A DNA stretch of 64,000 nucleotides from Halopenitus malekzadehii (GCF_900108505.1 NZ_FNWU01000001.1:124001-188000); one strand, 5' to 3'; shown: positions 1 to 64,000, counted from the stretch's first letter. Notes: generated by a model not told the origin, from the sequence alone. Translations and numbers: made by a program.

Positions 1-2
1 AC

Positions 3-518
3 TGGACCGGTGCGGAGGAGTACACCACCGTCGTCGGCGCCTACGGTGCGAACCTCCCCGAGACGGTCGACCGATTCCTCGAGCACCGACGCGTCGAGAA
101 ACGCGACCGGATCGACGCCGCCGTCGACCGGGCGGTCGTCCACGAGGTGGGCGACTGGTCGGTCGCAGTCACCTACGGCCGCTGTTCACAGAACGAGGTC
201 GCCGAGGCGCTTCGTGAGGACGGCGCCGACGCGGCCGTGATCGTCAAGCCCGCCGGCTCCGCCTCGATCCGCGGATCGGACGGCTTCGAGCGTGCCCACG
301 AGGTCGCCGGCCGCGTCAACGGCGGCGGCCACCCCAAGGCCGCCGGCTGCAAGCCCGACATCTACGACGATATGCTCGATTACGCCCACCACTGGACGAC
401 CGAGGGACAGGCCGCGCGCAAGGTCATCCTCGGCGCCTTCGAGGCGGTCGCTGATGCGGCTGCAGTTGAGGACGAAACCGAATCGGCGAGCGCCGACCCC
501 GACGCCGACGCGGAGTAA
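3..518 (+). CDS. DHH family phosphoesterase, C-terminal part (5' end outside window)
   Basis: An open frame enters from the left edge and stops at 516-518, giving 171 visible residues. It carries the DHHA1-type substrate-binding half of a DHH phosphoesterase: the glycine-rich NGGGHPKAAG motif is near visible residue 110, preceded by a strand-rich segment (SVAVTYGRCSQNEVAEAL). Family members cleave short oligonucleotides, pAp or cyclic dinucleotides, or act as RecJ-like nucleases. The catalytic DHH half would lie upstream, so the substrate cannot be decided here. The last 25 residues are an acidic Ala/Asp/Glu tail, common in haloarchaea. The family call is firm; the specific function is open. 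Confidence 0.8.
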   Translation, partial: WTGAEEYTTVVGAYGANLPETVDRFLEHRRVEKRDRIDAAVDRAVVHEVGDWSVAVTYGRCSQNEVAEALREDGADAAVIVKPAGSASIRGSDGFERAHEVAGRVNGGGHPKAAGCKPDIYDDMLDYAHHWTTEGQAARKVILGAFEAVADAAAVEDETESASADPDADAE

Positions 519-577
519 ACCCGTCAGCGAGCGGTATCCCGATCGCCGCGGACCACCGTTCCGACCGCCGCGGACCG

Positions 578-1027
578 CTACTCTCGATCGCCGACGACCC
601 ACTTGTGCGAGAAACTCTCGCCGCAGGCACACTGTGCGTACGCGTGCACCACGTCGCCCTCGGCGTAGAGTCCACCGACCTCCTCGTTTTCGGCCTCGGC
701 GAACGCGAAGATGAAGCTGATCGCGTGTTCCTCGCCGGCCTCATCCGCCGGCTCGTCGTCCGCGGCTGGACAGGCCGCCGCGTCGAGCGTCCTGGCGATC
801 GTCCCGTCGGTCCCCATCGCCTGCTTCGCGAAGCCCATCGCGTCCATCCCGGTGCCGGCCTGAAACGCCGACCGGCCGCGCTCCCCGTCGACCACGAGCA
901 GGACGCCGTGTTCCCGTTCGGTTCCGATCGATCGAAGTCGGGAGTCGTCGTCGAGGAAGTCGTCGCTCACGAACAACACGACGTCCTCGAGTCGCTCGCC
1001 TGCCAGAAACTCGTCGAGTTCGCTCAT
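578..1027 (-). CDS. Conserved haloarchaeal protein (DUF5807-like), 149 aa
   Basis: A small acidic cytosolic protein with no membrane segment. It begins MSELDEFLAGERLEDVV and ends in a short segment with two cysteines (CACGES) followed by SHKWVV, which could be a partial metal site. I associate it with a haloarchaea-specific family (DUF5807, from memory). No biochemical function is known to me. A weak TATA-like CTTTTAGG lies about 25-30 nt before the ATG on the minus strand, and a GGAGGGG purine run sits just before the start, so initiation at 1027 is well supported. It is transcribed alone, away from the DHH gene and in the same direction as uvrC. Confidence 0.75.
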   Translation of the reverse strand: MSELDEFLAGERLEDVVLFVSDDFLDDDSRLRSIGTEREHGVLLVVDGERGRSAFQAGTGMDAMGFAKQAMGTDGTIARTLDAAACPAADDEPADEAGEEHAISFIFAFAEAENEEVGGLYAEGDVVHAYAQCACGESFSHKWVVGDRE

Positions 1028-1123
1028 ACCCCTCCTGGGTCGTCCCGACCTAAAAGCCGCCCGTCATCGACCCTGCGACGGTTCGCCCGGGCGTCGGTCG
1101 TCTCACGTCGTGCCGCACGGATG

Positions 1124-1130
1124 TTTATAA
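1124..1130 (+). promoter_or_regulatory. Isolated TATA-box-like TTTATAA in the spacer before uvrC's 3' end
   Basis: A strong archaeal TATA-like heptamer lies in an otherwise GC-rich 290-nt spacer between the start of the small gene at 1027 and the end of uvrC at 1318. No plausible coding frame follows on the plus strand. If active it would make a short non-coding or uvrC-antisense transcript starting near 1150. It may simply be chance. Confidence 0.25.
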
Positions 1131-1317
1131 GCGATACCGACGCAGCCGGCCCATCACCTGACCATCGTCGCGGAACGGGTCGCGGGTGCGCGGCGCGTCG
1201 TTCCGTGTCTCCTCCAGCGCCGCCTGCTCGCCACCCCCATCAGCGTCGCCCGTTCGCCGTTTCCACAGCGACGCCTGCTCGGATCCACGTTTCCGCTGAT
1301 CCGATCGCCCGCCGACC

Positions 1318-3105
1318 TCACAACCGGCTGCGGATCGTCTCGGCGGTCGCCTCTCCGACGCCGTCGACGTCGGTTAGGTCCGCGATCGACGCCGATCGGA
1401 CGTTCTCGACCGACCCGAACCGTCTGAGAAGCCGTCGGCGAGTCTCGGGTCCGACGCCCGGAACCTCATCAAGCACCGTCGACACCTCGTCCCGGAGCGA
1501 CTGGTGGTACTGCACGGCGAATCGGTGTGCCTCGTCACGGACTCGCTGGAGCAGGTGCAACTCGGTCGCGTCGGACGGCCAGTCCCGGGGTCCATCCGGC
1601 GTGATCACGATCTCGTCCGCCTTCGCAAGCCCGACCACCGGCACGTCCCAGCCGACCGCCGACAGGGCGTCCATCGCGGCGCCGAGCTGTCCCTCGCCGC
1701 CGTCGACGAGCAGCAGGTCCGGATCCGGCCGGTCGTCGCGACCCTCCACGGCGCGGGTCGCGCGCCACCGGATCAGTTTCCGCATGCTCTCGTAGTCGTC
1801 GTTCTGCTCCGGGAGCTTCTTGCGGCGGTAGGCCGCCGTGTCGGCCGACCCGTCGACGAAGCAAACGTTCGAGCCGACGACGTCCCGGCCGCCGGCGTGG
1901 CTCACGTCGAACCCCTCGATCCGATCTGGACGATCGATCCCGAGCCGGTCGCCGAGCGCCGCCAGTTCGTTGTCTCGGCCGCTCCGTCGCCGAGCGTTCT
2001 TCAACGCCAGCTCGACGAGCCGCGCCTCTCGACCGGCGCTCGGTACGCGCACCGAGACACCCTGTGTCTCGAGCCACGCCACGACGTCCTCGTCCGTCGG
2101 CTGCTCGGCGAGAAGTACGACGTCTGGGAGGTCGCGCTCGGCGTAGTACTGGGTGAGAAACGCCGAGAGGACGGTCGCAGGCGTCGATCCGAACCCGTCA
2201 GTCGCCTCAGCTGCACCCTCTCCGCTGTTCCCGTTGCCCGTCTCTATCGACGGTCGATCGAGCCGGTGGCGGCTTCGATCGACGAGCTGGCCGTTCTCGC
2301 TGTGCAGCCGCGCGACTCGTGCGATGTCTCCCTCGATGGCTGCCGCAAGCACGTCGGTCGTCCCGTCCGCGGAGCGTGACGAGACGGCCGATTCGCCGTC
2401 GCCGTGGAACGCGCGGACCGCCTCGAGCTCGTCGCGGAGGTTCGCCGCCCGCTCGAAGGCGGCCTCCTGGGCGGCCGCCTCCATCTCCCGTTCGAGCGGG
2501 TCGGCGAGGACGCCGGTCTCCCCCTCGAAGAATCGCCGCACCGACGCGACGTCCTCGAGGTAGGACTCGACGCCGATCTCGCCGGTACACGGTGCCGAGC
2601 AGAGGCCCATCTCGTAGTCGAGACACGGCCGCTCTCGACCCTCGTACTTGTGATCCGAGCAGCCGCGCGCCCCGTAGACCTCCCGGAGCGCCTTGACGAC
2701 GGTCTCAACGCGTCCCTTGTCCGTGAAGGGTCCGTACGCGATCGCTCCCTCCTCCGGGTCCCGCGTGACGGTGATCCGGGGGACCTCGTGGTCGGTGAGT
2801 TGGACGAGGGGGTAGGACTTGTCGTCGGTCAGCCGGACGTTGTACCGGGGTTGGTTGCGCTTTATGAGGTTCGCCTCGAGAAGGAGCGCCTGCGTTTCGG
2901 TGTCGGTGACCGCGAAGTCGATCGTCTCAGCCCGATCGACCATTCCGCGGATCCGTGTCGACCGCGGGTCCGTGTACGATCGAACTCGGCTCCGGAGATC
3001 AACGGCTTTGCCGACGTATAGCGTCGTCTCCCCGGCTTGGAACTGGTAGACTCCCGGCTCTCGCGGGAGGTCGGTGGCGCGCGTTCGAACCTCCCCGGTC
3101 TCCAT
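1318..3105 (-). CDS. uvrC: Excinuclease ABC subunit C (UvrC)
   Basis: Nucleotide excision repair endonuclease of 595 residues, which makes the two incisions around a UvrAB-marked lesion. The N-terminal GIY-YIG nuclease is visible (PGVYQF and [11 protein letters not shown], residues about 18-45), followed by a cysteine-containing region ([15 protein letters not shown]). Next come the UVR motif that contacts UvrB (about residues 205-235), the RNase-H-like second nuclease ([11 protein letters not shown]) and a C-terminal helix-hairpin-helix pair ([13 protein letters not shown] and [12 protein letters not shown]). Length and domain order match bacterial UvrC, which haloarchaea use in place of the eukaryotic-type pathway. 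It is transcribed alone, divergent from aspartate kinase; uvrA and uvrB are not in the window. Confidence 0.97.
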
Positions 3106-3293
3106 CGATCCGTCCTTGGTCTCTCGCGGGTTTCAACTCGGCGGTCGGCGGGACGGCACGACTGCTGGGATCGAAGCGAAGCCATCAGGATCGAATCCGG
3201 TTGGCTTTCGGCCGAGACAGACACAGTTATGCAGGACCCTCCGTTACGGCCGCCTATGACTGACCATCACGCGGCCTATGCTGGGGGATCGGG

Positions 3294-4478
3294 ATGCGAG
3301 TAGTCGCGAAGTTCGGCGGCACGAGCCTCGGTAGCGGCGATCGGATCAACCGCGCGGCGGACTCGATCGCCACGGCGGTCGAGAGGGGCCACGAGATCGC
3401 CGTCGTCGCCAGCGCGATGGGATCGACGACCGACGAACTCCTCGACGACATCACCTTCGAGGCCGACGAGGCCGACCGTGCCGAGATCGTTTCGATGGGC
3501 GAGCGGACGAGCGTCCGGATGCTGAAGGCCGCCCTCGCTGCGCGCGGCGTCGACGCGATCTTTCTCGAGCCCGGAAGCGACCAGTGGCCGGTGATCACCA
3601 ACGAGGTCGGCGAACTCGACGTCGAGGCCACCCGCGAACGGGCCCAACAGCTCGCGGCCGAACTCGACGGCGTCGTGCCCGTCATCACCGGCTTCCTGGC
3701 CCAGGACCACCTCGGAAACGTCACGACGCTCGGCCGCGGCGGGTCGGACACCACTGCGGTGATGTTGGGCAACTATATGGACGCCGACGAAGTCGTCATC
3801 GTCACCGACGTCGAGGGCGTAATGACCGGCGATCCCCGCGTCGTCGAGGGGGCCCGAAACGTCGGGCGGATCTCGGTCGACGAGCTACGGAACCTCTCGT
3901 TCCGCGGCGCCGAAGTGGTCGCGCCGAGCGCGCTCTCCTACAAGAACGAGGATCTCGCCGTTCGGGTCGTCCACTATCAACACGGCGATCTCCTCGAAGG
4001 CGGCACGCGGATCGAGGGCGAGTTCGAGAACCTGATCGATATGCAAGAACAGCCGCTCGCCTGCGTCACGGTCGCGGGTCGGGCGATCCGTAATCGTCCC
4101 GGGATCCTCGCCGAACTCTCCGACGCCCTCCGGAACGAGGACATCAACGTCGATGCCGTCGCGTCCGGAATGGACTCGGTGACGTTCTACATCGATCGGA
4201 ACCGCTCGGAGGATGCGGAGGCGGTGTTACACGAGCGGGTCGTCGCGGACGACACGCTCTCGTCGGTCACCGTTCACGACCCGATCGCCGTCATCCGGCT
4301 GACTGGCGGCGAGCTACCCAATCAGCCCGGGATCATTCAGGAGATCGTCGGGCCGCTGGCGGCTGCCGGGATCAACATCGTCGACCTGATCACGAGCGCC
4401 ACCTCGGTCGCCCTCTTCGTGGCATGGGACGACCGCGAGCAGGCACTCGAGATCGTTCAAGACGAGTTCGATCAGTAA
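3294..4478 (+). CDS. lysC: Aspartate kinase
   Basis: Phosphorylates L-aspartate with ATP, the first step toward threonine, methionine, isoleucine and lysine. The 394-residue protein opens with the family signature KFGGTSLGSG at residues 6-15, has the nucleotide/substrate region TTLGRGGSDTTAVMLG around residue 145, and ends with two ACT regulatory domains (about 260-394; RNRPGILAEL and LPNQPGIIQEI), so end-product feedback is expected. The ATG at 3294 places KFGGTS at the normal distance from the N terminus. The gene is monocistronic, with 188 nt to the divergent uvrC. Haloarchaea usually scatter this pathway, so its isolation is not odd. Confidence 0.96.
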   Translation: MRVVAKFGGTSLGSGDRINRAADSIATAVERGHEIAVVASAMGSTTDELLDDITFEADEADRAEIVSMGERTSVRMLKAALAARGVDAIFLEPGSDQWPVITNEVGELDVEATRERAQQLAAELDGVVPVITGFLAQDHLGNVTTLGRGGSDTTAVMLGNYMDADEVVIVTDVEGVMTGDPRVVEGARNVGRISVDELRNLSFRGAEVVAPSALSYKNEDLAVRVVHYQHGDLLEGGTRIEGEFENLIDMQEQPLACVTVAGRAIRNRPGILAELSDALRNEDINVDAVASGMDSVTFYIDRNRSEDAEAVLHERVVADDTLSSVTVHDPIAVIRLTGGELPNQPGIIQEIVGPLAAAGINIVDLITSATSVALFVAWDDREQALEIVQDEFDQ

Positions 4479-4526
4479 TCTCACGAGGGGTTCGGCGAAC
4501 GTGGTGGACCCGAACGCTCGACCCGG

Positions 4527-5135
4527 TCAGGCGTCCGTGGTATCGGCTGCTCCGTTATCCAGGGCGACGTCGACGCCGCCGTCGTCGACCGTCACGCCGG
4601 CCGCACAGACCGGATGTTCGAACGACGCCGTGAGCACTTCGGTTGCCGCCTCGATCGCCGCGGTTGCCTCCAGGGAGTGTGCCTCCGGCGAGTCGATCTC
4701 GTAGGTGGCGACGATCGTGGGCTCGCTGACCGTCTCGACGAGCAGCGCATCGCGGCGGACGGTGCCGATCGTTGCGGCGTCCGGGCCGATCACGCCCGCG
4801 ATCCGTGGGGTGTCGTAGTCGTCCTTCTCGTAGTCGAGCGCGAGCAGCGGCTCCGCGAGTGCATCCCGTTCCGGATATCCGATCTCGAGCTTTTCGGCGA
4901 TCGGATCGACGTGTGACCCGTTCCCGATCGCGGCGAGTCGCTTTCCGCTCGGCGTTTCGACTGCTCGAACGCAGTTGTAGGAGATGTACGGGTTCTCCGT
5001 CGGTGGCGCATCCGGGGTCGGCGAGACGGTGAGCGTTCCATCCCGATCGACGACCTGGCGGTTGGGAAACGATCGCGAGGAGACGCGGTAGGCGCCGATC
5101 CCCGGGGCAACGACGACGAATCGTCCGATGTACAT
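4527..5135 (-). CDS. purO: IMP cyclohydrolase, archaeal PurO type
   Basis: Closes FAICAR to IMP, the last step of purine synthesis, in archaea that lack the bacterial PurH cyclohydrolase domain. The 202-residue protein begins [20 protein letters not shown] and contains SFPNRQVV and [10 protein letters not shown], all characteristic of PurO. I chose the ATG at 5135 because the frame stays open to 5303, but that extension is not family-like and would run into the tRNA-Gln gene at 5282-5354. A second in-frame ATG at 5156 is the only other serious option. The C-terminal 30 residues are an acidic tail. The gene stands alone. Confidence 0.92.
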
Positions 5136-5281
5136 ACCCGTCGCTGGTGACCGCATCGGTATGTCGATGTCGGTTCCGTCCGCACCGGTCCGGCCGGTCC
5201 TGTCGATCCGGCCCGCGACGACCGACCGGCTCGGTTCGCAACACTCATAACCATCGACGGGATAGCAATTGGTGCCGACAC

Positions 5282-5354
5282 AGTCCATTGGGGTAGTGGC
5301 CAATCCTGTTGCCTTCTGGGGGCAACGACCCTGGTTCGAATCCAGGATGGACTA
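5282..5354 (+). tRNA. tRNA-Gln (anticodon CTG)
   Basis: A full cloverleaf can be folded by eye: acceptor AGTCCAT/ATGGACT, a D-arm with GGGG/TCCT ends, anticodon stem TTGCC/GGCAA around the loop TTCTGGG (anticodon CTG), T-stem CCTGG/CCAGG around TTCGAAT, and discriminator A at 5354. No CCA is encoded and no intron is present. It lies between two minus-strand genes but is itself on the plus strand. Confidence 0.95.
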
Positions 5355-5468
5355 CTTCTTCCGGCGACGTCGATCCATAAGCCGGTCGGCTCGACGTCGG
5401 TGTCCATCCGCACCCGTCCCGCGGTCAGCTCTCCGCCGTTCGACGCGACCCGCCGGGCTCGAAACACG

Positions 5469-6134
5469 TCACTTCTCGACGTCGAGCAGCGCCACTCGTT
5501 CCTCGATCAGGTCCCTGAGCGTACCCGACGTTGCGGCGAGTTCGGTCTCCGTGACGTCGTGAAACGACCGGATGCGGCCTGGATCGGTCACGTCTTCGAG
5601 CCACGACTCGACGGCGGTTCGCTCCCCAGGTGAATGTCTCGTGGCGTCGTCGAACCGCTCCTCGAGCCGCTCGAGGGCGGCCGAAACCGCCTCCGGCGTC
5701 GTCTCTCGGGGTGGCGTTGTGCCCCTCCGTGCCGTCTCATTCTGGCGGTCGTCCTCGTCTCCACGTGTCGGTGACGACGGGTAGACGATCGCGATCGCGG
5801 GCATCGATCCCTCTTCGACGCCCATCCCGAGCGCCTCGTCGATCTGGCGCCGACCGGCTGCATACAGGAGGACTTCGACCGCCGGATCGCTTGCGACCGC
5901 CGCGTCCCGGTCGATCGCCCGTTCGGCACGTGCGACCGCTCGGTCGAGATGGGTTCGTGAGACGACGTAGCGTGCGTCCACGACCTGTATCACGGCGTTC
6001 GTCTCCTCGCGGATCGTCCGGACGGTCCCGAGGAACGCGTCCAGGTCGTCGATCGCGAGGTCGCCGGCGAGGAGATGTGGCGTCGGGTACGCCGTGTCGC
6101 CCGTCGCTCCGTTCGTCGATCGGTCGTCGGTCAT
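5469..6134 (-). CDS. cgi121: KEOPS complex subunit Cgi121
   Basis: A 221-residue protein of the Cgi121/TPRKB family, the accessory subunit of KEOPS, which makes the universal tRNA modification t6A with Kae1, Bud32 and Pcc1. Visible family features are the N-terminal [20 protein letters not shown] (about 48-67), where other members bind tRNA ends and Bud32, and [20 protein letters not shown] (about 86-105). A charged low-complexity insert (about 120-150) is probably a haloarchaeal adaptation. Its start overlaps the stop of hel308 by 4 nt, so the two are translated from one message. The other KEOPS subunits are not in the window. Confidence 0.88.
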
Positions 6135-8602
6135 CGGAAATCACCGAGGTTCGATTGCCCGTTCCCGCCCTCACCGTCATTGCCGGCGGTTCCCGCCGTC
6201 GCCGCCGCGGCGGCCGACGCATCGGGACGGACGTCGTCCATCGACGGATCCTCCCGGCCGGCGTTTTCGAGGATCGTCTCGGCGGTTCGCTCACGACCCC
6301 GGAGCGCACCGAGCACCGTCGCCTTCTCGGCGGTTCGGAGGTCGCTTCGGGACTCGATCCCGGCTTCGTACAGCCGACGCGCACGCTTGCGCCCGACCTC
6401 GCGGACGCCGGCGAGATCCAGCAGTTCCTCGCGAACTCCGTACTCGACGCGCTTTCGAGCGTCTCGAACCGCGGCGACAGCGTCGTCCGGAAGGCCGATC
6501 TCCCGCCCCAGCGTTTCGGCGGCGCGCAACAGCCACTCGGCGGTGTCGACCTTCCCGCGAACGTCGCCCGGACCCACCTGGTACCGTTCGGCGATCCGGT
6601 CCTCATCGACCTCGGTGGCCCAGTCCTCGAGGAGCCGGGCGGTCTTCAGGGAGGCGAGCCAGTCATCGAACCGGACCTCCTCGTACTCGCTGGGGGCGGG
6701 ACCGAGCAACTCGTCCTCGCGCTCGTGGTACGTCTGGGTGTACCGCTTCTCGTCGCCGGACTTGAGGTACAGCTCGTACATATCGGGCGTTCTGCTCACG
6801 AGGTGGTAGAGTCCAAGCGGCGTGAGCTCGGGTCGGCCGTCGGGCGCTTCGGAGTCAGCCTCTTCACGGCCGTCGTTCCCGTCGACGCGGCCGTAGGTCA
6901 CGAAGTCCTGTGTCTTCTCCGCCGAGTCCTCGTTCGGGGCATATTGCACGCCATCGCCGCGATCGGCGGCAGTGGTGGCATCGTCGGTATCTGTACCGCT
7001 CCCGCCGCTGGCCGCACGCAGCCCGTCGATCAGCTCGGCCGCGCTCATCGGGTCGAGGTAGAGACGCGAGACGGTGTGGCCGATCGACGTCGCGGCGATC
7101 GCGTCACGGTCGCCGTCGCGATCGCGCTCGAGGAAGTCGTTCGCGACGAGGTACTCGACCACGCCGTCGGTGACGCTGCGGAGGTGATGGTCGTCGTCGG
7201 CCTGCTCGGCGTACAGGGTGTTGGTCAGGAACTCGAAGAGCCCGTCGCGCGTCGACGCGAACCCCGTGGCGACCGTCGCGAGAACGTGCGTTCGAAGCGC
7301 GGGCTCGGCCGCCAGCTTCGACCGGACCGGCTCCGCGTCGGCCCAGACGTATCGGTCGAAGAGTTCCTCCGATCGCTCGGCGCTGTTCGCGAGCAATACG
7401 GCCTCGCCGTACGGATCGAGTCCCGGTCGGCCGGCCCGGCCGCACATCTGGTGAACCTCCAGGACGTCGAGCGGCTTCATCCCGCCGAATTCTCCGTCGT
7501 ACCGCCGCCAGTCGCGAACGATCACCCGCCTGGCGGGCGTGTTGACCCCGGCGGCGAGCGTCGGCGTCGCACAGATACACTTGATCAGCCGGTCGCGGAA
7601 CGCGTCCTCGACGAGTTCGCGGTGGGCCGACGTGAGGCCGGCGTGATGAAACGCGGCGCCCGACTCGACCGCATCGGCAAGCGTCTCGCCGGTGTCCGTC
7701 TCCGATCCGGACCGGATCTCCTCGGCGAGCGCGTCGAGCTCCGCTCGTTCTGATTCCTCGAGGTGCCGTCGGGTCACGGCGGCGAGATCGCCGGCCGCCG
7801 ATTCGGCGTTGCGACGGGAGTTGACGAAGACGAGCGAGGAGCCACCCTGTCCGTCCTCCACCGTCCCAAGCGCGTCGTCGACGAGCGCCGCCGTCTGGTC
7901 GTCAGTCGGCGGATCGCCCACCGGAACCTCCGTCCGGCTGCCGTCGTCGAAGTCGATCGTTCCGTTCGCGTGCACCCCGATCCGGAGGTCGATCGGCCGC
8001 CAGTCGGAGTCGACCAGGGCGGCGTCGAGCCAGTCGGCGATCTCCCGCGCGTTTCCGACCGTCGCCGAGAGCGCGACCGTCTGGAGCCCCTCGTTGATCC
8101 GGCGCAGCTTCGCCAGCGTCACCTCGAGGGTCGGCCCCCTGGAGCGGTCGTTGACCAGGTGGACCTCGTCGCTGACGACACAGGAGAGGTCGTCGATCCA
8201 CGGTGCCCCGTTGCGGATCAGCGAATCGACCTTCTCGCTGGTCGCCACGATGACGTCGCGGGTGGCCAGCCACTCGCCGTCGGAGTCGTAGTTCCCGGTC
8301 GAGACGCCGACCGTCACGCCGAACTCCTCGAACCGTTCGAACTCGGCACGCTTCTCCGACGCCAACGCCCGTAGCGGGACTATGTAGAGGGCGGTCCCGC
8401 CGCGCTCGATCGCCGACAACATCGCGAGCTCGGCGATGAGCGTCTTTCCGGAGGCCGTCGGCACCGCCGCCACGAGGTTCTCCCCCTCGAGCAGTCCCGC
8501 CCCGACCGCCTCGGCCTGCGGGGGATACAGATCCGCGACGCCCTCGGCTTCCAGCGCCTCTCCGACCCCCGACGGGAGTCCGGAGAGCGAAGTCGGTTCC
8601 AT
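6131..8602 (-). CDS. hel308: ATP-dependent DNA helicase Hel308
   Basis: Superfamily 2, 3'-5' DNA helicase that remodels stalled replication forks; 823 residues. Visible motifs in order: Walker [14 protein letters not shown] (about 48-60), Walker B region VVSDEVHLV, motif [12 protein letters not shown], the FVNSRR segment, and motif [12 protein letters not shown] (about 385). These are followed by the winged-helix and ratchet domains and a C-terminal helix-hairpin-helix ([19 protein letters not shown]). An acidic, Gly/Asp/Thr-rich insert near residues 535-600 is longer than in thermophilic relatives. The last residues ([10 protein letters not shown]) resemble a PCNA- or RPA-binding tail, which is my inference. 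Overlaps cgi121 by 4 nt downstream. Confidence 0.96.
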
Positions 8603-8676
8603 TGTCCCCTCCTTGGTCCCCGATTCGATTTAAACGCTCGGAGTGGACCGTTCCGTCTGTGGACTGGAATTCGATC

Positions 8677-8730
8677 GCCGTTCGTCTCTTGCCGTTCGTC
8701 TCTTGCCGTTCGTCTTGCCGTTCGTCGTCC
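8677..8730. repeat. Short degenerate tandem repeat, unit GCCGTTCGTCTCTT
   Basis: Two exact 14-nt copies (8677-8690, 8691-8704) are followed by a 12-nt and a diverged copy to 8730. The repeat fills most of the spacer between the small gene ending at 8735 and the hel308 start at 8602. Its strand is pyrimidine-rich. It may act as a T-rich terminator zone or reflect slippage. Confidence 0.6.
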
Positions 8731-8734
8731 GTGC

Positions 8735-8995
8735 TCAGATCGTCTCGTCGGGGTCGTGGTCCGCGGCCATCCGCCGTGCCTCGGCGGCAAACCGTTCCTC
8801 ATCGGCCGGGTCGGCCGCCTCGAGCGCGTCCGCCTCGACCTCGGTCGCCGCCGTCACGCCGCCGCTCGCGTACAGCCGCTGTTCGGCCAGTTCCTTCGTG
8901 TACGTCCGATCACCGTCGGTCGTCGCGTAGGTGAGCCTGACGAGTCCCTTCGAGTCGAACTCCCGATCGACGAGCCAGAGCGTGGGCATACCCAT
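8735..8995 (-). CDS. Small conserved acidic protein of unknown function, 86 aa
   Basis: I do not recognise a named family. The first half is beta-strand-like (PTLWLVDREFDSKGLVRLTYAT, then DRTYTKELAEQRLYASGG), and the second half is a charged helix rich in Glu, Ala and Arg. It has no signal, membrane segment or cysteine. ATGs at 8995 and 8989 are both usable; an AT-rich stretch just upstream fits either. Third-position GC and acidic composition match neighbouring real genes. It lies between hel308 and the GIY-YIG gene on the same strand with 132 and 54 nt spacers, so co-transcription with the GIY-YIG/larB pair upstream is possible. Confidence 0.65.
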   Translation of the reverse strand: MGMPTLWLVDREFDSKGLVRLTYATTDGDRTYTKELAEQRLYASGGVTAATEVEADALEAADPADEERFAAEARRMAADHDPDETI

Positions 8996-9049
8996 TTTCC
9001 GGGTGGCAGGTGGTTAATCGATCGGGTTCGATCGTTCCGACGTCCCTGT

Positions 9050-9376
9050 TCACCCACGGTCGATTCTCCCGCCGTCGTCGAGCAGTCGGTCCTTCTCGGC
9101 GCGTGACAGCTGCTTGATCGCGTACTCGCGGGACATCGCCGCCGACCGCGTGCCGAACGACTCGACGTACCGGAGTTCGACCGGCGTCCGACCGCGGGTG
9201 TATTTGGCACCCTTGCCGGAATCGTGCTCGGCGACGCGCCGGTCGACGTCCGTCGTGTAGCCGGTATAGAGGGTTCCATCCGCACACTCGAGCACGTACA
9301 CGTGGTGGCCATCAGCGCCGTCGGCTGATGGATCGGCATCCTCGTCGATCGATCGATCGGCGCCCCGGTCGCTCAT
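9050..9376 (-). CDS. GIY-YIG domain endonuclease-like protein (UPF0213/YhbQ type)
   Basis: A 108-residue protein made almost entirely of one GIY-YIG nuclease domain. The two signature halves are [20 protein letters not shown] (about 25-44) and a following [18 protein letters not shown] helix-strand segment; the conserved Glu is likely in [14 protein letters not shown]. Small stand-alone GIY-YIG proteins are widespread and their substrate is poorly defined. The first 22 residues are a haloarchaeal acidic leader, so a start nearer residue 20 cannot be excluded. The start overlaps the larB stop by 4 nt, indicating a two-gene operon in which this is the second gene. Confidence 0.88.
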
Positions 9377-10260
9377 CGGTCGGATGGTTCGTTCTCGTCA
9401 TCGGCTTCGGTCCCGGTTTCCTCACCGTTTCGTTCGCGTGCAGCCCCGACGCCGCGGGCGATGAGACCGGCCTGGGCGCCGGCGACGAATCCGGCGTCGA
9501 CGTTCACCGCGCTCACGACGGTACACGACTGGAGTGCGCCGTGGAGTGCCGCCTCGCCGTCGCCGCCGACGCCGTAGCCCGTCGAGACCGGCAACGCGAT
9601 CACGGGCGCGTCGACGAGGCCGGCGACCACGGTCGGGAGCGCACCCTCTCGGCCGGCGGCGACGATCACGGCGGCGGCGCCACGAACCCGGTCGATCTGG
9701 TCGACGATCCGGACGAGGCTGGCGACGCCGACGTCCTCGATCAGTTCGATCTCGGCACCGATCTCGCGGGCGATGATCGCGGCCTCACCGGCCACCGGAG
9801 CGTCGCTCGTCCCGCCCGTGATCACGCTCACTCGAGCGTCCAACGTGGGCCGATCGAACTCCGGCGCGCGGGCGACGAACGTTCGCGTCCGGTCATCGTG
9901 CTCGATATCGGCGTCGGGGACCGCGGCGATCACCGTTTCGGCGACCGACTCGGCGACACCCGGTTCGATCCGGGTCACGACTGCCCGTCCCGCGGTCTCG
10001 ACCGCGGTCCGCGCGAGTTCGGCCGTCTCCGCCGGCGTCTTTCCCTCGGCGAGGATCGCCTCGGGGATCCCACGGCGCGTCTCGCGGGCCGCGTCGAACC
10101 GACCGGCGTCGGTCGTCGCGTACCCGGCTAGCCGTGATTCGGCCTCGTGCACCCCGATCTCCCCAGCTGCGAGCGATTCGAGTACCTCGCGCATACGCGG
10201 GGATCCGGGCCCGAACGGTTCGTAGCTGTCGGTCCGCGGACCGGCCGTCGCTGGTTCCAC
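9373..10260 (-). CDS. larB: Nickel-pincer cofactor biosynthesis protein LarB
   Basis: A 295-residue protein of the AIR-carboxylase-like LarB family, which carboxylates the pyridinium ring of nicotinate adenine dinucleotide in synthesis of the nickel pincer cofactor. Family hallmarks are an N-terminal helical region ([19 protein letters not shown]), [14 protein letters not shown], and a PurE-like C-terminal domain with [15 protein letters not shown] (about 170) and SALNVD-like [15 protein letters not shown] near 265. The last 25 residues are charged and dispensable-looking. larC, larE and a lactate racemase gene are not in the window. It is first in an operon with the GIY-YIG gene. Confidence 0.9.
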
Positions 10261-10372
10261 GGCGGCGATCGATCGGCCCTCGATCCGATCGATCCGTGAC
10301 CGTGTGTATCCCGGAGGGTATTGAATCCTGTGAACGGCCCTTACGCGCCTCGTATCGGGCGAATTCAGGAAC

Positions 10373-10382
10373 TCTTATTAAG
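10373..10382 (+). promoter_or_regulatory. TATA-box region for the mini histone-fold gene
   Basis: The AT-rich TTATTAAGTA stands out in a GC-rich spacer and lies about 28 nt before the ATG at 10406. That is the usual archaeal TATA-to-start distance for a leaderless transcript, which supports 10406 over the in-frame ATG at 10388. Confidence 0.6.
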
Positions 10383-10405
10383 TATCGATGGCTAGCCTCG
10401 ATCGC

Positions 10406-10573
10406 ATGGCAGACCTCATTGTCAAAGCAGCGGTCAAGGACGCGCTGGATGAGAAGAACGTCGCCTCCGACTTCTACGAGGCGCTCGACGAGGAAGTCGA
10501 CGAGCTGCTCGCCGACGCCGCGCGACGCGCGGAAGCCAACGACCGGAAGACGGTCCAGCCGCGCGACCTCTAA
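10406..10573 (+). CDS. Mini histone-fold protein (DUF1931-like), 55 aa
   Basis: A very short, charged protein, MADLIVKAAVKDALDEKNVA to its end at AEANDRKTVQPRDL. The pattern VKAAVKDAL, then DFYEALDEEVDELLADAARRAEAN, then a short RKTVQPRDL segment is that of a single histone fold lacking a full N-terminal tail, as in the DUF1931 proteins of archaea. Such proteins may bind DNA or chromatin proteins; the function is unproven. It is monocistronic with its own TATA box and would be translated leaderless. The first in-frame ATG (10388) would put the start too close to the TATA box. Confidence 0.85.
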   Translation: MADLIVKAAVKDALDEKNVASDFYEALDEEVDELLADAARRAEANDRKTVQPRDL

Positions 10574-10691
10574 CTCGGTCCCCCTCTTTCCGTTATTTCG
10601 CCCGTCACGCTCACGAGCGGCGGCGCCGTCGAGTCGGAGCGGGTTGCCGTCACGCCGTCACATTGAACCGTGTCGACGTCACGCTATGGCA

Positions 10692-11426
10692 TTAGATCTC
10701 GTGAATCGCCACGCCGTCGTCGTCCCCGACGTGGACCTCGTCCGCCATATCGACGAAGAGGCCGTGATCGAGTACGCCGGGGATCGCCGAGAGCGTTCCC
10801 GCGAGCCGGCCCGGATCGGCGATCGCGTCGAACGAACAGTCGAGGACGAGGTTCCCGTTGTCGGTGACGACCGGGCCGTCCTTGCGCTCGGCGCGTCGGA
10901 GCGTCGGCTCCCCACCGGCGTCACGGATCGCCGTGGCGGCGGTCGTGTGTGCCTCCGGAAGCACCTCGACCGGCACGTCGGCGGTGAGTACGTTCGTCAC
11001 CTTCGAGGGATCGACGACGACGAGGAGCCGGTCGGCGGCCGCATCCACGACCTTCTCGCGGGCGTGTGCTGCACCGCCACCCTTGATGAGCGTCCCGGAC
11101 ACTTCCTCAACATCGCCACCCTCACCCGTGAGGACGACTTGATCCGCGCCGTCGATCGCGATATCGATGCCCGGACCGTCCGGTCCACAGACCGTGTCCA
11201 GTCCGACGGTCGGGATACCGTGGTCGCGCGCACACGCTCGGGCGTCGAAGGAGGTTGGGACGCCACGGACGTCCAGCCCGGCATCGACCGCGCGACCGAT
11301 CGCCCGTATCGCGTGTGCCGCCGTCGATCCCGTTCCGAGACCGACGACGTCGCCGTCCGAGACCGCTTCCGCTGCCGATTCGCCGGCACGTCGTTTCTGT
11401 GCGTCCGTTCCCCCGGTCGTCTTCAT
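10692..11426 (-). CDS. rpiA: Ribose-5-phosphate isomerase A
   Basis: Interconverts ribose 5-phosphate and ribulose 5-phosphate. The 244-residue protein has the RpiA motifs VGLGTGSTAAHAI (about 28-40), IDIAIDGADQV (about 86-96), LIKGGGAAHAREK (about 112-124) and VVDPSK. The ATG at 11426 (MKTTGGTDAQKRRAG) matches the family's N terminus; an upstream ATG at 11465 would overlap the orc stop and add unrelated residues. It follows orc on the same strand with a 35-nt gap, so the two may share a transcript, though their functions are unrelated. The convergent neighbour is the mini histone-fold gene. Confidence 0.95.
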   Translation of the reverse strand: MKTTGGTDAQKRRAGESAAEAVSDGDVVGLGTGSTAAHAIRAIGRAVDAGLDVRGVPTSFDARACARDHGIPTVGLDTVCGPDGPGIDIAIDGADQVVLTGEGGDVEEVSGTLIKGGGAAHAREKVVDAAADRLLVVVDPSKVTNVLTADVPVEVLPEAHTTAATAIRDAGGEPTLRRAERKDGPVVTDNGNLVLDCSFDAIADPGRLAGTLSAIPGVLDHGLFVDMADEVHVGDDDGVAIHEI

Positions 11427-11461
11427 ACGCGTGCCCTCGGCCCCCGCGTAGAAAAGCGCCG

Positions 11462-12586
11462 TCACTCCAGCCGGTCGAGAACGGCCTCGGCGTCGTACGC
11501 CAGCGTGAGCGTCCGCGACCGGCCACGTCCCTCGACGTCGGCGTACTCGGCGTCGATGATCCCGAGCTGGTCGAGCTTGTTGATGATCTCCGAATAGCGG
11601 GTGTATCCGAGATCGGTCTCCGCCTCGAAGGCCTCATAGACGTCGCCGGCACGCTCGCCCTCGTGGTCGACGAGCACCTCGACGAGCGCGCGCTCGGAGG
11701 CCGACAGTCCCCGCAGCGACCGCGAGAGGTGGACGAACTTCGACTTCTCGTAGGCGCTGTCGACGTCCTCGGCCGCGATCGTCTTCGAGGCGCGCATCTC
11801 CGCGTTGAGCCCCGCGCGCCGGAGGAGGTCGATCCCGACCCGCAGGTCGCCGTTCTCGGCGGTCAGCTCCGCGACCTGTTCGAGCTCCGGTCGGTCGAGG
11901 ACGCCGTCGTGGAACCCGCGGGCCGCGCGCTCGCCGAGGATGTCGGCGATCTCGGTCACGTCGTAGACGGGGAAGTAGACCTCCTCCGGCCGGAACACCG
12001 ACTGGACGCGCGCGTCGAGCTCGTCGATCACGTCGAGTCCGAGGTCCGAGGAGACAACGATCACGCCGATCTTCGCGCCCGAGTGGGTCTCGTGAGCGCG
12101 CAGCATCGAGTAGAGCGTGTCGGAGGCCTCGTTCTCGTAGAACAGGTAGTTCACGTCGTCGAGCGCCACGACCAGGACCTCGTCCTCGTCGATCAGGCGG
12201 TCGGTTATTTGGCCGAACAGCTTCTTGAAGGAGATCCCCGAGGAGGGCGGCTCGTACTCGAACAGGCGCTCGAAGAGCCGAGAGAAGACCGCATATCGGG
12301 TCGAGTCGACCTGGCAGTTGACGTGTGCGGTTTGGACGTCCGTTTGGGCGGCGAGCTCGCCGAACAGCTTCTGGATCGCGGTCGTCTTGCCGGTCCCCGG
12401 CGGGCCACGAACCATCGTGTTCAACGGGCGGGACCCGCGGGCAGCCGGCCGGAGCGCGTACTTCAGGCTCTCGACCTGGCTCTCGCGATGGTTGAACGTC
12501 TCCGGGACGTAGTCGATCTCGAAGACGTGCTCGTCGCGGAAGACGGACTCGTCCCACGAGAGCATCCCGTCCGGGTCCCCGGTCAT
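11462..12586 (-). CDS. orc: Orc1/Cdc6 family replication initiator
   Basis: An AAA+ ATPase of 374 residues that recognises origins and loads MCM. Walker A is GPPGTGKTTAIQKLF (about 61-75). The Walker B position reads VLVVALDDVNYLF, with Asp-Asp rather than Asp-Glu; I believe this variant is frequent in the Cdc6-2-like branch. Sensor and lid regions follow (LDARVQSVFRPEEVYFPVY), and the C-terminal third is a winged helix (YTRYSEIINKLDQLGIID). Haloarchaea encode many Orc paralogues, only some beside active origins. No origin-recognition repeats are visible in the 109-nt upstream spacer. A minus-strand GATTAAG about 30 nt before the ATG fits a leaderless transcript. Confidence 0.93.
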   Translation of the reverse strand: MTGDPDGMLSWDESVFRDEHVFEIDYVPETFNHRESQVESLKYALRPAARGSRPLNTMVRGPPGTGKTTAIQKLFGELAAQTDVQTAHVNCQVDSTRYAVFSRLFERLFEYEPPSSGISFKKLFGQITDRLIDEDEVLVVALDDVNYLFYENEASDTLYSMLRAHETHSGAKIGVIVVSSDLGLDVIDELDARVQSVFRPEEVYFPVYDVTEIADILGERAARGFHDGVLDRPELEQVAELTAENGDLRVGIDLLRRAGLNAEMRASKTIAAEDVDSAYEKSKFVHLSRSLRGLSASERALVEVLVDHEGERAGDVYEAFEAETDLGYTRYSEIINKLDQLGIIDAEYADVEGRGRSRTLTLAYDAEAVLDRLE

Positions 12587-12695
12587 CGTCTACACCACGT
12601 TTCCCGGAACACTTAATCGTTCCCCGGAGCGTCGGTGGAAGTGAAACGGCGCCAGAATCGGCCCGAACCGTTCGGAATCACGGCGTCGCGTTTCA

Positions 12696-14006
12696 CTATC
12701 GGGACGCTTTCGTCGGTGGGTCGATGGCGGTCTCCGCCGCCCCGACCGGTCCATCGGTCAACACGAGGACGTGCCGTGTTAACGATCGATGGACGCGCCG
12801 GCTGAACCGCGCCGTGACGTTCCAGCCGGCGTCGATTGCCGCCGATCGCCAGTCGCGATCCGCGATGAGCACCGTGCGATCGCTTGTCCGGTTAGCTTCC
12901 GTGAGCGCGCCGGTCACCAGGTCCGCCAACTCGTGGCGTTCGATCTTGGATTGGCGGCCATACGGGGCGTCGAAGACGACGCAGTCGACCCCGTCGTCGA
13001 CGATCGGCAGTCGTGTCGCGTCACCACGGAGCACGCTCCAGCCGGCCTCGGCATCCCCGTCCGCGTCGGTGGGCTCTGCCACCGAACCGGCCGACAGCGC
13101 TTCGAGGTTTCGGCGCGTCCCACGAACCATCTTCGCCTGGGCGTCCGCCGCCACGACGCGGGCGCCGACGGCGCCGGCTTCAAGCGGAATCCCGCCGGTT
13201 CCACACATCGGATCGAGCAGCGTCCCCCCCGGCCCCGCCCGTGCGATGTTCACGTACGCGCGGGCGTCGACCGGCGCCATGCTCCCGGGTTGGAAGAACG
13301 GTCGATCCGTGGGCTTTCGGGCGAAGTCCCGATCGGCGACGACCGTCCGCCACCCCAGGACACAGACGTCGGCCGCCTCCCCGTCGGCGCCCTCGACGGC
13401 CCGGTGGTCGGCACGGTCACCGGCCGCGAACAGCGCCCGCAGGACGTGATCGGGATCGTCGAGATCGACGTCGAACCCGCGGTCGACCAGCACCTGTCCG
13501 AGGTCACGTTCGGCACGTTCGGTCGAGATCTCGGCCGTCCCGCGCACGTCGCGTGCCCGCACGGCGACGCTGCCGGTGCGGTCGATGCTCGTAGCTCGCA
13601 ACGCGGCGACGGCGCTGGCGATCGTCGCGTCGGTTCGGCCGATCGCCTCGTGGGCGGCCCGCGTGTACGCAAGCCGCGCGACGCCATCGCCGACTCGACC
13701 GGCGCGAGCGATCCCGGGCGCGAGGAGTTCGACGCCCGGCACCAGGCAGCCGGCCTCGTAGGTCGCGAACGCGTCCTCTTCCCCGGCGAGTTCGAGCCAG
13801 TACACGAGTCCGGATCCGGTCGCGCACGCAATGAGGATAGCGGTCGGCGGTGGCTGCTCCCCACCGCCGTCCCCCGTGCCGTCTCGTTCATCGGCCGTCC
13901 CGCTCCAACTTTCGGTGACCAGCCGTCCGGTTTCAACATCCTCGACAGATTCGTTGGAAAGGACGGAACGTGTATTGGTGACCGATCGTTCGATATTCGG
14001 CGTCAC
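12696..14006 (-). CDS. trmG10: tRNA (guanine(10)-N2)-dimethyltransferase (archaeal Trm-G10)
   Basis: A class I SAM-dependent methyltransferase with an N-terminal THUMP region, which dimethylates G10 of tRNA. Visible are the SAM motif LLDPMCGTGGIPLEAG (about 262-277), the acidic loop DAQAKMVRGTRRNL, and the catalytic motif IV as DAPYGRQSKIER, with Ala where most relatives have Pro (DPPY). The start is uncertain. The first about 67 codons are poorly structured, and the DNA beyond about 13920 is clearly lower in GC than coding DNA. A GTG at 13805 (VYWLELAGEEDAF) would give a 369-residue protein closer to the family. It is divergent from the ABC importer operon. Confidence 0.85.
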   Translation of the reverse strand: MTPNIERSVTNTRSVLSNESVEDVETGRLVTESWSGTADERDGTGDGGGEQPPPTAILIACATGSGLVYWLELAGEEDAFATYEAGCLVPGVELLAPGIARAGRVGDGVARLAYTRAAHEAIGRTDATIASAVAALRATSIDRTGSVAVRARDVRGTAEISTERAERDLGQVLVDRGFDVDLDDPDHVLRALFAAGDRADHRAVEGADGEAADVCVLGWRTVVADRDFARKPTDRPFFQPGSMAPVDARAYVNIARAGPGGTLLDPMCGTGGIPLEAGAVGARVVAADAQAKMVRGTRRNLEALSAGSVAEPTDADGDAEAGWSVLRGDATRLPIVDDGVDCVVFDAPYGRQSKIERHELADLVTGALTEANRTSDRTVLIADRDWRSAAIDAGWNVTARFSRRVHRSLTRHVLVLTDGPVGAAETAIDPPTKASR

Positions 14007-14013
14007 CCGACTT

Positions 14014-14023
14014 TTGTGGTTAA
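14014..14023 (+). promoter_or_regulatory. TTGTGGTTAA motif upstream of livJ (candidate operator)
   Basis: This exact 10-mer recurs on the opposite strand at 19184-19193, at the promoter of the acyl-CoA operon, and its core TTGTGGT recurs at 25593-25599 before the local regulator gene. Here it sits about 40 nt upstream of the livJ TATA box. Shared control is an inference. Confidence 0.45.
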
Positions 14024-14058
14024 CACTCTGTCTGCAAAATCGGATATAGTTACCAAAG

Positions 14059-14067
14059 TTATTTATT
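14059..14067 (+). promoter_or_regulatory. TATA box of the livJHMGF operon
   Basis: TTATTTATT lies 26-34 nt before the ATG at 14093, the archaeal TATA spacing for a leaderless transcript. The region 14030-14070 is the most AT-rich for several kilobases. Confidence 0.65.
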
Positions 14068-14092
14068 CGGGCGTCCGGAATAGGCGTTCAGA

Positions 14093-15397
14093 ATGTCACG
14101 ATCTAACAGGCGACAAGTGCTGCGACGACTCGGCGGGGCCGCGACCGCGGCGGGAACGTTCGGATTCGCCGGGTGTATGGGGAACGGAAACGGTGGCGGC
14201 AACGGGAACGGCGGCAACGGCAATGGCGGCGGCAACGGTGCAACAACGGGCACGACTGGCGATACACTCGAGATCACGATCGGCTGTCCGACCGCTCTCA
14301 GTGGTGCCTTCGCTCCCAACGGTGAAGCCGAACGTGACGGCGGCCAGCTGGCGATTCGCCATCTCGAGAACGATCTCGATGTCTCCGTCGATCTCGTCAC
14401 TGCGGATACCGAGGTCGACCCCTCGGTCGCCGTTGAGCGACTCGAGGGAATGGTCGTCGAGGACGGCGTTCACGCCGCCTACGGCGGCGTCTCCTCCGCG
14501 GTCGGGATCGCGATGGGGTCGTGGGGGTCGGACAACCGCGTTCCGTTCTGTCCCCACGGCGCCTCCGACGACATCACCGGCGCCGAGTGTTCCGAGTACA
14601 TGTTCGCGACCTACTCCGGGAACTCGATGCAGGCTTCCGTCGCGGCCCCGCAGATGGCCGAACAGGCCGACGACTGGTACATCCTCTACTCGGATTACAC
14701 CTGGGGACAGACCGCAGAAACCATTTTCACGGAAGTCCTTGAGGAGAACGGCTCGAACGTGATCGGCTCCTCGGCGGTCCCGTTCCCGGCGGACGACTAC
14801 ACTTCCTACCTCAACACGGCCGAGGAGGCCGATCCCGACGGGATCGCGCTGTTGGTCGCCGGGCTCGACCAGCGGACCTCGATGAATCAGCTGCTCAGCG
14901 TCGGTCTGGAGCAGGACTACACGATCGCGATGCACCAGCTCGAGGACGTGAACCTCTGGGGCGTCGGCCAGGAAGCCGCCGCCGCGATCGACGTCGCCAG
15001 CCAGGGGTGGCTCCCCTCCCTCGACGTACCGGCGGACTGGATCTCGGAGATCCGCGAGATGTCCGAACACGAGCCATACGTCCGCCACTATATGGGCTAC
15101 ACGTCCGTCGACCAGCTCGTCCGCGCCGCGGTTCGGGCCGGCTCGACCGACGGTGAAGCGATCAAGAACGAACTCGAGGGCCACGAGGTCGAAAGCGAGC
15201 GTGTTCGGGCGCTGCAGCCCTCCGAAGAGTCGCTCTACTGGCGCGCCGCCGACCACCAGCTGGTGCAGCCGGTCTATGCCAGCGCGGGACGGGCGGTTGA
15301 GGACATGGAGTCCGACCCCGACCGCTGGTTCGAGGTCATCGACCGGATGCCCGGCGAGGAGGCGGCCGGGGAACCGAGCGCGGAGTGCGAGCTGTAG
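14093..15397 (+). CDS. livJ: ABC importer substrate-binding lipoprotein, branched-chain amino acid type (LivJ-like)
   Basis: An extracytoplasmic periplasmic-binding-protein-like receptor of 434 residues. The N terminus has a twin-arginine motif (NRRQVLRRLGG, residues 5-15), a hydrophobic stretch and a lipobox ending FAGC (Cys about 28), so it is expected to be exported folded by Tat and anchored by lipid. A Gly/Asn linker (about 30-50) follows, which is typical for haloarchaeal lipoproteins. The mature part has the type I fold of leucine/amide-binding receptors (ITIGCPTALSGAFAPNGEAE). The ligand could be a branched-chain amino acid, an amide, urea or a short organic acid; the adjacent acyl-CoA genes favour a carbon source. 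First gene of a five-gene operon. Confidence 0.9.
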   Translation: MSRSNRRQVLRRLGGAATAAGTFGFAGCMGNGNGGGNGNGGNGNGGGNGATTGTTGDTLEITIGCPTALSGAFAPNGEAERDGGQLAIRHLENDLDVSVDLVTADTEVDPSVAVERLEGMVVEDGVHAAYGGVSSAVGIAMGSWGSDNRVPFCPHGASDDITGAECSEYMFATYSGNSMQASVAAPQMAEQADDWYILYSDYTWGQTAETIFTEVLEENGSNVIGSSAVPFPADDYTSYLNTAEEADPDGIALLVAGLDQRTSMNQLLSVGLEQDYTIAMHQLEDVNLWGVGQEAAAAIDVASQGWLPSLDVPADWISEIREMSEHEPYVRHYMGYTSVDQLVRAAVRAGSTDGEAIKNELEGHEVESERVRALQPSEESLYWRAADHQLVQPVYASAGRAVEDMESDPDRWFEVIDRMPGEEAAGEPSAECEL

Positions 15398-15403
15398 GGT
15401 TCG

Positions 15404-16426
15404 ATGTCGGTCGCTACACTCGCGTCGACGCCCGACGAGCTGCCCTCGATCCCGTGGTTACTTGCGGGTCTCGCGCTGCTGGCGGTGGTGATCGTCACCC
15501 TCGCCGTGCGTCCGCAGCTGTTCATCAGCAACCTCGTTGGTGGACTCGTCTACGGGATGATCCTGATGATGATCGCGTTGGGGCTGTCGCTGATCCTCGG
15601 GCTGCTCGGCGTCGTCAACTTCGCACACGGCGCGCTGTTTATGCTCGGTGCGTACGGCGCGTATCAGACCGTCGCGTTGTTCGAGCTCCCCTTCTGGCTC
15701 GCGTTGGTCGTCGTTCCGATCGGCGTCGGACTGCTCGGCGTGCTGATGGAGGTGACGGTCCTCCGGCGACTCTACGGGGAGGACCCGCTTATCGGCCTGC
15801 TTGCCACCTTCGGGGTCGCGTTGATGCTCGAGGAAGCGACCCGCGCCCAGTGGGGCGGCACGCCGCTGAGCTTCGACCCGCCGGCCGTGCTGCGGGCGTC
15901 CGTCCAGGTTGGATTCCTCGAGATCGCGACCACGCGGCTGTTCACCGCCGCCGTCGGCGCGCTCGTGGTCGGCGGTCTCTATGTGCTGATGTACCGAACC
16001 GACTTCGGGCTCTCGATCCGCGCCGGGCTCCAGGACCAGCAGATGGCCGAGTTCCTCGGCATCGACATCCCGAAACGGTTCACGATCGTCTTCTTCATCG
16101 GCGCGGCGATCGCCGGGTTGAGCGGCGTGCTCCGTGGTGCCGAGGTCGGGATGGACCTGGGGATGGGGATGGACTTCGTCATCCTCGCGTTCGTCGTCAT
16201 CGTCGTCGGCGGGCTCGGCAGCATCTTCGGAAGCGTCGTGAGCGCGCTGTTGATCGGCGTCGCGGTCTTCGTCACGCCGGTGATGCTTCGGGCGGCCACG
16301 ACCGTGGCCGGCCTCGAGTGGCTGTACGTCTCCGGGATCGGCGGGCTGATGCCGTTCCTCGTGATGATCGGCGTCCTGCTCGTCCGTCCGCGTGGCCTCT
16401 TCGGTGAGGAGGGGTTACTCGAATGA
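15404..16426 (+). CDS. livH: Branched-chain amino acid-type ABC permease (LivH-like)
   Basis: An integral membrane permease of 340 residues with about eight to ten hydrophobic segments. LivH-family landmarks include LVYGMILMMIALGLSLILGLLG after the first segment region, NFAHGALFMLGAY (about 76-88), and a cytoplasmic loop (SIRAGLQDQQMAEFLGIDI) that is the coupling contact for the ATPase. It follows livJ by 6 nt and overlaps livM by 4 nt. The first about 45 residues (ASTPDELPSIPWLLAGLALL) form an extra N-terminal hydrophobic segment compared with bacterial LivH. Substrate is set by LivJ and is unknown. Confidence 0.93.
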   Translation: MSVATLASTPDELPSIPWLLAGLALLAVVIVTLAVRPQLFISNLVGGLVYGMILMMIALGLSLILGLLGVVNFAHGALFMLGAYGAYQTVALFELPFWLALVVVPIGVGLLGVLMEVTVLRRLYGEDPLIGLLATFGVALMLEEATRAQWGGTPLSFDPPAVLRASVQVGFLEIATTRLFTAAVGALVVGGLYVLMYRTDFGLSIRAGLQDQQMAEFLGIDIPKRFTIVFFIGAAIAGLSGVLRGAEVGMDLGMGMDFVILAFVVIVVGGLGSIFGSVVSALLIGVAVFVTPVMLRAATTVAGLEWLYVSGIGGLMPFLVMIGVLLVRPRGLFGEEGLLE

Positions 16427-17520
16427 GTGACGCGACCGAACCGACGGCGGACGGACGCGACCGGCTGCTCGCGTCCATTAGCCGTTACCAGGTCCCGATC
16501 GGGATCCTGCTGCTCGTGGGTCTGTTGCGTCCCGTCATCGCCCACGACGCCCTGTTGGGAAGCAGCTACATCGCGTCCTCGATGCTGATCTGGATGCTGT
16601 TCGCGGCGGCGTTCAACCTCCTATACGGGTACAGCGGGCTGCTCTCGTTCGGCCACGCGATCTTCCTCGGCACCGGCATTTACGGGGTCGCGATCGGGTT
16701 GCGCCACTTCGATCTCCCGTACCTCGTTGCCGCGCCGATCGGCGTGATCGTCGCCGGGCTGATCGCCTACGGGATCGCCCGGCTCATCGTCGGTTACGGG
16801 GAGATCTACTTCGCGATGTTGACGCTCGCGTTCGCGGAGGCGATCCACTTCGTGGTCAACGCCGATCCCTTCGGGCTGACCGGCGGCGCCGACGGGCTTC
16901 GCTCCGGCACGACGCCGGGATGGATCGAGAGCTTTCGCGGACAGAGCGTCGTCCAACTCGGCGGCGGCGAGTTCGACCTCTATTATTTCGTCGCGATCGT
17001 CTTCGTTCTCGCGACCCTCGCGCTCTGGCAGATCGTCCGGTCACCGTTCGGCCGGACGCTCGTCGCCATCCGCGACAACGAGGAGCTCGCACGGGCGATG
17101 GGAATCTCGACCGCCCGGTACCAGGTGTGGGCGTTCACCCTGTCGGGCATCTTCTCGGCGATCGCCGGGACGCTGCTCGTGATCCGGAACTCGGGTGCCT
17201 CCCTCGAGAACTTCGGGATGATGACCGGCGCCGAGGTCATCCTGATGTCGATCTTCGGCGGGATGAGCTACTTCTTCGGCCCGATCGCCGGGGCGTTCTC
17301 CTGGTTCTTCGCGCGGGAGTATCTCACGAACCTGGAGATGGTGGCCGTTCCGCTTTTGGGAACCGTCGACGTCGGCCCGATCCTCGGCTACTGGCGGTTC
17401 TTCTTCGGGTTCCTCTTCGTCGTCGTGATCGTGCTTTCGCCGCGGGAGGGACTGTGGGGATTCGTTCGGTCGATCGCCGACCGCGTGCGACGCCGCCTTA
17501 CCGAGGTGATCCGTGAATGA
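16423..17520 (+). CDS. livM: Branched-chain amino acid-type ABC permease (LivM-like)
   Basis: The second transmembrane subunit, 365 residues. LivM hallmarks are the AAFNLLYGYSGLLSFGHAIF segment (about 60-80), YFAMLTLAFAEAIHF, and a coupling loop VAIRDNEELARAMGISTARY (about 208-227). About ten membrane segments are predicted by eye. It overlaps livH upstream and livG downstream by 4 nt each, so stoichiometric translation is likely. The N-terminal 25 residues are charged and cytosolic. Together with LivH it forms the heterodimeric channel. Confidence 0.93.
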   Translation: MSDATEPTADGRDRLLASISRYQVPIGILLLVGLLRPVIAHDALLGSSYIASSMLIWMLFAAAFNLLYGYSGLLSFGHAIFLGTGIYGVAIGLRHFDLPYLVAAPIGVIVAGLIAYGIARLIVGYGEIYFAMLTLAFAEAIHFVVNADPFGLTGGADGLRSGTTPGWIESFRGQSVVQLGGGEFDLYYFVAIVFVLATLALWQIVRSPFGRTLVAIRDNEELARAMGISTARYQVWAFTLSGIFSAIAGTLLVIRNSGASLENFGMMTGAEVILMSIFGGMSYFFGPIAGAFSWFFAREYLTNLEMVAVPLLGTVDVGPILGYWRFFFGFLFVVVIVLSPREGLWGFVRSIADRVRRRLTEVIRE

Positions 17521-18395
17521 CCGACACATCGTCCGACGACGCGACCGAAGCGGAACGCGTGACCGACGACGCGACCGACCCGGCGTCCGTAACTGGCCCG
17601 GGAACTGACCACGAATCGCTTGACCCGACCGAGGCGGCCCTCGGTGCACGCGGGCTCACGAAGCGGTTCGGCGAGCTCACCGCGGTCGGCGGGGTCGACC
17701 TCGCCGTCCCGGAGGGCGAACTCCGCGCCATCATCGGCCCGAACGGTGCGGGCAAGACCACGTTCTTCAACGTCCTGACGAACGCGCTGGAGCCGACCGC
17801 CGGCGCCGTCTATCTCCACGGTGAGGAGATCACCGGCACGCCTCAGTACGCCCGGCCACACGACGGGCTCGTCCGATCGTTCCAGTCGAACCAGCTGTTC
17901 ACCGAACAGACGGTCCACGAGAACGTCCGGATCGTCGCCCAGACCGCCGAACAGGGCGCGTTCTCGCTGGACCTTCTCGGGCGCGGTCGCGATCTCGCGA
18001 CCGAACGCGCCCACGAGGTCCTCGAGCTGACCGAGCTCGACGATCTCGCCGAGGAAACGGCCAAGAACCTCTCCCACGGCGACCAGCGCCGGCTCGGGAT
18101 CGCGATGGCGCTGGCGACCGACCCGAGCGTGCTCCTGCTCGACGAGCCGACCAGCGGGCTCGGTGCCGTCGAGACCGAGACCACCGCCGACCTCATCGAG
18201 GACATCCAATCCGAGCTCGGACTCACCTTGTTGCTGATCGAACACGATATGAACATCGTCCTCTCACGAAGCGACCGAATCACCGTTCTTCACCGCGGCG
18301 AGGTACTAACGACCGGAACGCCCGAGGAGATACGCAACGACGACGCGGTCCAGGAGGCGTACCTCGGCGAGCGTGACGAGGAGGGATCGCTGTGA
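17517..18395 (+). CDS. livG: ABC importer ATPase LivG-like
   Basis: A nucleotide-binding subunit of 292 residues. Walker A is GPNGAGKTTFFNVL (about 79-92), the signature region is NLSHGDQRRLGIA (about 182-194), where LSHGD replaces the textbook LSGGQ as often seen in LivG, and Walker B is VLLLDEPTSGLG (about 204-215), followed by the H-loop in LIEHDMNIV. An acidic 40-residue N-terminal extension rich in Asp, Thr and Glu precedes the normal start of the domain. It overlaps livM and livF by 4 nt each and pairs with LivF to power import. Confidence 0.94.
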   Translation: MTDTSSDDATEAERVTDDATDPASVTGPGTDHESLDPTEAALGARGLTKRFGELTAVGGVDLAVPEGELRAIIGPNGAGKTTFFNVLTNALEPTAGAVYLHGEEITGTPQYARPHDGLVRSFQSNQLFTEQTVHENVRIVAQTAEQGAFSLDLLGRGRDLATERAHEVLELTELDDLAEETAKNLSHGDQRRLGIAMALATDPSVLLLDEPTSGLGAVETETTADLIEDIQSELGLTLLLIEHDMNIVLSRSDRITVLHRGEVLTTGTPEEIRNDDAVQEAYLGERDEEGSL

Positions 18396-19099
18396 GTCTC
18401 CTCGAGGTGTCGGGACTGGAGGCCGGCTACGAGACCGGACAGATCCTCTTCGGGATCGACCTCGCGATCGAGGAGGGCGAAGCCGTCGGACTGCTCGGCC
18501 GGAACGGTGCGGGCAAGACGACCACGATGCGGGCGATTATGGGCGCCGATCTCCCCCGGATCATCGACGGCTCGATCCGATATCGCGACGCGGAGCTGCT
18601 CGATCGGAAAAGCTACGACCGCGCGGATCAGGGGATCAGCTTCGTCCCGGAGGAACGCCAGCTGTTCCCGCGGCTGACCGTGACCGAAAACGTCCATATC
18701 GCTGCATCGGCGGCTGAGGACCCCCTACCGGCCGAGGAGATGTTCGATCTGTTCCCCGAACTCGACGAGATGCGCGATCGTCACGCGAAGAATATGAGCG
18801 GCGGCGAACAGCAGATGCTGGCGATCGCTCGCGCACTCGTGTCGAACCCGGACCTGATGCTGCTCGATGAGCCCTGTGAGGGACTTGCGCCCCAGATCGT
18901 CGAGCGGCTGGAGGACGTCGTCACCCGGATCAACGACGAACGCGGCGTGACGGTGCTCATCGTCGAACAGAACGTGGCGACCGCGATGGCCGTCGCGGAC
19001 CGTCACTACATCCTGGACGAGGGCCGGATCGTCGAGGAGGTCACCACCGACCGACTTCGGGAGGACGACGAGCTGCGTCAGCGACACCTCGGCGTCTAG
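18392..19099 (+). CDS. livF: ABC importer ATPase LivF-like
   Basis: The second ATPase subunit, 235 residues, the usual LivF length. Walker A is GRNGAGKTTTMRAI (about 37-50), the signature motif is NMSGGEQQMLAIARAL (about 134-149), and Walker B is LMLLDEPCEGLAP (about 154-166), with Cys in place of the usual Ser/Thr after EP. FVPEERQLFPRLTV is a strong LivF marker. It ends the importer operon; a 126-nt AT-rich control region separates it from the acyl-CoA genes on the same strand. Confidence 0.94.
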   Translation: MSLLEVSGLEAGYETGQILFGIDLAIEEGEAVGLLGRNGAGKTTTMRAIMGADLPRIIDGSIRYRDAELLDRKSYDRADQGISFVPEERQLFPRLTVTENVHIAASAAEDPLPAEEMFDLFPELDEMRDRHAKNMSGGEQQMLAIARALVSNPDLMLLDEPCEGLAPQIVERLEDVVTRINDERGVTVLIVEQNVATAMAVADRHYILDEGRIVEEVTTDRLREDDELRQRHLGV

Positions 19100-19134
19100 T
19101 CGGCGACGCGCTCGCCGCTCTCCCATCACTGATC

Positions 19135-19193
19135 TGGTTAACAGTGTATTCTTAATTCACTTCTAATCTTCATACTGTATTTTTTAACCACAA
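19135..19193 (+). promoter_or_regulatory. Promoter/operator region of the acyl-CoA operon
   Basis: An AT-rich stretch in GC-rich DNA. TATTTTTTA (19178-19186) is the likely TATA box, putting initiation near 19208-19212, before the ATG at 19226. TTAACCACAA (19184-19193) directly overlaps the downstream edge of the TATA box and is the exact reverse complement of the 10-mer upstream of livJ. A facing TGGTTAACA at 19135-19143 repeats the livJ-side 9-mer at 14017-14025. Overlap with the TATA box would suit a repressor. Confidence 0.5.
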
Positions 19194-19225
19194 CTTTGAA
19201 GGAGTATGTTAACGAAGTACGGGTG

Positions 19226-21166
19226 ATGACCGTAGACACAATCGACCGCGTCGCGGTACTGGGCGCGGGCAGTATGGGACACGGAATCGCCGAGGTCGCA
19301 GCGATCGGCGGCTACGACGTTGTCGTCCGCGACCTGGAGGACGAGCTCGTCGAGGACGGGCTCGAACAGATCGAGTGGAGTCTCGGGAAGCTCGCGGAGA
19401 AGGGCCGGATCGACGAGTCCGCCGATGACGTCTTCGCCCGCGTCGAGGGCACCACCGACCTCGAGGCGGCCGTCGAGGACGCCGATCTCGTGATCGAGGC
19501 CGTTCCCGAGCGGATGTCGATCAAGAAGGACACCTTCAGCGAGGTCGACGAGTACGCCCCCGATCACGCCATCCTCGCGAGCAACACCTCGGGACTGTCC
19601 ATCACCGAGATGGCGACCGCGACTGACCGGCCCGAGCAGGTCGTCGGGACGCACTACTTCAACCCGCCCATCCGGATGGATCTCATCGAGGTCGTCCACG
19701 GCGAGGAGACCAGCGAGGAGACGATCGAAACGATGCACGAGTACGCCGACTCGGTCGGCAAGACCGCCATCGACGTCAAAAAGGACGTCCACGGCTTCGT
19801 CGTCAACAACGTCCTCGTGCCGTTCATGGAGGAGCCGGCCTGGATGCTCGAGGAGGGACTGACGACGATCGAGGAGGCCGACGCGGCGATGGTCTATCAG
19901 CGCGGCTATCCGATGGGCCCCTTCGAGCTGTCCGACTACAGCGGGATCGACATCGGCTACCACTTCCGGGAGGACTCCCGGTACGAGGCGCCGCCGCCGA
20001 TCGAGCGCAAGGTCGAGAACGACGAACTCGGGCGCAAGACCGGGACGGGGTTCTACGAGTACGAGGACGGCGAGGGGACGACCTACGACTTCCACGACCG
20101 CGAGGGCTTCGACACCCTCCGCGTCGAGGCGCGGATGATCAACGAGGCCGCCAGGCTCATTGGCGAGGGCGTCGCCACCGCCGAGGACGTCGACCTCGGC
20201 ATCAGGCTCGGCGGTCGGTTCCCGATCGGCGTCTGCCGGCTCGCCGACCAGATCGGTCTCGACGTCGTTCTCGAGAAGCTCCGGTCGCTTCACGAGGAGT
20301 ACGGCGAGGATCGGTACGAACCGGCCGACCACCTCGTCGAGCTCGTGGAGGCGGGGAAGACCGGCGAGGACGCCGGCCTCGGTTTCTACGACTACCACGG
20401 CCAGTGGCCTTACCAGTTCCTCAACGTCGACCTCGACGACCGCGGCGTCCTCTCGATCGAGTTCGACCGCCCCGAACGGCTCAACGCGTTCTCCGAGGAG
20501 ATGTTCGCCGAGGTCCAGCGCGCCCTCGAGGACGCGCCCGTTGAGGACGTCTCCTGTGTCGTCTTCTCGGGGGCCGGCGACCAGTTCTCCGCCGGTGCCG
20601 ACATCACCGGCTTCCTCACGAACGCCCCCACCGAGATCATGGACGTCGAGGAATCCATCGAGACCGTCCACGAGTACCCCCGGCCGACGATCGCGAAGAT
20701 CGACGGCTTCTGTCTGGGCGGCGGCCTCGAACTCTCGTTGGCGTGTGACCTTCGGATCGCCTCCGAGCGCTCCACGCTCGGCAGTCCCGAGATCGACCTC
20801 GGGCTGATCCCCGGCGGCGGCGGCACACAGCGACTCACCCGGATCGTCGGCGAGACGCGCGCGAAGGAGCTCGTCTTCCGCGGCAACCACGTCTCCGCCG
20901 AGCGGGCTGCCGACTGGGGGCTCCTCAACCGCGCCGTCCCCGGCGACGAGTTCGAGGACGTCGTCGGCGAGTTCGTCGACGACATCGCCACCGGACCCAA
21001 GACGGCGCTGAAGGTGGCCAAGACGGTGATCAACGAGGGCCAGAACGCCAGTCTCGAGGCCGGCCTCGCGATGGAGAGCCAGGGCTTCGGCCTGCTGACG
21101 ACGACCGACGACGTGATCGAGGGCGTGGACGCCTTCCGCAATGATCGCGAACCGGAGTTCAAGTGA
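19226..21166 (+). CDS. Fused 3-hydroxyacyl-CoA dehydrogenase / enoyl-CoA hydratase
   Basis: A bifunctional beta-oxidation enzyme of 646 residues: the C-terminal half hydrates enoyl-CoA and the N-terminal half oxidises the resulting 3-hydroxyacyl-CoA with NAD. The dehydrogenase comes first, with Rossmann motif VAVLGAGSMGHGIAEVAAIGG (split here: VAVLGAGSMG at about 8-17) and GTHYFNPP with the catalytic His around 140. The hydratase follows from about 395, with FSAGADITGF (oxyanion loop) and IDGFCLGGGLELSLACD. This order is the reverse of bacterial FadB but is known in archaea. The ATG at 19226 is chosen; an upstream in-frame TTG at 19196 lies in the promoter. First gene of a three-gene operon. 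Confidence 0.93.
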   Translation: MTVDTIDRVAVLGAGSMGHGIAEVAAIGGYDVVVRDLEDELVEDGLEQIEWSLGKLAEKGRIDESADDVFARVEGTTDLEAAVEDADLVIEAVPERMSIKKDTFSEVDEYAPDHAILASNTSGLSITEMATATDRPEQVVGTHYFNPPIRMDLIEVVHGEETSEETIETMHEYADSVGKTAIDVKKDVHGFVVNNVLVPFMEEPAWMLEEGLTTIEEADAAMVYQRGYPMGPFELSDYSGIDIGYHFREDSRYEAPPPIERKVENDELGRKTGTGFYEYEDGEGTTYDFHDREGFDTLRVEARMINEAARLIGEGVATAEDVDLGIRLGGRFPIGVCRLADQIGLDVVLEKLRSLHEEYGEDRYEPADHLVELVEAGKTGEDAGLGFYDYHGQWPYQFLNVDLDDRGVLSIEFDRPERLNAFSEEMFAEVQRALEDAPVEDVSCVVFSGAGDQFSAGADITGFLTNAPTEIMDVEESIETVHEYPRPTIAKIDGFCLGGGLELSLACDLRIASERSTLGSPEIDLGLIPGGGGTQRLTRIVGETRAKELVFRGNHVSAERAADWGLLNRAVPGDEFEDVVGEFVDDIATGPKTALKVAKTVINEGQNASLEAGLAMESQGFGLLTTTDDVIEGVDAFRNDREPEFK

Positions 21167-22359
21167 CGATGACTGAAACCGCAGCGATCGTCGGCGGCGG
21201 CCTGACCGAGTGGGGCGAGCGCGAGGCCACCTGGAAGGACCTCGCTCAGGAGGCCGGCAAGGCGACCTTCGACGACGTCGACGGTCTCGACCAGTCGGAC
21301 GTCGAGGGCCTGTTCGTCGGCGCCGTCCAGCCGGAACGGTTCGCCTTCCAGAGCCACGTCGCGCCGCTCGTCGCGGAACTGCTGGGAATCGATGCCGATA
21401 TGATCTCGCGGACGGAGCTCGCGTGTGCGAGCGGCCAGGCGGCGCTCCGGTACGCGTGGCTGGCGATCGCCGCCGGCCAGATCGACGTCGCGCTGGTTCT
21501 CGGCGTCGAGAAGATGAACCTCGGGACGGAGTACATGCCCGAGATGCAGTCGACGATGACGAACGTGCTCGACCGCGAGTTCGACGGCGTCAACGGGCTC
21601 AACGGCCCCTCCCACTTCGCGCAGTTCGCCCAGCGGCACATGCACGAACACGGTACCACCCGCGAGCAGCTCGCGATGGTGAGCGCGAAGAACAAGAGCC
21701 ACGCCGCCGCGACCGACTTCGCGCAGTACCGCGAGGAGGTTTCGGTCGACGACGTCCTCGAGTCGTATCCGATCGCGCCGCCGCTGAACCTGCTCGACTG
21801 CAGCGGCATCACGGACGGCGCCGCCGGCGTGCTGCTCGTCAGCGAGGAGAAGGCGCGGGAGGTGACCGACACCCCGGCCTACATCACCGGCAGCGGCCAG
21901 TCGTGTCTCTCGAGCAACTCGATCAACAACCTGCCGTCGATGACGACCTGGCCCCAAGCGCGGGAGGCTTCCGAGAAGGCCTACGACCAGGCCGGCATCG
22001 AGGACCCGCTCGCGGAGATCGACGTCGCGGAGGTCCACGACTGCTTCTCGATCAGCGAGGTGATCGAGTACGAACAGCTCGGCTTCGCCGAGGAGGGCGA
22101 GGGCGGTGCCTTCATCGAGGAGGGTCGCAGCGAGCTCGACGGCGACGTCGCGGTCAACCCCCGCGGGGGCCTGCTCGGCTGTGGCCATCCGCTCGGTGCC
22201 ACCGGCGTCTGTCAGGCGCTTGAGGTTTATCGACAGTTCACCGGCGACGTGCCGGACGCGCGCGCGGTTGCGGGCGACCCGGAGACCGGCTTGATCCACA
22301 ACCTGAGCGGCAGCGGGTCGGTTCACAGCGTGATGACGCTTGGGAGGGATCCGCAATGA
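21163..22359 (+). CDS. Thiolase family protein (SCP-x-like acetyl-CoA acyltransferase)
   Basis: A thiolase of about 398 residues that would cleave a 3-oxoacyl-CoA with CoA, or run in reverse. Visible are the nucleophilic Cys in TELACASGQAALRYAW (about 87), the catalytic His in EVHDCFSISEVIEYE, and the C-terminal GCGHPLGATG with the second Cys. Sequence style and length are those of the SCP-x/archaeal subgroup, which works with a DUF35 zinc-ribbon partner, encoded immediately downstream with a 4-nt overlap. The start is either GTG 21163 (overlapping the previous stop) or ATG 21169, two codons later. The chain-length preference is unknown. Confidence 0.92.
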   Translation: MTMTETAAIVGGGLTEWGEREATWKDLAQEAGKATFDDVDGLDQSDVEGLFVGAVQPERFAFQSHVAPLVAELLGIDADMISRTELACASGQAALRYAWLAIAAGQIDVALVLGVEKMNLGTEYMPEMQSTMTNVLDREFDGVNGLNGPSHFAQFAQRHMHEHGTTREQLAMVSAKNKSHAAATDFAQYREEVSVDDVLESYPIAPPLNLLDCSGITDGAAGVLLVSEEKAREVTDTPAYITGSGQSCLSSNSINNLPSMTTWPQAREASEKAYDQAGIEDPLAEIDVAEVHDCFSISEVIEYEQLGFAEEGEGGAFIEEGRSELDGDVAVNPRGGLLGCGHPLGATGVCQALEVYRQFTGDVPDARAVAGDPETGLIHNLSGSGSVHSVMTLGRDPQ

Positions 22360-22841
22360 CGCGCGAGAACCCGCCCCGCGAGACGATCTCGATCCCGAAC
22401 GAGGTCGATCTCCCGCGACTGCTCGACTTCTACGACCTGCAGGACGCCGAACACACCGGGATCCACGAGTTCTACGACAACCTCCGGAACGGAGAACTCA
22501 CCACGACGACGTGTGACGACTGCGGGGCGGTCCACTTCCCTCCCCGGATCGTCTGTCCCGAGTGTCTGAGCGACGACCTCTCGTACACGTCGCTTCCCCA
22601 CGAGGGGACGCTCCACTCGTTCACCGAGGTCCGCGGCACCGCCGCGATCGGAATGACCGACGACACGCCGTTCGTCGCCGGCGTCGTCGACCTTGGCGAC
22701 GTGCGGCTGTCCGCACGGGTCGACGACGCGAGCCACGAGGACCTCGCGATCGGCGATCCGGTCCAACTGAAGATCGTCGACATCGACGGGCCGACCGACC
22801 AGGACCGGGTCTTCTACCGGTTCGTCCCGGTCGAGGACTGA
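22356..22841 (+). CDS. Zn-ribbon/OB-fold protein (DUF35, thiolase partner)
   Basis: A 161-residue protein of the DUF35/ChsH2-like type. A rubredoxin-like zinc ribbon with CDDCGAVHFPPRIVCPEC holds four cysteines in two CxxC knuckles (about 49-66), followed by an OB-fold that in relatives binds the CoA moiety. In archaea such proteins form a complex with the neighbouring thiolase and pass acyl-CoA between partners. The 4-nt overlap with the thiolase supports a physical complex. The N-terminal helix region (LPRLLDFYDLQDAEHTGIHE) may be the docking part. Last gene of the operon, with a strong hairpin about 130 nt downstream. Confidence 0.9.
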   Translation: MTRENPPRETISIPNEVDLPRLLDFYDLQDAEHTGIHEFYDNLRNGELTTTTCDDCGAVHFPPRIVCPECLSDDLSYTSLPHEGTLHSFTEVRGTAAIGMTDDTPFVAGVVDLGDVRLSARVDDASHEDLAIGDPVQLKIVDIDGPTDQDRVFYRFVPVED

Positions 22842-22970
22842 GCCGGGGTCTCCTGGGGCCGGTCTCGAGATCGGTCGCGGACCCGTTCGCCGATGTTCTC
22901 GTGACGCTCCGACGGTACGCTAACGCCGCTCTCGGTGGCGCTCCGCCTGGACGTCGACGGTACTCGTGAA

Positions 22971-22989
22971 AAACCGGAAAATCCGGTTT
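22971..22989. terminator. Perfect hairpin between convergent operons
   Basis: AAACCGGA and TCCGGTTT form an 8-bp stem with a 3-nt loop in the 202-nt spacer between the convergent thiolase-partner gene (stop 22841) and acyl-CoA synthetase (stop 23044). Position and symmetry suit a bidirectional terminator or 3'-end structure; archaeal termination mostly depends on T-runs, so the role is inferred. Confidence 0.5.
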
Positions 22990-23043
22990 CGACGGGACGA
23001 TCGGTCCGGGAACGAACCGGTCACGATGGGCTTTGCAGGCGTG

Positions 23044-24651
23044 TTACCCGACGTTCTTCTCCTCGTCGTCCCAGAACTCCTCGCGGAGCTCGTACTTCTG
23101 GATCTTTCCGGTCGAGGTCTGTGGGAGGGTTTCGCGGAACTCGACGCTCGTCGGGCACTTGTAGTGGGCCAGTCGCTCGCGGGTAAACTCGATCAGTTCG
23201 TCCTCGGTGAGGTCTGCTCCCTCCTGGGTCACGACCAGCGCCTTCGGCGTCTCGCCCCACTTCTCGTGGGGAACGCCGATGACTGCGGCGACCTGCACGT
23301 CGGGATGCTCGTAGATGACGTCCTGGACCTCGATCGTCGAGATGTTCTCCCCGCCGGAGATGATGACGTCCTTCTTCCGGTCGACGATCGTCAGCATCCG
23401 GTTCTCGTCCCAGGTCGCGATGTCGCCGGTGTGGAACCAGTCGTCGCGCCGGTCGTGGAACGCCCGGTGGGTCTCGTCAGGCTTGTTCCAGTAGCGGTCC
23501 AGCACCTGGTTGCCGCGGACGATGACCTCGCCTTGGGTCTCGTCGTCGGTCGGAACCGGATCGCCGTGTTGGTCAACGACGAGGATCTCCGTGTTGAGCG
23601 TCGCGAATCCGGGCTTGTTGATGATGTCGTATTTATCCCCTTGCTGGATCTTCCGTCGCGTGTTGCTCGTGGTCACGAGCGGTCCGGTCTCGGTGGCGCC
23701 GTAGGCGTGGATGATCCGCCAACCGAGTTCGTCCTCGACCTCGCGGATCGTGCTCTTCGGCGGCGGGCTCGCGGCCGTCTCGACGCGCACCGGCTTCTCG
23801 CCCGTCGACGGGACGTCGGCGTCCTCGTAGTAGTCCAAGAGCATGTTCAACACAGTCGGTGCGCCGCCGAGGTAGCTCACGTCGTGGTCGGCGATGCGCT
23901 CGAAGACGGTCTCGGGGTCGAACTGCTCGACGATGACGTGTTTGCCGCCGATGCCGGTGAGACCGTAGATGTGCCCCCAGCCGTTGATGTGGAACATCGG
24001 CGAGGTCCACAACAGCGTGTCGTCGTCCTCGAACTCGACGTGGTGGGAGTGGATCAGCGCGTGGTAGTGCTGGATCCGATGGGTGTGGACGACCCCTTTC
24101 GGGTTGCCGGTGGTGCCGCTGGTGTAGAGGATGGTCGCGTCGTCCTCCTCGGAGATGTCCGGACGGTCCGGCTGCTCCGGGGAGTGCTCGGCGAGCACGT
24201 CCTCGTAGCCGTGCCAGCCCTCGCCGGCGGCGTCGCCGTCGTAGGCGACCCACCGCTCGACCGAGGTTCCCGCCTCGGCGTCGGTCCCCTTGAGGTGGTC
24301 GACCTTCTCGGTGAAGCCCGTATGCGCGATCAGCACCGACGGGGCGCTGTCGTCGACGAGGTAGTCGTACTCGGTCGGCTGCAACCGGAAGTTGAGCGGC
24401 ACGAACAGCGCACCGATCTGCATCGTCGCGTACAGCGTCTCGATGAACCGGTGGGAGTTCGGCGTCAGCAGCGCCACACGGTCGCCCTTCTCGACGCCCC
24501 ACTCGAGCAGCGCGTTCGAGAGGCGATTGATGCGGTCGTTCAGCTCGTTATACGTGAACTCGGTCCCGTCCTCGGCGACGACGCCGACGTCGTCGCCGTA
24601 GAGCGTGACCGCCCGATCGAGATAGTCAGTCGTGAGTAGTGGTCGTTTCAT
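23044..24651 (-). CDS. Acyl-CoA synthetase (AMP-forming, fatty-acid CoA ligase type)
   Basis: Activates a carboxylic acid to its CoA thioester through an acyl-adenylate; 535 residues. Adenylate-forming motifs are all present: the P-loop ILYTSGTTGNPKGVVHTHR (about 172-190), YGATETGPL (about 302), the hinge WFHTGDIATWDENRMLTIVD with RKKDVIISGGENIS (about 410-445), and the catalytic Lys in LPQTSTGKIQKYELRE near 510. The acid substrate (medium chain, aromatic or branched) cannot be told. It converges on the beta-oxidation operon and belongs functionally with it. An AT-rich block at 24793-24820 is the likely promoter, implying a leader of over 100 nt. Confidence 0.94.
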   Translation of the reverse strand: MKRPLLTTDYLDRAVTLYGDDVGVVAEDGTEFTYNELNDRINRLSNALLEWGVEKGDRVALLTPNSHRFIETLYATMQIGALFVPLNFRLQPTEYDYLVDDSAPSVLIAHTGFTEKVDHLKGTDAEAGTSVERWVAYDGDAAGEGWHGYEDVLAEHSPEQPDRPDISEEDDATILYTSGTTGNPKGVVHTHRIQHYHALIHSHHVEFEDDDTLLWTSPMFHINGWGHIYGLTGIGGKHVIVEQFDPETVFERIADHDVSYLGGAPTVLNMLLDYYEDADVPSTGEKPVRVETAASPPPKSTIREVEDELGWRIIHAYGATETGPLVTTSNTRRKIQQGDKYDIINKPGFATLNTEILVVDQHGDPVPTDDETQGEVIVRGNQVLDRYWNKPDETHRAFHDRRDDWFHTGDIATWDENRMLTIVDRKKDVIISGGENISTIEVQDVIYEHPDVQVAAVIGVPHEKWGETPKALVVTQEGADLTEDELIEFTRERLAHYKCPTSVEFRETLPQTSTGKIQKYELREEFWDDEEKNVG

Positions 24652-24792
24652 GGGTGTCGTTCAGTGACGTGTGGTGGGTCGTGGTCGTCCAGCGCGTCGC
24701 GGTGTCCGCCTCGGTGTGGTCTCCGCCGGTGATTGCGGCGGTCGATCGCCACGTGAGTGTGACTCTCTGACGATGCCTTCGCCAACGGGATA

Positions 24793-24820
24793 CCATATTT
24801 TACATAGTAATTTAAACTTT
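24793..24820 (-). promoter_or_regulatory. AT-rich promoter block upstream of the acyl-CoA synthetase
   Basis: The minus strand here reads TTTAAATTA and GTAAAATAT within about 28 nt, unlike the GC-rich surroundings. It lies 142-169 nt before the ATG at 24651, so the transcript would have an unusually long leader for a haloarchaeon. No clear copy of the TTGTGGTTAA motif is present. Confidence 0.4.
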
Positions 24821-24901
24821 CGGGAATTCTTTCCAATCGATACGATCGGCTATCGATGGTGATCGACGTCGTCGGGATGGAGTCGGTCGCTCACCGCACG
24901 T

Positions 24902-25378
24902 TCACTCCGTCGAGAGGCGCCGATCGCCCACGACCAGGTCGGCGGCCGTATGCTCCCCGTTCTCGCCGTAGCGTGCCGTATACTCCATCAGCTGGAACAG
25001 CGTACCCGTCGGATTGCGGGGGGAGACGAACGCTTCGATCCACTCGTCGTACGCCGCCCGATCGACGATCTCGAAGCCGGCCGCTTCGAGCGTCGCCGTC
25101 ATCGCGTCGATGTCGGCGACCTCGATCGTGACGTGATGGAGGCCGGGCCCGTGCCGGTCGAGGTAGTCGGTGAGGAACGACTCCTCGGCGACCGGCTCGA
25201 TGAGTTCGATCCGGGAGCCTCCGCCCAGCTCGTAGTAGACCCAGCGGAACCGGTCCTCGACGACGTCGTCGACCAGCCGCCGACATCCCAAGGCCGTCAG
25301 CAGCGGCTCCGCCGACTCGACGTCCTCGACGGCGATTCCGACGTGGTCGACCCGCGCGCGTGGTGCGTCTTCACCCAT
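24902..25378 (-). CDS. VOC family protein, methylmalonyl-CoA epimerase-like
   Basis: A 158-residue vicinal-oxygen-chelate protein with two beta-alpha-beta-beta-beta modules. The metal ligands are visible: His in VDHVGIAVEDVE (about 11), Glu in GSRIELIEPV (about 59), His in LHHVTIEVADID (about 81), and Glu in LFQLMEYT near 137. This arrangement matches methylmalonyl-CoA epimerase, which racemises the product of propionyl-CoA carboxylation from odd-chain or branched-chain degradation. The mutase gene, which often adjoins it, is not here, so another VOC activity is possible. A minus-strand TTAATTAACA-like TATA about 25 nt before the ATG suggests a leaderless transcript divergent from the regulator. 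Confidence 0.82.
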   Translation of the reverse strand: MGEDAPRARVDHVGIAVEDVESAEPLLTALGCRRLVDDVVEDRFRWVYYELGGGSRIELIEPVAEESFLTDYLDRHGPGLHHVTIEVADIDAMTATLEAAGFEIVDRAAYDEWIEAFVSPRNPTGTLFQLMEYTARYGENGEHTAADLVVGDRRLSTE

Positions 25379-25432
25379 AGGTCGTCATTGCCGTACACAT
25401 TGTTAATTATTGCCGTCGATCGTTGTCGTCGC

Positions 25433-25484
25433 TTGCCGTCACCACTTGCCGTCACCACTCTCCGTCGCCGCTTGCCGTGTCGCG
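25433..25484. repeat. Degenerate 13-nt tandem repeat (TTGCCGTCACCAC type)
   Basis: Two exact copies of TTGCCGTCACCAC (25433-25445, 25446-25458) are followed by diverged copies to about 25484, in the spacer between the divergent VOC and regulator genes. The composition is pyrimidine-rich on the plus strand, like the repeat at 8677. Confidence 0.5.
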
Positions 25485-25566
25485 CACCGTTGCCACCTGC
25501 TGTCGTCGCCGCTCGTTGCCGTCGACGTCACTCACGATCCCGTTTCCGACGCGGCGTCGGACGGTG

Positions 25567-25611
25567 GAATTATTTACCACCCACAACATACATTGTGGTA
25601 TGAATTACCAC
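25567..25611 (+). promoter_or_regulatory. Promoter with overlapping palindromes before the winged-helix regulator
   Basis: GGAATTATTTA (from 25567) is TATA-like. Downstream are two perfect, overlapping inverted repeats: CCACAA-N6-TTGTGG (25581-25598) and GTGGTA-N5-TACCAC (25595-25611). They would cover the transcription start predicted near 25598. A protein that binds here could repress the gene directly, most simply by autoregulation. The TTGTGG half-site is shared with the livJ and acyl-CoA operon control regions. Confidence 0.55.
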
Positions 25612-25658
25612 TCAGTATTTCGCATCCGGAATCGCCGGGGAGCGACGGTGGTCGATCG

Positions 25659-26303
25659 ATGAGCGACGCCGACGAAACGGCCGACGGAACGGCCGGCTCG
25701 GAAGACGAACCCTCCGAAGCCGACGCCGCCGAGGATCCGACCGAAAGTTTCTCACCCGCCGGGCAACGTCACTCCCTACGTGAGATGACCGACACCGAAC
25801 CCGAGTGGGACTTCAAGGAGCGCGACGTACTGATCCTCCGGGAGCTGGCTCGGGATCCGCAGCTGTCGGCCCGGGAGCTGACAGACGTCCTCGAGGCGGA
25901 ACACGGGATCGACGTCTCCCACGTCACCGTGAGCAAGTCGATCCGGAACATGCGCGACGCGAACGTCTTCCGGGAGGCCATCCTGCCGAACGAGGCGTAC
26001 TTCAGCTTCTCACTGTTCGAGTTCCAGTTCAACCCCGAACACTTCGAGGACGGCTGGCGCGACGCGATGGAGCACATCCGGGAGGACAAGAGCACGCTGT
26101 TCTACTTCCTCTGTGACGGCGCCTACCAGTGGCGCGCCGTGATGATGTTCCCGGATGGCGAGGCCGAGTCGAAGTGGATCCACGAGTTCTACAAGGAACA
26201 CGGCAAGGTGATCAACAACCTCCGGAACCACGCGTTGACCAACGTCCTCAAGTTCGGCACCGATCCGGAGCTGTTCGAGAACATCACCGACGGTCAGCAG
26301 TGA
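25659..26303 (+). CDS. Winged-helix (Lrp/AsnC-type) transcriptional regulator
   Basis: A 214-residue cytosolic DNA-binding protein. After an acidic 50-residue N terminus comes an Lrp-like winged helix (WDFKERDVLILRELARDPQ, LSARELTDVLEAEHGIDVSH, VTVSKSIRNMRDANVFREA; about 46-105). The C-terminal half (FSFSLFEFQFNPEHFEDGW to FGTDPELFEN) is not a standard Lrp RAM domain that I recognise and may sense an acyl-CoA or amino acid. The ATG at 25659 is the first sensible start after the promoter; the frame extends upstream only through repeats. Its place beside VOC, ligase and beta-oxidation genes and the palindromes in its promoter make it the likely local controller. Confidence 0.82.
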   Translation: MSDADETADGTAGSEDEPSEADAAEDPTESFSPAGQRHSLREMTDTEPEWDFKERDVLILRELARDPQLSARELTDVLEAEHGIDVSHVTVSKSIRNMRDANVFREAILPNEAYFSFSLFEFQFNPEHFEDGWRDAMEHIREDKSTLFYFLCDGAYQWRAVMMFPDGEAESKWIHEFYKEHGKVINNLRNHALTNVLKFGTDPELFENITDGQQ

Positions 26304-26370
26304 TCGGCGGTCGGTGTGCACTCGCCCGCCGGCAGTGCTCACCGTTCGGTGTCACGTCGTCGCGGAGAAA

Positions 26371-26452
26371 CGCCGGGAGAGGGATTTGAACCCTCGATCC
26401 CGTGAGGGAACACGCTTTCCAGGCGTGCGCCTTGCCACTCGGCCATCCCGGC
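26371..26452 (-). tRNA. tRNA-Ser (anticodon GGA)
   Basis: On the minus strand: acceptor GCCGGGA/TCCCGGC, anticodon stem CACGC/GCGTG around CTGGAAA (anticodon GGA), a long variable arm typical of tRNA-Ser, and T-loop TTCAAAT in stem GAGGG/CCCTC. Discriminator is G; no CCA is encoded and there is no intron. Length is 82 nt. Confidence 0.95.
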
Positions 26453-26479
26453 TCGATTCGTCCTACTGCCGTCCTACTG

Positions 26480-26722
26480 TTAAACCCTTCTGTTCGCACG
26501 CAGGCGGTACTCCACCGCGTAGGCGATCGCCGCGACGACGGCCGTGATCACGACCGCGATCACCGCCGCTCCACCCAGGCCGATCGGGAGGGCTTCTGCC
26601 CGAAACAGTCGATAGCCCTGAAACGCCGCGAGGAACGCCACCCCGCCGACGAGCCCCCACAGGATCGCCGACTTCACGCGGGCTGCGGTCGCAGTCGATT
26701 CCCCTGAGCCTGCGGACACCAT
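26480..26722 (-). CDS. Small two-helix membrane protein of unknown function, 80 aa
   Basis: I do not recognise the family. Two clear hydrophobic segments are seen, SAILWGLVGGVAFLAAFQGY (about 18-37) and a second of about 22 residues (GLGGAAVIAVVITAVVAAIA, about 48-67), joined by a short loop with Arg. The C terminus ends in basic residues (EYRLRANRRV), consistent with a cytosolic tail. The start follows the ridA stop directly (26722/26723), so it is almost certainly translated from the ridA transcript. A role in membrane physiology cannot be inferred further. Confidence 0.65.
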   Translation of the reverse strand: MVSAGSGESTATAARVKSAILWGLVGGVAFLAAFQGYRLFRAEALPIGLGGAAVIAVVITAVVAAIAYAVEYRLRANRRV

Positions 26723-27103
26723 CTACTCGCTGACGGCGATCGCCTCGATCTCGACGCCCACACCCTTCGGGAGCGCGCCCGCCTGCACCGCCGATCGGGC
26801 CGGCGGTTCCTCGTCGAAGTAGCCCGCATACACCTCGTTCATCGCCTCGAAGTCGTCGATATCGGCCAGGAAGACGGTCACTTTGAGCACGTCGCTCGGG
26901 TCCGCGCCAGCCGCCGACAACACCGCCGTGAGGTTCTCGAGGGCCCGTTCGGTCTGTGTCGCGATGTCGGCGTCCGCGAGCAACTCGCCGTCCGGCGTCA
27001 TCGGGATCTGTCCGGCCGTGAACACGAGATCGCCGTTGCTCGTCGCCTGGCTGTACGCGCCGACCGCCGCCGGCGCCTCGTCGGTGTGTACGATATCCGT
27101 CAT
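26723..27103 (-). CDS. ridA: RidA family enamine/imine deaminase
   Basis: A 126-residue YjgF/YER057c/UK114 family protein, active as a trimer. It hydrolyses reactive enamine intermediates such as 2-aminocrotonate released by threonine dehydratase. Motifs: AVGAYSQATSNGDLVFTAGQ (about 14-33), an active-site region with VFLADIDDFEAMNEVY, and PPARSAVQAGALPKGVGVEI with the key Arg near 103. The ATG at 27103 fits the family N terminus; an upstream ATG at 27148 adds an unrelated leader. It lies 77 nt downstream of the threonine deaminase gene on the same strand, the very enzyme whose by-products RidA removes. Confidence 0.95.
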   Translation of the reverse strand: MTDIVHTDEAPAAVGAYSQATSNGDLVFTAGQIPMTPDGELLADADIATQTERALENLTAVLSAAGADPSDVLKVTVFLADIDDFEAMNEVYAGYFDEEPPARSAVQAGALPKGVGVEIEAIAVSE

Positions 27104-27180
27104 ACTCGCCGATCGAGCGCTCGCGTATTTAAACACCCCGTCACGCAAGTACGCATCCCGTCACGCACCGATCCACCGCC

Positions 27181-28401
27181 TCACGCGAGCACGTCGACTT
27201 CGTAGCCGTCCGCCTCAAGGCTGGCGACGATCGCCGCCGCATGCTCGGCGTCGTGGGTCTCCATTTCGACCTCGAGTTCCGCGGCGTTGACCGCGACGTC
27301 CCGTGAGGTCCGGTCGTGGTGGACCGCATAGACGTTCGCGCCGTGTTCGGAGACGATGCCCGCCACGCGTTCCAACTCCCCGGGGCGGTCCTTCAGCGCC
27401 ATCTTCACCTTCAGGTACCGGCCCATCTCGATGAGCCCGCGCATCACGACGGTCGTCAGCCGGTTCATGTCGATGTTGCCGCCACACAGCGCGGCCACGA
27501 TCGTTTCCCCGTCCTCGTACTCGAACGCCTCCGCGAGGATCGCCGCAAGCGGCACGGCTCCCGCCCCTTCCACGAGAACCTTCGATCGCTCCAACAGCAG
27601 CGTGAGCGCGTGGGCGATCTCCGTGTCCGAGACCGTCACCACCTCGTCGACGCGTTCCTGGATGACCTCGAACGGCGTTTCGCCGACCGACCGCGTCGCG
27701 ATCCCGTCGGCGATCGTGTCGACGCGATCGATGCTCTCCACGCGTCCGGACGCGAGCGACTGGGCGGCCGATGCCGCCCCCGCCGCCTGGACGCCGATGA
27801 CGCGGACGTCGTCGAGTTTCCCCGCGATCGCCGTCGCGATCCCCGCGATGAGCCCGCCGCCCCCGATCGGCACGACCACGGTGTCGAGCTCGGGGCAGTC
27901 CTCGACGATCTCCAGGCCGATCGTTCCCTGACCGGCCATCACTGTCTCGTCATCGAAGGCGTGGACGTACGTCCGGTCCTCCGCGGCCTCGATCTCGTGG
28001 GCCCGTGCCTGCGCCTCCTCGTAATCGATCCCGTGGAGGACCACCTCTCCGCCGTACCCGCGCGTGGCCTTCACCTTCGAGACCGGTGCGTACTCGGGCA
28101 TCACGATCGTCGAATCGACGTCCGCCCGCGTGGCCGCGAGCGCGACGCCTTGGGCGTGGTTGCCCGCGCTCGCGGTCACCACGCCGGCCTCCCGCTCCGT
28201 CGGCGAGAGGGTGGCGATCCGGTTTGCCGCGCCGCGGATCTTGAACGCGCCGGTTCGCTGAAACGTCTCCAGTTTGAGGTGGACGTCCGCCCCGGTCAGC
28301 TCGGAGAAGGTTCGGGACCGTTCGAGCGGGGTCCGCCGTGCGACCTCCTCGACGTGCGCGCGGGCGGCCTGGACGTCGGCAAGCGACAGCATCGTTTCCA
28401 T
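27181..28401 (-). CDS. ilvA: Threonine ammonia-lyase (threonine deaminase)
   Basis: A PLP enzyme of 406 residues that converts threonine to 2-oxobutanoate and ammonia, the first step of isoleucine synthesis or a catabolic route. The PLP lysine is in TGAFKIRGAANRI (about 51-63), with phosphate-binding VPIGGGGLIAGIAT (about 175-188). The C-terminal 80 residues form a single ACT domain (RPGELERVAGIVSEHGANVY), the arrangement of the shorter TdcB/IlvA class with one regulatory domain. The start is ATG 28401 or 28392. It is followed by ridA and a small membrane gene on the same strand. Confidence 0.95.
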   Translation of the reverse strand: METMLSLADVQAARAHVEEVARRTPLERSRTFSELTGADVHLKLETFQRTGAFKIRGAANRIATLSPTEREAGVVTASAGNHAQGVALAATRADVDSTIVMPEYAPVSKVKATRGYGGEVVLHGIDYEEAQARAHEIEAAEDRTYVHAFDDETVMAGQGTIGLEIVEDCPELDTVVVPIGGGGLIAGIATAIAGKLDDVRVIGVQAAGAASAAQSLASGRVESIDRVDTIADGIATRSVGETPFEVIQERVDEVVTVSDTEIAHALTLLLERSKVLVEGAGAVPLAAILAEAFEYEDGETIVAALCGGNIDMNRLTTVVMRGLIEMGRYLKVKMALKDRPGELERVAGIVSEHGANVYAVHHDRTSRDVAVNAAELEVEMETHDAEHAAAIVASLEADGYEVDVLA

Positions 28402-28562
28402 CTGGCGTCCGCGACCGCTAATGGTTTCGGGTCCGATCGCCGGGACCGATACGGCCAGCGCGGCGCCGTATGGGGCGCCGGCTCGCCGTCGCGAACGCCG
28501 TCACTGCCGGAGTACGCTCGCGAACGCTATCGCTCCCGGGACAAGGGGTGGGGAAAGGGGGA

Positions 28563-28583
28563 ATGCACGCGTGTGACGTGCAT
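28563..28583. promoter_or_regulatory. Perfect inverted repeat ATGCACG-N7-CGTGCAT (candidate operator)
   Basis: Seven-base arms at 28563-28569 and 28577-28583 flank CGTGTGA. It lies between divergent genes, about 165 nt from ilvA and 245 nt from the SpoIIM-type gene. The 14-nt centre-to-centre spacing of the arms fits a dimeric regulator. Confidence 0.4.
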
Positions 28584-28638
28584 CTGTAGGATACATCCCC
28601 GGTCATAAAAAGGTCCGGCTGGCGGAGTGAAAGTGAAA

Positions 28639-28655
28639 CAGCCCGAGAGGGGCTG
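28639..28655. terminator. Hairpin CAGCCC-loop-GGGCTG followed by a short T run
   Basis: A 6-bp GC-rich stem with a 5-nt loop and then CCCTTTT. It could end a short transcript started at the AT-rich block near 28604, or be a chance structure. Confidence 0.3.
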
Positions 28656-28747
28656 CCCTTTTCCCGTTTCGACCGATCTCCCCAGTCTCGGCGTACCGCT
28701 CCATCCTCCTTTCGACGGGACACTCCCTCTTCCCGGCCGTGCGCTCC

Positions 28748-28792
28748 GACCGACGTCGGCGCTCTGACCGACGTCGGCGCTCTGACCGACGT
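28748..28792. repeat. 18-nt tandem repeat GACCGACGTCGGCGCTCT, 2.5 copies
   Basis: Two exact copies (28748-28765, 28766-28783) and a half copy to 28792. Each unit contains the palindrome CCGACGTCGG. It sits 36-80 nt before the ATG at 28828, in promoter position. Confidence 0.65.
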
Positions 28793-28827
28793 TTCGTTTT
28801 AAGTTCTTCCTCGCCGTGTCCCCCGAT

Positions 28828-30378
28828 ATGGACTTGTCATCCGCCCTCACGAACGCCGTCGCGGTCTATCGGCGGCGCCCCGCGGACCTCCTGCCCTTCT
28901 ACGTGCTCGGAGCCGCGATCCCGGTGATCACCCGTGCGCTCGTCGCCGCCGTGCTCGCCGTCGCCTACGTGTACCTCGAGGTGACCGGTCGGATCGCTCG
29001 GGTTCGGACGGCCCTCTCGGAGACGGATCTCGGATCGATGCCCGACCCGGAGGCCGACCCGGCGGCGTTCCAACAGTGGACGGACTCCCTCGGCGACGTG
29101 CTGCTGCCGCTTGCTGATCCCGTCGTCCTTGCGGCCCTCGTGGCGGCGGGAGTGGCCACCGTCGTCCTCACCGTTCTCCTCTCGGCGGGCGTCTCGGCCG
29201 GCCAATACGCCGTCTCCCTCGCCCGCCTCCGTGACGAGGGTGGTACCCTCGCGGGGATCGGCGGCGTTCGTTCGTACTGGCCGTCGATCCTCGGGCTCTC
29301 CCTGTTGGAGGTCGGGATCTGGCTTGCTGCCACCTTCGGCGCCGCGATCGCCATCACGGCCGCGTCGATCGTCCACCCGATCCTCGGCGTTCTCGCAGCG
29401 CTTGCGGCGCTGCTGGGCTGGACGGTCATCGTCATCTGTACTCGGGCGGTCTTCGCGTTCGCGCCGGTCGCGGTCGTCGTCGACGACGTCGGGGCCCTCG
29501 GCGGAGTCGATGCGGGACTTGCATACGTTCGGTCGAACCCCGGCGATGCCCTCGGGTATTACGCCGTGACGATCGCCACCCTGGTCGCGGTCACGTCGGC
29601 GGGGAGCGTGCTCGCGTTCTTCGAGGCGCCGAGCTCGCTCGGCCTCGCGACCCTGCTCGTGGTCGCACCGGGGCTCGACCTCGTGAAGACCGGCCTGTTC
29701 GGCCGGTGGCGCGGCACGATCGCTCCTCCCGACCCGCCGACCCGGTCACTCCGCGCGTCGATCCGTGCCGGCGTCGGCGGCAGCTGGCGCGCGATGACGG
29801 GGTTCGTTCGATCGACTCTCCTCACCCACGGCCTGGTCGTTGCGCTTGCCGTCGCGAGCTTCGTGCTCGGCTGGATCGCTGCCGGTCCGTTCGAGGAGAT
29901 GGTCACGGCCTCGATCGTGGCGCGTCTCGAGGGGCATCTCCCGCCGGCCGCGGCGCTCGAGTTCTTCGCGAACAACTGGACGGTCGCGCTCGGGACCGCC
30001 TTCGCCGGCGTCGTTCTCGCGGTGCCGACCGTCGTCGCGATCTGGTTCAACGGCTTCGTCTTCGGGATCGTCTTCCGGCTCGAGGCGGATCTGCTCGAAC
30101 TCGTCGGCTTCGTGGTTCCGCACGGACTCCTCGAGATCCCCGCGCTGGTCATCGCCGGCGCGGTGGGTCTCCATCTCGGCCGGTCGGGGTGGCGAACCTG
30201 GCGTGGGACCGCTCCCCGGATCGCCCTCGCTGACGACTTGGAGCGCGCGTTCCGCGTGCTCGTCGGCGTCGGGATGCTCCTGCTGGTCGCGGGGCTGATC
30301 GAGGGGTTCGTGAGCCCGTACTACTTCGAGTTCGTTCGGCCGGTCGTGGAGCCGATCGTCGCGGACGTACTTGCCTGA
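28828..30378 (+). CDS. Polytopic membrane protein with C-terminal SpoIIM (DUF95) domain
   Basis: A 516-residue integral membrane protein with about a dozen hydrophobic segments. The C-terminal part, from about 330, carries the SpoIIM/DUF95 pattern: FFANNWTVALGTAFAG, a following hydrophobic run with WFNGFVFG, then VPHGLLEIPALVIAGAVGLH (about 430-449). SpoIIM proteins take part in peptidoglycan turnover in Bacillus; archaeal members have no known role and peptidoglycan is absent. The N-terminal 320 residues form a separate multi-helix membrane domain (AVYRRRPADLLPFYVLG) that I cannot name. The ATG at 28828 is preferred to the GTG at 28816. Its 3' end overlaps the convergent oxidase gene by 58 nt. 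Confidence 0.8.
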   Translation: MDLSSALTNAVAVYRRRPADLLPFYVLGAAIPVITRALVAAVLAVAYVYLEVTGRIARVRTALSETDLGSMPDPEADPAAFQQWTDSLGDVLLPLADPVVLAALVAAGVATVVLTVLLSAGVSAGQYAVSLARLRDEGGTLAGIGGVRSYWPSILGLSLLEVGIWLAATFGAAIAITAASIVHPILGVLAALAALLGWTVIVICTRAVFAFAPVAVVVDDVGALGGVDAGLAYVRSNPGDALGYYAVTIATLVAVTSAGSVLAFFEAPSSLGLATLLVVAPGLDLVKTGLFGRWRGTIAPPDPPTRSLRASIRAGVGGSWRAMTGFVRSTLLTHGLVVALAVASFVLGWIAAGPFEEMVTASIVARLEGHLPPAAALEFFANNWTVALGTAFAGVVLAVPTVVAIWFNGFVFGIVFRLEADLLELVGFVVPHGLLEIPALVIAGAVGLHLGRSGWRTWRGTAPRIALADDLERAFRVLVGVGMLLLVAGLIEGFVSPYYFEFVRPVVEPIVADVLA

Positions 30379-31763
30379 TCGGTCGGATCCGGAAGCACCT
30401 TCCCCGGGTTCAAGATCCCGTTCGGATCGAACGTCTCCTTGACCGCACGCATCGCGTCCACGCCCGCCGTCCCGTGTTCCCGCTCGAGGAACTTCCGCTT
30501 GCCGCGCCCGATCCCGTGTTCGCCCGTTGCGGTCCCGCCCAGCTCGATCGCCCGATCGACGATCGCGGCGTGGGCGGCCCGCGCTTGCTCGACCTCCTCG
30601 GGATCGTCGGGGTCCGCAAAGACCCCGTAATGGAGGTTTCCGTCGCCGGCGTGGCCGAAACAGGGGATAAAGCGATCGTACTCCTCGGCCACCGATTGAA
30701 CCGCCGCGATCATCTCGGGGTAGCGTCCGATCGGGACCGTCACGTCGCCGGAACCCTCCATCTCCCGATCCGGGTTGAACTCCTCGCTCGCGTAGGCGAT
30801 CTCCTCGCGCGCCCGCCAGAGCTCGGCCATCTTCTCGCCGCCGGCGATCTCGAACGCCGCGACGTCGTGGGCCTCGACGATCGTCCGGCAGAACGCGATC
30901 TCCTCGTCGATCCCGTGGTTGGCGTGGAACTCGAGGAATGTCATCGGTCGCTCCGGCAGCTCGACGTCGGCGTAGGCGTTGACCATCCGCGCGGTCCGTT
31001 CGTCGATCAGCTCGAGCTTGGCGACGTCGACCCCGGAGGTGATCACGTCCGAGATCGCCTCGGTCGCGTCCGCGAGGGTTTCGAAGACCGCACGGCCACC
31101 CTTCACCTGTTCGGGCCGCCCGGCGAGTTCGAGCGTCGCTCGCGTGACGACGCCGAGCGTTCCCTCGCTCCCGACGAACAGTTCACACAGGTTGTACCCG
31201 CTCGAGGTCTTCGCCGCCTTGCTGCCGACCGTCACCACCGTGCCGTCCGCGCGTACGACCTCGAGCTCGAGTACCCAGTCGGCCACCTCCCCGTACTTCA
31301 CCGTCTGCTGTCCGGAGGCGTCGGTGGCGATCATCCCGCCGATCGTCGATATCGACCCCGAGGAGGGCAGCGGCGGGAAGAACAGCCCGTTCCCGGCGAC
31401 CGCCTCGTTGACGGCCTCGCCGATGACGCCCGGCTCGACGTCGATCTGCAGATCGGCGGGGCGAACCTCGAGGACCGCGTCCATCCGCGTCATGTCGAGG
31501 CTGATCCCGCCGTGGACGGGGGTGGCGTTCGCCTCCAGGCCGGTCCCGGCCGCATACGGCGTCACCGGGACGCCGCGGTCGTTGGCCGCCGAAAGTACCG
31601 CCGAGACGTCCGCGGTCGACTCCGGAAACACCACCGCGTCCGGCTCGACCGCCTGCGCCTCCCGCGTCCCGAAATCGCTCGCGTGCGTCCGCTTGTCGGA
31701 CGGGCCGCGCGATACCTCCCCTTCGATGGCGAGGTCGTCGAGGAACGAGCAATCGTGTTGCAT
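30321..31763 (-). CDS. glcD: FAD-binding oxidase, GlcD / D-lactate dehydrogenase type
   Basis: A 480-residue flavoprotein of the VAO/PCMH family, oxidising a 2-hydroxy acid such as glycolate or D-lactate. The N-terminal FAD-binding domain has VTPYAAGTGLEANATP (about 75-90), FPPLPSSGSISTIGGMIATD and SSGYNLCELFVGSEGTLG (about 190-207). The C-terminal cap has FGHAGDGNLHYG (about 360-371) and EHGIGRGKRKFL (about 415-426). No iron-sulphur GlpC-like domain is fused, and no glcE/glcF genes are adjacent. The last about 19 codons overlap the convergent membrane-protein gene, an unusual arrangement. Electron acceptor is unknown. Confidence 0.92.
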   Translation of the reverse strand: MQHDCSFLDDLAIEGEVSRGPSDKRTHASDFGTREAQAVEPDAVVFPESTADVSAVLSAANDRGVPVTPYAAGTGLEANATPVHGGISLDMTRMDAVLEVRPADLQIDVEPGVIGEAVNEAVAGNGLFFPPLPSSGSISTIGGMIATDASGQQTVKYGEVADWVLELEVVRADGTVVTVGSKAAKTSSGYNLCELFVGSEGTLGVVTRATLELAGRPEQVKGGRAVFETLADATEAISDVITSGVDVAKLELIDERTARMVNAYADVELPERPMTFLEFHANHGIDEEIAFCRTIVEAHDVAAFEIAGGEKMAELWRAREEIAYASEEFNPDREMEGSGDVTVPIGRYPEMIAAVQSVAEEYDRFIPCFGHAGDGNLHYGVFADPDDPEEVEQARAAHAAIVDRAIELGGTATGEHGIGRGKRKFLEREHGTAGVDAMRAVKETFDPNGILNPGKVLPDPTDQASTSATIGSTTGRTNSK

Positions 31764-31832
31764 ACACGGTTCGGGGCGGTGAGGGGGTTAAAACGCACCG
31801 CTGCGCGATCGGCGTTTCTGTCCGATCGGTGT

Positions 31833-32981
31833 TCACCGCTCGTCGATCGGAACGAAATCGGCGTCCGTTCGGCCGGTATACCGGGCTCGCGGTCGGATCA
31901 GGCGGTTGTCGCTCTGGTACTCCAGGATGTGGGCGATCCAGCCGCCGGCCCGCGCCATCGCGAAGATGGGGGTGTACATATCCGTGGGGATCCCGAGATG
32001 GTCGTAGACGGAGCCGGAGTAGAAGTCGACGTTCGGTGCGATCCCTTTCTCGACGAGCCCTTCGTCGGCGAGGTATCCCTCGATCGCGGTCGTGTAGTCG
32101 AGCCACGTCGTGTCTCCGCTCGCGTCGGAGAGGTCACGGAGGCGGGACTCGAGGATGTTCGCGCGGGGATCCTTCACCTGGTAGACTCGGTGGCCGTAGC
32201 CCGGGATGCGCCGACCATCGGCTCGGGCCTCTTTGGCCCACTCGACAGGATCGGCGCCCGCCTCGTCGATCTCCTCGAGCATCTCCATCACGTCCTCGTT
32301 GGCGCCGCCGTGGAGCGGCCCCGAGAGGGCGCCGATCCCGCCGATGACCGAGGAGTAGACGTCGGCCATCGTGGAGGCGATGACCATCGACGCGAAGGTC
32401 GACGCGTTGAGTCCGTGGTCGGCGTGTAGCGTCATCGCCATGTCGAACGTCTCCTCGGCGACGTCGTCCGGGCGGGTGCCGGTCAGCATGTACAGGAAGT
32501 TCCCGGCGTACCCGAGGTCGTCGTCCGGCTCGACCGGCTCCTTGCCGCGGCGGGCACGGTCGAACGCGGCGAGGATCGTCGGGATCTTCGCGGTGATGCG
32601 GCGACCCTGCCGGCGACCCACCGCGGCGTCGTCGGTGTCGGCGTCGGATTCGGGATCGTAGGTCGGCAGCAGCGAGACCGCCGTTCGGAGCGCGTCCATC
32701 GGGTCGGCGTCGGCGGCGGCCATATCCGCGACCGCGGTGAGAACGTCGTCATCGACGTGCTGGTCCGCCGTGAGCTTCTCCGTGAACGTCTCGAGCTCCG
32801 CACGCGTCGGCAGCTCGTCGTGCCACAGCAGGTACAGCACCTCCTCGAAGTCGGCACGCGTCGCGAGGTCCTCGATGTGGTAGCCGCGGTACAGAAGCGT
32901 CCCGTCGCTCCCGTCGATGTAGCTCAGATCCGACTCGGCGACGAGAACGCCCTCCAAACCGCGCTCCAGCTCGTTTGACAT
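31833..32981 (-). CDS. gltA: Citrate synthase
   Basis: Condenses acetyl-CoA and oxaloacetate at the entry of the TCA cycle; 382 residues, the short archaeal/Gram-positive (citZ-like) type. Catalytic residues are visible: His in HADHGLNASTF (about 222), His in GPLHGGANEDVME (about 257), and Asp in APNVDFYSGSVYDHLGI (about 312). GYGHRVYQVKDPRA is the CoA/citrate-binding segment. The ATG at 32981 (MSNELERGLEGVLVAESDLS) matches the family; the frame stays open upstream to 33146 but with a non-family basic sequence. It is monocistronic with 183 nt upstream. Confidence 0.96.
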   Translation of the reverse strand: MSNELERGLEGVLVAESDLSYIDGSDGTLLYRGYHIEDLATRADFEEVLYLLWHDELPTRAELETFTEKLTADQHVDDDVLTAVADMAAADADPMDALRTAVSLLPTYDPESDADTDDAAVGRRQGRRITAKIPTILAAFDRARRGKEPVEPDDDLGYAGNFLYMLTGTRPDDVAEETFDMAMTLHADHGLNASTFASMVIASTMADVYSSVIGGIGALSGPLHGGANEDVMEMLEEIDEAGADPVEWAKEARADGRRIPGYGHRVYQVKDPRANILESRLRDLSDASGDTTWLDYTTAIEGYLADEGLVEKGIAPNVDFYSGSVYDHLGIPTDMYTPIFAMARAGGWIAHILEYQSDNRLIRPRARYTGRTDADFVPIDER

Positions 32982-33164
32982 ATGCGGACCCTTCCCGCCA
33001 CCTCGAAAAAAGCGTTGCCGTTTCGGCGGCGTTCGTGACGTCGATCGTCGAACGCCAGCACGACGATCTCGGGCCGATCGGCGACGACGGCGCCGGTCAA
33101 ACGACCCGATCCTCGACGCGACCATCCGGCTGAACGGTTCGATCAACCGGTGAAGTCGCTCGGA

Positions 33165-35063
33165 TCACCCACGCGCGGGGACGACCGATATCGTTCGTTT
33201 CCGGTCGATCGCGTCCTCGAGTTCCTCGGCGATCGCCGAACCCCGAGACACCTGGATCTCCCCGCCCCGGCCGACGGTCGCGGTGAAGAGGTATTCGTCC
33301 TCTGCGCGCACCTCCACCGTCTCGCCGACGTCCTCCTCGACGGGGATCTCGACGTGTCGTGAGGTGATCTCCGGCTGGACGACCGCGCCGCGATCGCCGC
33401 CCATCGGGCCGGCGTCTCCCGCACCGGCGCCACTGGCGCTGCCGGCCGCACCCGACCCGCCCGCGCCGTCGCCCGGTCGCTCGTCGTGGGTGCGGACGTC
33501 GATGTCGATGCCCAGCCGGTTCTCGATGTCGGAGATCCGGCCCCCGCCCTTGCCGATCACGTAGGAGATGTCGTCCTCCTCGACGTAGACGATGGCGGTG
33601 TCACGGCCCTGCAACTCCACGTCGACGTGTCCCCGGGCGACAGACCGGATCTCGCGTTCGATCTCCTGTTTGGCGATGCGCGAGACGCCGCTCTCGCTCC
33701 CGCCATCGCCATCGGCGCCGATCGGCACCGTGACGACCTGCCGGTTGAACGTGTAGATCTCGTAGTCGGCGCGGCCGGTTTCGAAATCTCGAACACGGAT
33801 GACCGGTCGCGCGAGGTCCTCGGCGGTGAGTCCCTCGGGGACCTTCACCTCGGTGTCGACGTCGTAGACCGTGTGCACGTGGCCGGCCTCGATGTAGACG
33901 ACGGTGTCGACGATCTGCGGGATCATTCCGAGTTCGACGCGCCCGACCAATCGCTGGAGCGCGTCGATCGCCCGGGACGCGTGGACGACGCCGACCATTC
34001 CGACGCCGGCCATCCGCATGTCCGAGAAGACCTCGAAGTCGGCGGTCTTCCGAACCTCGTCGTAGATCGTGTAATCGGGCCGGACGAGCAGCAGGGAGTC
34101 GGCGGTGTTCGCCATATCGCCGCCGAGCGCGCCGTACTGGGTGATCTCCGGGCCGACCTGGAGGTCCCGTGGCTTCTCCATCGTCTTGACCGCGTAGTCG
34201 TTGTCGTTGAGGAACTCCGCGACCGCCTGTGCGAACGTCGACTTGCCGGCACCCGGCGAGCCGGAGATGAGCACCCCCCGTTTCGACTCGAGGAACCGCT
34301 CGCGGAGCTCGTCGGCGAACTCGTAGTCGTCGAGGTCGGTCTTGGCGATCGGCCGGACCGCGGTGATCTCGATCCCGTCCGCGAAGGGGGGGCGAGCGAC
34401 GGCGATCCGGTAGTTCCGGTACTGGACGATGTCCATCCCCTCCTCGGAGAGCTCGACGAAGCCGTCGTTCGATCCCCGGGCCAGGTTGACGATCGCGGTC
34501 GCCCACTCGCCCATCCGGTCCTCGCTCGTCGGTTCCTCCTCGATGACCGCATAGCGCATCTCGCCCAGGGTCCCGCGTTTGGCCTTCGGCTTGGTCCCGG
34601 TCTTGAGGTGGACCGACATCGTCTCCTCGGTAAAGTAGTCGGCTATCGGCAGCTCCTCGACGACGCCGCGGGTAACCGGCTCAACATACTCGACGGCGAT
34701 CCCCTTCGCCCGCGCGACCTCCGCCTGCACGACGTCGCTCGTCAGCAGGGCCGCGTCGTGGTCCTCGGCGACGTCCCGGATGATCGCGTCGACGTCGCCC
34801 TCGCTGGCGGCCCTCGTCTCGGTGGCGCTCGGGCGTCGACCGACGTACGACAGCGAGATCGTCCCCTCGTCGGCGAACTCGGCGAGCTGCTGGAGCTCCG
34901 AGAGGCCGTCCCAGCCGGGGTCGTGGCCGTCGTTCGCCTGCGACTCGAGCTCGCCGACCACGGCCTCCGGGACGAGGACCGTCGCTTCCTCGTAGGTGCC
35001 GTCCGCGACGCGTTCGGACACGCGGCCATCGATGACCGCACTGGTGTCCGGTACAACCTTCAT
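33165..35063 (-). CDS. PIN domain / PilT-type ATPase with KH domain
   Basis: A 632-residue archaeal protein with three parts. The N-terminal PIN nuclease-like domain (about 1-130) has the expected acidic residues in VVPDTSAVIDGR and LLTSDVVQAEVA. The central secretion/PilT-like ATPase (about 190-430) has Walker A ISGSPGAGKSTFAQAV. The KH RNA-binding domain (about 490-545) has VIGKGGGRISDIENRLG. A Gly/Ala linker (about 545-575) and a beta-rich end follow. Orthologues are conserved in most archaea; an RNA-processing or ribosome-linked role is suspected, not shown. The ATG at 35063 is right after a TATA (TTATA, minus strand), so the transcript is leaderless; the frame runs upstream only through the 24-nt repeats. 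Confidence 0.92.
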   Translation of the reverse strand: MKVVPDTSAVIDGRVSERVADGTYEEATVLVPEAVVGELESQANDGHDPGWDGLSELQQLAEFADEGTISLSYVGRRPSATETRAASEGDVDAIIRDVAEDHDAALLTSDVVQAEVARAKGIAVEYVEPVTRGVVEELPIADYFTEETMSVHLKTGTKPKAKRGTLGEMRYAVIEEEPTSEDRMGEWATAIVNLARGSNDGFVELSEEGMDIVQYRNYRIAVARPPFADGIEITAVRPIAKTDLDDYEFADELRERFLESKRGVLISGSPGAGKSTFAQAVAEFLNDNDYAVKTMEKPRDLQVGPEITQYGALGGDMANTADSLLLVRPDYTIYDEVRKTADFEVFSDMRMAGVGMVGVVHASRAIDALQRLVGRVELGMIPQIVDTVVYIEAGHVHTVYDVDTEVKVPEGLTAEDLARPVIRVRDFETGRADYEIYTFNRQVVTVPIGADGDGGSESGVSRIAKQEIEREIRSVARGHVDVELQGRDTAIVYVEEDDISYVIGKGGGRISDIENRLGIDIDVRTHDERPGDGAGGSGAAGSASGAGAGDAGPMGGDRGAVVQPEITSRHVEIPVEEDVGETVEVRAEDEYLFTATVGRGGEIQVSRGSAIAEELEDAIDRKRTISVVPARG

Positions 35064-35088
35064 ACCGGTCCTGCGGGCGGGATCGGTA

Positions 35089-35160
35089 TAAGGGTGTTCG
35101 ACCGGCCGGCTGTAAGGGTGTTCGACCGGCCGGCTGTAAGGGTGTTCGACCGGCCGGCTG
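35089..35160. repeat. Three exact tandem copies of a 24-nt unit above a promoter
   Basis: Copies at 35089-35112, 35113-35136 and 35137-35160 are identical; the unit begins TAAGGGTGTTCGACC and ends with the palindrome CCGGCCGG plus CTG. The first copy starts within the TATA region of the PIN-ATPase gene, so on the minus strand each unit carries a CCCTTA element like the one beside the real TATA box. This may be a multiplied activator or BRE-like site, or simple duplication. Confidence 0.8.
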
Positions 35161-35293
35161 CTCGGGCAACGACGTCCTCCCGAACCGCTCACGATACAGT
35201 TGAACGTCGTTCAACGATCGGACGTTCTCGTGGACCGGCCACGAGGTCCACAATCTTGATTACCGGCTGGGGTCACAACCATCTAGAGCCACC

Positions 35294-36985
35294 GTGATCC
35301 CACTGACGGTCCTCAAGGCCGCGCTGATCTGTACGGTCGCGATCGGGATGGTGGGCGGACTGATCGCCTGGCGCGAGCGACCGACCCCGGGATCGGTCCC
35401 GCTGGCCGTCCTCCTGGCCGGCCAGTGCTGGTGGTCGGTCACGCTGTTGTTCCGGATCGACGCGGTCGGGATCGCCGCGAAAGGCTTCTGGGTCGACGTC
35501 TCCTGGGTCGGGATCGCGGTCATCCCTGTCGCCTGGTTGTTCTTCTCGCTCGAGTATTCGGGGTATCACGAGTACGTCCAGCCGCGATACGTCGCGGTGG
35601 CCTCGATCGTGCCCCTGTGTATCGCGGTCATCGGGGCGACGAACACTGCCCACGAGCTGATGTACGTCCACTCGACGCTGGTGGAGATCAACGGCGCGAC
35701 GATGCTCGATCGGACGCCAGGTCCGTGGTTCTGGATCGCCGCCGGCTACACCTATCTCCTCGGGCTGCTCGGGACGATCCCGCTGCTCGAGTTGATCACG
35801 AGTGACGTTCTCGCGTTCCGTGCCCAGAGCCTCGCGCTCATCGTCGGGATCGTCGTGCCGTGGCTGACGAACGTGCTGTACCTCCTCGGGGCCCTGCCGA
35901 CCTACGGCGTCGATCCCACGCCGATCGGCTTCGCCGTCTCCGGCGTCGCCTACCTCGGCGCACTCACCCGGTTTCGCCTGTTCGGGACGAACCCCGCGCC
36001 GATCCGGTACGCGCGGCGGCTGGCCTTCGACCGGATGGAGGAGGGCGCGATCGTCCTTGATTCGAACGGATACGTCGTCGAGCTGAACGACCGCGCCGCG
36101 ACGTTCCTTCGGACCGATCCGGACGACATCCTGGGGCGAGCGTTCGCCGATGCGCTCCCACAGGTTGCCGGGATCGTCGACTGTGCCGGCCCGAACGACC
36201 GTATGGTGCTCGAGGCGGACGACGGCACCCGTGCCTACGACGTCTCGGCGTGTTCGATCGTCGACTACACCGGGCGCACGATCGGCCGGTCGATCACCCT
36301 TCACGACGTCAGTGCCCACCTGCGGCGTCAACGGCGGCTCACTGTGCTCAACAGGGTGTTCAGACACAACGTTCGAACAACCACGCAGCTCATTCTCGGC
36401 TGCGCGTCGGAGATCGACGATGACGCCGGTCGGATCGCCGACCGTATCGAGGGCCACGCGATGGCGATCGAGGAGCTCAGCGAGAAGGTCCGTCGGGCGA
36501 TCGATCTCTTCGACCGCGATCGGGCCGACCGGCGCCCGCTTCCGTTGGACTCGATCCTGTGCGACGCGATCGACTCGGCGCGGGACGCCCGACCTGCCGT
36601 CTCGGTCGACTACGATGGCGTCCCCGACGATGTCTACGTCGACGAGCTGTTGACCGTCGTCTTCGAGGACCTGATCGAGAACGCCGCCGAACACAACACG
36701 ACCGCCGATCCGGCGCCACGTATCCGGATCGACGTTCGCAGCGGGGAGCCGGAGGTGGACGTCGTCCGCGTCGTCGTCGCCGATAACGGCCCCGGCATCG
36801 ACGACGAGGAACTCGCCGTCCTCGAGGAGGGAGCCGAGACGCCGTTGCGTCACGGGAGCGGGATCGGCCTCTCGCTTATCACGTGGGGTATCGACATCGT
36901 CGGCGGCCGGATCGAGTTCGCCGACGCCGACCCGACGGGAACGATCGCCACCGTCGAGGTTCCGATCCGATCGCGGCCCCCTTGA
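35294..36985 (+). CDS. Membrane sensor histidine kinase (7TM-PAS-HATPase)
   Basis: A 563-residue sensor kinase. Seven or so N-terminal membrane helices (about 5-225; WWSVTLLFRI, WLFFSLEYSGYHEYV) match the haloarchaeal 7TM sensor module. A PAS domain follows (about 245-345; RMEEGAIVLDSNGYVVELND). The phospho-acceptor helix has RVFRHNVRTT with the His near 357. The ATPase part has N-box ENAAEHN, G1 ADNGPGID and G2 GSGIGLSLI. The start codon is GTG at 35294; a GATTA AT-rich element about 30 nt upstream supports it. No response regulator gene adjoins, which is common for haloarchaeal orphan kinases. Signal unknown. Confidence 0.9.
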   Translation: MIPLTVLKAALICTVAIGMVGGLIAWRERPTPGSVPLAVLLAGQCWWSVTLLFRIDAVGIAAKGFWVDVSWVGIAVIPVAWLFFSLEYSGYHEYVQPRYVAVASIVPLCIAVIGATNTAHELMYVHSTLVEINGATMLDRTPGPWFWIAAGYTYLLGLLGTIPLLELITSDVLAFRAQSLALIVGIVVPWLTNVLYLLGALPTYGVDPTPIGFAVSGVAYLGALTRFRLFGTNPAPIRYARRLAFDRMEEGAIVLDSNGYVVELNDRAATFLRTDPDDILGRAFADALPQVAGIVDCAGPNDRMVLEADDGTRAYDVSACSIVDYTGRTIGRSITLHDVSAHLRRQRRLTVLNRVFRHNVRTTTQLILGCASEIDDDAGRIADRIEGHAMAIEELSEKVRRAIDLFDRDRADRRPLPLDSILCDAIDSARDARPAVSVDYDGVPDDVYVDELLTVVFEDLIENAAEHNTTADPAPRIRIDVRSGEPEVDVVRVVVADNGPGIDDEELAVLEEGAETPLRHGSGIGLSLITWGIDIVGGRIEFADADPTGTIATVEVPIRSRPP

Positions 36986-37096
36986 CGGGCCACACGGTCT
37001 CTCCATCGCCGGGGTCGGCGTCGCCCGTCAAACCGGTCCGGAACCTGAGAGGTATCCCCCGTCGTTAATATCAACTGGTCGATATTTGCGGTCGGT

Positions 37097-38038
37097 ATGG
37101 CATCCGAACCATCCACCCAGTCACGGCCGACTGGATCGACCGCGCTTTGGAACCGTTCGACCATCTCTCGGGCCCGCACCGTGCTCGAGCGCCTTCGAAA
37201 CGCCCTGTTGTATAGCTCGACGTACCTCGCATTGGTCGCAGCCGCCGAGGTCGCGCTCGTGATGATCGTTCTCTCGCTTCCGGTGAACCTCTCGCCGCTC
37301 GTCGTCGGTCTCGTCACCTTTGCGGTGTACGTCAACGACCGGCTTGCCGATCTCGAGATCGACGAGGCGGTCGCACCGAACCGAACCGCCTTCGTTCGCC
37401 GTCACCAGCGTGTCCTGTACGTCGCCGGTGCGATCGCCTACGGCGTCGCCGTCGCGCTCGCCGTCTCGGGCGGTCCCCTCGCGTTCGGGCTGACGCTGCT
37501 GCCCGGCGCGTTCTGGGTGCTTTACGCGCTCGATTACTTCGCCGCACTCGGCAGCCAGATCCGGCGGCTCAAGGAGGTCCTGATCGTCAACTCCGCCGTC
37601 GTCGCCCTCGCCTGGTCCGTCACGATCGTCGGAATGCCGATGGCGTTCACGAACGCCCCGATCACCCCGACCGCCGGCGTCCTGTTCGGCTACCTGTTCC
37701 TCGCGACGTTCGTGAACACTGAGATCCCGAACGTTCCCGACGTGGAAAGCGACGCGGCCGCCGGGGTTTCGACGCTCCCGGTCGTCGTCGGCGTGCGTCG
37801 AACCCGGCAGTCGCTGTACGGCGTCGTGCTGCTCACGCTGGGGCTGATCGCGTACGCGGTCCTGCGGGGGCTGCTCGTGCCCGCGGCGGCGCTGGCGCTC
37901 CTCGCCGGTCTCGCCTGTCTGGTCACCACGATCGCCTTCCTCGGCCGGAGCGACGCCGAGCGACGGCTCGCGATCTCGGCGGAACTCTCCCGGGTTCCGG
38001 CTCTCGGCGTGCTCGTCCTCGTCACCGTCGGGCTCTAG
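37097..38038 (+). CDS. UbiA family prenyltransferase
   Basis: A polytopic membrane protein of 313 residues with eight to nine helices. Two Asp-rich motifs that bind the prenyl diphosphate through Mg are in YVNDRLADLEIDE (about 75-87) and NTEIPNVPDVESDAAAG (about 211-227). Haloarchaea have several UbiA paralogues, for menaquinone, digeranylgeranylglyceryl phosphate (DGGGP) synthesis and lycopene elongation (bacterioruberin). The acceptor here is not obvious; the first motif is less canonical than in MenA or the DGGGP synthase. A TATA-like AATATC lies about 30 nt before the ATG. It is monocistronic. Confidence 0.85.
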   Translation: MASEPSTQSRPTGSTALWNRSTISRARTVLERLRNALLYSSTYLALVAAAEVALVMIVLSLPVNLSPLVVGLVTFAVYVNDRLADLEIDEAVAPNRTAFVRRHQRVLYVAGAIAYGVAVALAVSGGPLAFGLTLLPGAFWVLYALDYFAALGSQIRRLKEVLIVNSAVVALAWSVTIVGMPMAFTNAPITPTAGVLFGYLFLATFVNTEIPNVPDVESDAAAGVSTLPVVVGVRRTRQSLYGVVLLTLGLIAYAVLRGLLVPAAALALLAGLACLVTTIAFLGRSDAERRLAISAELSRVPALGVLVLVTVGL

Positions 38039-38145
38039 TCGGCGGCGTCCGACGATCGACTCCGCCTTCGCTGCCCGTCCGCCGTCGCTACCCCTCCGTC
38101 TTCGCTGCCCGTCCATTTTTACCCTCCGTCGCCCGACCGTGGGGT

Positions 38146-39306
38146 ATGACCGACTCCGCCGACGAACTGGTCGATCTCACGCGGCGGCTGGTCTCGATCC
38201 CGAGCCACGAGGACGAGACCGCGGCCGGCGACGCGGTCGAATCGTGGCTCCGGTCGGAGACGGACGCGGCCGTCGACCGCGATCCCGACGGGAACGTGAT
38301 CGCCCGACGCAATCCCTGCGCGTCGACCAGCCTCGCGCTCGTGGGGCACCACGACGTCGTCCCGCCCGCGGATCGCCAGCGCGATGACGACGGCGCCTAC
38401 ACCATCGCGGAACGCGAGGGGCGTCTCCACGGCCGGGGGACCGCGGACATGAAGGGCGCACTCGCCGCCTGTCTGCTCGCGTTTCGCGACGCGACCGTTC
38501 CCGACGATCGCGAGCTCGTTTTCGCCTCCTTCGTCGGCGAGGAGGACGGCGGCGTCGGCGCCAGGGCGGCGATCGACCGCGGGTTCGGGCCCGACTTCGC
38601 GGTGGTTGCGGAGGGATCGACCGGCTACTCGGCGGCGCCGGATCAGCCCACCCACGTCGTCACGGACGTCGCGGTGGCCCACAAGGGTCGGCGCGGATCG
38701 ACGCTGGTCGCCACCGGCGAATCGGCACACGCCTCCGAGACCGGGTCCGGCGAGAACGCGGTCTACCGGGCGTGTGATGCGGTCGATATCGTCAGGGACC
38801 TCCCTGCACCCGAAACGGCGGTGTTCGACGAGCACCTCGCCGGCTCGATCGCGGTCACCGGGATCGAGGGCGGAACGGCGATGAACGTGATCCCCGACCG
38901 GTGTACGGTCACCGTCGACGAGCGAACGGTCCCCGGCGAGCGCGCGCCCCTGGAGCGTGTCGAGACGATCGACGGGGTCGAGTGGACCGTCGATGGCGAC
39001 CTGCCCCCGATGGCGTGTTCCCGCGCGGGCTTCGCCGATGCCGTGCTCGCCGCAGCCAGCGCGGCCCATCGAGCTGACGCCGGCGTCGCGGACGGGTCGG
39101 AACCCGGATCCCCGGACCACGTCGTGAAATCCCACGCGACGGATGCCGGCTGGCTCGCCGACGCCGGGACCGCCTGCGTCGTCTGTGGCCCCTCCGAACC
39201 CGGCGAGGCACACACCGAAACCGAGAGCGTCTCGATCGACGTCCTTCGCCGTTGTCGGCGGATCTATCACGGGATCGCGGAACGGGACGTTCCTGACGCC
39301 GAGTAG
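38146..39306 (+). CDS. M20 family metallopeptidase / deacylase (ArgE/DapE-like)
   Basis: A 386-residue zinc hydrolase of the ArgE/DapE/Acy1/CPG2 family. Metal and catalytic residues: VGHHDVVPP (about 66), GRGTADMKGALAA (about 97-109), and FVGEEDGGVGA with the catalytic Glu pair (about 130). The lid/dimerisation domain is between about 170 and 280 (VAHKGRRGSTLVATGESAHA). Proteins like this act as succinyl-diaminopimelate or N-acyl-amino-acid deacylases or dipeptidases. Haloarchaeal lysine/DAP genes are not adjacent, so the substrate is undefined. It lies 132-156 nt upstream of the M32 carboxypeptidase on the same strand, a possible peptide-degradation pair. Confidence 0.88.
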   Translation: MTDSADELVDLTRRLVSIPSHEDETAAGDAVESWLRSETDAAVDRDPDGNVIARRNPCASTSLALVGHHDVVPPADRQRDDDGAYTIAEREGRLHGRGTADMKGALAACLLAFRDATVPDDRELVFASFVGEEDGGVGARAAIDRGFGPDFAVVAEGSTGYSAAPDQPTHVVTDVAVAHKGRRGSTLVATGESAHASETGSGENAVYRACDAVDIVRDLPAPETAVFDEHLAGSIAVTGIEGGTAMNVIPDRCTVTVDERTVPGERAPLERVETIDGVEWTVDGDLPPMACSRAGFADAVLAAASAAHRADAGVADGSEPGSPDHVVKSHATDAGWLADAGTACVVCGPSEPGEAHTETESVSIDVLRRCRRIYHGIAERDVPDAE

Positions 39307-39462
39307 TTCGCTCGTCGCGATCCGGCCGTCGCCCCGGTCGCCTCGGCCGTCTCGGTCGTCCTGGTTACCTCGGTCGTCTCGACCGCTCGGTCGTCGATCC
39401 GGGGGCGCGGTTCCTCGCCGGAGGCGCGACGTTCTTCCGTGATGACGCCGTATCGATCCCCG

Positions 39463-41109
39463 ATGAACGACTCCGCCGATACGACCGACGCGTCGGGATC
39501 CGACGAATCCGCGGACACCGCAGAATCCGTGGATGCCGCGGACGCCGCAAAGGCCGCGGACGCCGCAAAGGCCGCGGACGCCGCAAAGGCCGCGGACGCC
39601 CCCGACGCCTACGAGGCCCTTCTGGATCGTGCCCGTCGTTGGAACACCGTCTCGAGCGCTTCGGGCGTGCTCTCGTGGGACCAACAGGTGATGATGCCCG
39701 AGGGCGGGACGCCCGCGCGGTCGAAGCAGCTCTCGGTGCTCTCCTCGCTGCAGCACGACCTGCTTACCGCCCCGGAAACCGGCGAGCACCTCGCCGACCT
39801 CGACGGCGTCGACCTATCCGGCGATCAGTCGGCGGCCGTCCGGGAGATCCGTCGCGAGTACGAGCGCGCGGACGCGGTTCCGCGCGATCTCGTCGAGCGG
39901 ATCTCCGAGGCGTCGACGGAGGCGCTCGGCGCCTGGGAGCGTGCCAGAGCCGAGAACGACTTCGAGGCATTCGCGCCCCATCTCGAACGCAACGTCGAAC
40001 TCAAGCGTGAGTACGCCGCCCACATCGATCCGGACCGGGATCCCTACGCCGTCCTCTTCGAGGAGTACGAGCCGTGCCTCCCGCTCGAACGCGCCGAGAC
40101 GATCCTCGCGGAGCTGCGCGAGACGCTCGTCCCGCTGCTGGAGGCGATCCGCGAGTCGGACGCCGACCTCGCGGTCGACACCTTCGAGGGCTCGTTCGAT
40201 ACGGACACCCAGGAGGAGCTGGCGCGGGCGGCGCTCGACCGGCTGGGGTACGACTTCGACCGCGGTCGACTCGACGTCTCCTCACACCCGTTCACCTCGG
40301 GGAACCAGTTCGACTGTCGGATCACGACCCGGTTCGACGAGGCTGACCCCCTCTCGGCGCTCGGGTCGACGATCCACGAGTTCGGCCACGCACGGTACAC
40401 CCTCGGCCTCCCGGACGACGAGTTCGGGACGCCGCTCGGCGAGCCGCGTGACCTCTCCGTCCACGAGTCCCAGTCGCGGCTCTGGGAGAACCACGTCGGC
40501 CGGAGCCGGGCGTTCTGGGACCACTTCCTGGCGACGTTCCAGGAGCACTTCCCGCGCACCGCGGACGCGTCCGTCCGGGACGCCTACGAGGCGGTCAACC
40601 AGGTCCATCCGGACAACCCCATCCGCGTCGAGGCCGACGAACTCACCTACCACCTGCACATCCTGGTCCGGTTCGAGATCGAACGCGACCTGATCCGCGG
40701 CGACCTCGACGTCGCCGACGTCCCCGAGACGTGGAACGACCTGTACAAGCAGTATCTCGGCATCCGCCCCGAGACCGATGCCGAGGGATGCCTGCAGGAC
40801 ATCCACTGGAGCCACGGCAACTTCGGCTACTTCCCGACCTACTCGCTCGGGTCGGTGATGGCTGCCCAGCTGTACGCCGCCGCCGAGGCCGACGTCGCGG
40901 CGATGGACGGTCCGTCACTCGACGACCGGATCGCGGCCGGCGATTTCGACGCTCTCCACGAGTGGCTGGCCGAGAACGTCCACCGCCACGGGTCGCGCTA
41001 CGAGACGAATGAACTCGTGAAACTGGCCACCGGCGAGAACTTCTCGGCGGACGCCTTCACCGACTACGTCGAGTCGAAGTACGGCGCGCTGTACGACGTC
41101 TCCGTCTAA
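39463..41109 (+). CDS. Thermostable carboxypeptidase, M32 family
   Basis: A zinc metallocarboxypeptidase of about 548 residues, releasing C-terminal amino acids from peptides. The M32 signature is present: STIHEFGHARYTLGLP (His-Glu-x-x-His, about 303-318) with the third ligand Glu in DLSVHESQSRLWEN (about 335-348). VSSASGVLSWDQQVMMPEGG (near 65) and the C-terminal GNFGYFPTYSLGSVMAAQLY are further family segments. The N terminus carries three DAAKAA repeats encoded by an 18-nt tandem repeat. The start is uncertain among GTG 39439, ATG 39442 and ATG 39463; all precede the variable repeats. Confidence 0.94.
   Translation: MNDSADTTDASGSDESADTAESVDAADAAKAADAAKAADAAKAADAPDAYEALLDRARRWNTVSSASGVLSWDQQVMMPEGGTPARSKQLSVLSSLQHDLLTAPETGEHLADLDGVDLSGDQSAAVREIRREYERADAVPRDLVERISEASTEALGAWERARAENDFEAFAPHLERNVELKREYAAHIDPDRDPYAVLFEEYEPCLPLERAETILAELRETLVPLLEAIRESDADLAVDTFEGSFDTDTQEELARAALDRLGYDFDRGRLDVSSHPFTSGNQFDCRITTRFDEADPLSALGSTIHEFGHARYTLGLPDDEFGTPLGEPRDLSVHESQSRLWENHVGRSRAFWDHFLATFQEHFPRTADASVRDAYEAVNQVHPDNPIRVEADELTYHLHILVRFEIERDLIRGDLDVADVPETWNDLYKQYLGIRPETDAEGCLQDIHWSHGNFGYFPTYSLGSVMAAQLYAAAEADVAAMDGPSLDDRIAAGDFDALHEWLAENVHRHGSRYETNELVKLATGENFSADAFTDYVESKYGALYDVSV
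39541..39594 (+). repeat. Coding 18-nt tandem repeat GACGCCGCAAAGGCCGCG, three exact copies
   Basis: Copies at 39541-39558, 39559-39576 and 39577-39594 encode DAAKAA each, within the variable N-terminal extension of the M32 carboxypeptidase. The exact nucleotide identity suggests a recent expansion; the region before it (GTGGATGCCGCG) looks like a diverged unit. Confidence 0.85.
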
Positions 41110-41194
41110 CCGCATCTCCCGCCGCCTCGTCCCCAGCACGGATCTCCGAGTTCCGTTCGTTTTCCCTCGTTTCCGTCTCTATCTTTCGCTTCGA

Positions 41195-41719
41195 TCACGA
41201 CTTTCTCCGTTCCGTAGTTTCGATCTCCTCCCGGTCCGTGGCTTCGATTTCCTCCCGTTCCCCGGTCCCGGTCGTATCCGATCGATCCGCTGCGTCCTCC
41301 AGCGTCTCCGTCTCCAGGAGCCGTTCCAGCTTCCGCTCGAACTGCTCGTCGGTCAGCTCACCGCGTGCGTACCGCTCCCGAAGCGTCTTGAGGGCGTCGC
41401 CGGTGCCGTCACCGCTAGCGTCGCGGCGGCTCCCCCTCCGGTTGTCCGCCGATCGCTTCGATCCAGTTGCCGCCCCCGCTGCGTCCTCGTCGTCCCACCA
41501 CTCCGCCACATCGTCCTCGTCGCCGAACAGCAGGGCGGTCACCGGGACGACCACGATGTAGCCGAGGAGAAGGGCGCCGAGCCACCAGTCCTGGTTGGTC
41601 ACCAACGCGACCAGCCAGATCCCGGTCACGAGGACGGAGACGATCCCCGTGAGGTTCTCTCTGGCTCGGTCGATCGGGCCATCGGACGTGCTCGCGGCTC
41701 GTGGCGGCTCGGCGGTCAT
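41195..41719 (-). CDS. Small membrane protein with C-terminal SHOCT domain
   Basis: A 174-residue protein with two membrane helices (GIVSVLVTGIWLVALVTNQD and LGALLLGYIVVVPVTALLFG, about 25-66), an acidic-basic linker, and a SHOCT (short C-terminal) motif ALKTLRERYARGELTDEQFE (about 108-127). SHOCT modules recur at the C termini of many archaeal and bacterial membrane proteins and may bind other proteins or nucleic acid. No specific function is known. The last 35 residues are repetitive Glu/Thr/Arg. It is on the same strand as the CDP-archaeol synthase gene 132 nt upstream. Confidence 0.85.
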   Translation of the reverse strand: MTAEPPRAASTSDGPIDRARENLTGIVSVLVTGIWLVALVTNQDWWLGALLLGYIVVVPVTALLFGDEDDVAEWWDDEDAAGAATGSKRSADNRRGSRRDASGDGTGDALKTLRERYARGELTDEQFERKLERLLETETLEDAADRSDTTGTGEREEIEATDREEIETTERRKS

Positions 41720-41851
41720 CCCTGACGGGAGGTTTCGCCGGCATCGGCTAAAAATCCGATCCCGGATCGCCGGTACGGTTTCGTCACTCCGGGTTCGACG
41801 TGCTGGCTCCGCCTCGCGATCTTTCGGGATCGCTTCTCGGACTCGTCCCCG

Positions 41852-42394
41852 TCACCACGGTTCGTTCTTCACGCCGAGTGCGAACCCGATCACGTTGGTC
41901 ACGACGTGCAAGATCGGCGTGACCACGACGACGACCGCGATCGCCGGGAGCGTGAACCACTCGTCGAACCACGCCGGCGCGAGGAGCCACGCGAACGCCA
42001 GCGCACCGACGACGAAGTCCAACTGGTCGAGCCCGGGGAACGCCGCGCCTCGTTCGCGGCCCGACCGGCGCTTGAGGAACGAGGCCCCGATGTCACCGAC
42101 CATCGCGCCGAGCGCGAGCCCGACGGCCGCGCGGAGCGGGAACGTCGGCAGATCGACCCCGAGCGCGGTCGAGGCAGGATCGACGATCGCGTTCAGCACC
42201 AGCGCGAGCAGAACGCCGACTGCCGTCCCGACTGCGGTTCCGCGCCACGTCTTGCCGTCGCCGAGCACGCGCGCGCCGTTCCACGTCCGGCCGCCGTCGA
42301 TCGGGCGGCCGCCGCCGGCCAGCACCGCGGCGTTGTTGGGAACGTACGCCGGCAACATCGCCCAGAGCGCGCTCGCGACGAGTGATCCGACCAT
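41852..42394 (-). CDS. carS: CDP-archaeol synthase (CarS)
   Basis: CTP:2,3-di-O-geranylgeranyl-glycerol-1-phosphate cytidyltransferase, which makes CDP-archaeol, the branch point for archaeal membrane lipids. The 180-residue membrane protein begins [20 protein letters not shown] and has the family segment around [20 protein letters not shown], then GKTWRG, about five membrane helices, and [20 protein letters not shown] (about 105-124) with the catalytic Asp/Lys/Arg cluster, then [13 protein letters not shown]. The ATG at 42394 starts at the expected family N terminus; the frame stays open upstream without homology. Confidence 0.94.
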
Positions 42395-42446
42395 ACCCGC
42401 CCGGTGAACCGGGGTTGTGTTAGCTCCTGTGGTGTTCGATCGACGT

Positions 42447-42482
42447 GGATCGATGGCCGGTTCGGGATCGATGGCCGGTTCG
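42447..42482. repeat. Exact 18-nt tandem duplication GGATCGATGGCCGGTTCG
   Basis: Copies at 42447-42464 and 42465-42482 lie in the spacer between the divergent carS and proline dehydrogenase genes, about 75 nt before the latter's start. A partial third copy (GGCCGGTTCGGATCGA) appears near 42502. Confidence 0.7.
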
Positions 42483-42554
42483 CATCGGCGGCTGGGCCGT
42501 CGGCCGGTTCGGATCGACGACACGCTGATAACCGTCCCGCCGGAACGGTCGTGT

Positions 42555-43394
42555 ATGCTCCCGCCGATCGCGAACCGGTTCGTCGCCGGCGAGACCGCGG
42601 CCGCCGCCTTCGACCACACCCGCTCGATGAACGACGACGGGATCGGGGTCCTGTTGAACCTGCTCGGGGAGCACCACGGAGACCCCGTGGACGTCGAGAC
42701 CGATATGCGGGCCTATCGCCAGCTCGTCAGGGACGTCTCGCGGGCTGACCTCGACGCGTGCGTCTCGGTCAAGCCGTCCCAGATCGGCCTCGACGTCTCC
42801 GAGGAGCTGTTCGCGCGGAACTACCGCTCGCTCGTCGCCCACGCCGCCGACCACGATGTCTTCGTCTGGTGTGATATGGAGGATTCCGACACGACCGACG
42901 TCACCCTCGATACCTTCGTCGACGTCGCGCGGGATCACCCCTGGACCGTGGGCCAGTGTCTGCAGTCGAACCTCAAGCGCACGCGTGCGGACCTCGAGCG
43001 CGTCGTCGACGTCCCGGGCGCGATCCGGATCGTCAAGGGCGCCTACGACGAGCCGGCGTCGATCGCCTACACCGAGAAATCGCGGGTGAACGAGGCCTAC
43101 CGCGACGACATCGCGTTCCTCTTCGAGCACCGGGATCGTGGGATCGCCGTCGGCAGCCACGACCCCGCGATGGTGTCGCTGGCCCGCCGGCTGGGCGAGG
43201 AACACGGCACCGACTACGAAGTCCAGATGTTGATGGGCGTCCGGATGGACGCCCAGCGCGACCTCGCAGCGCAGGGCGTCGACGTCCGCCAGTACGTCCC
43301 CTACGGCGGGAAGTGGCTCTCGTACTTCTACCGGCGTGTCCGCGAGCGGAAGGGGAACGCGCTGTTCGCGCTTCGGGCGATCCTCGGCCGCTAA
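42555..43394 (+). CDS. putA: Proline dehydrogenase
   Basis: A short, monofunctional FAD-dependent proline dehydrogenase of 279 residues, oxidising proline to pyrroline-5-carboxylate. It forms an incomplete TIM barrel with [14 protein letters not shown] (about 74-87), [13 protein letters not shown] (strand with FAD contacts), [10 protein letters not shown], and the C-terminal segment [13 protein letters not shown] followed by [16 protein letters not shown], whose Arg pair binds the proline carboxylate. The ATG at 42555 ([16 protein letters not shown]) is right for the family; upstream in-frame ATGs lie inside the spacer repeats. The pyrroline-5-carboxylate dehydrogenase gene is not in the window. 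Confidence 0.93.
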
Positions 43395-43500
43395 CCGACC
43401 GCTGACGCCGGCATCGCCGGGGTGAATCGCCACGAGCCGCTCGAACCGTCACCCGTTCAGAGGGCTGATAAGGCCCGCCGACACATATCGGTACAACTGA

Positions 43501-44211
43501 ATGTCCACGTGGAAACGCGACTTCGGGAGCGGGCTCATCGTGCTGGTGCCGCTCATCGTCCTGCTGCTCGTCATCGGGTGGATCTACCGGCACATCGCGT
43601 CGATCCCCCTCATCAGCACGCTCGAACCCGAGTGGCTCCTCGAGCCGGTCGTCCCGCTGTACCGCGTGGTCATCGCCCTGGTCGTCTTCACGACCCTCGT
43701 GCTCGCCGTTGGCTACTTTATGCGAACCACTCTCGGCCGGATCGTCGAGGCCCGGATCGACGAGTCGATCAACCACATCCCCGCCCTTCGGGTGGTTTAT
43801 AACGCGTCAAAGCTGGCGGTCGAGACCGCGCTCTCGGGGACCGAGGACCTTCAGAATCCCGTCCACCTCGAAACGTGGAAGGGGATCCGGATGACCGCGT
43901 TTAAGACGGGCAAGAAGACCCGCGACGGGAAGCTCGTGCTCTTCATGCCGACCGCGCCGAACATCACCTCCGGATACGTCATCGAGGTCGAACCTGAGCG
44001 CGTCACCGACACCGGCGAGTCGGTCGAGGAGGCGATGACGCGGATCCTCTCGGCCGGCTTCGCCGAATCCGCCCATCAGGTCTCCGTCGACGGCGACCTG
44101 ATCGACGGGATGGGCGAGGGATCGACCGATGCCAGGGTCGCGGGCGACGCGGAAATGACCGATGCGGAGGCGGCCGATGCCGACCGGACCGACCCCGACA
44201 CGGCGCCGTGA
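43501..44211 (+). CDS. DUF502 family membrane protein
   Basis: A 236-residue protein of the widespread DUF502 family. Two membrane helices (GLIVLVPLIVLLLVIGWIYR, about 11-30, and VVIALVVFTTLVLAVGYFMR, about 56-75) are followed by a soluble domain with IPALRVVYNASKLAVETALS, VLFMPTAPNITSGYVIEVEP and SVEEAMTRILSAG, all typical. The function is unknown; plants and bacteria carry homologues of the COV1 type. An acidic 40-residue tail ends the protein. Its stop is 2 nt from the convergent MinD stop. Confidence 0.9.
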   Translation: MSTWKRDFGSGLIVLVPLIVLLLVIGWIYRHIASIPLISTLEPEWLLEPVVPLYRVVIALVVFTTLVLAVGYFMRTTLGRIVEARIDESINHIPALRVVYNASKLAVETALSGTEDLQNPVHLETWKGIRMTAFKTGKKTRDGKLVLFMPTAPNITSGYVIEVEPERVTDTGESVEEAMTRILSAGFAESAHQVSVDGDLIDGMGEGSTDARVAGDAEMTDAEAADADRTDPDTAP

Positions 44212-44212
44212 G

Positions 44213-45655
44213 TCACCGACCGAAGAGCCGGCCGAAGAACCCCCGGTCGTCGTCCTCGTCGTCATCGGCCCCGTCCTCGCTCCGGGATCGGTCGTCGTTC
44301 ACCGTCGATCCGTCCACGTCCGCCTCTCCACCAGTGTGAGCGGCGACCCGGTTCGTGTCGCTTGCACCGTCCTCGGCGGCCGTGTTTGCCCCCCGTTCCG
44401 GCTCACGCCCGTCGTCATCACGGAACGGGACGCTTCCGACGTCGGTGTCGGTGTCCGTATCGACGTCGGCCGTTGCGTCGACGGTCGATTCCCGTCCTCT
44501 CTCGTCGTCGGCGTCGTCCGCGGTATCCACTTTGTCCGCGGTATCCGCTTCATCCGTCTCGCTCGCTTCGTCCGCGGTATCCGCTTCGTCCACGGTATCC
44601 GGTTCGTCCACGGTATCTGCTTCGTCCGCCCCATCCGTTCCAGGTGCGTCATCGACGGCGTCTCCCTCGGCATCGCGGATCGTCGGTGGGTCCTGTTGAC
44701 CGATGATCTCCCCGTCCGCATCCACGTCCCGGGTGCCTCTCTCCCGATCCCTGTCCGTGAGATCGCCAGTCGTCATCTCGACGTCGGGGGTGGACCCATC
44801 CGCGGGTTCCGGCGTCGAGCCGTCGGCATCGATCCCCGGATCAGGATCACTCGTCTCTCCGCTTGTGGTGGACTCGGACGTGTCTCCGACCGCGGCGGAC
44901 TCGACCATCTCCTCGACTGCGGTGGATTCAGTCGGTTCCGGATCCGGAATCGACACTCCCGTGAGCTGTTCGGTTAGCGTCCGATACGCTCGCGTTGCGG
45001 GCGCCGTCGGTGCGAACGTGACGAGCGGTTCGCTTGCTGTGACCGCTGTCGCGACGGCGTCGTCCTCCGGGATCCGTTCGTGGATCGGCACGTCGAGGTG
45101 GGAAACGATCAGGTCATCGTGCCCGTGGGGGTCGTCGGGATCGACGCGCGTGATAACTGCGCCGTCGACCCGCCCGCCGAGCCGATCGGTCAGTTCGCCT
45201 GTTTTCGCCGTATCCCGCAGCGCTTCCCGTTCGGGGGTCGACACGAGCAGCGTTCGATCGGCGATACCCAGCGGCAGCGCCGAGTCGTGTGAGAGCCCCG
45301 CGCCGGCATCCAGGATCACGTAGTCGGCGTCATCGAACGCGTCGACGACGTCGCCGAGACGGGCGGGATCCGCCTCGGCGTACGCGTCCAGGTCGGTTTG
45401 CCCCGGAAGGACCCGAAGGCCGTGCGGGCCCTCCTGAGCCGCGTCTTCGGGATCCGCACGGCCGGCAAGCACGTCGTGGATCGTCTCGCCCTTGACCGTG
45501 ATCCCGAGTGCGCCGGCGAGGTTTGCCATCCCGAGGTCGGCGTCGATCGCCACGACTGCCTCCGATCCGTCCGCAAGGAGCGTCGCGATCGACGCCGCCG
45601 TCGTCGTCTTTCCGACGCCGCCCTTCGCCGAGGCGATCGCATACACCGTTGCCAT
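44213..45655 (-). CDS. MinD/ParA-type ATPase with long acidic tail and membrane-targeting-like tip
   Basis: A 480-residue protein. The first about 240 residues are a deviant-Walker ATPase: IASAKGGVGKTTTAASIATL (7-26), DADLGMANLAGALG (about 38-51), DYVILDAGAGLSHDS (about 108-122). Residues about 250-465 are a low-complexity Asp/Glu/Thr/Ala tail with DEADTVDEPDTVDEADTADE-like repeats. The final GFFGRLFGR closely resembles the amphipathic membrane-targeting end of bacterial MinD. MinD homologues in Haloferax help place motility and chemoreceptor structures at poles. The ATG at 45655 follows a minus-strand CTTTTAAGTA TATA box. No MinC or MinE gene is present. Confidence 0.9.
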   Translation of the reverse strand: MATVYAIASAKGGVGKTTTAASIATLLADGSEAVVAIDADLGMANLAGALGITVKGETIHDVLAGRADPEDAAQEGPHGLRVLPGQTDLDAYAEADPARLGDVVDAFDDADYVILDAGAGLSHDSALPLGIADRTLLVSTPEREALRDTAKTGELTDRLGGRVDGAVITRVDPDDPHGHDDLIVSHLDVPIHERIPEDDAVATAVTASEPLVTFAPTAPATRAYRTLTEQLTGVSIPDPEPTESTAVEEMVESAAVGDTSESTTSGETSDPDPGIDADGSTPEPADGSTPDVEMTTGDLTDRDRERGTRDVDADGEIIGQQDPPTIRDAEGDAVDDAPGTDGADEADTVDEPDTVDEADTADEASETDEADTADKVDTADDADDERGRESTVDATADVDTDTDTDVGSVPFRDDDGREPERGANTAAEDGASDTNRVAAHTGGEADVDGSTVNDDRSRSEDGADDDEDDDRGFFGRLFGR

Positions 45656-45675
45656 ACCTCGTTGGACCGGCAGTG

Positions 45676-45690
45676 AATACTTAAAAGTAC
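45676..45690 (-). promoter_or_regulatory. TATA box of the MinD-type gene
   Basis: The minus strand reads GTACTTTTAAGTATT, centred about 28 nt before the ATG at 45655, with a GAGGT purine run near the start. It diverges from the ATP synthase promoter about 85 nt away. Confidence 0.6.
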
Positions 45691-45766
45691 GCGAGGACGT
45701 GGCCGACGACACCACGGACTACGGACGGAGAGGTGACCCCGTAGCTGCCGATGGCTTTCGCAAACA

Positions 45767-45774
45767 CCTTATAC
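45767..45774 (+). promoter_or_regulatory. TATA box of the A-type ATP synthase operon
   Basis: CCTTATAC lies 33-40 nt before the ATG at 45807, so transcription should start near 45796 with about a 10-nt leader. This is the main promoter expected for atpH and atpI. Confidence 0.65.
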
Positions 45775-45806
45775 GTCGCTACTGGAACTTCTGACGATTA
45801 GTGAGT

Positions 45807-46139
45807 ATGCCGAGACCAGAGGTGCTCGAACGAGTGACGGAGGCCGAACGCGAGGCGGACGACATCATCGCCGAGGCGGAAGCCGACGCCGAGGAAACCC
45901 TCGCCGAGGCCCGTGAGCGGGCGGAAGAGATCCGCTCGACGGCCGAGGCGGAGGCGTCCGCGGAGGCCGACGAGCGGCTCGACGCCGCTCGCGAAGAGAT
46001 CGAGTCCCGGCGTGAGGAAATACTCGAAGACGGACGCGCCGATCGAGATGCCCTCGAGTCGGATGCACGGGACCGCATCGACGAGGCGGTCGACTACGCG
46101 ATCGACCGGTTCGAGGAGGCGGTGAATGCTCAGGCCTGA
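45807..46139 (+). CDS. atpH: A-type ATP synthase subunit H (peripheral stalk)
   Basis: A 110-residue coiled-coil protein. Heptad-like Glu/Ala/Arg repeats (EAEREADDIIAEAEADAEET and onward) make up almost the whole chain, as in AhaH/subunit G, which pairs with subunit E to form the peripheral stalk that holds A3B3 still. The ATG at 45807 is preferred; a GTG two codons earlier (45801) is also in frame. Its end overlaps atpI by 14 nt. First gene of the cluster. Confidence 0.92.
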   Translation: MPRPEVLERVTEAEREADDIIAEAEADAEETLAEARERAEEIRSTAEAEASAEADERLDAAREEIESRREEILEDGRADRDALESDARDRIDEAVDYAIDRFEEAVNAQA

Positions 46140-48282
46140 GCGGATGAGCAAGGTGTCGGTGACGGGCTCCAAGCGCGTCATCGACGACGTCATCGAGACG
46201 GCCTATGAACATCACTCGCTGCACGTCACCGACTACGACGGTACCCACGAGGGGTTCAAACCGGGTGACTCCCTCGAGGGCGCCGAGGAGGTTAACGACC
46301 GCCTCGTCACCGTCCGATCCCTCGAGAGCATCCTCGAGGTCGACGACGAGGATGCCGGGCCGACGGGCGTCCTCGACGACGAGGAACTCGAGGCGGAACT
46401 CGTGGACGTCCGCGAGCGCGTCAACGAGCTCACCGACCGGCGCGATGAGCTCCGCGACCGCGTCCGTGATCATCAGGAGGAGATCGACCGGATGGAACCG
46501 TTCGCGGAGCTCGGGATCGACCTTGACCTGCTCCGCGGCTACGACACCCTCGAGGTCGTGGTTGGCGAGGCGAAAGCCGACCCCGTCGAGGACGTGCTCG
46601 CCGCGGCCGACGGCATCCGAGCCTTCGAGGTCTTCTCGGGCAACGGGGTCGTCGCGGCCTTCGCGTATCCCGCCGAGGGGGCTGACGAGGGCGTCCTGCA
46701 GGACGCCCTCGTCGGCGTGGACATCGCCCTGCTCGAGGTCCCCGAGGCCGAGACGAGCCCGACCGAGTACGTTGACGATCTCGCGGCCGAAAAGCGCGAG
46801 ATAGCGGCCGACCTCGAGGACGTCGAGACGGAGCTGGATTCGGTCAGGGAGGAGGCCGCCAGCTTCCTCCTGCGCGCCGAAGAGCAGCTCACCATCGAGG
46901 CCGAGCAGAAGCAGGCGCCGCTCTCGTTCGCGACGACGGAGAACGCCTTCATCGCCGAGGGCTGGATCCCGACATCGACGGTCGAGGAGTTCGCTGACGC
47001 CATCGACGACGCGGTCGGCGACCACGCCGACGTCGAGGAGATCGAGCGGGCCGAGTTCACCCCGGATGGGGACCATCACACCGAGGCCGTCGACGCCGAG
47101 GGCCACGAAGCCGCCACCGACGGCGGCCACGAGACGAGCGAGGACACGCCGCCGGTCGTCCAGAACAACGGCGACATCGCCGGGCCGTTCGAGCTGCTCG
47201 TGAAGAGCTTCGGTCGGCCGCAGTACGCCGAGTTCGACCCGACGCTGCTCGTCTTCCTCACGTTCCCGCTCATGTTCGGCTTCATGATCGGGGACCTCGG
47301 GTACGGCGTCCTCTATGCGGGCATCGGCGTCTTCCTGTACAAGTCCTTCGAGGGAACGATCCGCGAGATGGGCGCGATCGCCATCTGGGCCGGTCTGTTC
47401 ACGATGCTGTTCGGCGTCTACTACGGATTCGACATCTTCGGGTACCACGCCTACCCCCACTTCGGGTTCGAACACTGGGCGATCTCGAAGGGACTCGGTC
47501 CCGGCGCGACCGAGTGGGCGCTGAGCTGGCTCGTGCTCAGCGTGCTGTTCGGCATCCTGCACCTGAACGTCGGGTTCGTCCTGTCGTTCCTGAATAACTA
47601 CCGGCTCCACGACCTCGAGCACGCGCTCTATGAGGGCGGCTCGTGGCTGCTGTTGCTCAACGGCGCGTGGCTCTGGATCTTCAGCCAGCACGTCGCCGGG
47701 CCGAAGCCGGCGTTCCTCTTCGACTCGATAGCCGTGCTCACGCTCGGCACCGTCGAGTTCTCCGGCTTCCCGGTCGTCGTCGGGTACCTCGGGCTAGCGC
47801 TTGCGGGCGTCGGTGCCCTACTGTTGGCCATCGGCGAACCCGCAGAGCTCGTCGAGGTGCTCTCGCCGATCGTCAACGTCGTCTCCTACGCCCGGATCAT
47901 GGCCGTGCTGCTCGCAAAGGGTGGGATGGCGCTGGCCGTGAACCTGCTGGCGTTCGGCGCGTACATCGGTGAAAGCGGTGAGGGGAGCTTCCACTTCATC
48001 TTCACACCGAGTCATCTCGAGTACGTGCAGAACCATCCGGACTCCTACGAGCTCGTCTTCGCGGGACTGACGACCTCCGCCGAGATGCCGATCGTCGGGC
48101 TCGTCGTCGGCGTACTCGTCGCGATCGTCGGGCACATCGTCGTGCTTCTGCTCGGAATCACGTCCGCGGGCATTCAGGGCGTGCGTCTCGAGTACGTCGA
48201 GTTCTTCGGCAAGTTCTACGAGGGCGGCGGCGAGGCGTACTCCCCGTTCGGCTACGACCGGGAGTACACCGCGAACGAGTAG
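46126..48282 (+). CDS. atpI: A-type ATP synthase subunit I (a-like membrane subunit)
   Basis: A 718-residue protein combining the stator collar and the ion channel half. The N-terminal cytosolic half (about 1-365) is a long coiled-coil arm with an acidic haloarchaeal insert (about 315-345). The C-terminal half holds seven to eight membrane helices, with MFGFMIGDLGYGVLYAG (about 382-398), and VEVLSPIVNVVSYARIMAVL with the essential Arg near 593 that faces the K-ring. MLRPERMSKVSVTGSKR is the family N terminus, so ATG 46126 is kept. A 235-nt gap with its own TATA box separates it from atpK. Confidence 0.95.
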   Translation: MLRPERMSKVSVTGSKRVIDDVIETAYEHHSLHVTDYDGTHEGFKPGDSLEGAEEVNDRLVTVRSLESILEVDDEDAGPTGVLDDEELEAELVDVRERVNELTDRRDELRDRVRDHQEEIDRMEPFAELGIDLDLLRGYDTLEVVVGEAKADPVEDVLAAADGIRAFEVFSGNGVVAAFAYPAEGADEGVLQDALVGVDIALLEVPEAETSPTEYVDDLAAEKREIAADLEDVETELDSVREEAASFLLRAEEQLTIEAEQKQAPLSFATTENAFIAEGWIPTSTVEEFADAIDDAVGDHADVEEIERAEFTPDGDHHTEAVDAEGHEAATDGGHETSEDTPPVVQNNGDIAGPFELLVKSFGRPQYAEFDPTLLVFLTFPLMFGFMIGDLGYGVLYAGIGVFLYKSFEGTIREMGAIAIWAGLFTMLFGVYYGFDIFGYHAYPHFGFEHWAISKGLGPGATEWALSWLVLSVLFGILHLNVGFVLSFLNNYRLHDLEHALYEGGSWLLLLNGAWLWIFSQHVAGPKPAFLFDSIAVLTLGTVEFSGFPVVVGYLGLALAGVGALLLAIGEPAELVEVLSPIVNVVSYARIMAVLLAKGGMALAVNLLAFGAYIGESGEGSFHFIFTPSHLEYVQNHPDSYELVFAGLTTSAEMPIVGLVVGVLVAIVGHIVVLLLGITSAGIQGVRLEYVEFFGKFYEGGGEAYSPFGYDREYTANE

Positions 48283-48455
48283 TCGATCGTCGGCCGCCCG
48301 TCGGGCCCTTCCATCGGTGGGGCACGACGTTCCGTCGATCGAGGGCGTTCTTTCGCGTCGATCGGTGTTCCCCGGCCACACCTCGGTGTGTGTATTCCTC
48401 ACAACCGTCGCTTTGAGCGGTTCTCGCGGTCGTTTTCGTCGTTCGTTTTGGGAAG

Positions 48456-48462
48456 TTTTATG
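48456..48462 (+). promoter_or_regulatory. Internal TATA-like element before atpK
   Basis: TTTTATG in the 235-nt spacer after atpI. It would start a transcript near 48484-48488 with about a 30-nt leader before the ATG at 48518, allowing extra expression of the ring subunit and the genes after it. Confidence 0.5.
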
Positions 48463-48517
48463 TCTCCAGTAGGGGGAATACGAACTGTTCGGAGACGAGC
48501 ACCCACAACTACTACCA

Positions 48518-48772
48518 ATGTTTGAAGCTACCAGCGAACTCGGGAACGTCGTACTGCAGGAAGGTCAAGGCACGCTCACGAACCCGTCCGCCGCCGCCGC
48601 ACTCGCGGTCGGTCTCGCGGCGCTCGGCGCGGGCTATGCGGAACGTGGTATCGGATCCGCGGCCGTCGGCGCGATGGCCGAGGACGAGGGGCTGTTTACG
48701 AACGGCCTCATCCTGACGGTGCTGCCTGAAACGCTCGTTATCCTCGCGCTGGTCGTCGTTTTCCTGGTCTAA
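48518..48772 (+). CDS. atpK: A-type ATP synthase subunit K (proteolipid ring)
   Basis: An 84-residue two-helix proteolipid. The second helix contains TVLPETLVILALVVVFLV, with the ion-binding Glu after Pro near residue 70; the first is AAALAVGLAALGAGYAERGI. A single hairpin with one carboxylate per subunit means a ring like that of most archaeal ATP synthases, with no duplication. The N-terminal 20 residues precede the first helix and could be partly removed. Strong expression is expected because many copies are needed per enzyme; it follows the internal promoter. Confidence 0.95.
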   Translation: MFEATSELGNVVLQEGQGTLTNPSAAAALAVGLAALGAGYAERGIGSAAVGAMAEDEGLFTNGLILTVLPETLVILALVVVFLV

Positions 48773-48794
48773 CCAGCCCCCCTCTTTCCAACCA

Positions 48795-49373
48795 ATGAGT
48801 TTGGACACCGTCGTTGAGGACATACGAGAAGAGGCCCGCGCGCGTGCGGAGGAGATCCGCGAGGAGGCCGACGCGGAGGCCGAGGAGATCATCGCCGAGG
48901 CCGAGGCCGACGCCGAGCGCATCCGCGACCAGAAGCTCGCGGAGGCCGAACGGGAGATCGAACGGGAGCGCGAACAGACGCTCTCGTCGGCCAAACTCGA
49001 GGCCAAACAGGAGCGCCTCAGTGCTCGCCGTGACGTCCTGGAGGACGTCCGCGAGGACGTCGAGACGGCGATCGACGAGCTCGATGGCGATCGCCGCCAC
49101 GATCTCACCGAGACGCTGCTTGCGGCGACGCTCGCGGAGTTCGATGACGACCAGGAGGTCGTCGTCGCCACTCGCGAGGCGGACATCGATCTCCTCGAGG
49201 AACTCGTCGACGGCCGCGACGCCACGGTCGGCGAGCCCGTCGACTGTCTCGGCGGCGTCGTCGGCGAGAGCGACACCTCCCGCGTTCGCGTGAACAACAC
49301 CTTCGACTCCGTCCTGGAGGACGTCTGGGACGACGAGCTCAAGAACCTCTCGGAGCGACTGTTCGACCAATGA
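48795..49373 (+). CDS. atpE: A-type ATP synthase subunit E (peripheral stalk)
   Basis: A 192-residue stalk subunit. The N-terminal two thirds is a long Glu/Arg/Ala coiled coil (EEARARAEEIREEADAEAEE) that pairs with subunit H. The C-terminal globular part (TLLAATLAEFDDDQEVVVAT, then VGEPVDCLGGVVGESDTSRV, and VNNTFDSVLEDVWDDELKNL) caps the top of A3B3. Length fits the family. Its end overlaps atpC by 4 nt. Confidence 0.95.
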   Translation: MSLDTVVEDIREEARARAEEIREEADAEAEEIIAEAEADAERIRDQKLAEAEREIEREREQTLSSAKLEAKQERLSARRDVLEDVREDVETAIDELDGDRRHDLTETLLAATLAEFDDDQEVVVATREADIDLLEELVDGRDATVGEPVDCLGGVVGESDTSRVRVNNTFDSVLEDVWDDELKNLSERLFDQ

Positions 49374-50416
49374 GTGCCGTCGGCAGCTCGAACCCGGAGT
49401 ACGTCGTGGCGAGGGTTCGCGCCCGCCGCGGCAAGCTGTACAGCGACGAGGAGTATCGCAAGCTCACCCGGATGGGGCCGGCCGAGATCGCCCGCTTCAT
49501 GGAGGAGTCGACCTACGAAGCGGAGATCAATGCGCTCGGCAGCCGCCACGGCGGCGTGGACCTGATCGAGTACACGCTCAACCGCAACCTCGCAAAGCAG
49601 TTCGAGGGGATCCTCGACTGGAGCGAGGGGCGTCTCTACGACCTCATCGCCCGATACCTCCGGAAGTTCGACGCTCGAAACGTCAAGACCATCATTCGTG
49701 GGGTCTACGTCGGCGCGTCCACCGAGGAGATCGAGGTCGACCTCATCCGTGCCGGCGAGTTCGACGACCGGCGCATCCGTCGGCTCCTCGAGGCGGAATC
49801 GATCGAGGGCGTCATCGAAGCCCTCGATGACACGATCTACGGGCCGGCCCTCGAGGAGGCTTACGCCGACTACGAGGAGTCCGGCATCCTCGTGCCGCTC
49901 GAGAACGCCGTCGACCGGACGTTCTACGACCACCTGCTGTCGGGACTCGGCCGCGACGAACCGACCCGCCAGTACGAGGCGTTCCTGACGGCCGAGATCG
50001 ACTTCCGCAACGCGCGGAACGCCCTTCGGCTCGCCCGATCGGGTGCCGACATCGACCCCGCCGAGTACTTCATCGACGGCGGCGACCTCTTCACCCGCGA
50101 CACGCTCGCCCGGCTCGCCCGGAACCTGGACGAGCTCGTCGAATACATCGCCGAGAGCCAGTACGCGGACGACCTCGGTCCCGCGCTGCGCGAGCTCGAG
50201 GACGCCGACAGTCTCATCGCGTTCGAACACGCGACCGATGCGGCACTGCTGGCCTACGGTGATCAGCTCGGTACCATTCACCCCGTCTCGGTGACGCCCG
50301 TCATCTCCTACATCCTCGCCAAGGAGCGCGAGGTGCAGAACATTCGGGCGATCTCCCGCGGGAAGGAGGCCGGTCTGAGTGACGCGGAGATCGAGGAGGA
50401 ACTGGTGATACTATGA
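49370..50416 (+). CDS. atpC: A-type ATP synthase subunit C (central stalk/rotor adapter)
   Basis: A 348-residue funnel-shaped subunit that connects the K-ring to the D-F shaft. It begins SSNPEYVVARVRARRGKLYS, a good family N terminus, and has three similar helical repeats; FDARNVKTIIRGVYVGAS and FLTAEIDFRNARNALRLARS mark two of them, and PVISYILAKEREVQNIRAIS the C-terminal part. It overlaps atpE and atpF by 4 nt each, so the stalk subunits are translationally coupled. Confidence 0.95.
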   Translation: MSAVGSSNPEYVVARVRARRGKLYSDEEYRKLTRMGPAEIARFMEESTYEAEINALGSRHGGVDLIEYTLNRNLAKQFEGILDWSEGRLYDLIARYLRKFDARNVKTIIRGVYVGASTEEIEVDLIRAGEFDDRRIRRLLEAESIEGVIEALDDTIYGPALEEAYADYEESGILVPLENAVDRTFYDHLLSGLGRDEPTRQYEAFLTAEIDFRNARNALRLARSGADIDPAEYFIDGGDLFTRDTLARLARNLDELVEYIAESQYADDLGPALRELEDADSLIAFEHATDAALLAYGDQLGTIHPVSVTPVISYILAKEREVQNIRAISRGKEAGLSDAEIEEELVIL

Positions 50417-50742
50417 GCCAAGAGATCGCCGTCATCGGCAGCCCCGAGTTCACCACGGGGTTCCGTCTGGCCGGCGTCCGGGCATTCGAGAACGTGCCGG
50501 ACGATCGAAAGGACGAGGAGCTCGACGATGCGGTCGAACGAACGCTTGAGGACGAGGGGGTCGGCATCATCGTGATGCACGAGGACGACCTCTCGCACCT
50601 CTCGCGTGGCGTTCGAAAGCGCGTCGAAGGCAGCATCGAGCCCGTCCTGGTCACGCTCGGCGCGTCGGGCGCCGGCGGGGGCGGGCTGCGCGACCAGATC
50701 AAACGAGCCATCGGGATCGACCTGATGGAAGAGGACGACTAA
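50413..50742 (+). CDS. atpF: A-type ATP synthase subunit F
   Basis: A 109-residue central stalk subunit. It opens [20 protein letters not shown], typical of the Rossmann-like F fold, and ends with a short helix ([16 protein letters not shown]). It binds subunit D and helps regulate rotation. It overlaps the atpC stop by 4 nt and its stop is 1 nt before the atpA start. Confidence 0.95.
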
Positions 50743-50743
50743 T

Positions 50744-52516
<1,773 letters not shown>

Positions 52517-52518
52517 CA

Positions 52519-53937
52519 ATGAAAGAGTACCAAACAATCACCGAGATCAGCGGCCCGCTGGTGTACGCCGAGGTCGACGAGGCGATCGGGTACGACGAGA
52601 TCGTCGAGATCGAGACGGCCCAGGGCGACACCCTGCGCGGCCAGGTGCTCGAATCCTCGGAGGGCCTCGTGGCCATCCAGGTGTTCGAGGGCACGAGCGG
52701 CATCGACCAGAACGCGTCCGTCCGCTTCCTGGGCGAGACGATGAAGATGCCCGTCACCGAGGACCTCCTCGGGCGGGTGCTCGACGGATCCGGCCGGCCG
52801 ATCGACGGCGGTCCGGAGATCGTCCCCGAGGAGCGTCAGGACATCGTCGGCGCGGCGATCAACCCCTACTCCCGGGAGTATCCCGAGGAGTTCATCGAGA
52901 CGGGCGTCTCCGCGATCGACGGGATGAACACGCTCGTCCGCGGCCAGAAGCTGCCGATCTTCTCGAGCTCCGGCCAGCCGCACAGCGAACTTGCGATGCA
53001 GATCGCGCGGCAGGCGTCCGTGCCGGAGGAGGAGGAGGACGGCGAGGACGGTTCCGAGTTCGCCGTTATCTTCGGCGCGATGGGTATCACTCAGGAGGAG
53101 GCCAACGAATTCATGCAGGACTTCGAGCGCACGGGCGCGCTCGAGCGATCGGTCGTCTTCATGAACCTCGCGGACGACCCCGCCGTCGAGCGGACGGTCA
53201 CGCCGCGGATGGTTCTCACCACCGCCGAATACCTCGCCTTCGAGAAGGACTACCACGTCCTCGTCATTCTGACGGATATGACGAACTACTGCGAGGCGCT
53301 CCGGGAGATCGGCGCGGCTCGCGAGGAGGTTCCGGGCCGACGTGGCTACCCCGGATACATGTACACCGACCTGGCGCAGCTCTACGAGCGCGCCGGCCGG
53401 ATCGAGGGCCGAGAGGGGTCGGTCACCCAGATCCCGATCCTCACGATGCCGGGCGACGACGACACGCACCCGATCCCGGACCTGACCGGCTACATCACCG
53501 AGGGGCAGATCTACGTCGATCCCGACCTGAACAGCCAGGGCCTGCAGCCGCCGATCAACGTGCTTCCCAGTCTCTCGCGGCTGATGGACGACGGCATCGG
53601 CGAGGGACTCACCCGTGAGGACCACGCCGACGCGAAAGACCAGATGTTCGCGGCGTATGCGGAGGGCGAGGACCTTCGCGACCTCGTGAACATCGTCGGT
53701 CGCGAGGCGCTCTCGGAGCTCGACAACAAGTACCTCGACTTCGCGGACGCCTTCGAGTCGGAGTTCGTCGACCAAGGCTTCGACCAGAACCGCACCATCG
53801 AGGAGACGCTGGAGATCGGCTGGGACCTCCTGTCGATGCTCCCGAAGGACGCGCTCAACCGCGTCGACGAGGAGTTCATAGAGGAGTACTACCGCGAGGA
53901 CGACTCCGAGCGCGAGATCGTCGAAGCGGCTGACTAA
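52519..53937 (+). CDS. atpB: A-type ATP synthase subunit B
   Basis: The non-catalytic, regulatory nucleotide-binding-type subunit, 472 residues. It starts [20 protein letters not shown] and lacks the canonical P-loop: the corresponding site reads [20 protein letters not shown] (about 154-173), as in all B subunits. [20 protein letters not shown] and [20 protein letters not shown] are strongly conserved. An acidic loop [11 protein letters not shown] (about 174-184) is a halophilic feature. It follows atpA after 2 nt. A 248-nt spacer, unusual inside this operon, comes before atpD. Confidence 0.97.
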
Positions 53938-54149
53938 TCCGCACTCCGCTTTTGCCGAGACGCCGCCCGTTTCGGGCTTCTTTCACGCCGGAAACGGTCA
54001 TCCGAAGTCCGTCATTGTCTCCCCCGACGACGCCGATGAACACTCCGATAGCGGCTGCGCTAAGTGGGTAGCGACTGCGGCCACCACGGGTACCGAGGAG
54101 CCTGCGGAACCCCGGTTCACACGCCATCGTGACGATCCGAACAGACAAC

Positions 54150-54179
54150 TATTAACCTCCTGCGGGAGCAATCTCCCGC
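54150..54179 (+). promoter_or_regulatory. TATA-like element and perfect hairpin in front of atpD
   Basis: CTATTAA (54150-54156) is a likely TATA box for a separate atpD transcript. GCGGGAG (54162-54168) and CTCCCGC (54173-54179) form a perfect 7-bp stem with a CAAT loop, ending 6 nt before the ATG at 54186. In DNA it would be an operator spanning the expected start site; in RNA read through from atpB it would occlude the atpD start. Confidence 0.5.
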
Positions 54180-54185
54180 CAACAG

Positions 54186-54869
54186 ATGGCCAAGGACGTC
54201 AAACCCACTCGGAAGAACCTCATGGCGATCGAGGATCGCATCCAGCTCTCCGAGCGGGGCCACGATACCCTCGAACAGAAGCGGGACGGCCTCATTATGG
54301 AGTTCATGGACATCCTCGATCAGGCACAGGACGTTCGATCCGACCTGGGTGAGGATTACGAGACCGCCCAGCGCAAGATCGATATGGCGCGGGCGATGGA
54401 GGGCGACGTGGCGGTCCGCGGTGCGGCCGCGGCGCTGAAGGAACACCCGGAGATCACGACCCAGTCGAAGAACATTATGGGCGTCGTGGTCCCCCAGATC
54501 GAGTCCTCGAAGGTGCAGAAGTCGCTCGACGAGCGCGGTTACGGTCTGCTCGGCTCCTCGGCACGGATCGACGAGGCCGCCGATGCCTACGAGGAACTGC
54601 TCGAGACGATCATCCTCGCGGCCGAGGTCGAGACGGCGATGAAGAAGATGCTCGAGGAGATCGAGACGACCAAACGCCGCGTCAACGCCCTCGAGTTCAC
54701 GCTCCTCCCGCAGCTCTATGAGAACCAGGAATACATCGAACAGAAACTCGAGGAGCAGGAGCGCGAGGAGATCTTCCGTCTCAAGAAGATCAAAGCGAAA
54801 AAGGAGGAGGAGGAAGCGGAGGCCGAGGCCGAGTCGGATGCAGCCGCCGAAGCGGTTTCCGCGGACTGA
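54186..54869 (+). CDS. atpD: A-type ATP synthase subunit D (central shaft)
   Basis: A 227-residue rotor shaft subunit. It begins [20 protein letters not shown], the family N terminus, and is mostly two long antiparallel helices; the C-terminal helix contains [20 protein letters not shown] (about 158-177), a strong subunit D marker. An acidic/Ala tail ([20 protein letters not shown]) ends it. It is separated from atpB by 248 nt but completes the set H-I-K-E-C-F-A-B-D, so the cluster encodes a full enzyme. Confidence 0.95.
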
Positions 54870-54980
54870 GGCGCCTGCCCCGTCGTTTGGGTTCGCGCTC
54901 GCTTCCGGTTCGGTTTCCGCGTTCGCTTCCGGTTTCGATCCTGCGTCCTTTTATCGTCGCTCAGTCCCCACCGATCCCGT

Positions 54981-55361
54981 ATGTCCTGTCCCGACTGTGG
55001 GGGCGACCGCGTCACGCTCCGAGTCCCCGCCGACCTGCGTGATCACGCCGGTTCGGAGACGGTGGCTGTCTGTCGCGACTGTCTCCGCGTGCAGCCGATC
55101 GACGCCGGTGCCGCCGAGCCAGCCACTCCGAGCGCCGTCGACGAGTCGATCCCGGACGGCGACGGCGGCGTGGCGTTTCTGCTCGCCTGTGGCAATCTCG
55201 GCTCGCTGGCGCTCCACCGCCCGGCGATCGTCGAGCTGTTCGAGTATGCAGAAGTCGCGGGCGTCGACGTCTATCTGACGCTCGACCGGCTGGCGGATAC
55301 GGTCCCGAACCCGCATTTCGACGTGTCGAGACGAATGGAACAGGTTGACGAGTTTCTCTAG
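54981..55361 (+). CDS. Small zinc-finger-like haloarchaeal protein (DUF6276-like), 126 aa
   Basis: The N terminus holds two CxxC knuckles: SCPDCGGD (Cys 3 and 6) and VCRDCLRVQP (Cys near 31 and 34), which should bind one zinc. A Gly/Asp linker precedes a second part (GGVAFLLACGNLGSLALHRP, then VDVYLTLDRLADTVPNPHFD). I associate it with DUF6276 from memory; function unknown. Its stop is 34 nt from the convergent aRF1 stop. A TTTTATCG AT-rich element about 30 nt before the ATG fits a leaderless transcript. Confidence 0.72.
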   Translation: MSCPDCGGDRVTLRVPADLRDHAGSETVAVCRDCLRVQPIDAGAAEPATPSAVDESIPDGDGGVAFLLACGNLGSLALHRPAIVELFEYAEVAGVDVYLTLDRLADTVPNPHFDVSRRMEQVDEFL

Positions 55362-55395
55362 CCGGGACTCGACCGTCGAAGGGGGATCGTCGAGT

Positions 55396-56646
55396 CTAGA
55401 CGCCGGTCGAATACCGGAGGAGGCCGGCGGTCCCGCCGAAGGCGTCCAGCAGCTGCTCGCCCTTCTCGAAGTCCGTGGAGATGAACTTGGTCTCGGTGCC
55501 GCGCTGTTCGGCGATCGCCATCAGATGCTCGATGACGTCCTCACGCTCCTGAACGGCTGCCTCCTCGCCACACTCGGCACACTCGTGGTCCGGGGTGGAG
55601 TGGCGGCTGTCGACCACCTCGAACTCCTCGTGGCCATTTGGACACTCGTAGACCACGACGTCGGACCGAAGGTCCTCCGAGAGGAGGAGGCGGTCGACCG
55701 ATCCCATGATCAGGTTCCGTCGGGTCTGCTCGAAGCCGTAGGTCGCCTTCTCGCCGGTGTGGAGGTTCTCGAAGAACTCCTCCATCAGGTTCTTGTCCTC
55801 GACGATCGCCTGGTCAGCAAGCGCCTCCTGTCCGGCGTCGACGAGGTCGTAGAGGCCGGATTCGTCGGTGTAGGAGACGTCGAACTTGCCGAGGACCGTG
55901 TCCTGGAGCTCGTGGTGGAGATAATCGCCGTCGAGGAACTCGTCCTTCGTCGGGGAGGGGCCGCCGACGAGGATCCCGTCCAACTCGTGCCGTTTCGGGA
56001 CGAAGAGGTCGTTCGCCATCTCCGCGACCTCCTGGTAGAAGTTGTCGATCGCCTCGAGCCGGAGGCGGGCGAACCGCTGTGCGGACTGGCCACCCTTTCG
56101 CTGCTTGCCCGGCACGAGCGAGGAGGCGGACTTGACGGGCTCGACGCGTTTCCCCTTCAGCCAGCCGACGTTGGCCTCCCGGCGGTCGAGGACGATGAGC
56201 CCGAACAGGCCCTTATCCGCGAGCATATGCTCGAGCGGTTCGGTGAGGAAGTCCGAGTCACAGTGATACCGGAACGACTCGATCGGGTCCGGCGGCGACT
56301 CGAGCGTCTTCGTCACCATCTCCGTTCGACCGCCGCCGGAGTCGACGGCGCCCGAGAAAATGACGATCCCGTTCTCCGGAGGGAAGGTGTCGTAATACCG
56401 GAGCCGGTCCTTGATACTGGTCAGAGCGTCCTGCACGTTCGTCCGGGTCTGTTTGGACTTGATGTTCGATGCCTCGCTGTGTTCCTGGGTCACGTGGGCG
56501 ACGACGTCGGAGATCTGTTTGTCCTCGGGGATGTAGATCGTGACGAGCTGGGTGCCGGAGCCCTCGTACTCCTGGAGCTCCTCGATGACCTTGCGGAACT
56601 CGTATTTCCGCCGGTCCTCGGTCGTCCCCTCCGTCTCTGTACTCAT
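55396..56646 (-). CDS. prf1: Peptide chain release factor aRF-1
   Basis: The archaeal/eukaryotic-type class I release factor, 416 residues, which reads all three stop codons and releases the nascent protein. Domain 1 has the stop-codon-recognition motif NIKSKQTR (about 63-70) with YxCxxxF-like residues nearby. Domain 2 has the catalytic RKGGQSAQRFARLR (GGQ near 180). Domain 3 ends with a zinc-binding region containing CPNGHEEFEVVD and CAECGEEAAV. It is monocistronic. Confidence 0.97.
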   Translation of the reverse strand: MSTETEGTTEDRRKYEFRKVIEELQEYEGSGTQLVTIYIPEDKQISDVVAHVTQEHSEASNIKSKQTRTNVQDALTSIKDRLRYYDTFPPENGIVIFSGAVDSGGGRTEMVTKTLESPPDPIESFRYHCDSDFLTEPLEHMLADKGLFGLIVLDRREANVGWLKGKRVEPVKSASSLVPGKQRKGGQSAQRFARLRLEAIDNFYQEVAEMANDLFVPKRHELDGILVGGPSPTKDEFLDGDYLHHELQDTVLGKFDVSYTDESGLYDLVDAGQEALADQAIVEDKNLMEEFFENLHTGEKATYGFEQTRRNLIMGSVDRLLLSEDLRSDVVVYECPNGHEEFEVVDSRHSTPDHECAECGEEAAVQEREDVIEHLMAIAEQRGTETKFISTDFEKGEQLLDAFGGTAGLLRYSTGV

Positions 56647-56777
56647 TGGGTAGTCATCGCCGCGCTGGCGGTAAGTATGCTTTGACCTGCCCGTTCTCGG
56701 GGCACGGTCCGGCCCTCCTTCCGCGCCGAAGCGGGATCGGCGTCAGCGTATCCCCACGCTCGTCTGACCGTGTTCGG

Positions 56778-57119
56778 CTAGCCGAACCGCGACGCGAGCT
56801 CCTCCCGGAGGTCATCGACGTCGAGGTCCTTCATCTCGAGGAGGACGAGCAGGTGGTAGACGAGATCCGCGCTCTCATAGAGCAGCTCCGCCTCGTCGTC
56901 GTCCTTGGCCGCGAGGATCGTCTCAGTGGTTTCCTCGCCGAGCTTCTCGAGAACCGCGTTCTCCCCCTTCTCATGGGTGAACAGCGAGGCGGTGTACGAC
57001 CCTTCGGGGAGCTCCCGTTTTCGCTGTTCGATCGTCGCACACAGCTCGTCGAGGACGTCGTCGTCGACGTCCGCGTCGGCCCCGGTCGACCCCTTGCCGC
57101 GTCCCGGATCGTCGCTCAT
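56778..57119 (-). CDS. hisE: Phosphoribosyl-ATP pyrophosphatase (HisE)
   Basis: Second step of histidine synthesis, removing pyrophosphate from phosphoribosyl-ATP. The 113-residue protein has the MazG-like helical core with GSYTASLFTHEKGENAVLEK (about 40-59), LGEETTETILAAKDDDEAEL (metal-binding Glu residues) and ESADLVYHLLVLLE. An N-terminal Gly/Asp leader of about 20 residues is haloarchaeal. The start overlaps the pdxT stop by 4 nt, so both come from one transcript. HisI is not fused or adjacent. Confidence 0.95.
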   Translation of the reverse strand: MSDDPGRGKGSTGADADVDDDVLDELCATIEQRKRELPEGSYTASLFTHEKGENAVLEKLGEETTETILAAKDDDEAELLYESADLVYHLLVLLEMKDLDVDDLREELASRFG

Positions 57120-57709
57120 ACGCCCGCCTCCAGCTCCGGGAAGAACGCCAGGTCGTGGACCCGTGGGTCATCGGTTAGCTCGGGGTGGAACGAGCAGCCG
57201 ACGATCGGCCCGTCCCGAACGAGGACGGGCCGGTCCTCCCAGCTCGCCAGCACTTCGACGCCCTCGTCGACCGCATCGATGAGTGGCGCACGAATGAAAA
57301 CCGCGTGGAAGGGATCGGCGAGACCGTCCACCGCGAGCGGCGCCTCGAAGGAGTCCGCCTGTCTGCCGAACGCGTTCCGGTCGACGGTCGCGTCGATCAG
57401 CCCGAGCGTCTCGACGCGGTCGTCCTTGGCGTCCCGTGAGAGCACGATGAGCCCGGCACACGTCGCGAGCACGGGTTTCTCGGCGGTGACGTGGTCGCGG
57501 ATCTCCGTTGCGATCCCCTCACGATGGATCAGTCGTGAGATCGTCGTCGACTCCCCGCCCGGGCACAGGAGGACGTCACAGTCCGGGAGGACTCCCGACT
57601 CCCGGACCTCGACGACCGCAGCCGGTTCGTCGTGGGCAGCGGCCGCACGCCGGATCGCCGCGGCGTGTTCCGACACGTCGCCTTGGACGGCGAGGACGCC
57701 TGCTTTCAT
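57116..57709 (-). CDS. pdxT: Pyridoxal 5'-phosphate synthase glutaminase subunit PdxT
   Basis: The glutaminase that supplies ammonia to PdxS for PLP synthesis; 197 residues, class I amidotransferase fold. Visible are GVLAVQGDVSEHAAAIRRA (4-22), LLCPGGESTTISRLI (about 51-65), the nucleophile in VLATCAGLIVLS (Cys near 84), and the His-Glu pair in VGCSFHPELTDD (about 176-187). The ATG at 57709 is the family start; an in-frame ATG at 57772 adds an unrelated leader. pdxS is elsewhere. It overlaps hisE by 4 nt. Confidence 0.95.
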   Translation of the reverse strand: MKAGVLAVQGDVSEHAAAIRRAAAAHDEPAAVVEVRESGVLPDCDVLLCPGGESTTISRLIHREGIATEIRDHVTAEKPVLATCAGLIVLSRDAKDDRVETLGLIDATVDRNAFGRQADSFEAPLAVDGLADPFHAVFIRAPLIDAVDEGVEVLASWEDRPVLVRDGPIVGCSFHPELTDDPRVHDLAFFPELEAGV

Positions 57710-57809
57710 ACTGATCACTGCGCGTGCGGCTTTCAAAAAGGGCGCGTTCTCGGCCGCCTGCGTCGATTCCACCCGGGTGTGCGTGTTGTGACCGTTCGAG
57801 CTCGACCGC

Positions 57810-57971
57810 TCAGACCATCAGCGAGACGAGCTGGACGAGCACGCCGAACAGGACCGCGAAGGCGATGACCGTTTTCGGATCGATCCTGATCGCGTCCCGG
57901 CCTTCGGAGTCGAAATACCGGACCAGTCCCGCGCTGGACATCAGTCCGCCGGAGTTTTGACCGCTGCTCAT
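57810..57971 (-). CDS. secG: Sec61-beta / SecG-type preprotein translocase subunit
   Basis: A 53-residue tail-anchored subunit of the SecYE-beta translocon. MSSGQNSGGLMSSAGLVRYF with DSEGRDAIRIDPKTV is the classical archaeal Sec61-beta cytosolic part, followed by one C-terminal helix (IAFAVLFGVLVQLVSLMV). The ATG at 57971 gives the family N terminus; an ATG at 57992 would add seven residues. It lies 100 nt upstream of pdxT on the same strand and is divergent from thioredoxin. Confidence 0.93.
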   Translation of the reverse strand: MSSGQNSGGLMSSAGLVRYFDSEGRDAIRIDPKTVIAFAVLFGVLVQLVSLMV

Positions 57972-58089
57972 AGCCGTTCCTCCGGTGGCCACTCGCGTAA
58001 ACGTTTCGACACGGTCGCCACACGGGTTACAAACGTGCCGCGTGAGTAACCCTTATGCGCACGCCGGCACAACCCATCGGTAGCGTAGT

Positions 58090-58365
58090 ATGACTGTTCG
58101 ACTCCTCGATTTCCACGCCGACTGGTGCGGCCCGTGTAAGACTCAGGACCCGATCCTCGAAGAACTGCAGGAGGAGTTGGGTGATGCCTTCGAACTGCAG
58201 AAGATCGACGTCGACGAACAGCAGGACGTCGCGAACCAGTACCAGGTTCGATCCCTGCCCACGCTCATCGTCGAATCCGACGACGGCGTCGTCGACCGGT
58301 TCGTCGGGGTCACCCAGAAGGAAGACCTCGAGGACGCCATCTCCCAGGCCACCGCCGCGGCGTAA
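58090..58365 (+). CDS. trxA: Thioredoxin
   Basis: A 91-residue minimal thioredoxin fold, reducing protein disulphides in the cytosol. The active site is DWCGPCKTQ (Cys 13 and 16), the cis-Pro loop is VRSLPTLIVES (about 54-64), and IDVDEQQDVANQY supplies the usual central strand and helix. It is shorter at the N terminus than bacterial Trx. A CCTTATG TATA-like element (about 58049-58055) lies 35 nt before the ATG. It is monocistronic. Confidence 0.93.
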   Translation: MTVRLLDFHADWCGPCKTQDPILEELQEELGDAFELQKIDVDEQQDVANQYQVRSLPTLIVESDDGVVDRFVGVTQKEDLEDAISQATAAA

Positions 58366-58500
58366 TCGTTTCCGCTCCGGGTCGCGTCTCCACAACGGGC
58401 CATCCGCCAGTCTTTCACGAACCGTTCGATAGACGCGTCCACCTCTCGGCGGACGTTCCCGTCTCGCAACCTTTTAGCGCGTACCCGCGTATCAGCACGT

Positions 58501-58650
58501 ATGGCCACGTTTGACGCCGCAACGAAGCGAACGCTCGAGAAGCTCGTGTGTATGCGCTGTAACGCCCGCAACCCGAAAGACGCCGACGAGTGCCGCAAGT
58601 GCGGGTACAAGAACCTCCGTCCGAAAGCGACTGAGCGCCGCGCCGCGTAG
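58501..58650 (+). CDS. rpl40e: Large-subunit ribosomal protein L40e
   Basis: A 49-residue protein easily missed because of its size. It begins [20 protein letters not shown], and the two knuckles [19 protein letters not shown] give four cysteines for a zinc site, as in archaeal L40e; it ends [13 protein letters not shown]. Unlike eukaryotes there is no ubiquitin fusion. CTTTTAGCG about 30 nt upstream is a plausible TATA box for a leaderless transcript. It is convergent with the MBL hydrolase gene. Confidence 0.95.
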
Positions 58651-58723
58651 TCGCTCTCGACTCGCACGCGCCGTTTTTTCCGGCCTCACTGTCCGTATCG
58701 GAGCCGTGCGTCCGGTGTCGGGC

Positions 58724-59347
58724 CTATTCGTCGTACTTCGGCGCTCGTCGTTCGGCTCGTTCGAGCGCGCGCTCGATCACGGTCCGCACCGAATCGTCGC
58801 CGTCCGCCGCCCGGTAGGCGTCGCCGTGGCCGGCATACAGTTCGGAGACGGTGTCCGGCAGCCGATCGAGAAGGTCGTGGAGGCTCTCGATCAGCCGCTC
58901 GCGTGACTGGCCCGTCATATCGGTACGTCCAAAGGAGCCGTTCTCGAAGGCGCCGTCGTTGTAGACCACGACGTCGCCGCTGTAAACGCGTTCGTCTCCG
59001 ACGAACGCGACGTGATCGACGGCATGGCCCGGTGTGTACACCACCTCACACGGCTCGTCACCGATCGTGACCTCCTCGCCGTCCGCCAGCGCCACGTCCC
59101 GTCGTGGGTGGTCGTCGTAGGCGTACAGCTCGGCGTCGAAGGCGTCGAGCACCGCGTCGAGCTCGCCCACGTGGTCGGCGTGTTGATGCGTGAGGACGAC
59201 GCGGTCCAGATCCTCGACCTTGTCGGCGATCGTCTCCTCGACGTTCGGCATCGTCCCGGCGTCGACGAGCGTCGTCGTCTCGCCCGGCACGAGATACGCG
59301 TTACACGTGAACTCCTCGGCGGCGGCGGTGACGTTGATCGGGTCCAT
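58724..59347 (-). CDS. Metallo-beta-lactamase fold hydrolase (glyoxalase II-like)
   Basis: A 207-residue MBL-fold protein. The dinuclear metal site is seen in LTHQHADHVGELD (HxHxDH, about 53-65), YTPGHAVDHVAFVGD (His near 112), YSGDVVVYN (bridging Asp near 126) and a C-terminal YAGHGDAYR (His near 170). This is the glyoxalase II/hydroxyacylglutathione hydrolase-like layout, but haloarchaea lack glutathione, so the substrate is unknown. The start MDPINVTAAAEEFTCNAYLV is typical. It is transcribed alone. Confidence 0.9.
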   Translation of the reverse strand: MDPINVTAAAEEFTCNAYLVPGETTTLVDAGTMPNVEETIADKVEDLDRVVLTHQHADHVGELDAVLDAFDAELYAYDDHPRRDVALADGEEVTIGDEPCEVVYTPGHAVDHVAFVGDERVYSGDVVVYNDGAFENGSFGRTDMTGQSRERLIESLHDLLDRLPDTVSELYAGHGDAYRAADGDDSVRTVIERALERAERRAPKYDE

Positions 59348-59454
59348 ACCGACCGTTGACCCACGAGCCTCTTAAACGAGGCGTCGCGCCTCGACGTGGG
59401 ATCGGGACTGCCACCTCCGGTCAGGTGTCGGCCAGGAATCGCAAGTCAAACGGA

Positions 59455-59530
59455 TGGGCCCTGTCGGATTTGAACCAACGCTCAACTCGTTATGAGCGAG
59501 TCGCTTTCAGCCGGACTAAGCTAAGGGCCC
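59455..59530 (-). tRNA. tRNA with anticodon CAT, probably tRNA-Ile2
   Basis: Minus-strand cloverleaf: acceptor GGGCCCT/AGGGCCC, D-stem GCTT/AAGC, anticodon stem ACTCG/CGAGT around CTCATAA (anticodon CAT), T-stem GTTGG/CCGAC around TTCAAAT, discriminator A. It is not initiator-like. The elongator tRNA-Met of the haloarchaea I know carries an intron, and the GGGCCCTTAGCT start resembles bacterial tRNA-Ile2, so this is most likely the AUA-reading tRNA-Ile2 with a modified C34. Elongator Met is the alternative. Confidence 0.9.
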
Positions 59531-59658
59531 TCACCACGGGCTATCCGTCGATGCCTCTTTAGCGTACCGTCTTTCCGTCGGGCGTCCTCCTCGCGTCGCG
59601 GTCGAGATCGGCACGTTCGACGACGGCGCCGCTTTCCGGAAATGGCCGATCGAAGAAG

Positions 59659-59762
59659 CGCCGAAGCCAGGACTCGAACCTGGGACCGCCTCGTGACTGC
59701 GACGAACGGACCGATCCGATCGTCCTAACAGCGAGGCGCTCTACCAACTGAGCTACTTCGGC
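59659..59762 (-). tRNA. tRNA-Asn (anticodon GTT) with a 31-nt intron
   Basis: Acceptor GCCGAAG/CTTCGGC, D-stem GCTC/GAGC, anticodon stem CCTCG/CGAGG, T-stem CCAGG/CCTGG, discriminator G. The anticodon loop is interrupted after position 37 by an intron at 59695-59725. The exon-intron joint folds as a canonical bulge-helix-bulge: 3-nt bulges TAG and TCA flank a 4-bp helix CTGT/GCAG, closed by GACGA/TCGTC inside the intron. After splicing the loop is CTGTTAA. Confidence 0.95.
59695..59725 (-). other. Intron of tRNA-Asn (archaeal BHB type)
   Basis: 31 nt at the canonical 37/38 position. It contains a GACGA/TCGTC stem; cleavage by the archaeal splicing endonuclease is expected after the second base of each 3-nt bulge. 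It is too short to hold a box C/D RNA like the known tRNA-Trp intron. Confidence 0.9.
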
Positions 59763-59930
59763 GTGCACCTGTTCGTATTGGTCTCTTTTTGATAGGGCTT
59801 TCGTTTTCACCCGACGGCGGCGGTACGATCCCGTATCCCACACGGGGGACCGTCGGCCGTCCCGATCGCCGTCTCGGGATCGACGACGCCGACCGACATC
59901 CTTTCACGCCGACCGACTGAACCGGTCGGT

Positions 59931-61328
59931 ATGAGCGACCTGGACTCGGTGCGGCGATCAGTCCTCGACCGGATCACCCCCGACCCGGCTGAGCGGGACC
60001 GTCTCGAGGCGGTCGCCGAGCGACTCGTCGACCGGGCACGGGCTGCAGTCGATGATCTCGATGCCGACCTGACGACCGGTCCCGACGGCGACGTCGATGT
60101 CGTCCGCGTCGGATCGACCGCGCGCGGGACGTGGCTGGCCGGCGATCGCGACATCGATCTCTTCGTCCGGTTCCCGACCGACCTGCCTCGGGCGGACCTC
60201 GAGCGGTACGGACTGGCAGTGGGCCACGCCGTTCTGCCGGACGGCCACGAGGAATACGCCGAACACCCCTACGTCACGGGGATTCTTGACGGGTTTGCGG
60301 TTGATCTCGTCCCGTGTTACGACGTCGCGGACGCGAGCGCCATCCGATCGGCGGTCGACCGAACGCCGTTTCACGACGCCTACCTCTCGGAGCGTCTCAC
60401 CGATACTCTCGCGGAGGACGTGCTGTTGACGAAACGGTTTCTCAAGGGCATCGGCGCGTACGGCAGCGATCTCCGAACCCGTGGCTTCTCGGGCTATCTG
60501 TCCGAGCTCCTCGTCGTTGAGTTCGGTGGGTTCGAACCGCTCCTGCGGGCTGCCGCCGACTGGCACCCGCCGGTCCGGATCGATCCCGAGGGCCACGGCG
60601 AGGCGACCTTCGACGACCCGCTCGTCGTGATCGACCCGACCGATCCGGATCGGAACGTGGCAGCCGTCTGCTCCGCGCGTAACCTCGCCCGGCTGCAACA
60701 TCACGCGCGCGCGTTCCTCGCCGACCCGACCGAGACGCCCTTTTCCCCGCCCGATCGCGAGCCGCTGTCGGCGGACGCGGTTCGCGAGCACATCGATCGA
60801 CGGGAGACGACGCCGATCGCGATCGTCTTCGAGCCGCCGATGCTCGTCGACGACCAACTGTGGCCACAGCTCCGGAAATCCCGCGATGGGATCGTGCGCG
60901 CGCTCGAGGAGCGTCAGTTCCAGGTGCTCCGGTCACGGACGATGGTCAACGACGATACCGCCGATCACGTCCGCGCCGTCGTCCTCGTCGAACCCCTCCA
61001 CGACTCGCTGCCCGCCGTCGCCACCCATCGCGGTCCGCCCGTGGCGGTCCGTGAGCACGCCGAGGGGTTTTACGACGCCTACGCCGAGGACGGGGACCCG
61101 TACACCTACGGGCCGTTCCTCGACGGGGATCGATACGTCGTCGAGCGCGAGCGGACGGTCACGAGCGCGGCGCGGTTTCTCGCGGAGGGGGATCTCTCCG
61201 ACGTCGGCCTCGGGGCACAGCTGACCGAAGCCATCGCGGGCCGTGAGGTACTCGTCGGGACGGACGTCGCGTCGCTTGCGGACGGGTTCGGGACGCAGCT
61301 TCGGTCCTACTTCGAGCCGCGACCCTGA
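59931..61328 (+). CDS. cca: CCA-adding enzyme (archaeal class I tRNA nucleotidyltransferase)
   Basis: Adds CCA to tRNA 3' ends, needed because the tRNA genes here do not encode CCA. The 465-residue protein has the nucleotidyltransferase motif GSTARGTWLAGDRDIDLFV (about 62-80), with two catalytic Asp residues, and a third in GFAVDLVPCYD (about 123). FLKGIGAYGSDLRTRGFSGY (about 167-186) and the body/tail domains follow. The ATG at 59931 is right after a short leader. It is next to two tRNA genes on the opposite strand. Confidence 0.96.
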   Translation: MSDLDSVRRSVLDRITPDPAERDRLEAVAERLVDRARAAVDDLDADLTTGPDGDVDVVRVGSTARGTWLAGDRDIDLFVRFPTDLPRADLERYGLAVGHAVLPDGHEEYAEHPYVTGILDGFAVDLVPCYDVADASAIRSAVDRTPFHDAYLSERLTDTLAEDVLLTKRFLKGIGAYGSDLRTRGFSGYLSELLVVEFGGFEPLLRAAADWHPPVRIDPEGHGEATFDDPLVVIDPTDPDRNVAAVCSARNLARLQHHARAFLADPTETPFSPPDREPLSADAVREHIDRRETTPIAIVFEPPMLVDDQLWPQLRKSRDGIVRALEERQFQVLRSRTMVNDDTADHVRAVVLVEPLHDSLPAVATHRGPPVAVREHAEGFYDAYAEDGDPYTYGPFLDGDRYVVERERTVTSAARFLAEGDLSDVGLGAQLTEAIAGREVLVGTDVASLADGFGTQLRSYFEPRP

Positions 61329-61427
61329 TCCTGGTTCTGGCCGACGGCGGCGCAGTACTACGGCTGGTGGCGGTCACGTCGGCCAGCGGAGTCTCGTCGA
61401 TCAGCCCCGAACGGTGGGTTCGGCCGG

Positions 61428-62432
61428 TCAGCGTCCGAACTGTGACTCGACGTCGTTGATGAGGACGCGCGTCGAGCCGTTGAGGTCGCCCTCCGGCTCG
61501 ATCGGATCGCGGCCGTCGTACGTCTCGTGAACCATTCCGACGCCCTCGGCGAGGGTATCGAGCCCGTATCCTCCCTCGAGTACGAACCCGAGCGCGGCGT
61601 CGGTTCGGTCGGCGATCCCCCGAACCCGGTCGGTGAGCAGGGCGTACCCCTCCGAGGAAACCCGCATCCGCGAGATCGGGTCGTGACGGTGGGCGTCGAA
61701 GCCGGCCGAGACGAGCAGGAGGCCCGGATCGAACTCCGCAAGCATCGGGTCGAGCACCTCATCGACCACCGTGCAGTACTCGACGTCGCCGGCCCCGGCG
61801 GACAGCGGAACGTTCAGCGTCGTCCCCTCGCCCTCGCTCTCCCCCGTCTCGTCGATCTCGCCCGTTCCGGGGTAGAGCCCCTGTTCGTGGACCGACGCGT
61901 AGAAGACGTCTCCGCGGTCGTAGAAGATGTCCTGCGTGCCGTTGCCGTGATGGACGTCCCAGTCGAAGATCGCGACCCGGTCGACCAGGTCCTCGTCGAG
62001 AACCGTCTGTGCGGCCACGGCCGCGTTGTTAACGAAGCAGAACCCCATCGCGTCGTCGGTCACGGCGTGGTGACCCGGTGGACGGCCGATCGCGAACGGG
62101 GTCTTTCGCCCGGTTGCTCCGTCGATCGCCTCCCGTGCTGCCCACTGGGCAAGGCCGGCGGAGGCGAGTGCCGCGTCCCACGTCTTCTCGCAGGCGACCG
62201 TGTCGGGATCCCAGTTTCCGCCCCCGTCGGCACAGAACGCCTCGACGTCGTCGACGTACGTCTCGTCGTGGACGGCGGCGACCGCCGACCGACTTGCCGG
62301 CGTCGCCTCGTGGTAGGAGACGTCGTGACGGTCCTGCAACCCCCGTCGGATCGCCCGGAGCCGATCCGGCGTTTCGGGGTGTCGATCGCCGGTGTCGTGC
62401 TCGAGACAGACCTCGGAGTAGCCGAACTGCAT
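61428..62432 (-). CDS. Histone deacetylase family protein (AcuC/class II HDAC-like)
   Basis: A zinc-dependent deacetylase of 334 residues. The catalytic core is intact: GRPPGHHAVTDDAMGF (tandem His near 124-125), DWDVHHGNGTQDIFYDRGDV (Asp-His zinc ligands near 158), SAGFDAHRHDP (second Asp near 243), and the transition-state Tyr in LEGGYGLDTLAEG (about 288). MQFGYSEVCLEHDTGDRHPE is the family N terminus. Relatives deacetylate proteins, acetylated polyamines or small molecules. The start is 1 nt after the stop of the histone gene, so the two are one transcription unit; I recall the same order in Haloferax. Confidence 0.94.
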   Translation of the reverse strand: MQFGYSEVCLEHDTGDRHPETPDRLRAIRRGLQDRHDVSYHEATPASRSAVAAVHDETYVDDVEAFCADGGGNWDPDTVACEKTWDAALASAGLAQWAAREAIDGATGRKTPFAIGRPPGHHAVTDDAMGFCFVNNAAVAAQTVLDEDLVDRVAIFDWDVHHGNGTQDIFYDRGDVFYASVHEQGLYPGTGEIDETGESEGEGTTLNVPLSAGAGDVEYCTVVDEVLDPMLAEFDPGLLLVSAGFDAHRHDPISRMRVSSEGYALLTDRVRGIADRTDAALGFVLEGGYGLDTLAEGVGMVHETYDGRDPIEPEGDLNGSTRVLINDVESQFGR

Positions 62433-62433
62433 A

Positions 62434-62865
62434 CTAGTTGAACAACGCGAAGTAGGTCTCGATGTCTTCGGCCTGGATGGTCCGTCGGTCAGCGTGTCGC
62501 GCGAGCGTCGCCGCCGCGCTGGCGACGTTATCGGCGTAATCCTCGAGGACGTCCGCCAACGCGATCCGCGCGTCCATCCCGACCCGATAGCGGTCGTCGA
62601 TGCGCGACCGCGCGATCCGGTCGACCGGTGCGATCGGGAGCGTGAGATCCTCCCGGTCGATCACCTGCCCGACGTCGAAATCGGCGGCCATCAGCGTCTT
62701 TCGCCCGTCTGCGGTTGCGCGCTCGGCGGCGTCCGCCGCCACCGATGCGCCGTGGTCCTGTACGCGGCGTGCCAGCGCCTCGGCCGCGTCCGCACTCACC
62801 CTGAGGTCGCCAGCGTTCCGCCGGATGATCTGGTCGACCGGGGCGAACGGCAACTCGACACTCAT
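62434..62865 (-). CDS. hstA: Doublet (two-fold) archaeal histone
   Basis: A 143-residue protein of two histone folds in tandem, the haloarchaeal form that makes an internal pseudo-dimer. Fold 1 is ELPFAPVDQIIRRNAGDLRV to about residue 68 and fold 2 starts LPIAPVDRIARSRIDDRYRV. Each ends with the expected DGRKTLMAADF or DRRTIQAEDIETY. Only one lysine is present (in GRKTL), and the chain is very acidic, so DNA packing like HMfB is doubtful. The ATG at 62865 is the family start; upstream in-frame sequence to 63093 is not. It directly precedes the deacetylase gene. Confidence 0.95.
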   Translation of the reverse strand: MSVELPFAPVDQIIRRNAGDLRVSADAAEALARRVQDHGASVAADAAERATADGRKTLMAADFDVGQVIDREDLTLPIAPVDRIARSRIDDRYRVGMDARIALADVLEDYADNVASAAATLARHADRRTIQAEDIETYFALFN

Positions 62866-63046
62866 ACACACACTCGGGTCGGTCCGCCGTATAACGCTTT
62901 CCGTTACCTCTCGTCTCCGTTTCCGGTAGCCGCTGTCGGGTGCGCTCGCGCCGCCATCCGGACGCTGCCCACGGTGGGAATCCGCATCGGTTCGCCGGGC
63001 ACCGACCGGGGATCGACCACGTCGATCGGCGTCGTCGACGGGACGC

Positions 63047-64000
63047 TCAAAAGACCTCTTCGGCGTCGATCCGGCCGTCCCGTTCGGGTCCACGAACAGT
63101 CACTTCCTCGCCGAGCCGGACGGTTTCGTCCGTCTGGACGCTCTTCGTCCGGTCCCCATCGTCGAGTACCACGGGGTTTCCGGCCTGGACGACCGTGCCG
63201 GTGAACTCGACCGGATCGTCGGCCGACTCCTCCACTTCCCGTGAATCGCCCGCCTCGGTGGCTCCCGACGCGTCCGCGGTCGCTGCGGCGGCGCCGCCGT
63301 CGGACTGAGCGCGTGTGGCCCCGCCGGTTCCGGCTGCAGTCCCGTCGTCCGTCCCGTTCGTTCCCGTTCCGCTCGATCCGTCGGCGAACGCGCCGAGGCT
63401 CTCACTTTCGGACCGTGCTCCCGTCGCTTCCGTGGAATCGCCGTCACCACGCGATCCATCCCGGGATCGATCGGTCGTGGACCCGTCGTCGATGACGCTG
63501 ACGGTCGACCGCCAGTTGGCCGACGCTTCGAGATCGTCTTGCCACCCGTCGGTGATCTCGACATCGGTGACCACGACCTCGTCGGCGAGGTCGATCTCGG
63601 CGTCGGCCTTCTCGCCCCACAGCGCGACACGGATCTCGCCCGTTTCGTCCTTGATCCGGACGTTTCGAACCTGTCCCTCGGAGCCGTCGTCGCGGTCGAA
63701 CGTCCGTTTCGGGTCCGTCTCGATCACGCCGCCGGCGATGTCGACGGTGGTGCCGATCTCGAGGTCGGCGATGGGCGTCGTCTCCGGGACGTAGTCGACG
63801 TCCTCGTCGACGCGTTCGATCGATCCGCGGTTCCCCACGTGTAACTCGAGGGCGTCGTCGCGCTCGCGGACGTAACCGTCGACGACTTCGACGACCTCCC
63901 CGGCGTCGAACTCCTCGGCCAGGTCGGCCCGGTCGTCCCACATCGTCACGCGGACGCGCCCCGTTTCGTCGCCGAGGGTGAGGTTCGCTACCCGCCCCTC
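63047..64000 (-). CDS. rpaC: Replication protein A / ssDNA-binding OB-fold protein (5' end outside window)
   Basis: The frame enters from the right edge without a stop and ends at 63047, giving at least 317 residues. It starts within an OB-fold (EGRVANLTLGDETGRVRVTM then WDDRADLAEEFDAGEVVEVV), followed by a second OB-fold (GQVRNVRIKDETGEIRVALW, about 110-130). A long Gly/Ser/Asp/Thr linker (about 170-250) and a small C-terminal OB-like segment (DPVEFTGTVVQAGNPVVLDD) complete it. These repeats are characteristic of haloarchaeal RPA of the RpaC type; the name is by architecture and neighbourhood. It lies 181 nt upstream of the histone gene on the same strand. RPA protects ssDNA in replication and repair. 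Confidence 0.9.
   Translation of the reverse strand, partial: EGRVANLTLGDETGRVRVTMWDDRADLAEEFDAGEVVEVVDGYVRERDDALELHVGNRGSIERVDEDVDYVPETTPIADLEIGTTVDIAGGVIETDPKRTFDRDDGSEGQVRNVRIKDETGEIRVALWGEKADAEIDLADEVVVTDVEITDGWQDDLEASANWRSTVSVIDDGSTTDRSRDGSRGDGDSTEATGARSESESLGAFADGSSGTGTNGTDDGTAAGTGGATRAQSDGGAAAATADASGATEAGDSREVEESADDPVEFTGTVVQAGNPVVLDDGDRTKSVQTDETVRLGEEVTVRGPERDGRIDAEEVF

Follow-up and report, generated by a model that had tools for sequence, protein, structure and literature searches.

A promoter word shared by uptake, acyl-CoA and regulator genes of a haloarchaeal catabolic block is a candidate operator of a local Lrp-like regulator

The window, that is, the whole 64-kb stretch of Halopenitus malekzadehii DNA that was analysed, carries a catabolic block. 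The full block consists of a branched-chain-type importer (livJHMGF), a beta-oxidation-type dehydrogenase/hydratase fusion (HAD), a thiolase with an OB-protein partner, an acyl-CoA ligase, a methylmalonyl-CoA-epimerase-like VOC protein and a regulator, which is encoded at 25659. The features of the livJ, acyl-CoA operon (HAD) and regulator control regions are listed in Table 1. A scan for sigma-70 promoters and terminators is uninformative for archaea.

Table 1. Genes and candidate sites at the three control regions (window coordinates; a dot marks features without strand)
Feature	Position	Strand	Remark
livJ upstream site TTGTGGTTAACA	14014..14025	+	genus-conserved part GGTTAACACTCTGT from 14018
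livJ proximal half-site GTTACCA	14049..14055	-	abuts AAAG/TATA element; invariant in 3 species
Probable livJ TATA element TTATTTATT	14059..14067	+	by eye and conservation
livJ, substrate-binding protein (Peripla_BP_6), first gene of livJHMGF	14093..15397	+	
TGGTTAACA element, acyl-CoA operon promoter	19135..19143	+	TTAACAGTRTAT conserved in genus
Probable TATA-like element TATTTTTTAA, acyl-CoA operon	19178..19187	+	by eye
TTGTGGTTAA (TTAACCACAA on + strand)	19184..19193	-	ACCACAA then TTGAA; GTTAA 21 bp from ACCACAA start
GTTAAC	19208..19213	.	21 bp (two helical turns) from ACCACAA; near inferred transcription start
3-Hydroxyacyl-CoA dehydrogenase/enoyl-CoA hydratase fusion (HAD), first acyl-CoA operon gene	19226..21166	+	ATG at 19226 is the conserved start
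Dyad 1, TGGAA-TTATT-TACCA	25565..25579	.	over probable TATA (AATTATTT)
Inverted repeat CCACAA-N6-TTGTGG	25581..25598	.	unique in genome; not conserved in two sister species
TTGTGGT core	25593..25599	+	core named in the initial annotation
Dyad 2, TGGTA-TGAAT-TACCA	25596..25610	.	arms unchanged in 3 species; dyad 1 lies 31 bp away
Candidate regulator, winged-helix domain and RAM-like ferredoxin fold, no named family	25659..26303	+	

The initial annotation held that words shared by the three control regions mark one local regulon. A sequence search of the window recovered the 10-mer TTGTGGTTAA at 14014-14023 (+) and inverted at the acyl-CoA operon, the 9-mer TGGTTAACA at 14017-14025 and again at 19135, and the TTGTGGT core in the regulator promoter, all as described. 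Genome-wide counts were made by pattern searches. The 3.14-Mb genome (3,136,824 bases) has two copies of TTGTGGTTAA, both in control regions of the window. TTGTGGT has five matches in the window (14014, 19187(-), 25593, 44863 and 51204(-)): three in the control regions, and the last two inside coding genes, a ParA/MinD-like ORF and an ATP-synthase-subunit-A-like ORF, both named by eye. Two larger features of the regulator promoter had been overlooked, the CCACAA-N6-TTGTGG repeat, found in exact form nowhere else in the genome, and a 15-bp dyad, TGGTA-TGAAT-TACCA.

It had also been argued that shared AT-rich 10-mers should be rare by chance. This argument was too strong, because the control regions are themselves AT-rich (43% GC for livJ and HAD). 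In dinucleotide-preserving shuffles of the three control regions, at least one common 10-mer appeared in 8.7% of trials (P = 0.087); for four common 9-mers and nine common 8-mers the values were P = 0.016 and P = 0.003, respectively. The common 10-mer by itself is weak evidence, near chance, and the case from a single genome is only suggestive. The genome-wide enrichment of TTGTGGTWA, which the initial annotation had proposed as a check, came out negative: the pattern occurred 6 times and its reversed counterpart 11 times, while for GGTTAACA the counts were 9 and 10. The other genomic copies of both patterns lie mostly within genes or at unrelated genes. A genome-wide regulon was therefore rejected, and any regulon is local.

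Relatives of the regulator gene were found in 42 of the 171 genomes of the family. A close HAD orthologue (at least 75% identity) occurs in only six, and these are the six genomes, from four genera, that hold the block of livJ, acyl-CoA operon and winged-helix gene. The regulator gene adjoins the block in every one of them. The full block is syntenic in two species of the same genus (L052 and L053). It is rearranged in G086 (L054), G024 (L057) and G040 (L062), where livJ and HAD are divergent and the regulator is nearby. Eleven block promoters from the four genera, one species each, were compared with no motif supplied. The most widely shared 7-mer was ACCACAA, the reverse complement of TTGTGGT, which occurred in 6 of the 11, and the best 7-mer in 200 shuffled sets reached at most 4. 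Outside the window, the fixed TTGTGGT core was present in 3 of 8 block promoters (0.10 expected; none of 2000 shuffles reached 3), two of which sit in one G086 spacer and are not fully independent. GGTTAA was present in 4 of the 8 (0.45 expected; P = 0.0005).

The G086 block repeats the initial observation in another genus, since its livJ and HAD promoters have a common 13-mer, ATTTCACCACAAT, each copy oriented towards its own gene. Two of the 14 TTGTGGTRA copies in that genome fall in the 541-bp livJ/HAD spacer; the corresponding P = 2.5e-6 is indicative only, as the pattern was chosen after the copies had been seen. The core recurs at orthologous promoters of other genera. Neither ACCACAA nor TTGTGGT was present in the 170 bases upstream of 15 more distant HAD homologues (approximately 63% identity). 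The motif was not found upstream of related Halorubrum-type regulators, nor in the acs promoter of the window, which has another conserved block. Conserved at orthologous promoters and absent from the control promoters, the core behaves as the shared operator of a local regulon would.

The copies at the block overlap or abut TATA-like elements and probable starts, as one might expect if the motif were a core-promoter or initiator element used generally by these archaea. The low genome counts (two for TTGTGGTTAA, six for TTGTGGTWA) already largely refute this explanation; together with the 15 HAD-homologue promoters that lack ACCACAA, they leave it scarcely credible.

At the HAD promoter, TTTTAACCACAA, TTTGAAGG and TGTTAACGAAGTACGG are nearly unchanged within the genus. 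Across the four genera, HAD promoters keep the order ACCACAA-TTGAA-GTTAA with few substitutions, ACCACAA and GTTAA always being 21 bp apart. ACCACAA itself is exact in the genus and G040; at this point G086 reads ACCAGAA and G024 reads CCCGCAA. The G024 promoter has GGTTAAC, and CCACAA only as the variant CCGCAA. The livJ promoter conserves GGTTAACACTCTGT and ATATAGTTACCAAAGTTATTTATT within the genus, including GTTACC beside the TATA box. Its left half TTGT is not conserved in two species of the same genus (TTCGGTTAAC and CCGTGGTTAAC). TTAACC-type half-sites lie at a position similar to that of the livJ proximal half-site in G040 and G024.

The regulator promoter has two 15-bp dyads spaced by three helical turns, and AATTATTTACCACCC and TGGTATG-ATTACCA are conserved there in the genus. 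The same layout is kept at the same place in G086, with GGTAATTATTTTACC and GGTGAGTGTGTTACC 32 bp apart. In G040, TGGTA-AGTAG-TACCA, with exact arms, precedes the acs-regulator (acs-wHTH) unit. When the window and 34 neighbouring loci were scanned, exact TGGTA-N5-TACCA was found only at these regulator promoters. The pattern occurs at 1 to 4 places per genome, and the four copies examined outside the block were in coding sequence or at unrelated genes. Clear dyads occur only at the regulator promoter and the G040 acs promoter, livJ and HAD having half-sites; the sites are degenerate and differ between promoters. CCACAA-N6-TTGTGG was rejected as the conserved operator, being unique to the window species, and TGGTA-N5-TACCA was rejected as a universal one, being absent from the G086, G024, G101 and G102 blocks.

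The strong conservation and constant spacing at the HAD and regulator promoters, with the recurrence in other genera, also bear on the idea that the words are chance matches between AT-rich promoters. The shuffled 10-mers and the missing genome-wide enrichment speak for that idea, but the conservation and the recurrence, the latter beyond shuffled controls, make it very improbable.

No family in Pfam or NCBIfam reached its cut-off with the 25659 protein. AsnC_trans_reg (PF01037), which matches 11 other places in the genome, gave no match in this protein. An HTH_AsnC-type profile matched only 5 of 23 members, below the cut-off (best E 0.02). The profile-profile match was restricted to the helix-turn-helix (residues 47-106), and in the profile alignment six extra residues precede the recognition helix. 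The structure model is of moderate confidence (pLDDT 66, pTM 0.49) and places a beta-alpha-beta-beta-alpha-beta domain after a helix-turn-helix domain; the predicted elements are H54-65, H71-82, H91-100, E116-124, H129-141, E146-151, E157-164, H167-184 and E185-193. In a Foldseek search of the PDB, the best 31 matches were Lrp/AsnC-type structures, including the halophilic Lrp 8q90, with E values from 3.3e-7 and probability 1.00; TM scores of 0.3-0.5 and an rmsd of approximately 12 leave the domain arrangement uncertain. The model thus gives the protein an Lrp/AsnC-like predicted fold, with a helix-turn-helix and a RAM-type domain. We call the protein Lrp-like and do not file it as a member of Lrp/AsnC, because PF01037 does not match, the HTH_AsnC-type profile stays below cut-off and the profile-profile match is limited to the helix-turn-helix. 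Regulators that accompany the block fall into one clade (support 98/97) with a single recognition-helix class, SHVTVSK[SA]IR[ND]MR; regulators elsewhere have SHVTV[SN]E[ST][IL]R[RK]MR.

It is conceivable that the words are operators but serve a regulator from a different locus, such as one of the proteins behind the 11 canonical Lrp/AsnC-domain matches, and that the 25659 protein only travels with the block or is itself a target of the regulon. Two of the 15 distant HAD homologues (G101 and G102) would agree with this, as they adjoin a regulator of the same helix class, beside HAD and thiolase, and yet their promoters are without ACCACAA. We consider this explanation unlikely, since a 25659-type gene adjoins the block wherever a close HAD orthologue is present, the strongest dyads lie at that gene's own promoter, and the block-associated regulators share one clade and one recognition-helix class.

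We believe that the shared word is most likely a site for an as yet undescribed Lrp-like regulator that the block itself encodes. More fully, it would be all or part of the operator through which the 25659 protein runs a local, autoregulated regulon specific to this pathway, and we put the probability of this reading at about two in three. It is the best-supported reading of the locus: the core recurs in other genera and is missing from the distant HAD promoters, and block and regulator gene occur together. Against it stand the differences between the sites of the promoters, the livJ TTGTG and the CCACAA/TTGTGG repeat that the sister species do not conserve, the G101 and G102 promoters without ACCACAA, the variant word in G024, the single spacer that holds both G086 copies, and the moderate structure model. 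The initial interpretation needs correction on three points, namely the near-chance 10-mer, the livJ TTGT that the genus does not conserve, and the lack of genome-wide enrichment. Sequence, conservation, co-location and fold class are observed; binding by the 25659 protein, the sign at each promoter and the ligand are the parts that we infer.

The 25659 protein may act as an Lrp/AsnC-like dimeric regulator on clusters of degenerate dyads with half-sites (T)GGTWA and TWACC(A). At its own promoter, the two dyads over the TATA box and probable start would lead to negative autoregulation. In the acyl-CoA operon promoter, ACCACAA and GTTAAC directly follow the TATA-like element, close to the start, and would serve repression. 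Repression at these two promoters is suggested because the sites lie over TATA and start. Activation is suggested at livJ, where one half-site precedes the TATA box and the other adjoins it, an arrangement from which archaeal Lrp proteins activate. We located TATA boxes and start sites by visual inspection and from conservation, so these signs are our inference. A pathway substrate or CoA ester may switch the regulon on.

Archaeal Lrp sites are 13-17 bp long with an AT-rich centre, and are clustered two or three helical turns apart; for activation, the protein occupies a site that precedes the BRE by a few bases (PMC2995911). By analogy, the 31-32 bp spacing of the dyads and the 21-bp spacing of the half-sites appear to fit this phasing. 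The archaeal Lrp/AsnC proteins LysM, Ptr2, Ss-LrpB and FL11 (PMC2995911) also have an N-terminal helix-turn-helix and a C-terminal beta-alpha-beta-beta-alpha-beta domain. Their dyads are clustered and phased and have an AT-rich centre, their gene lies near its targets, and their own promoter is occupied; the gene at 25659 also lies near its presumed targets, and its promoter carries candidate dyads of this kind with putative occupancy. Unlike them, the 25659 protein has no PF01037 match, only weak helix-turn-helix matches below cut-off and six extra residues, and its presumed targets are acid-uptake and beta-oxidation-type genes instead of amino-acid metabolism.

Searching the literature turned up no haloarchaeal regulon described for these genes. 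Operator and targets are known for few regulators of haloarchaea. Bacterial FadR-type fatty-acid regulons have a specific regulator of acyl-CoA ligase and beta-oxidation genes, which is relieved by a pathway intermediate. The resemblance is an analogy only, as the protein family and the fold differ from those of the 25659 protein. In the small regulon proposed here, candidate operator, regulator and targets are defined to the base pair, conserved across genera and directly testable. If the reading is true, it would provide a first handle on haloarchaeal control of organic-acid uptake and beta-oxidation-type breakdown, and a function for a family of regulators that has no name in Pfam or NCBIfam. 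A bolder proposal, offered tentatively and rather unlikely to hold as a whole, is that the 25659 protein is the founding member of a new family of haloarchaeal regulators whose fold is Lrp-like. Such a family would sense an acyl-CoA or organic-acid ligand and not an amino acid, and would activate uptake and repress both the breakdown genes and itself, using a single code of phased half-sites (TGGTA-N5-TACCA / TTGTGGT).

CsmR of Haloferax volcanii is also Lrp/AsnC-like and divergent; its site, TATCA-N4-TGATA, is semi-palindromic and lies near the TATA box (PMC13286277). Its motif differs from the words found here (TGGTA-N5-TACCA and TTGTGGT), its targets are motility and shape, and the protein is smaller than the 25659 protein (PMC13286277).

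In the rearranged block of G086, a genome of another genus, the divergent genes livJ (the substrate-binding protein of the importer) and HAD (3-hydroxyacyl-CoA dehydrogenase/enoyl-CoA hydratase fusion) have one common spacer, in which ATTTCACCACAAT occurs twice, as inverted copies, and TTACCACA once. In the window, the mechanical ORF of HAD begins with a TTG. Because the sequence upstream of HAD is out-of-frame in another rearranged locus (L062, genome G040), and because of conservation, we favour the downstream ATG as the probable start codon. A second inverted pair is conserved in the acyl-CoA operon promoter; its two words, AACAGTRTAT and ATACTGT, are spaced approximately 30 bp apart, and related words were present in G040 and G024, a further other-genus genome.

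The promoter of the acyl-CoA ligase gene acs contains a block of approximately 45-50 bp, GATTGGAAAGAATTCCCGAAAGTTTAAATTACTATGTAAAATATG, near-identical across three species. This block lacks the TTGTGGT motif and is perhaps the site of a different regulator.

Coordinates of the features (window unless stated)
Feature	Position	Strand
Spacer of livJ and HAD, G086	L054 15958-16499	
Second inverted pair	19140-19178	
HAD, TTG to ATG	19196-19226	
acs promoter block	24775-24840	-
tRNA-like sequence	26380-26460	-

The Halorubrum-type relatives of the regulator (L008-L016) keep a distinct leader, TCCAAATACTGATTA(C/G)(C/G)GTGACG, which lies about 20-60 bases upstream from the match to the regulator; despite this, their recognition helix is nearly unchanged. 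Most of these genes have a second liv/acs operon nearby. Just 3' of the regulator in the window, the sequence looks like a tRNA gene, by eye only.
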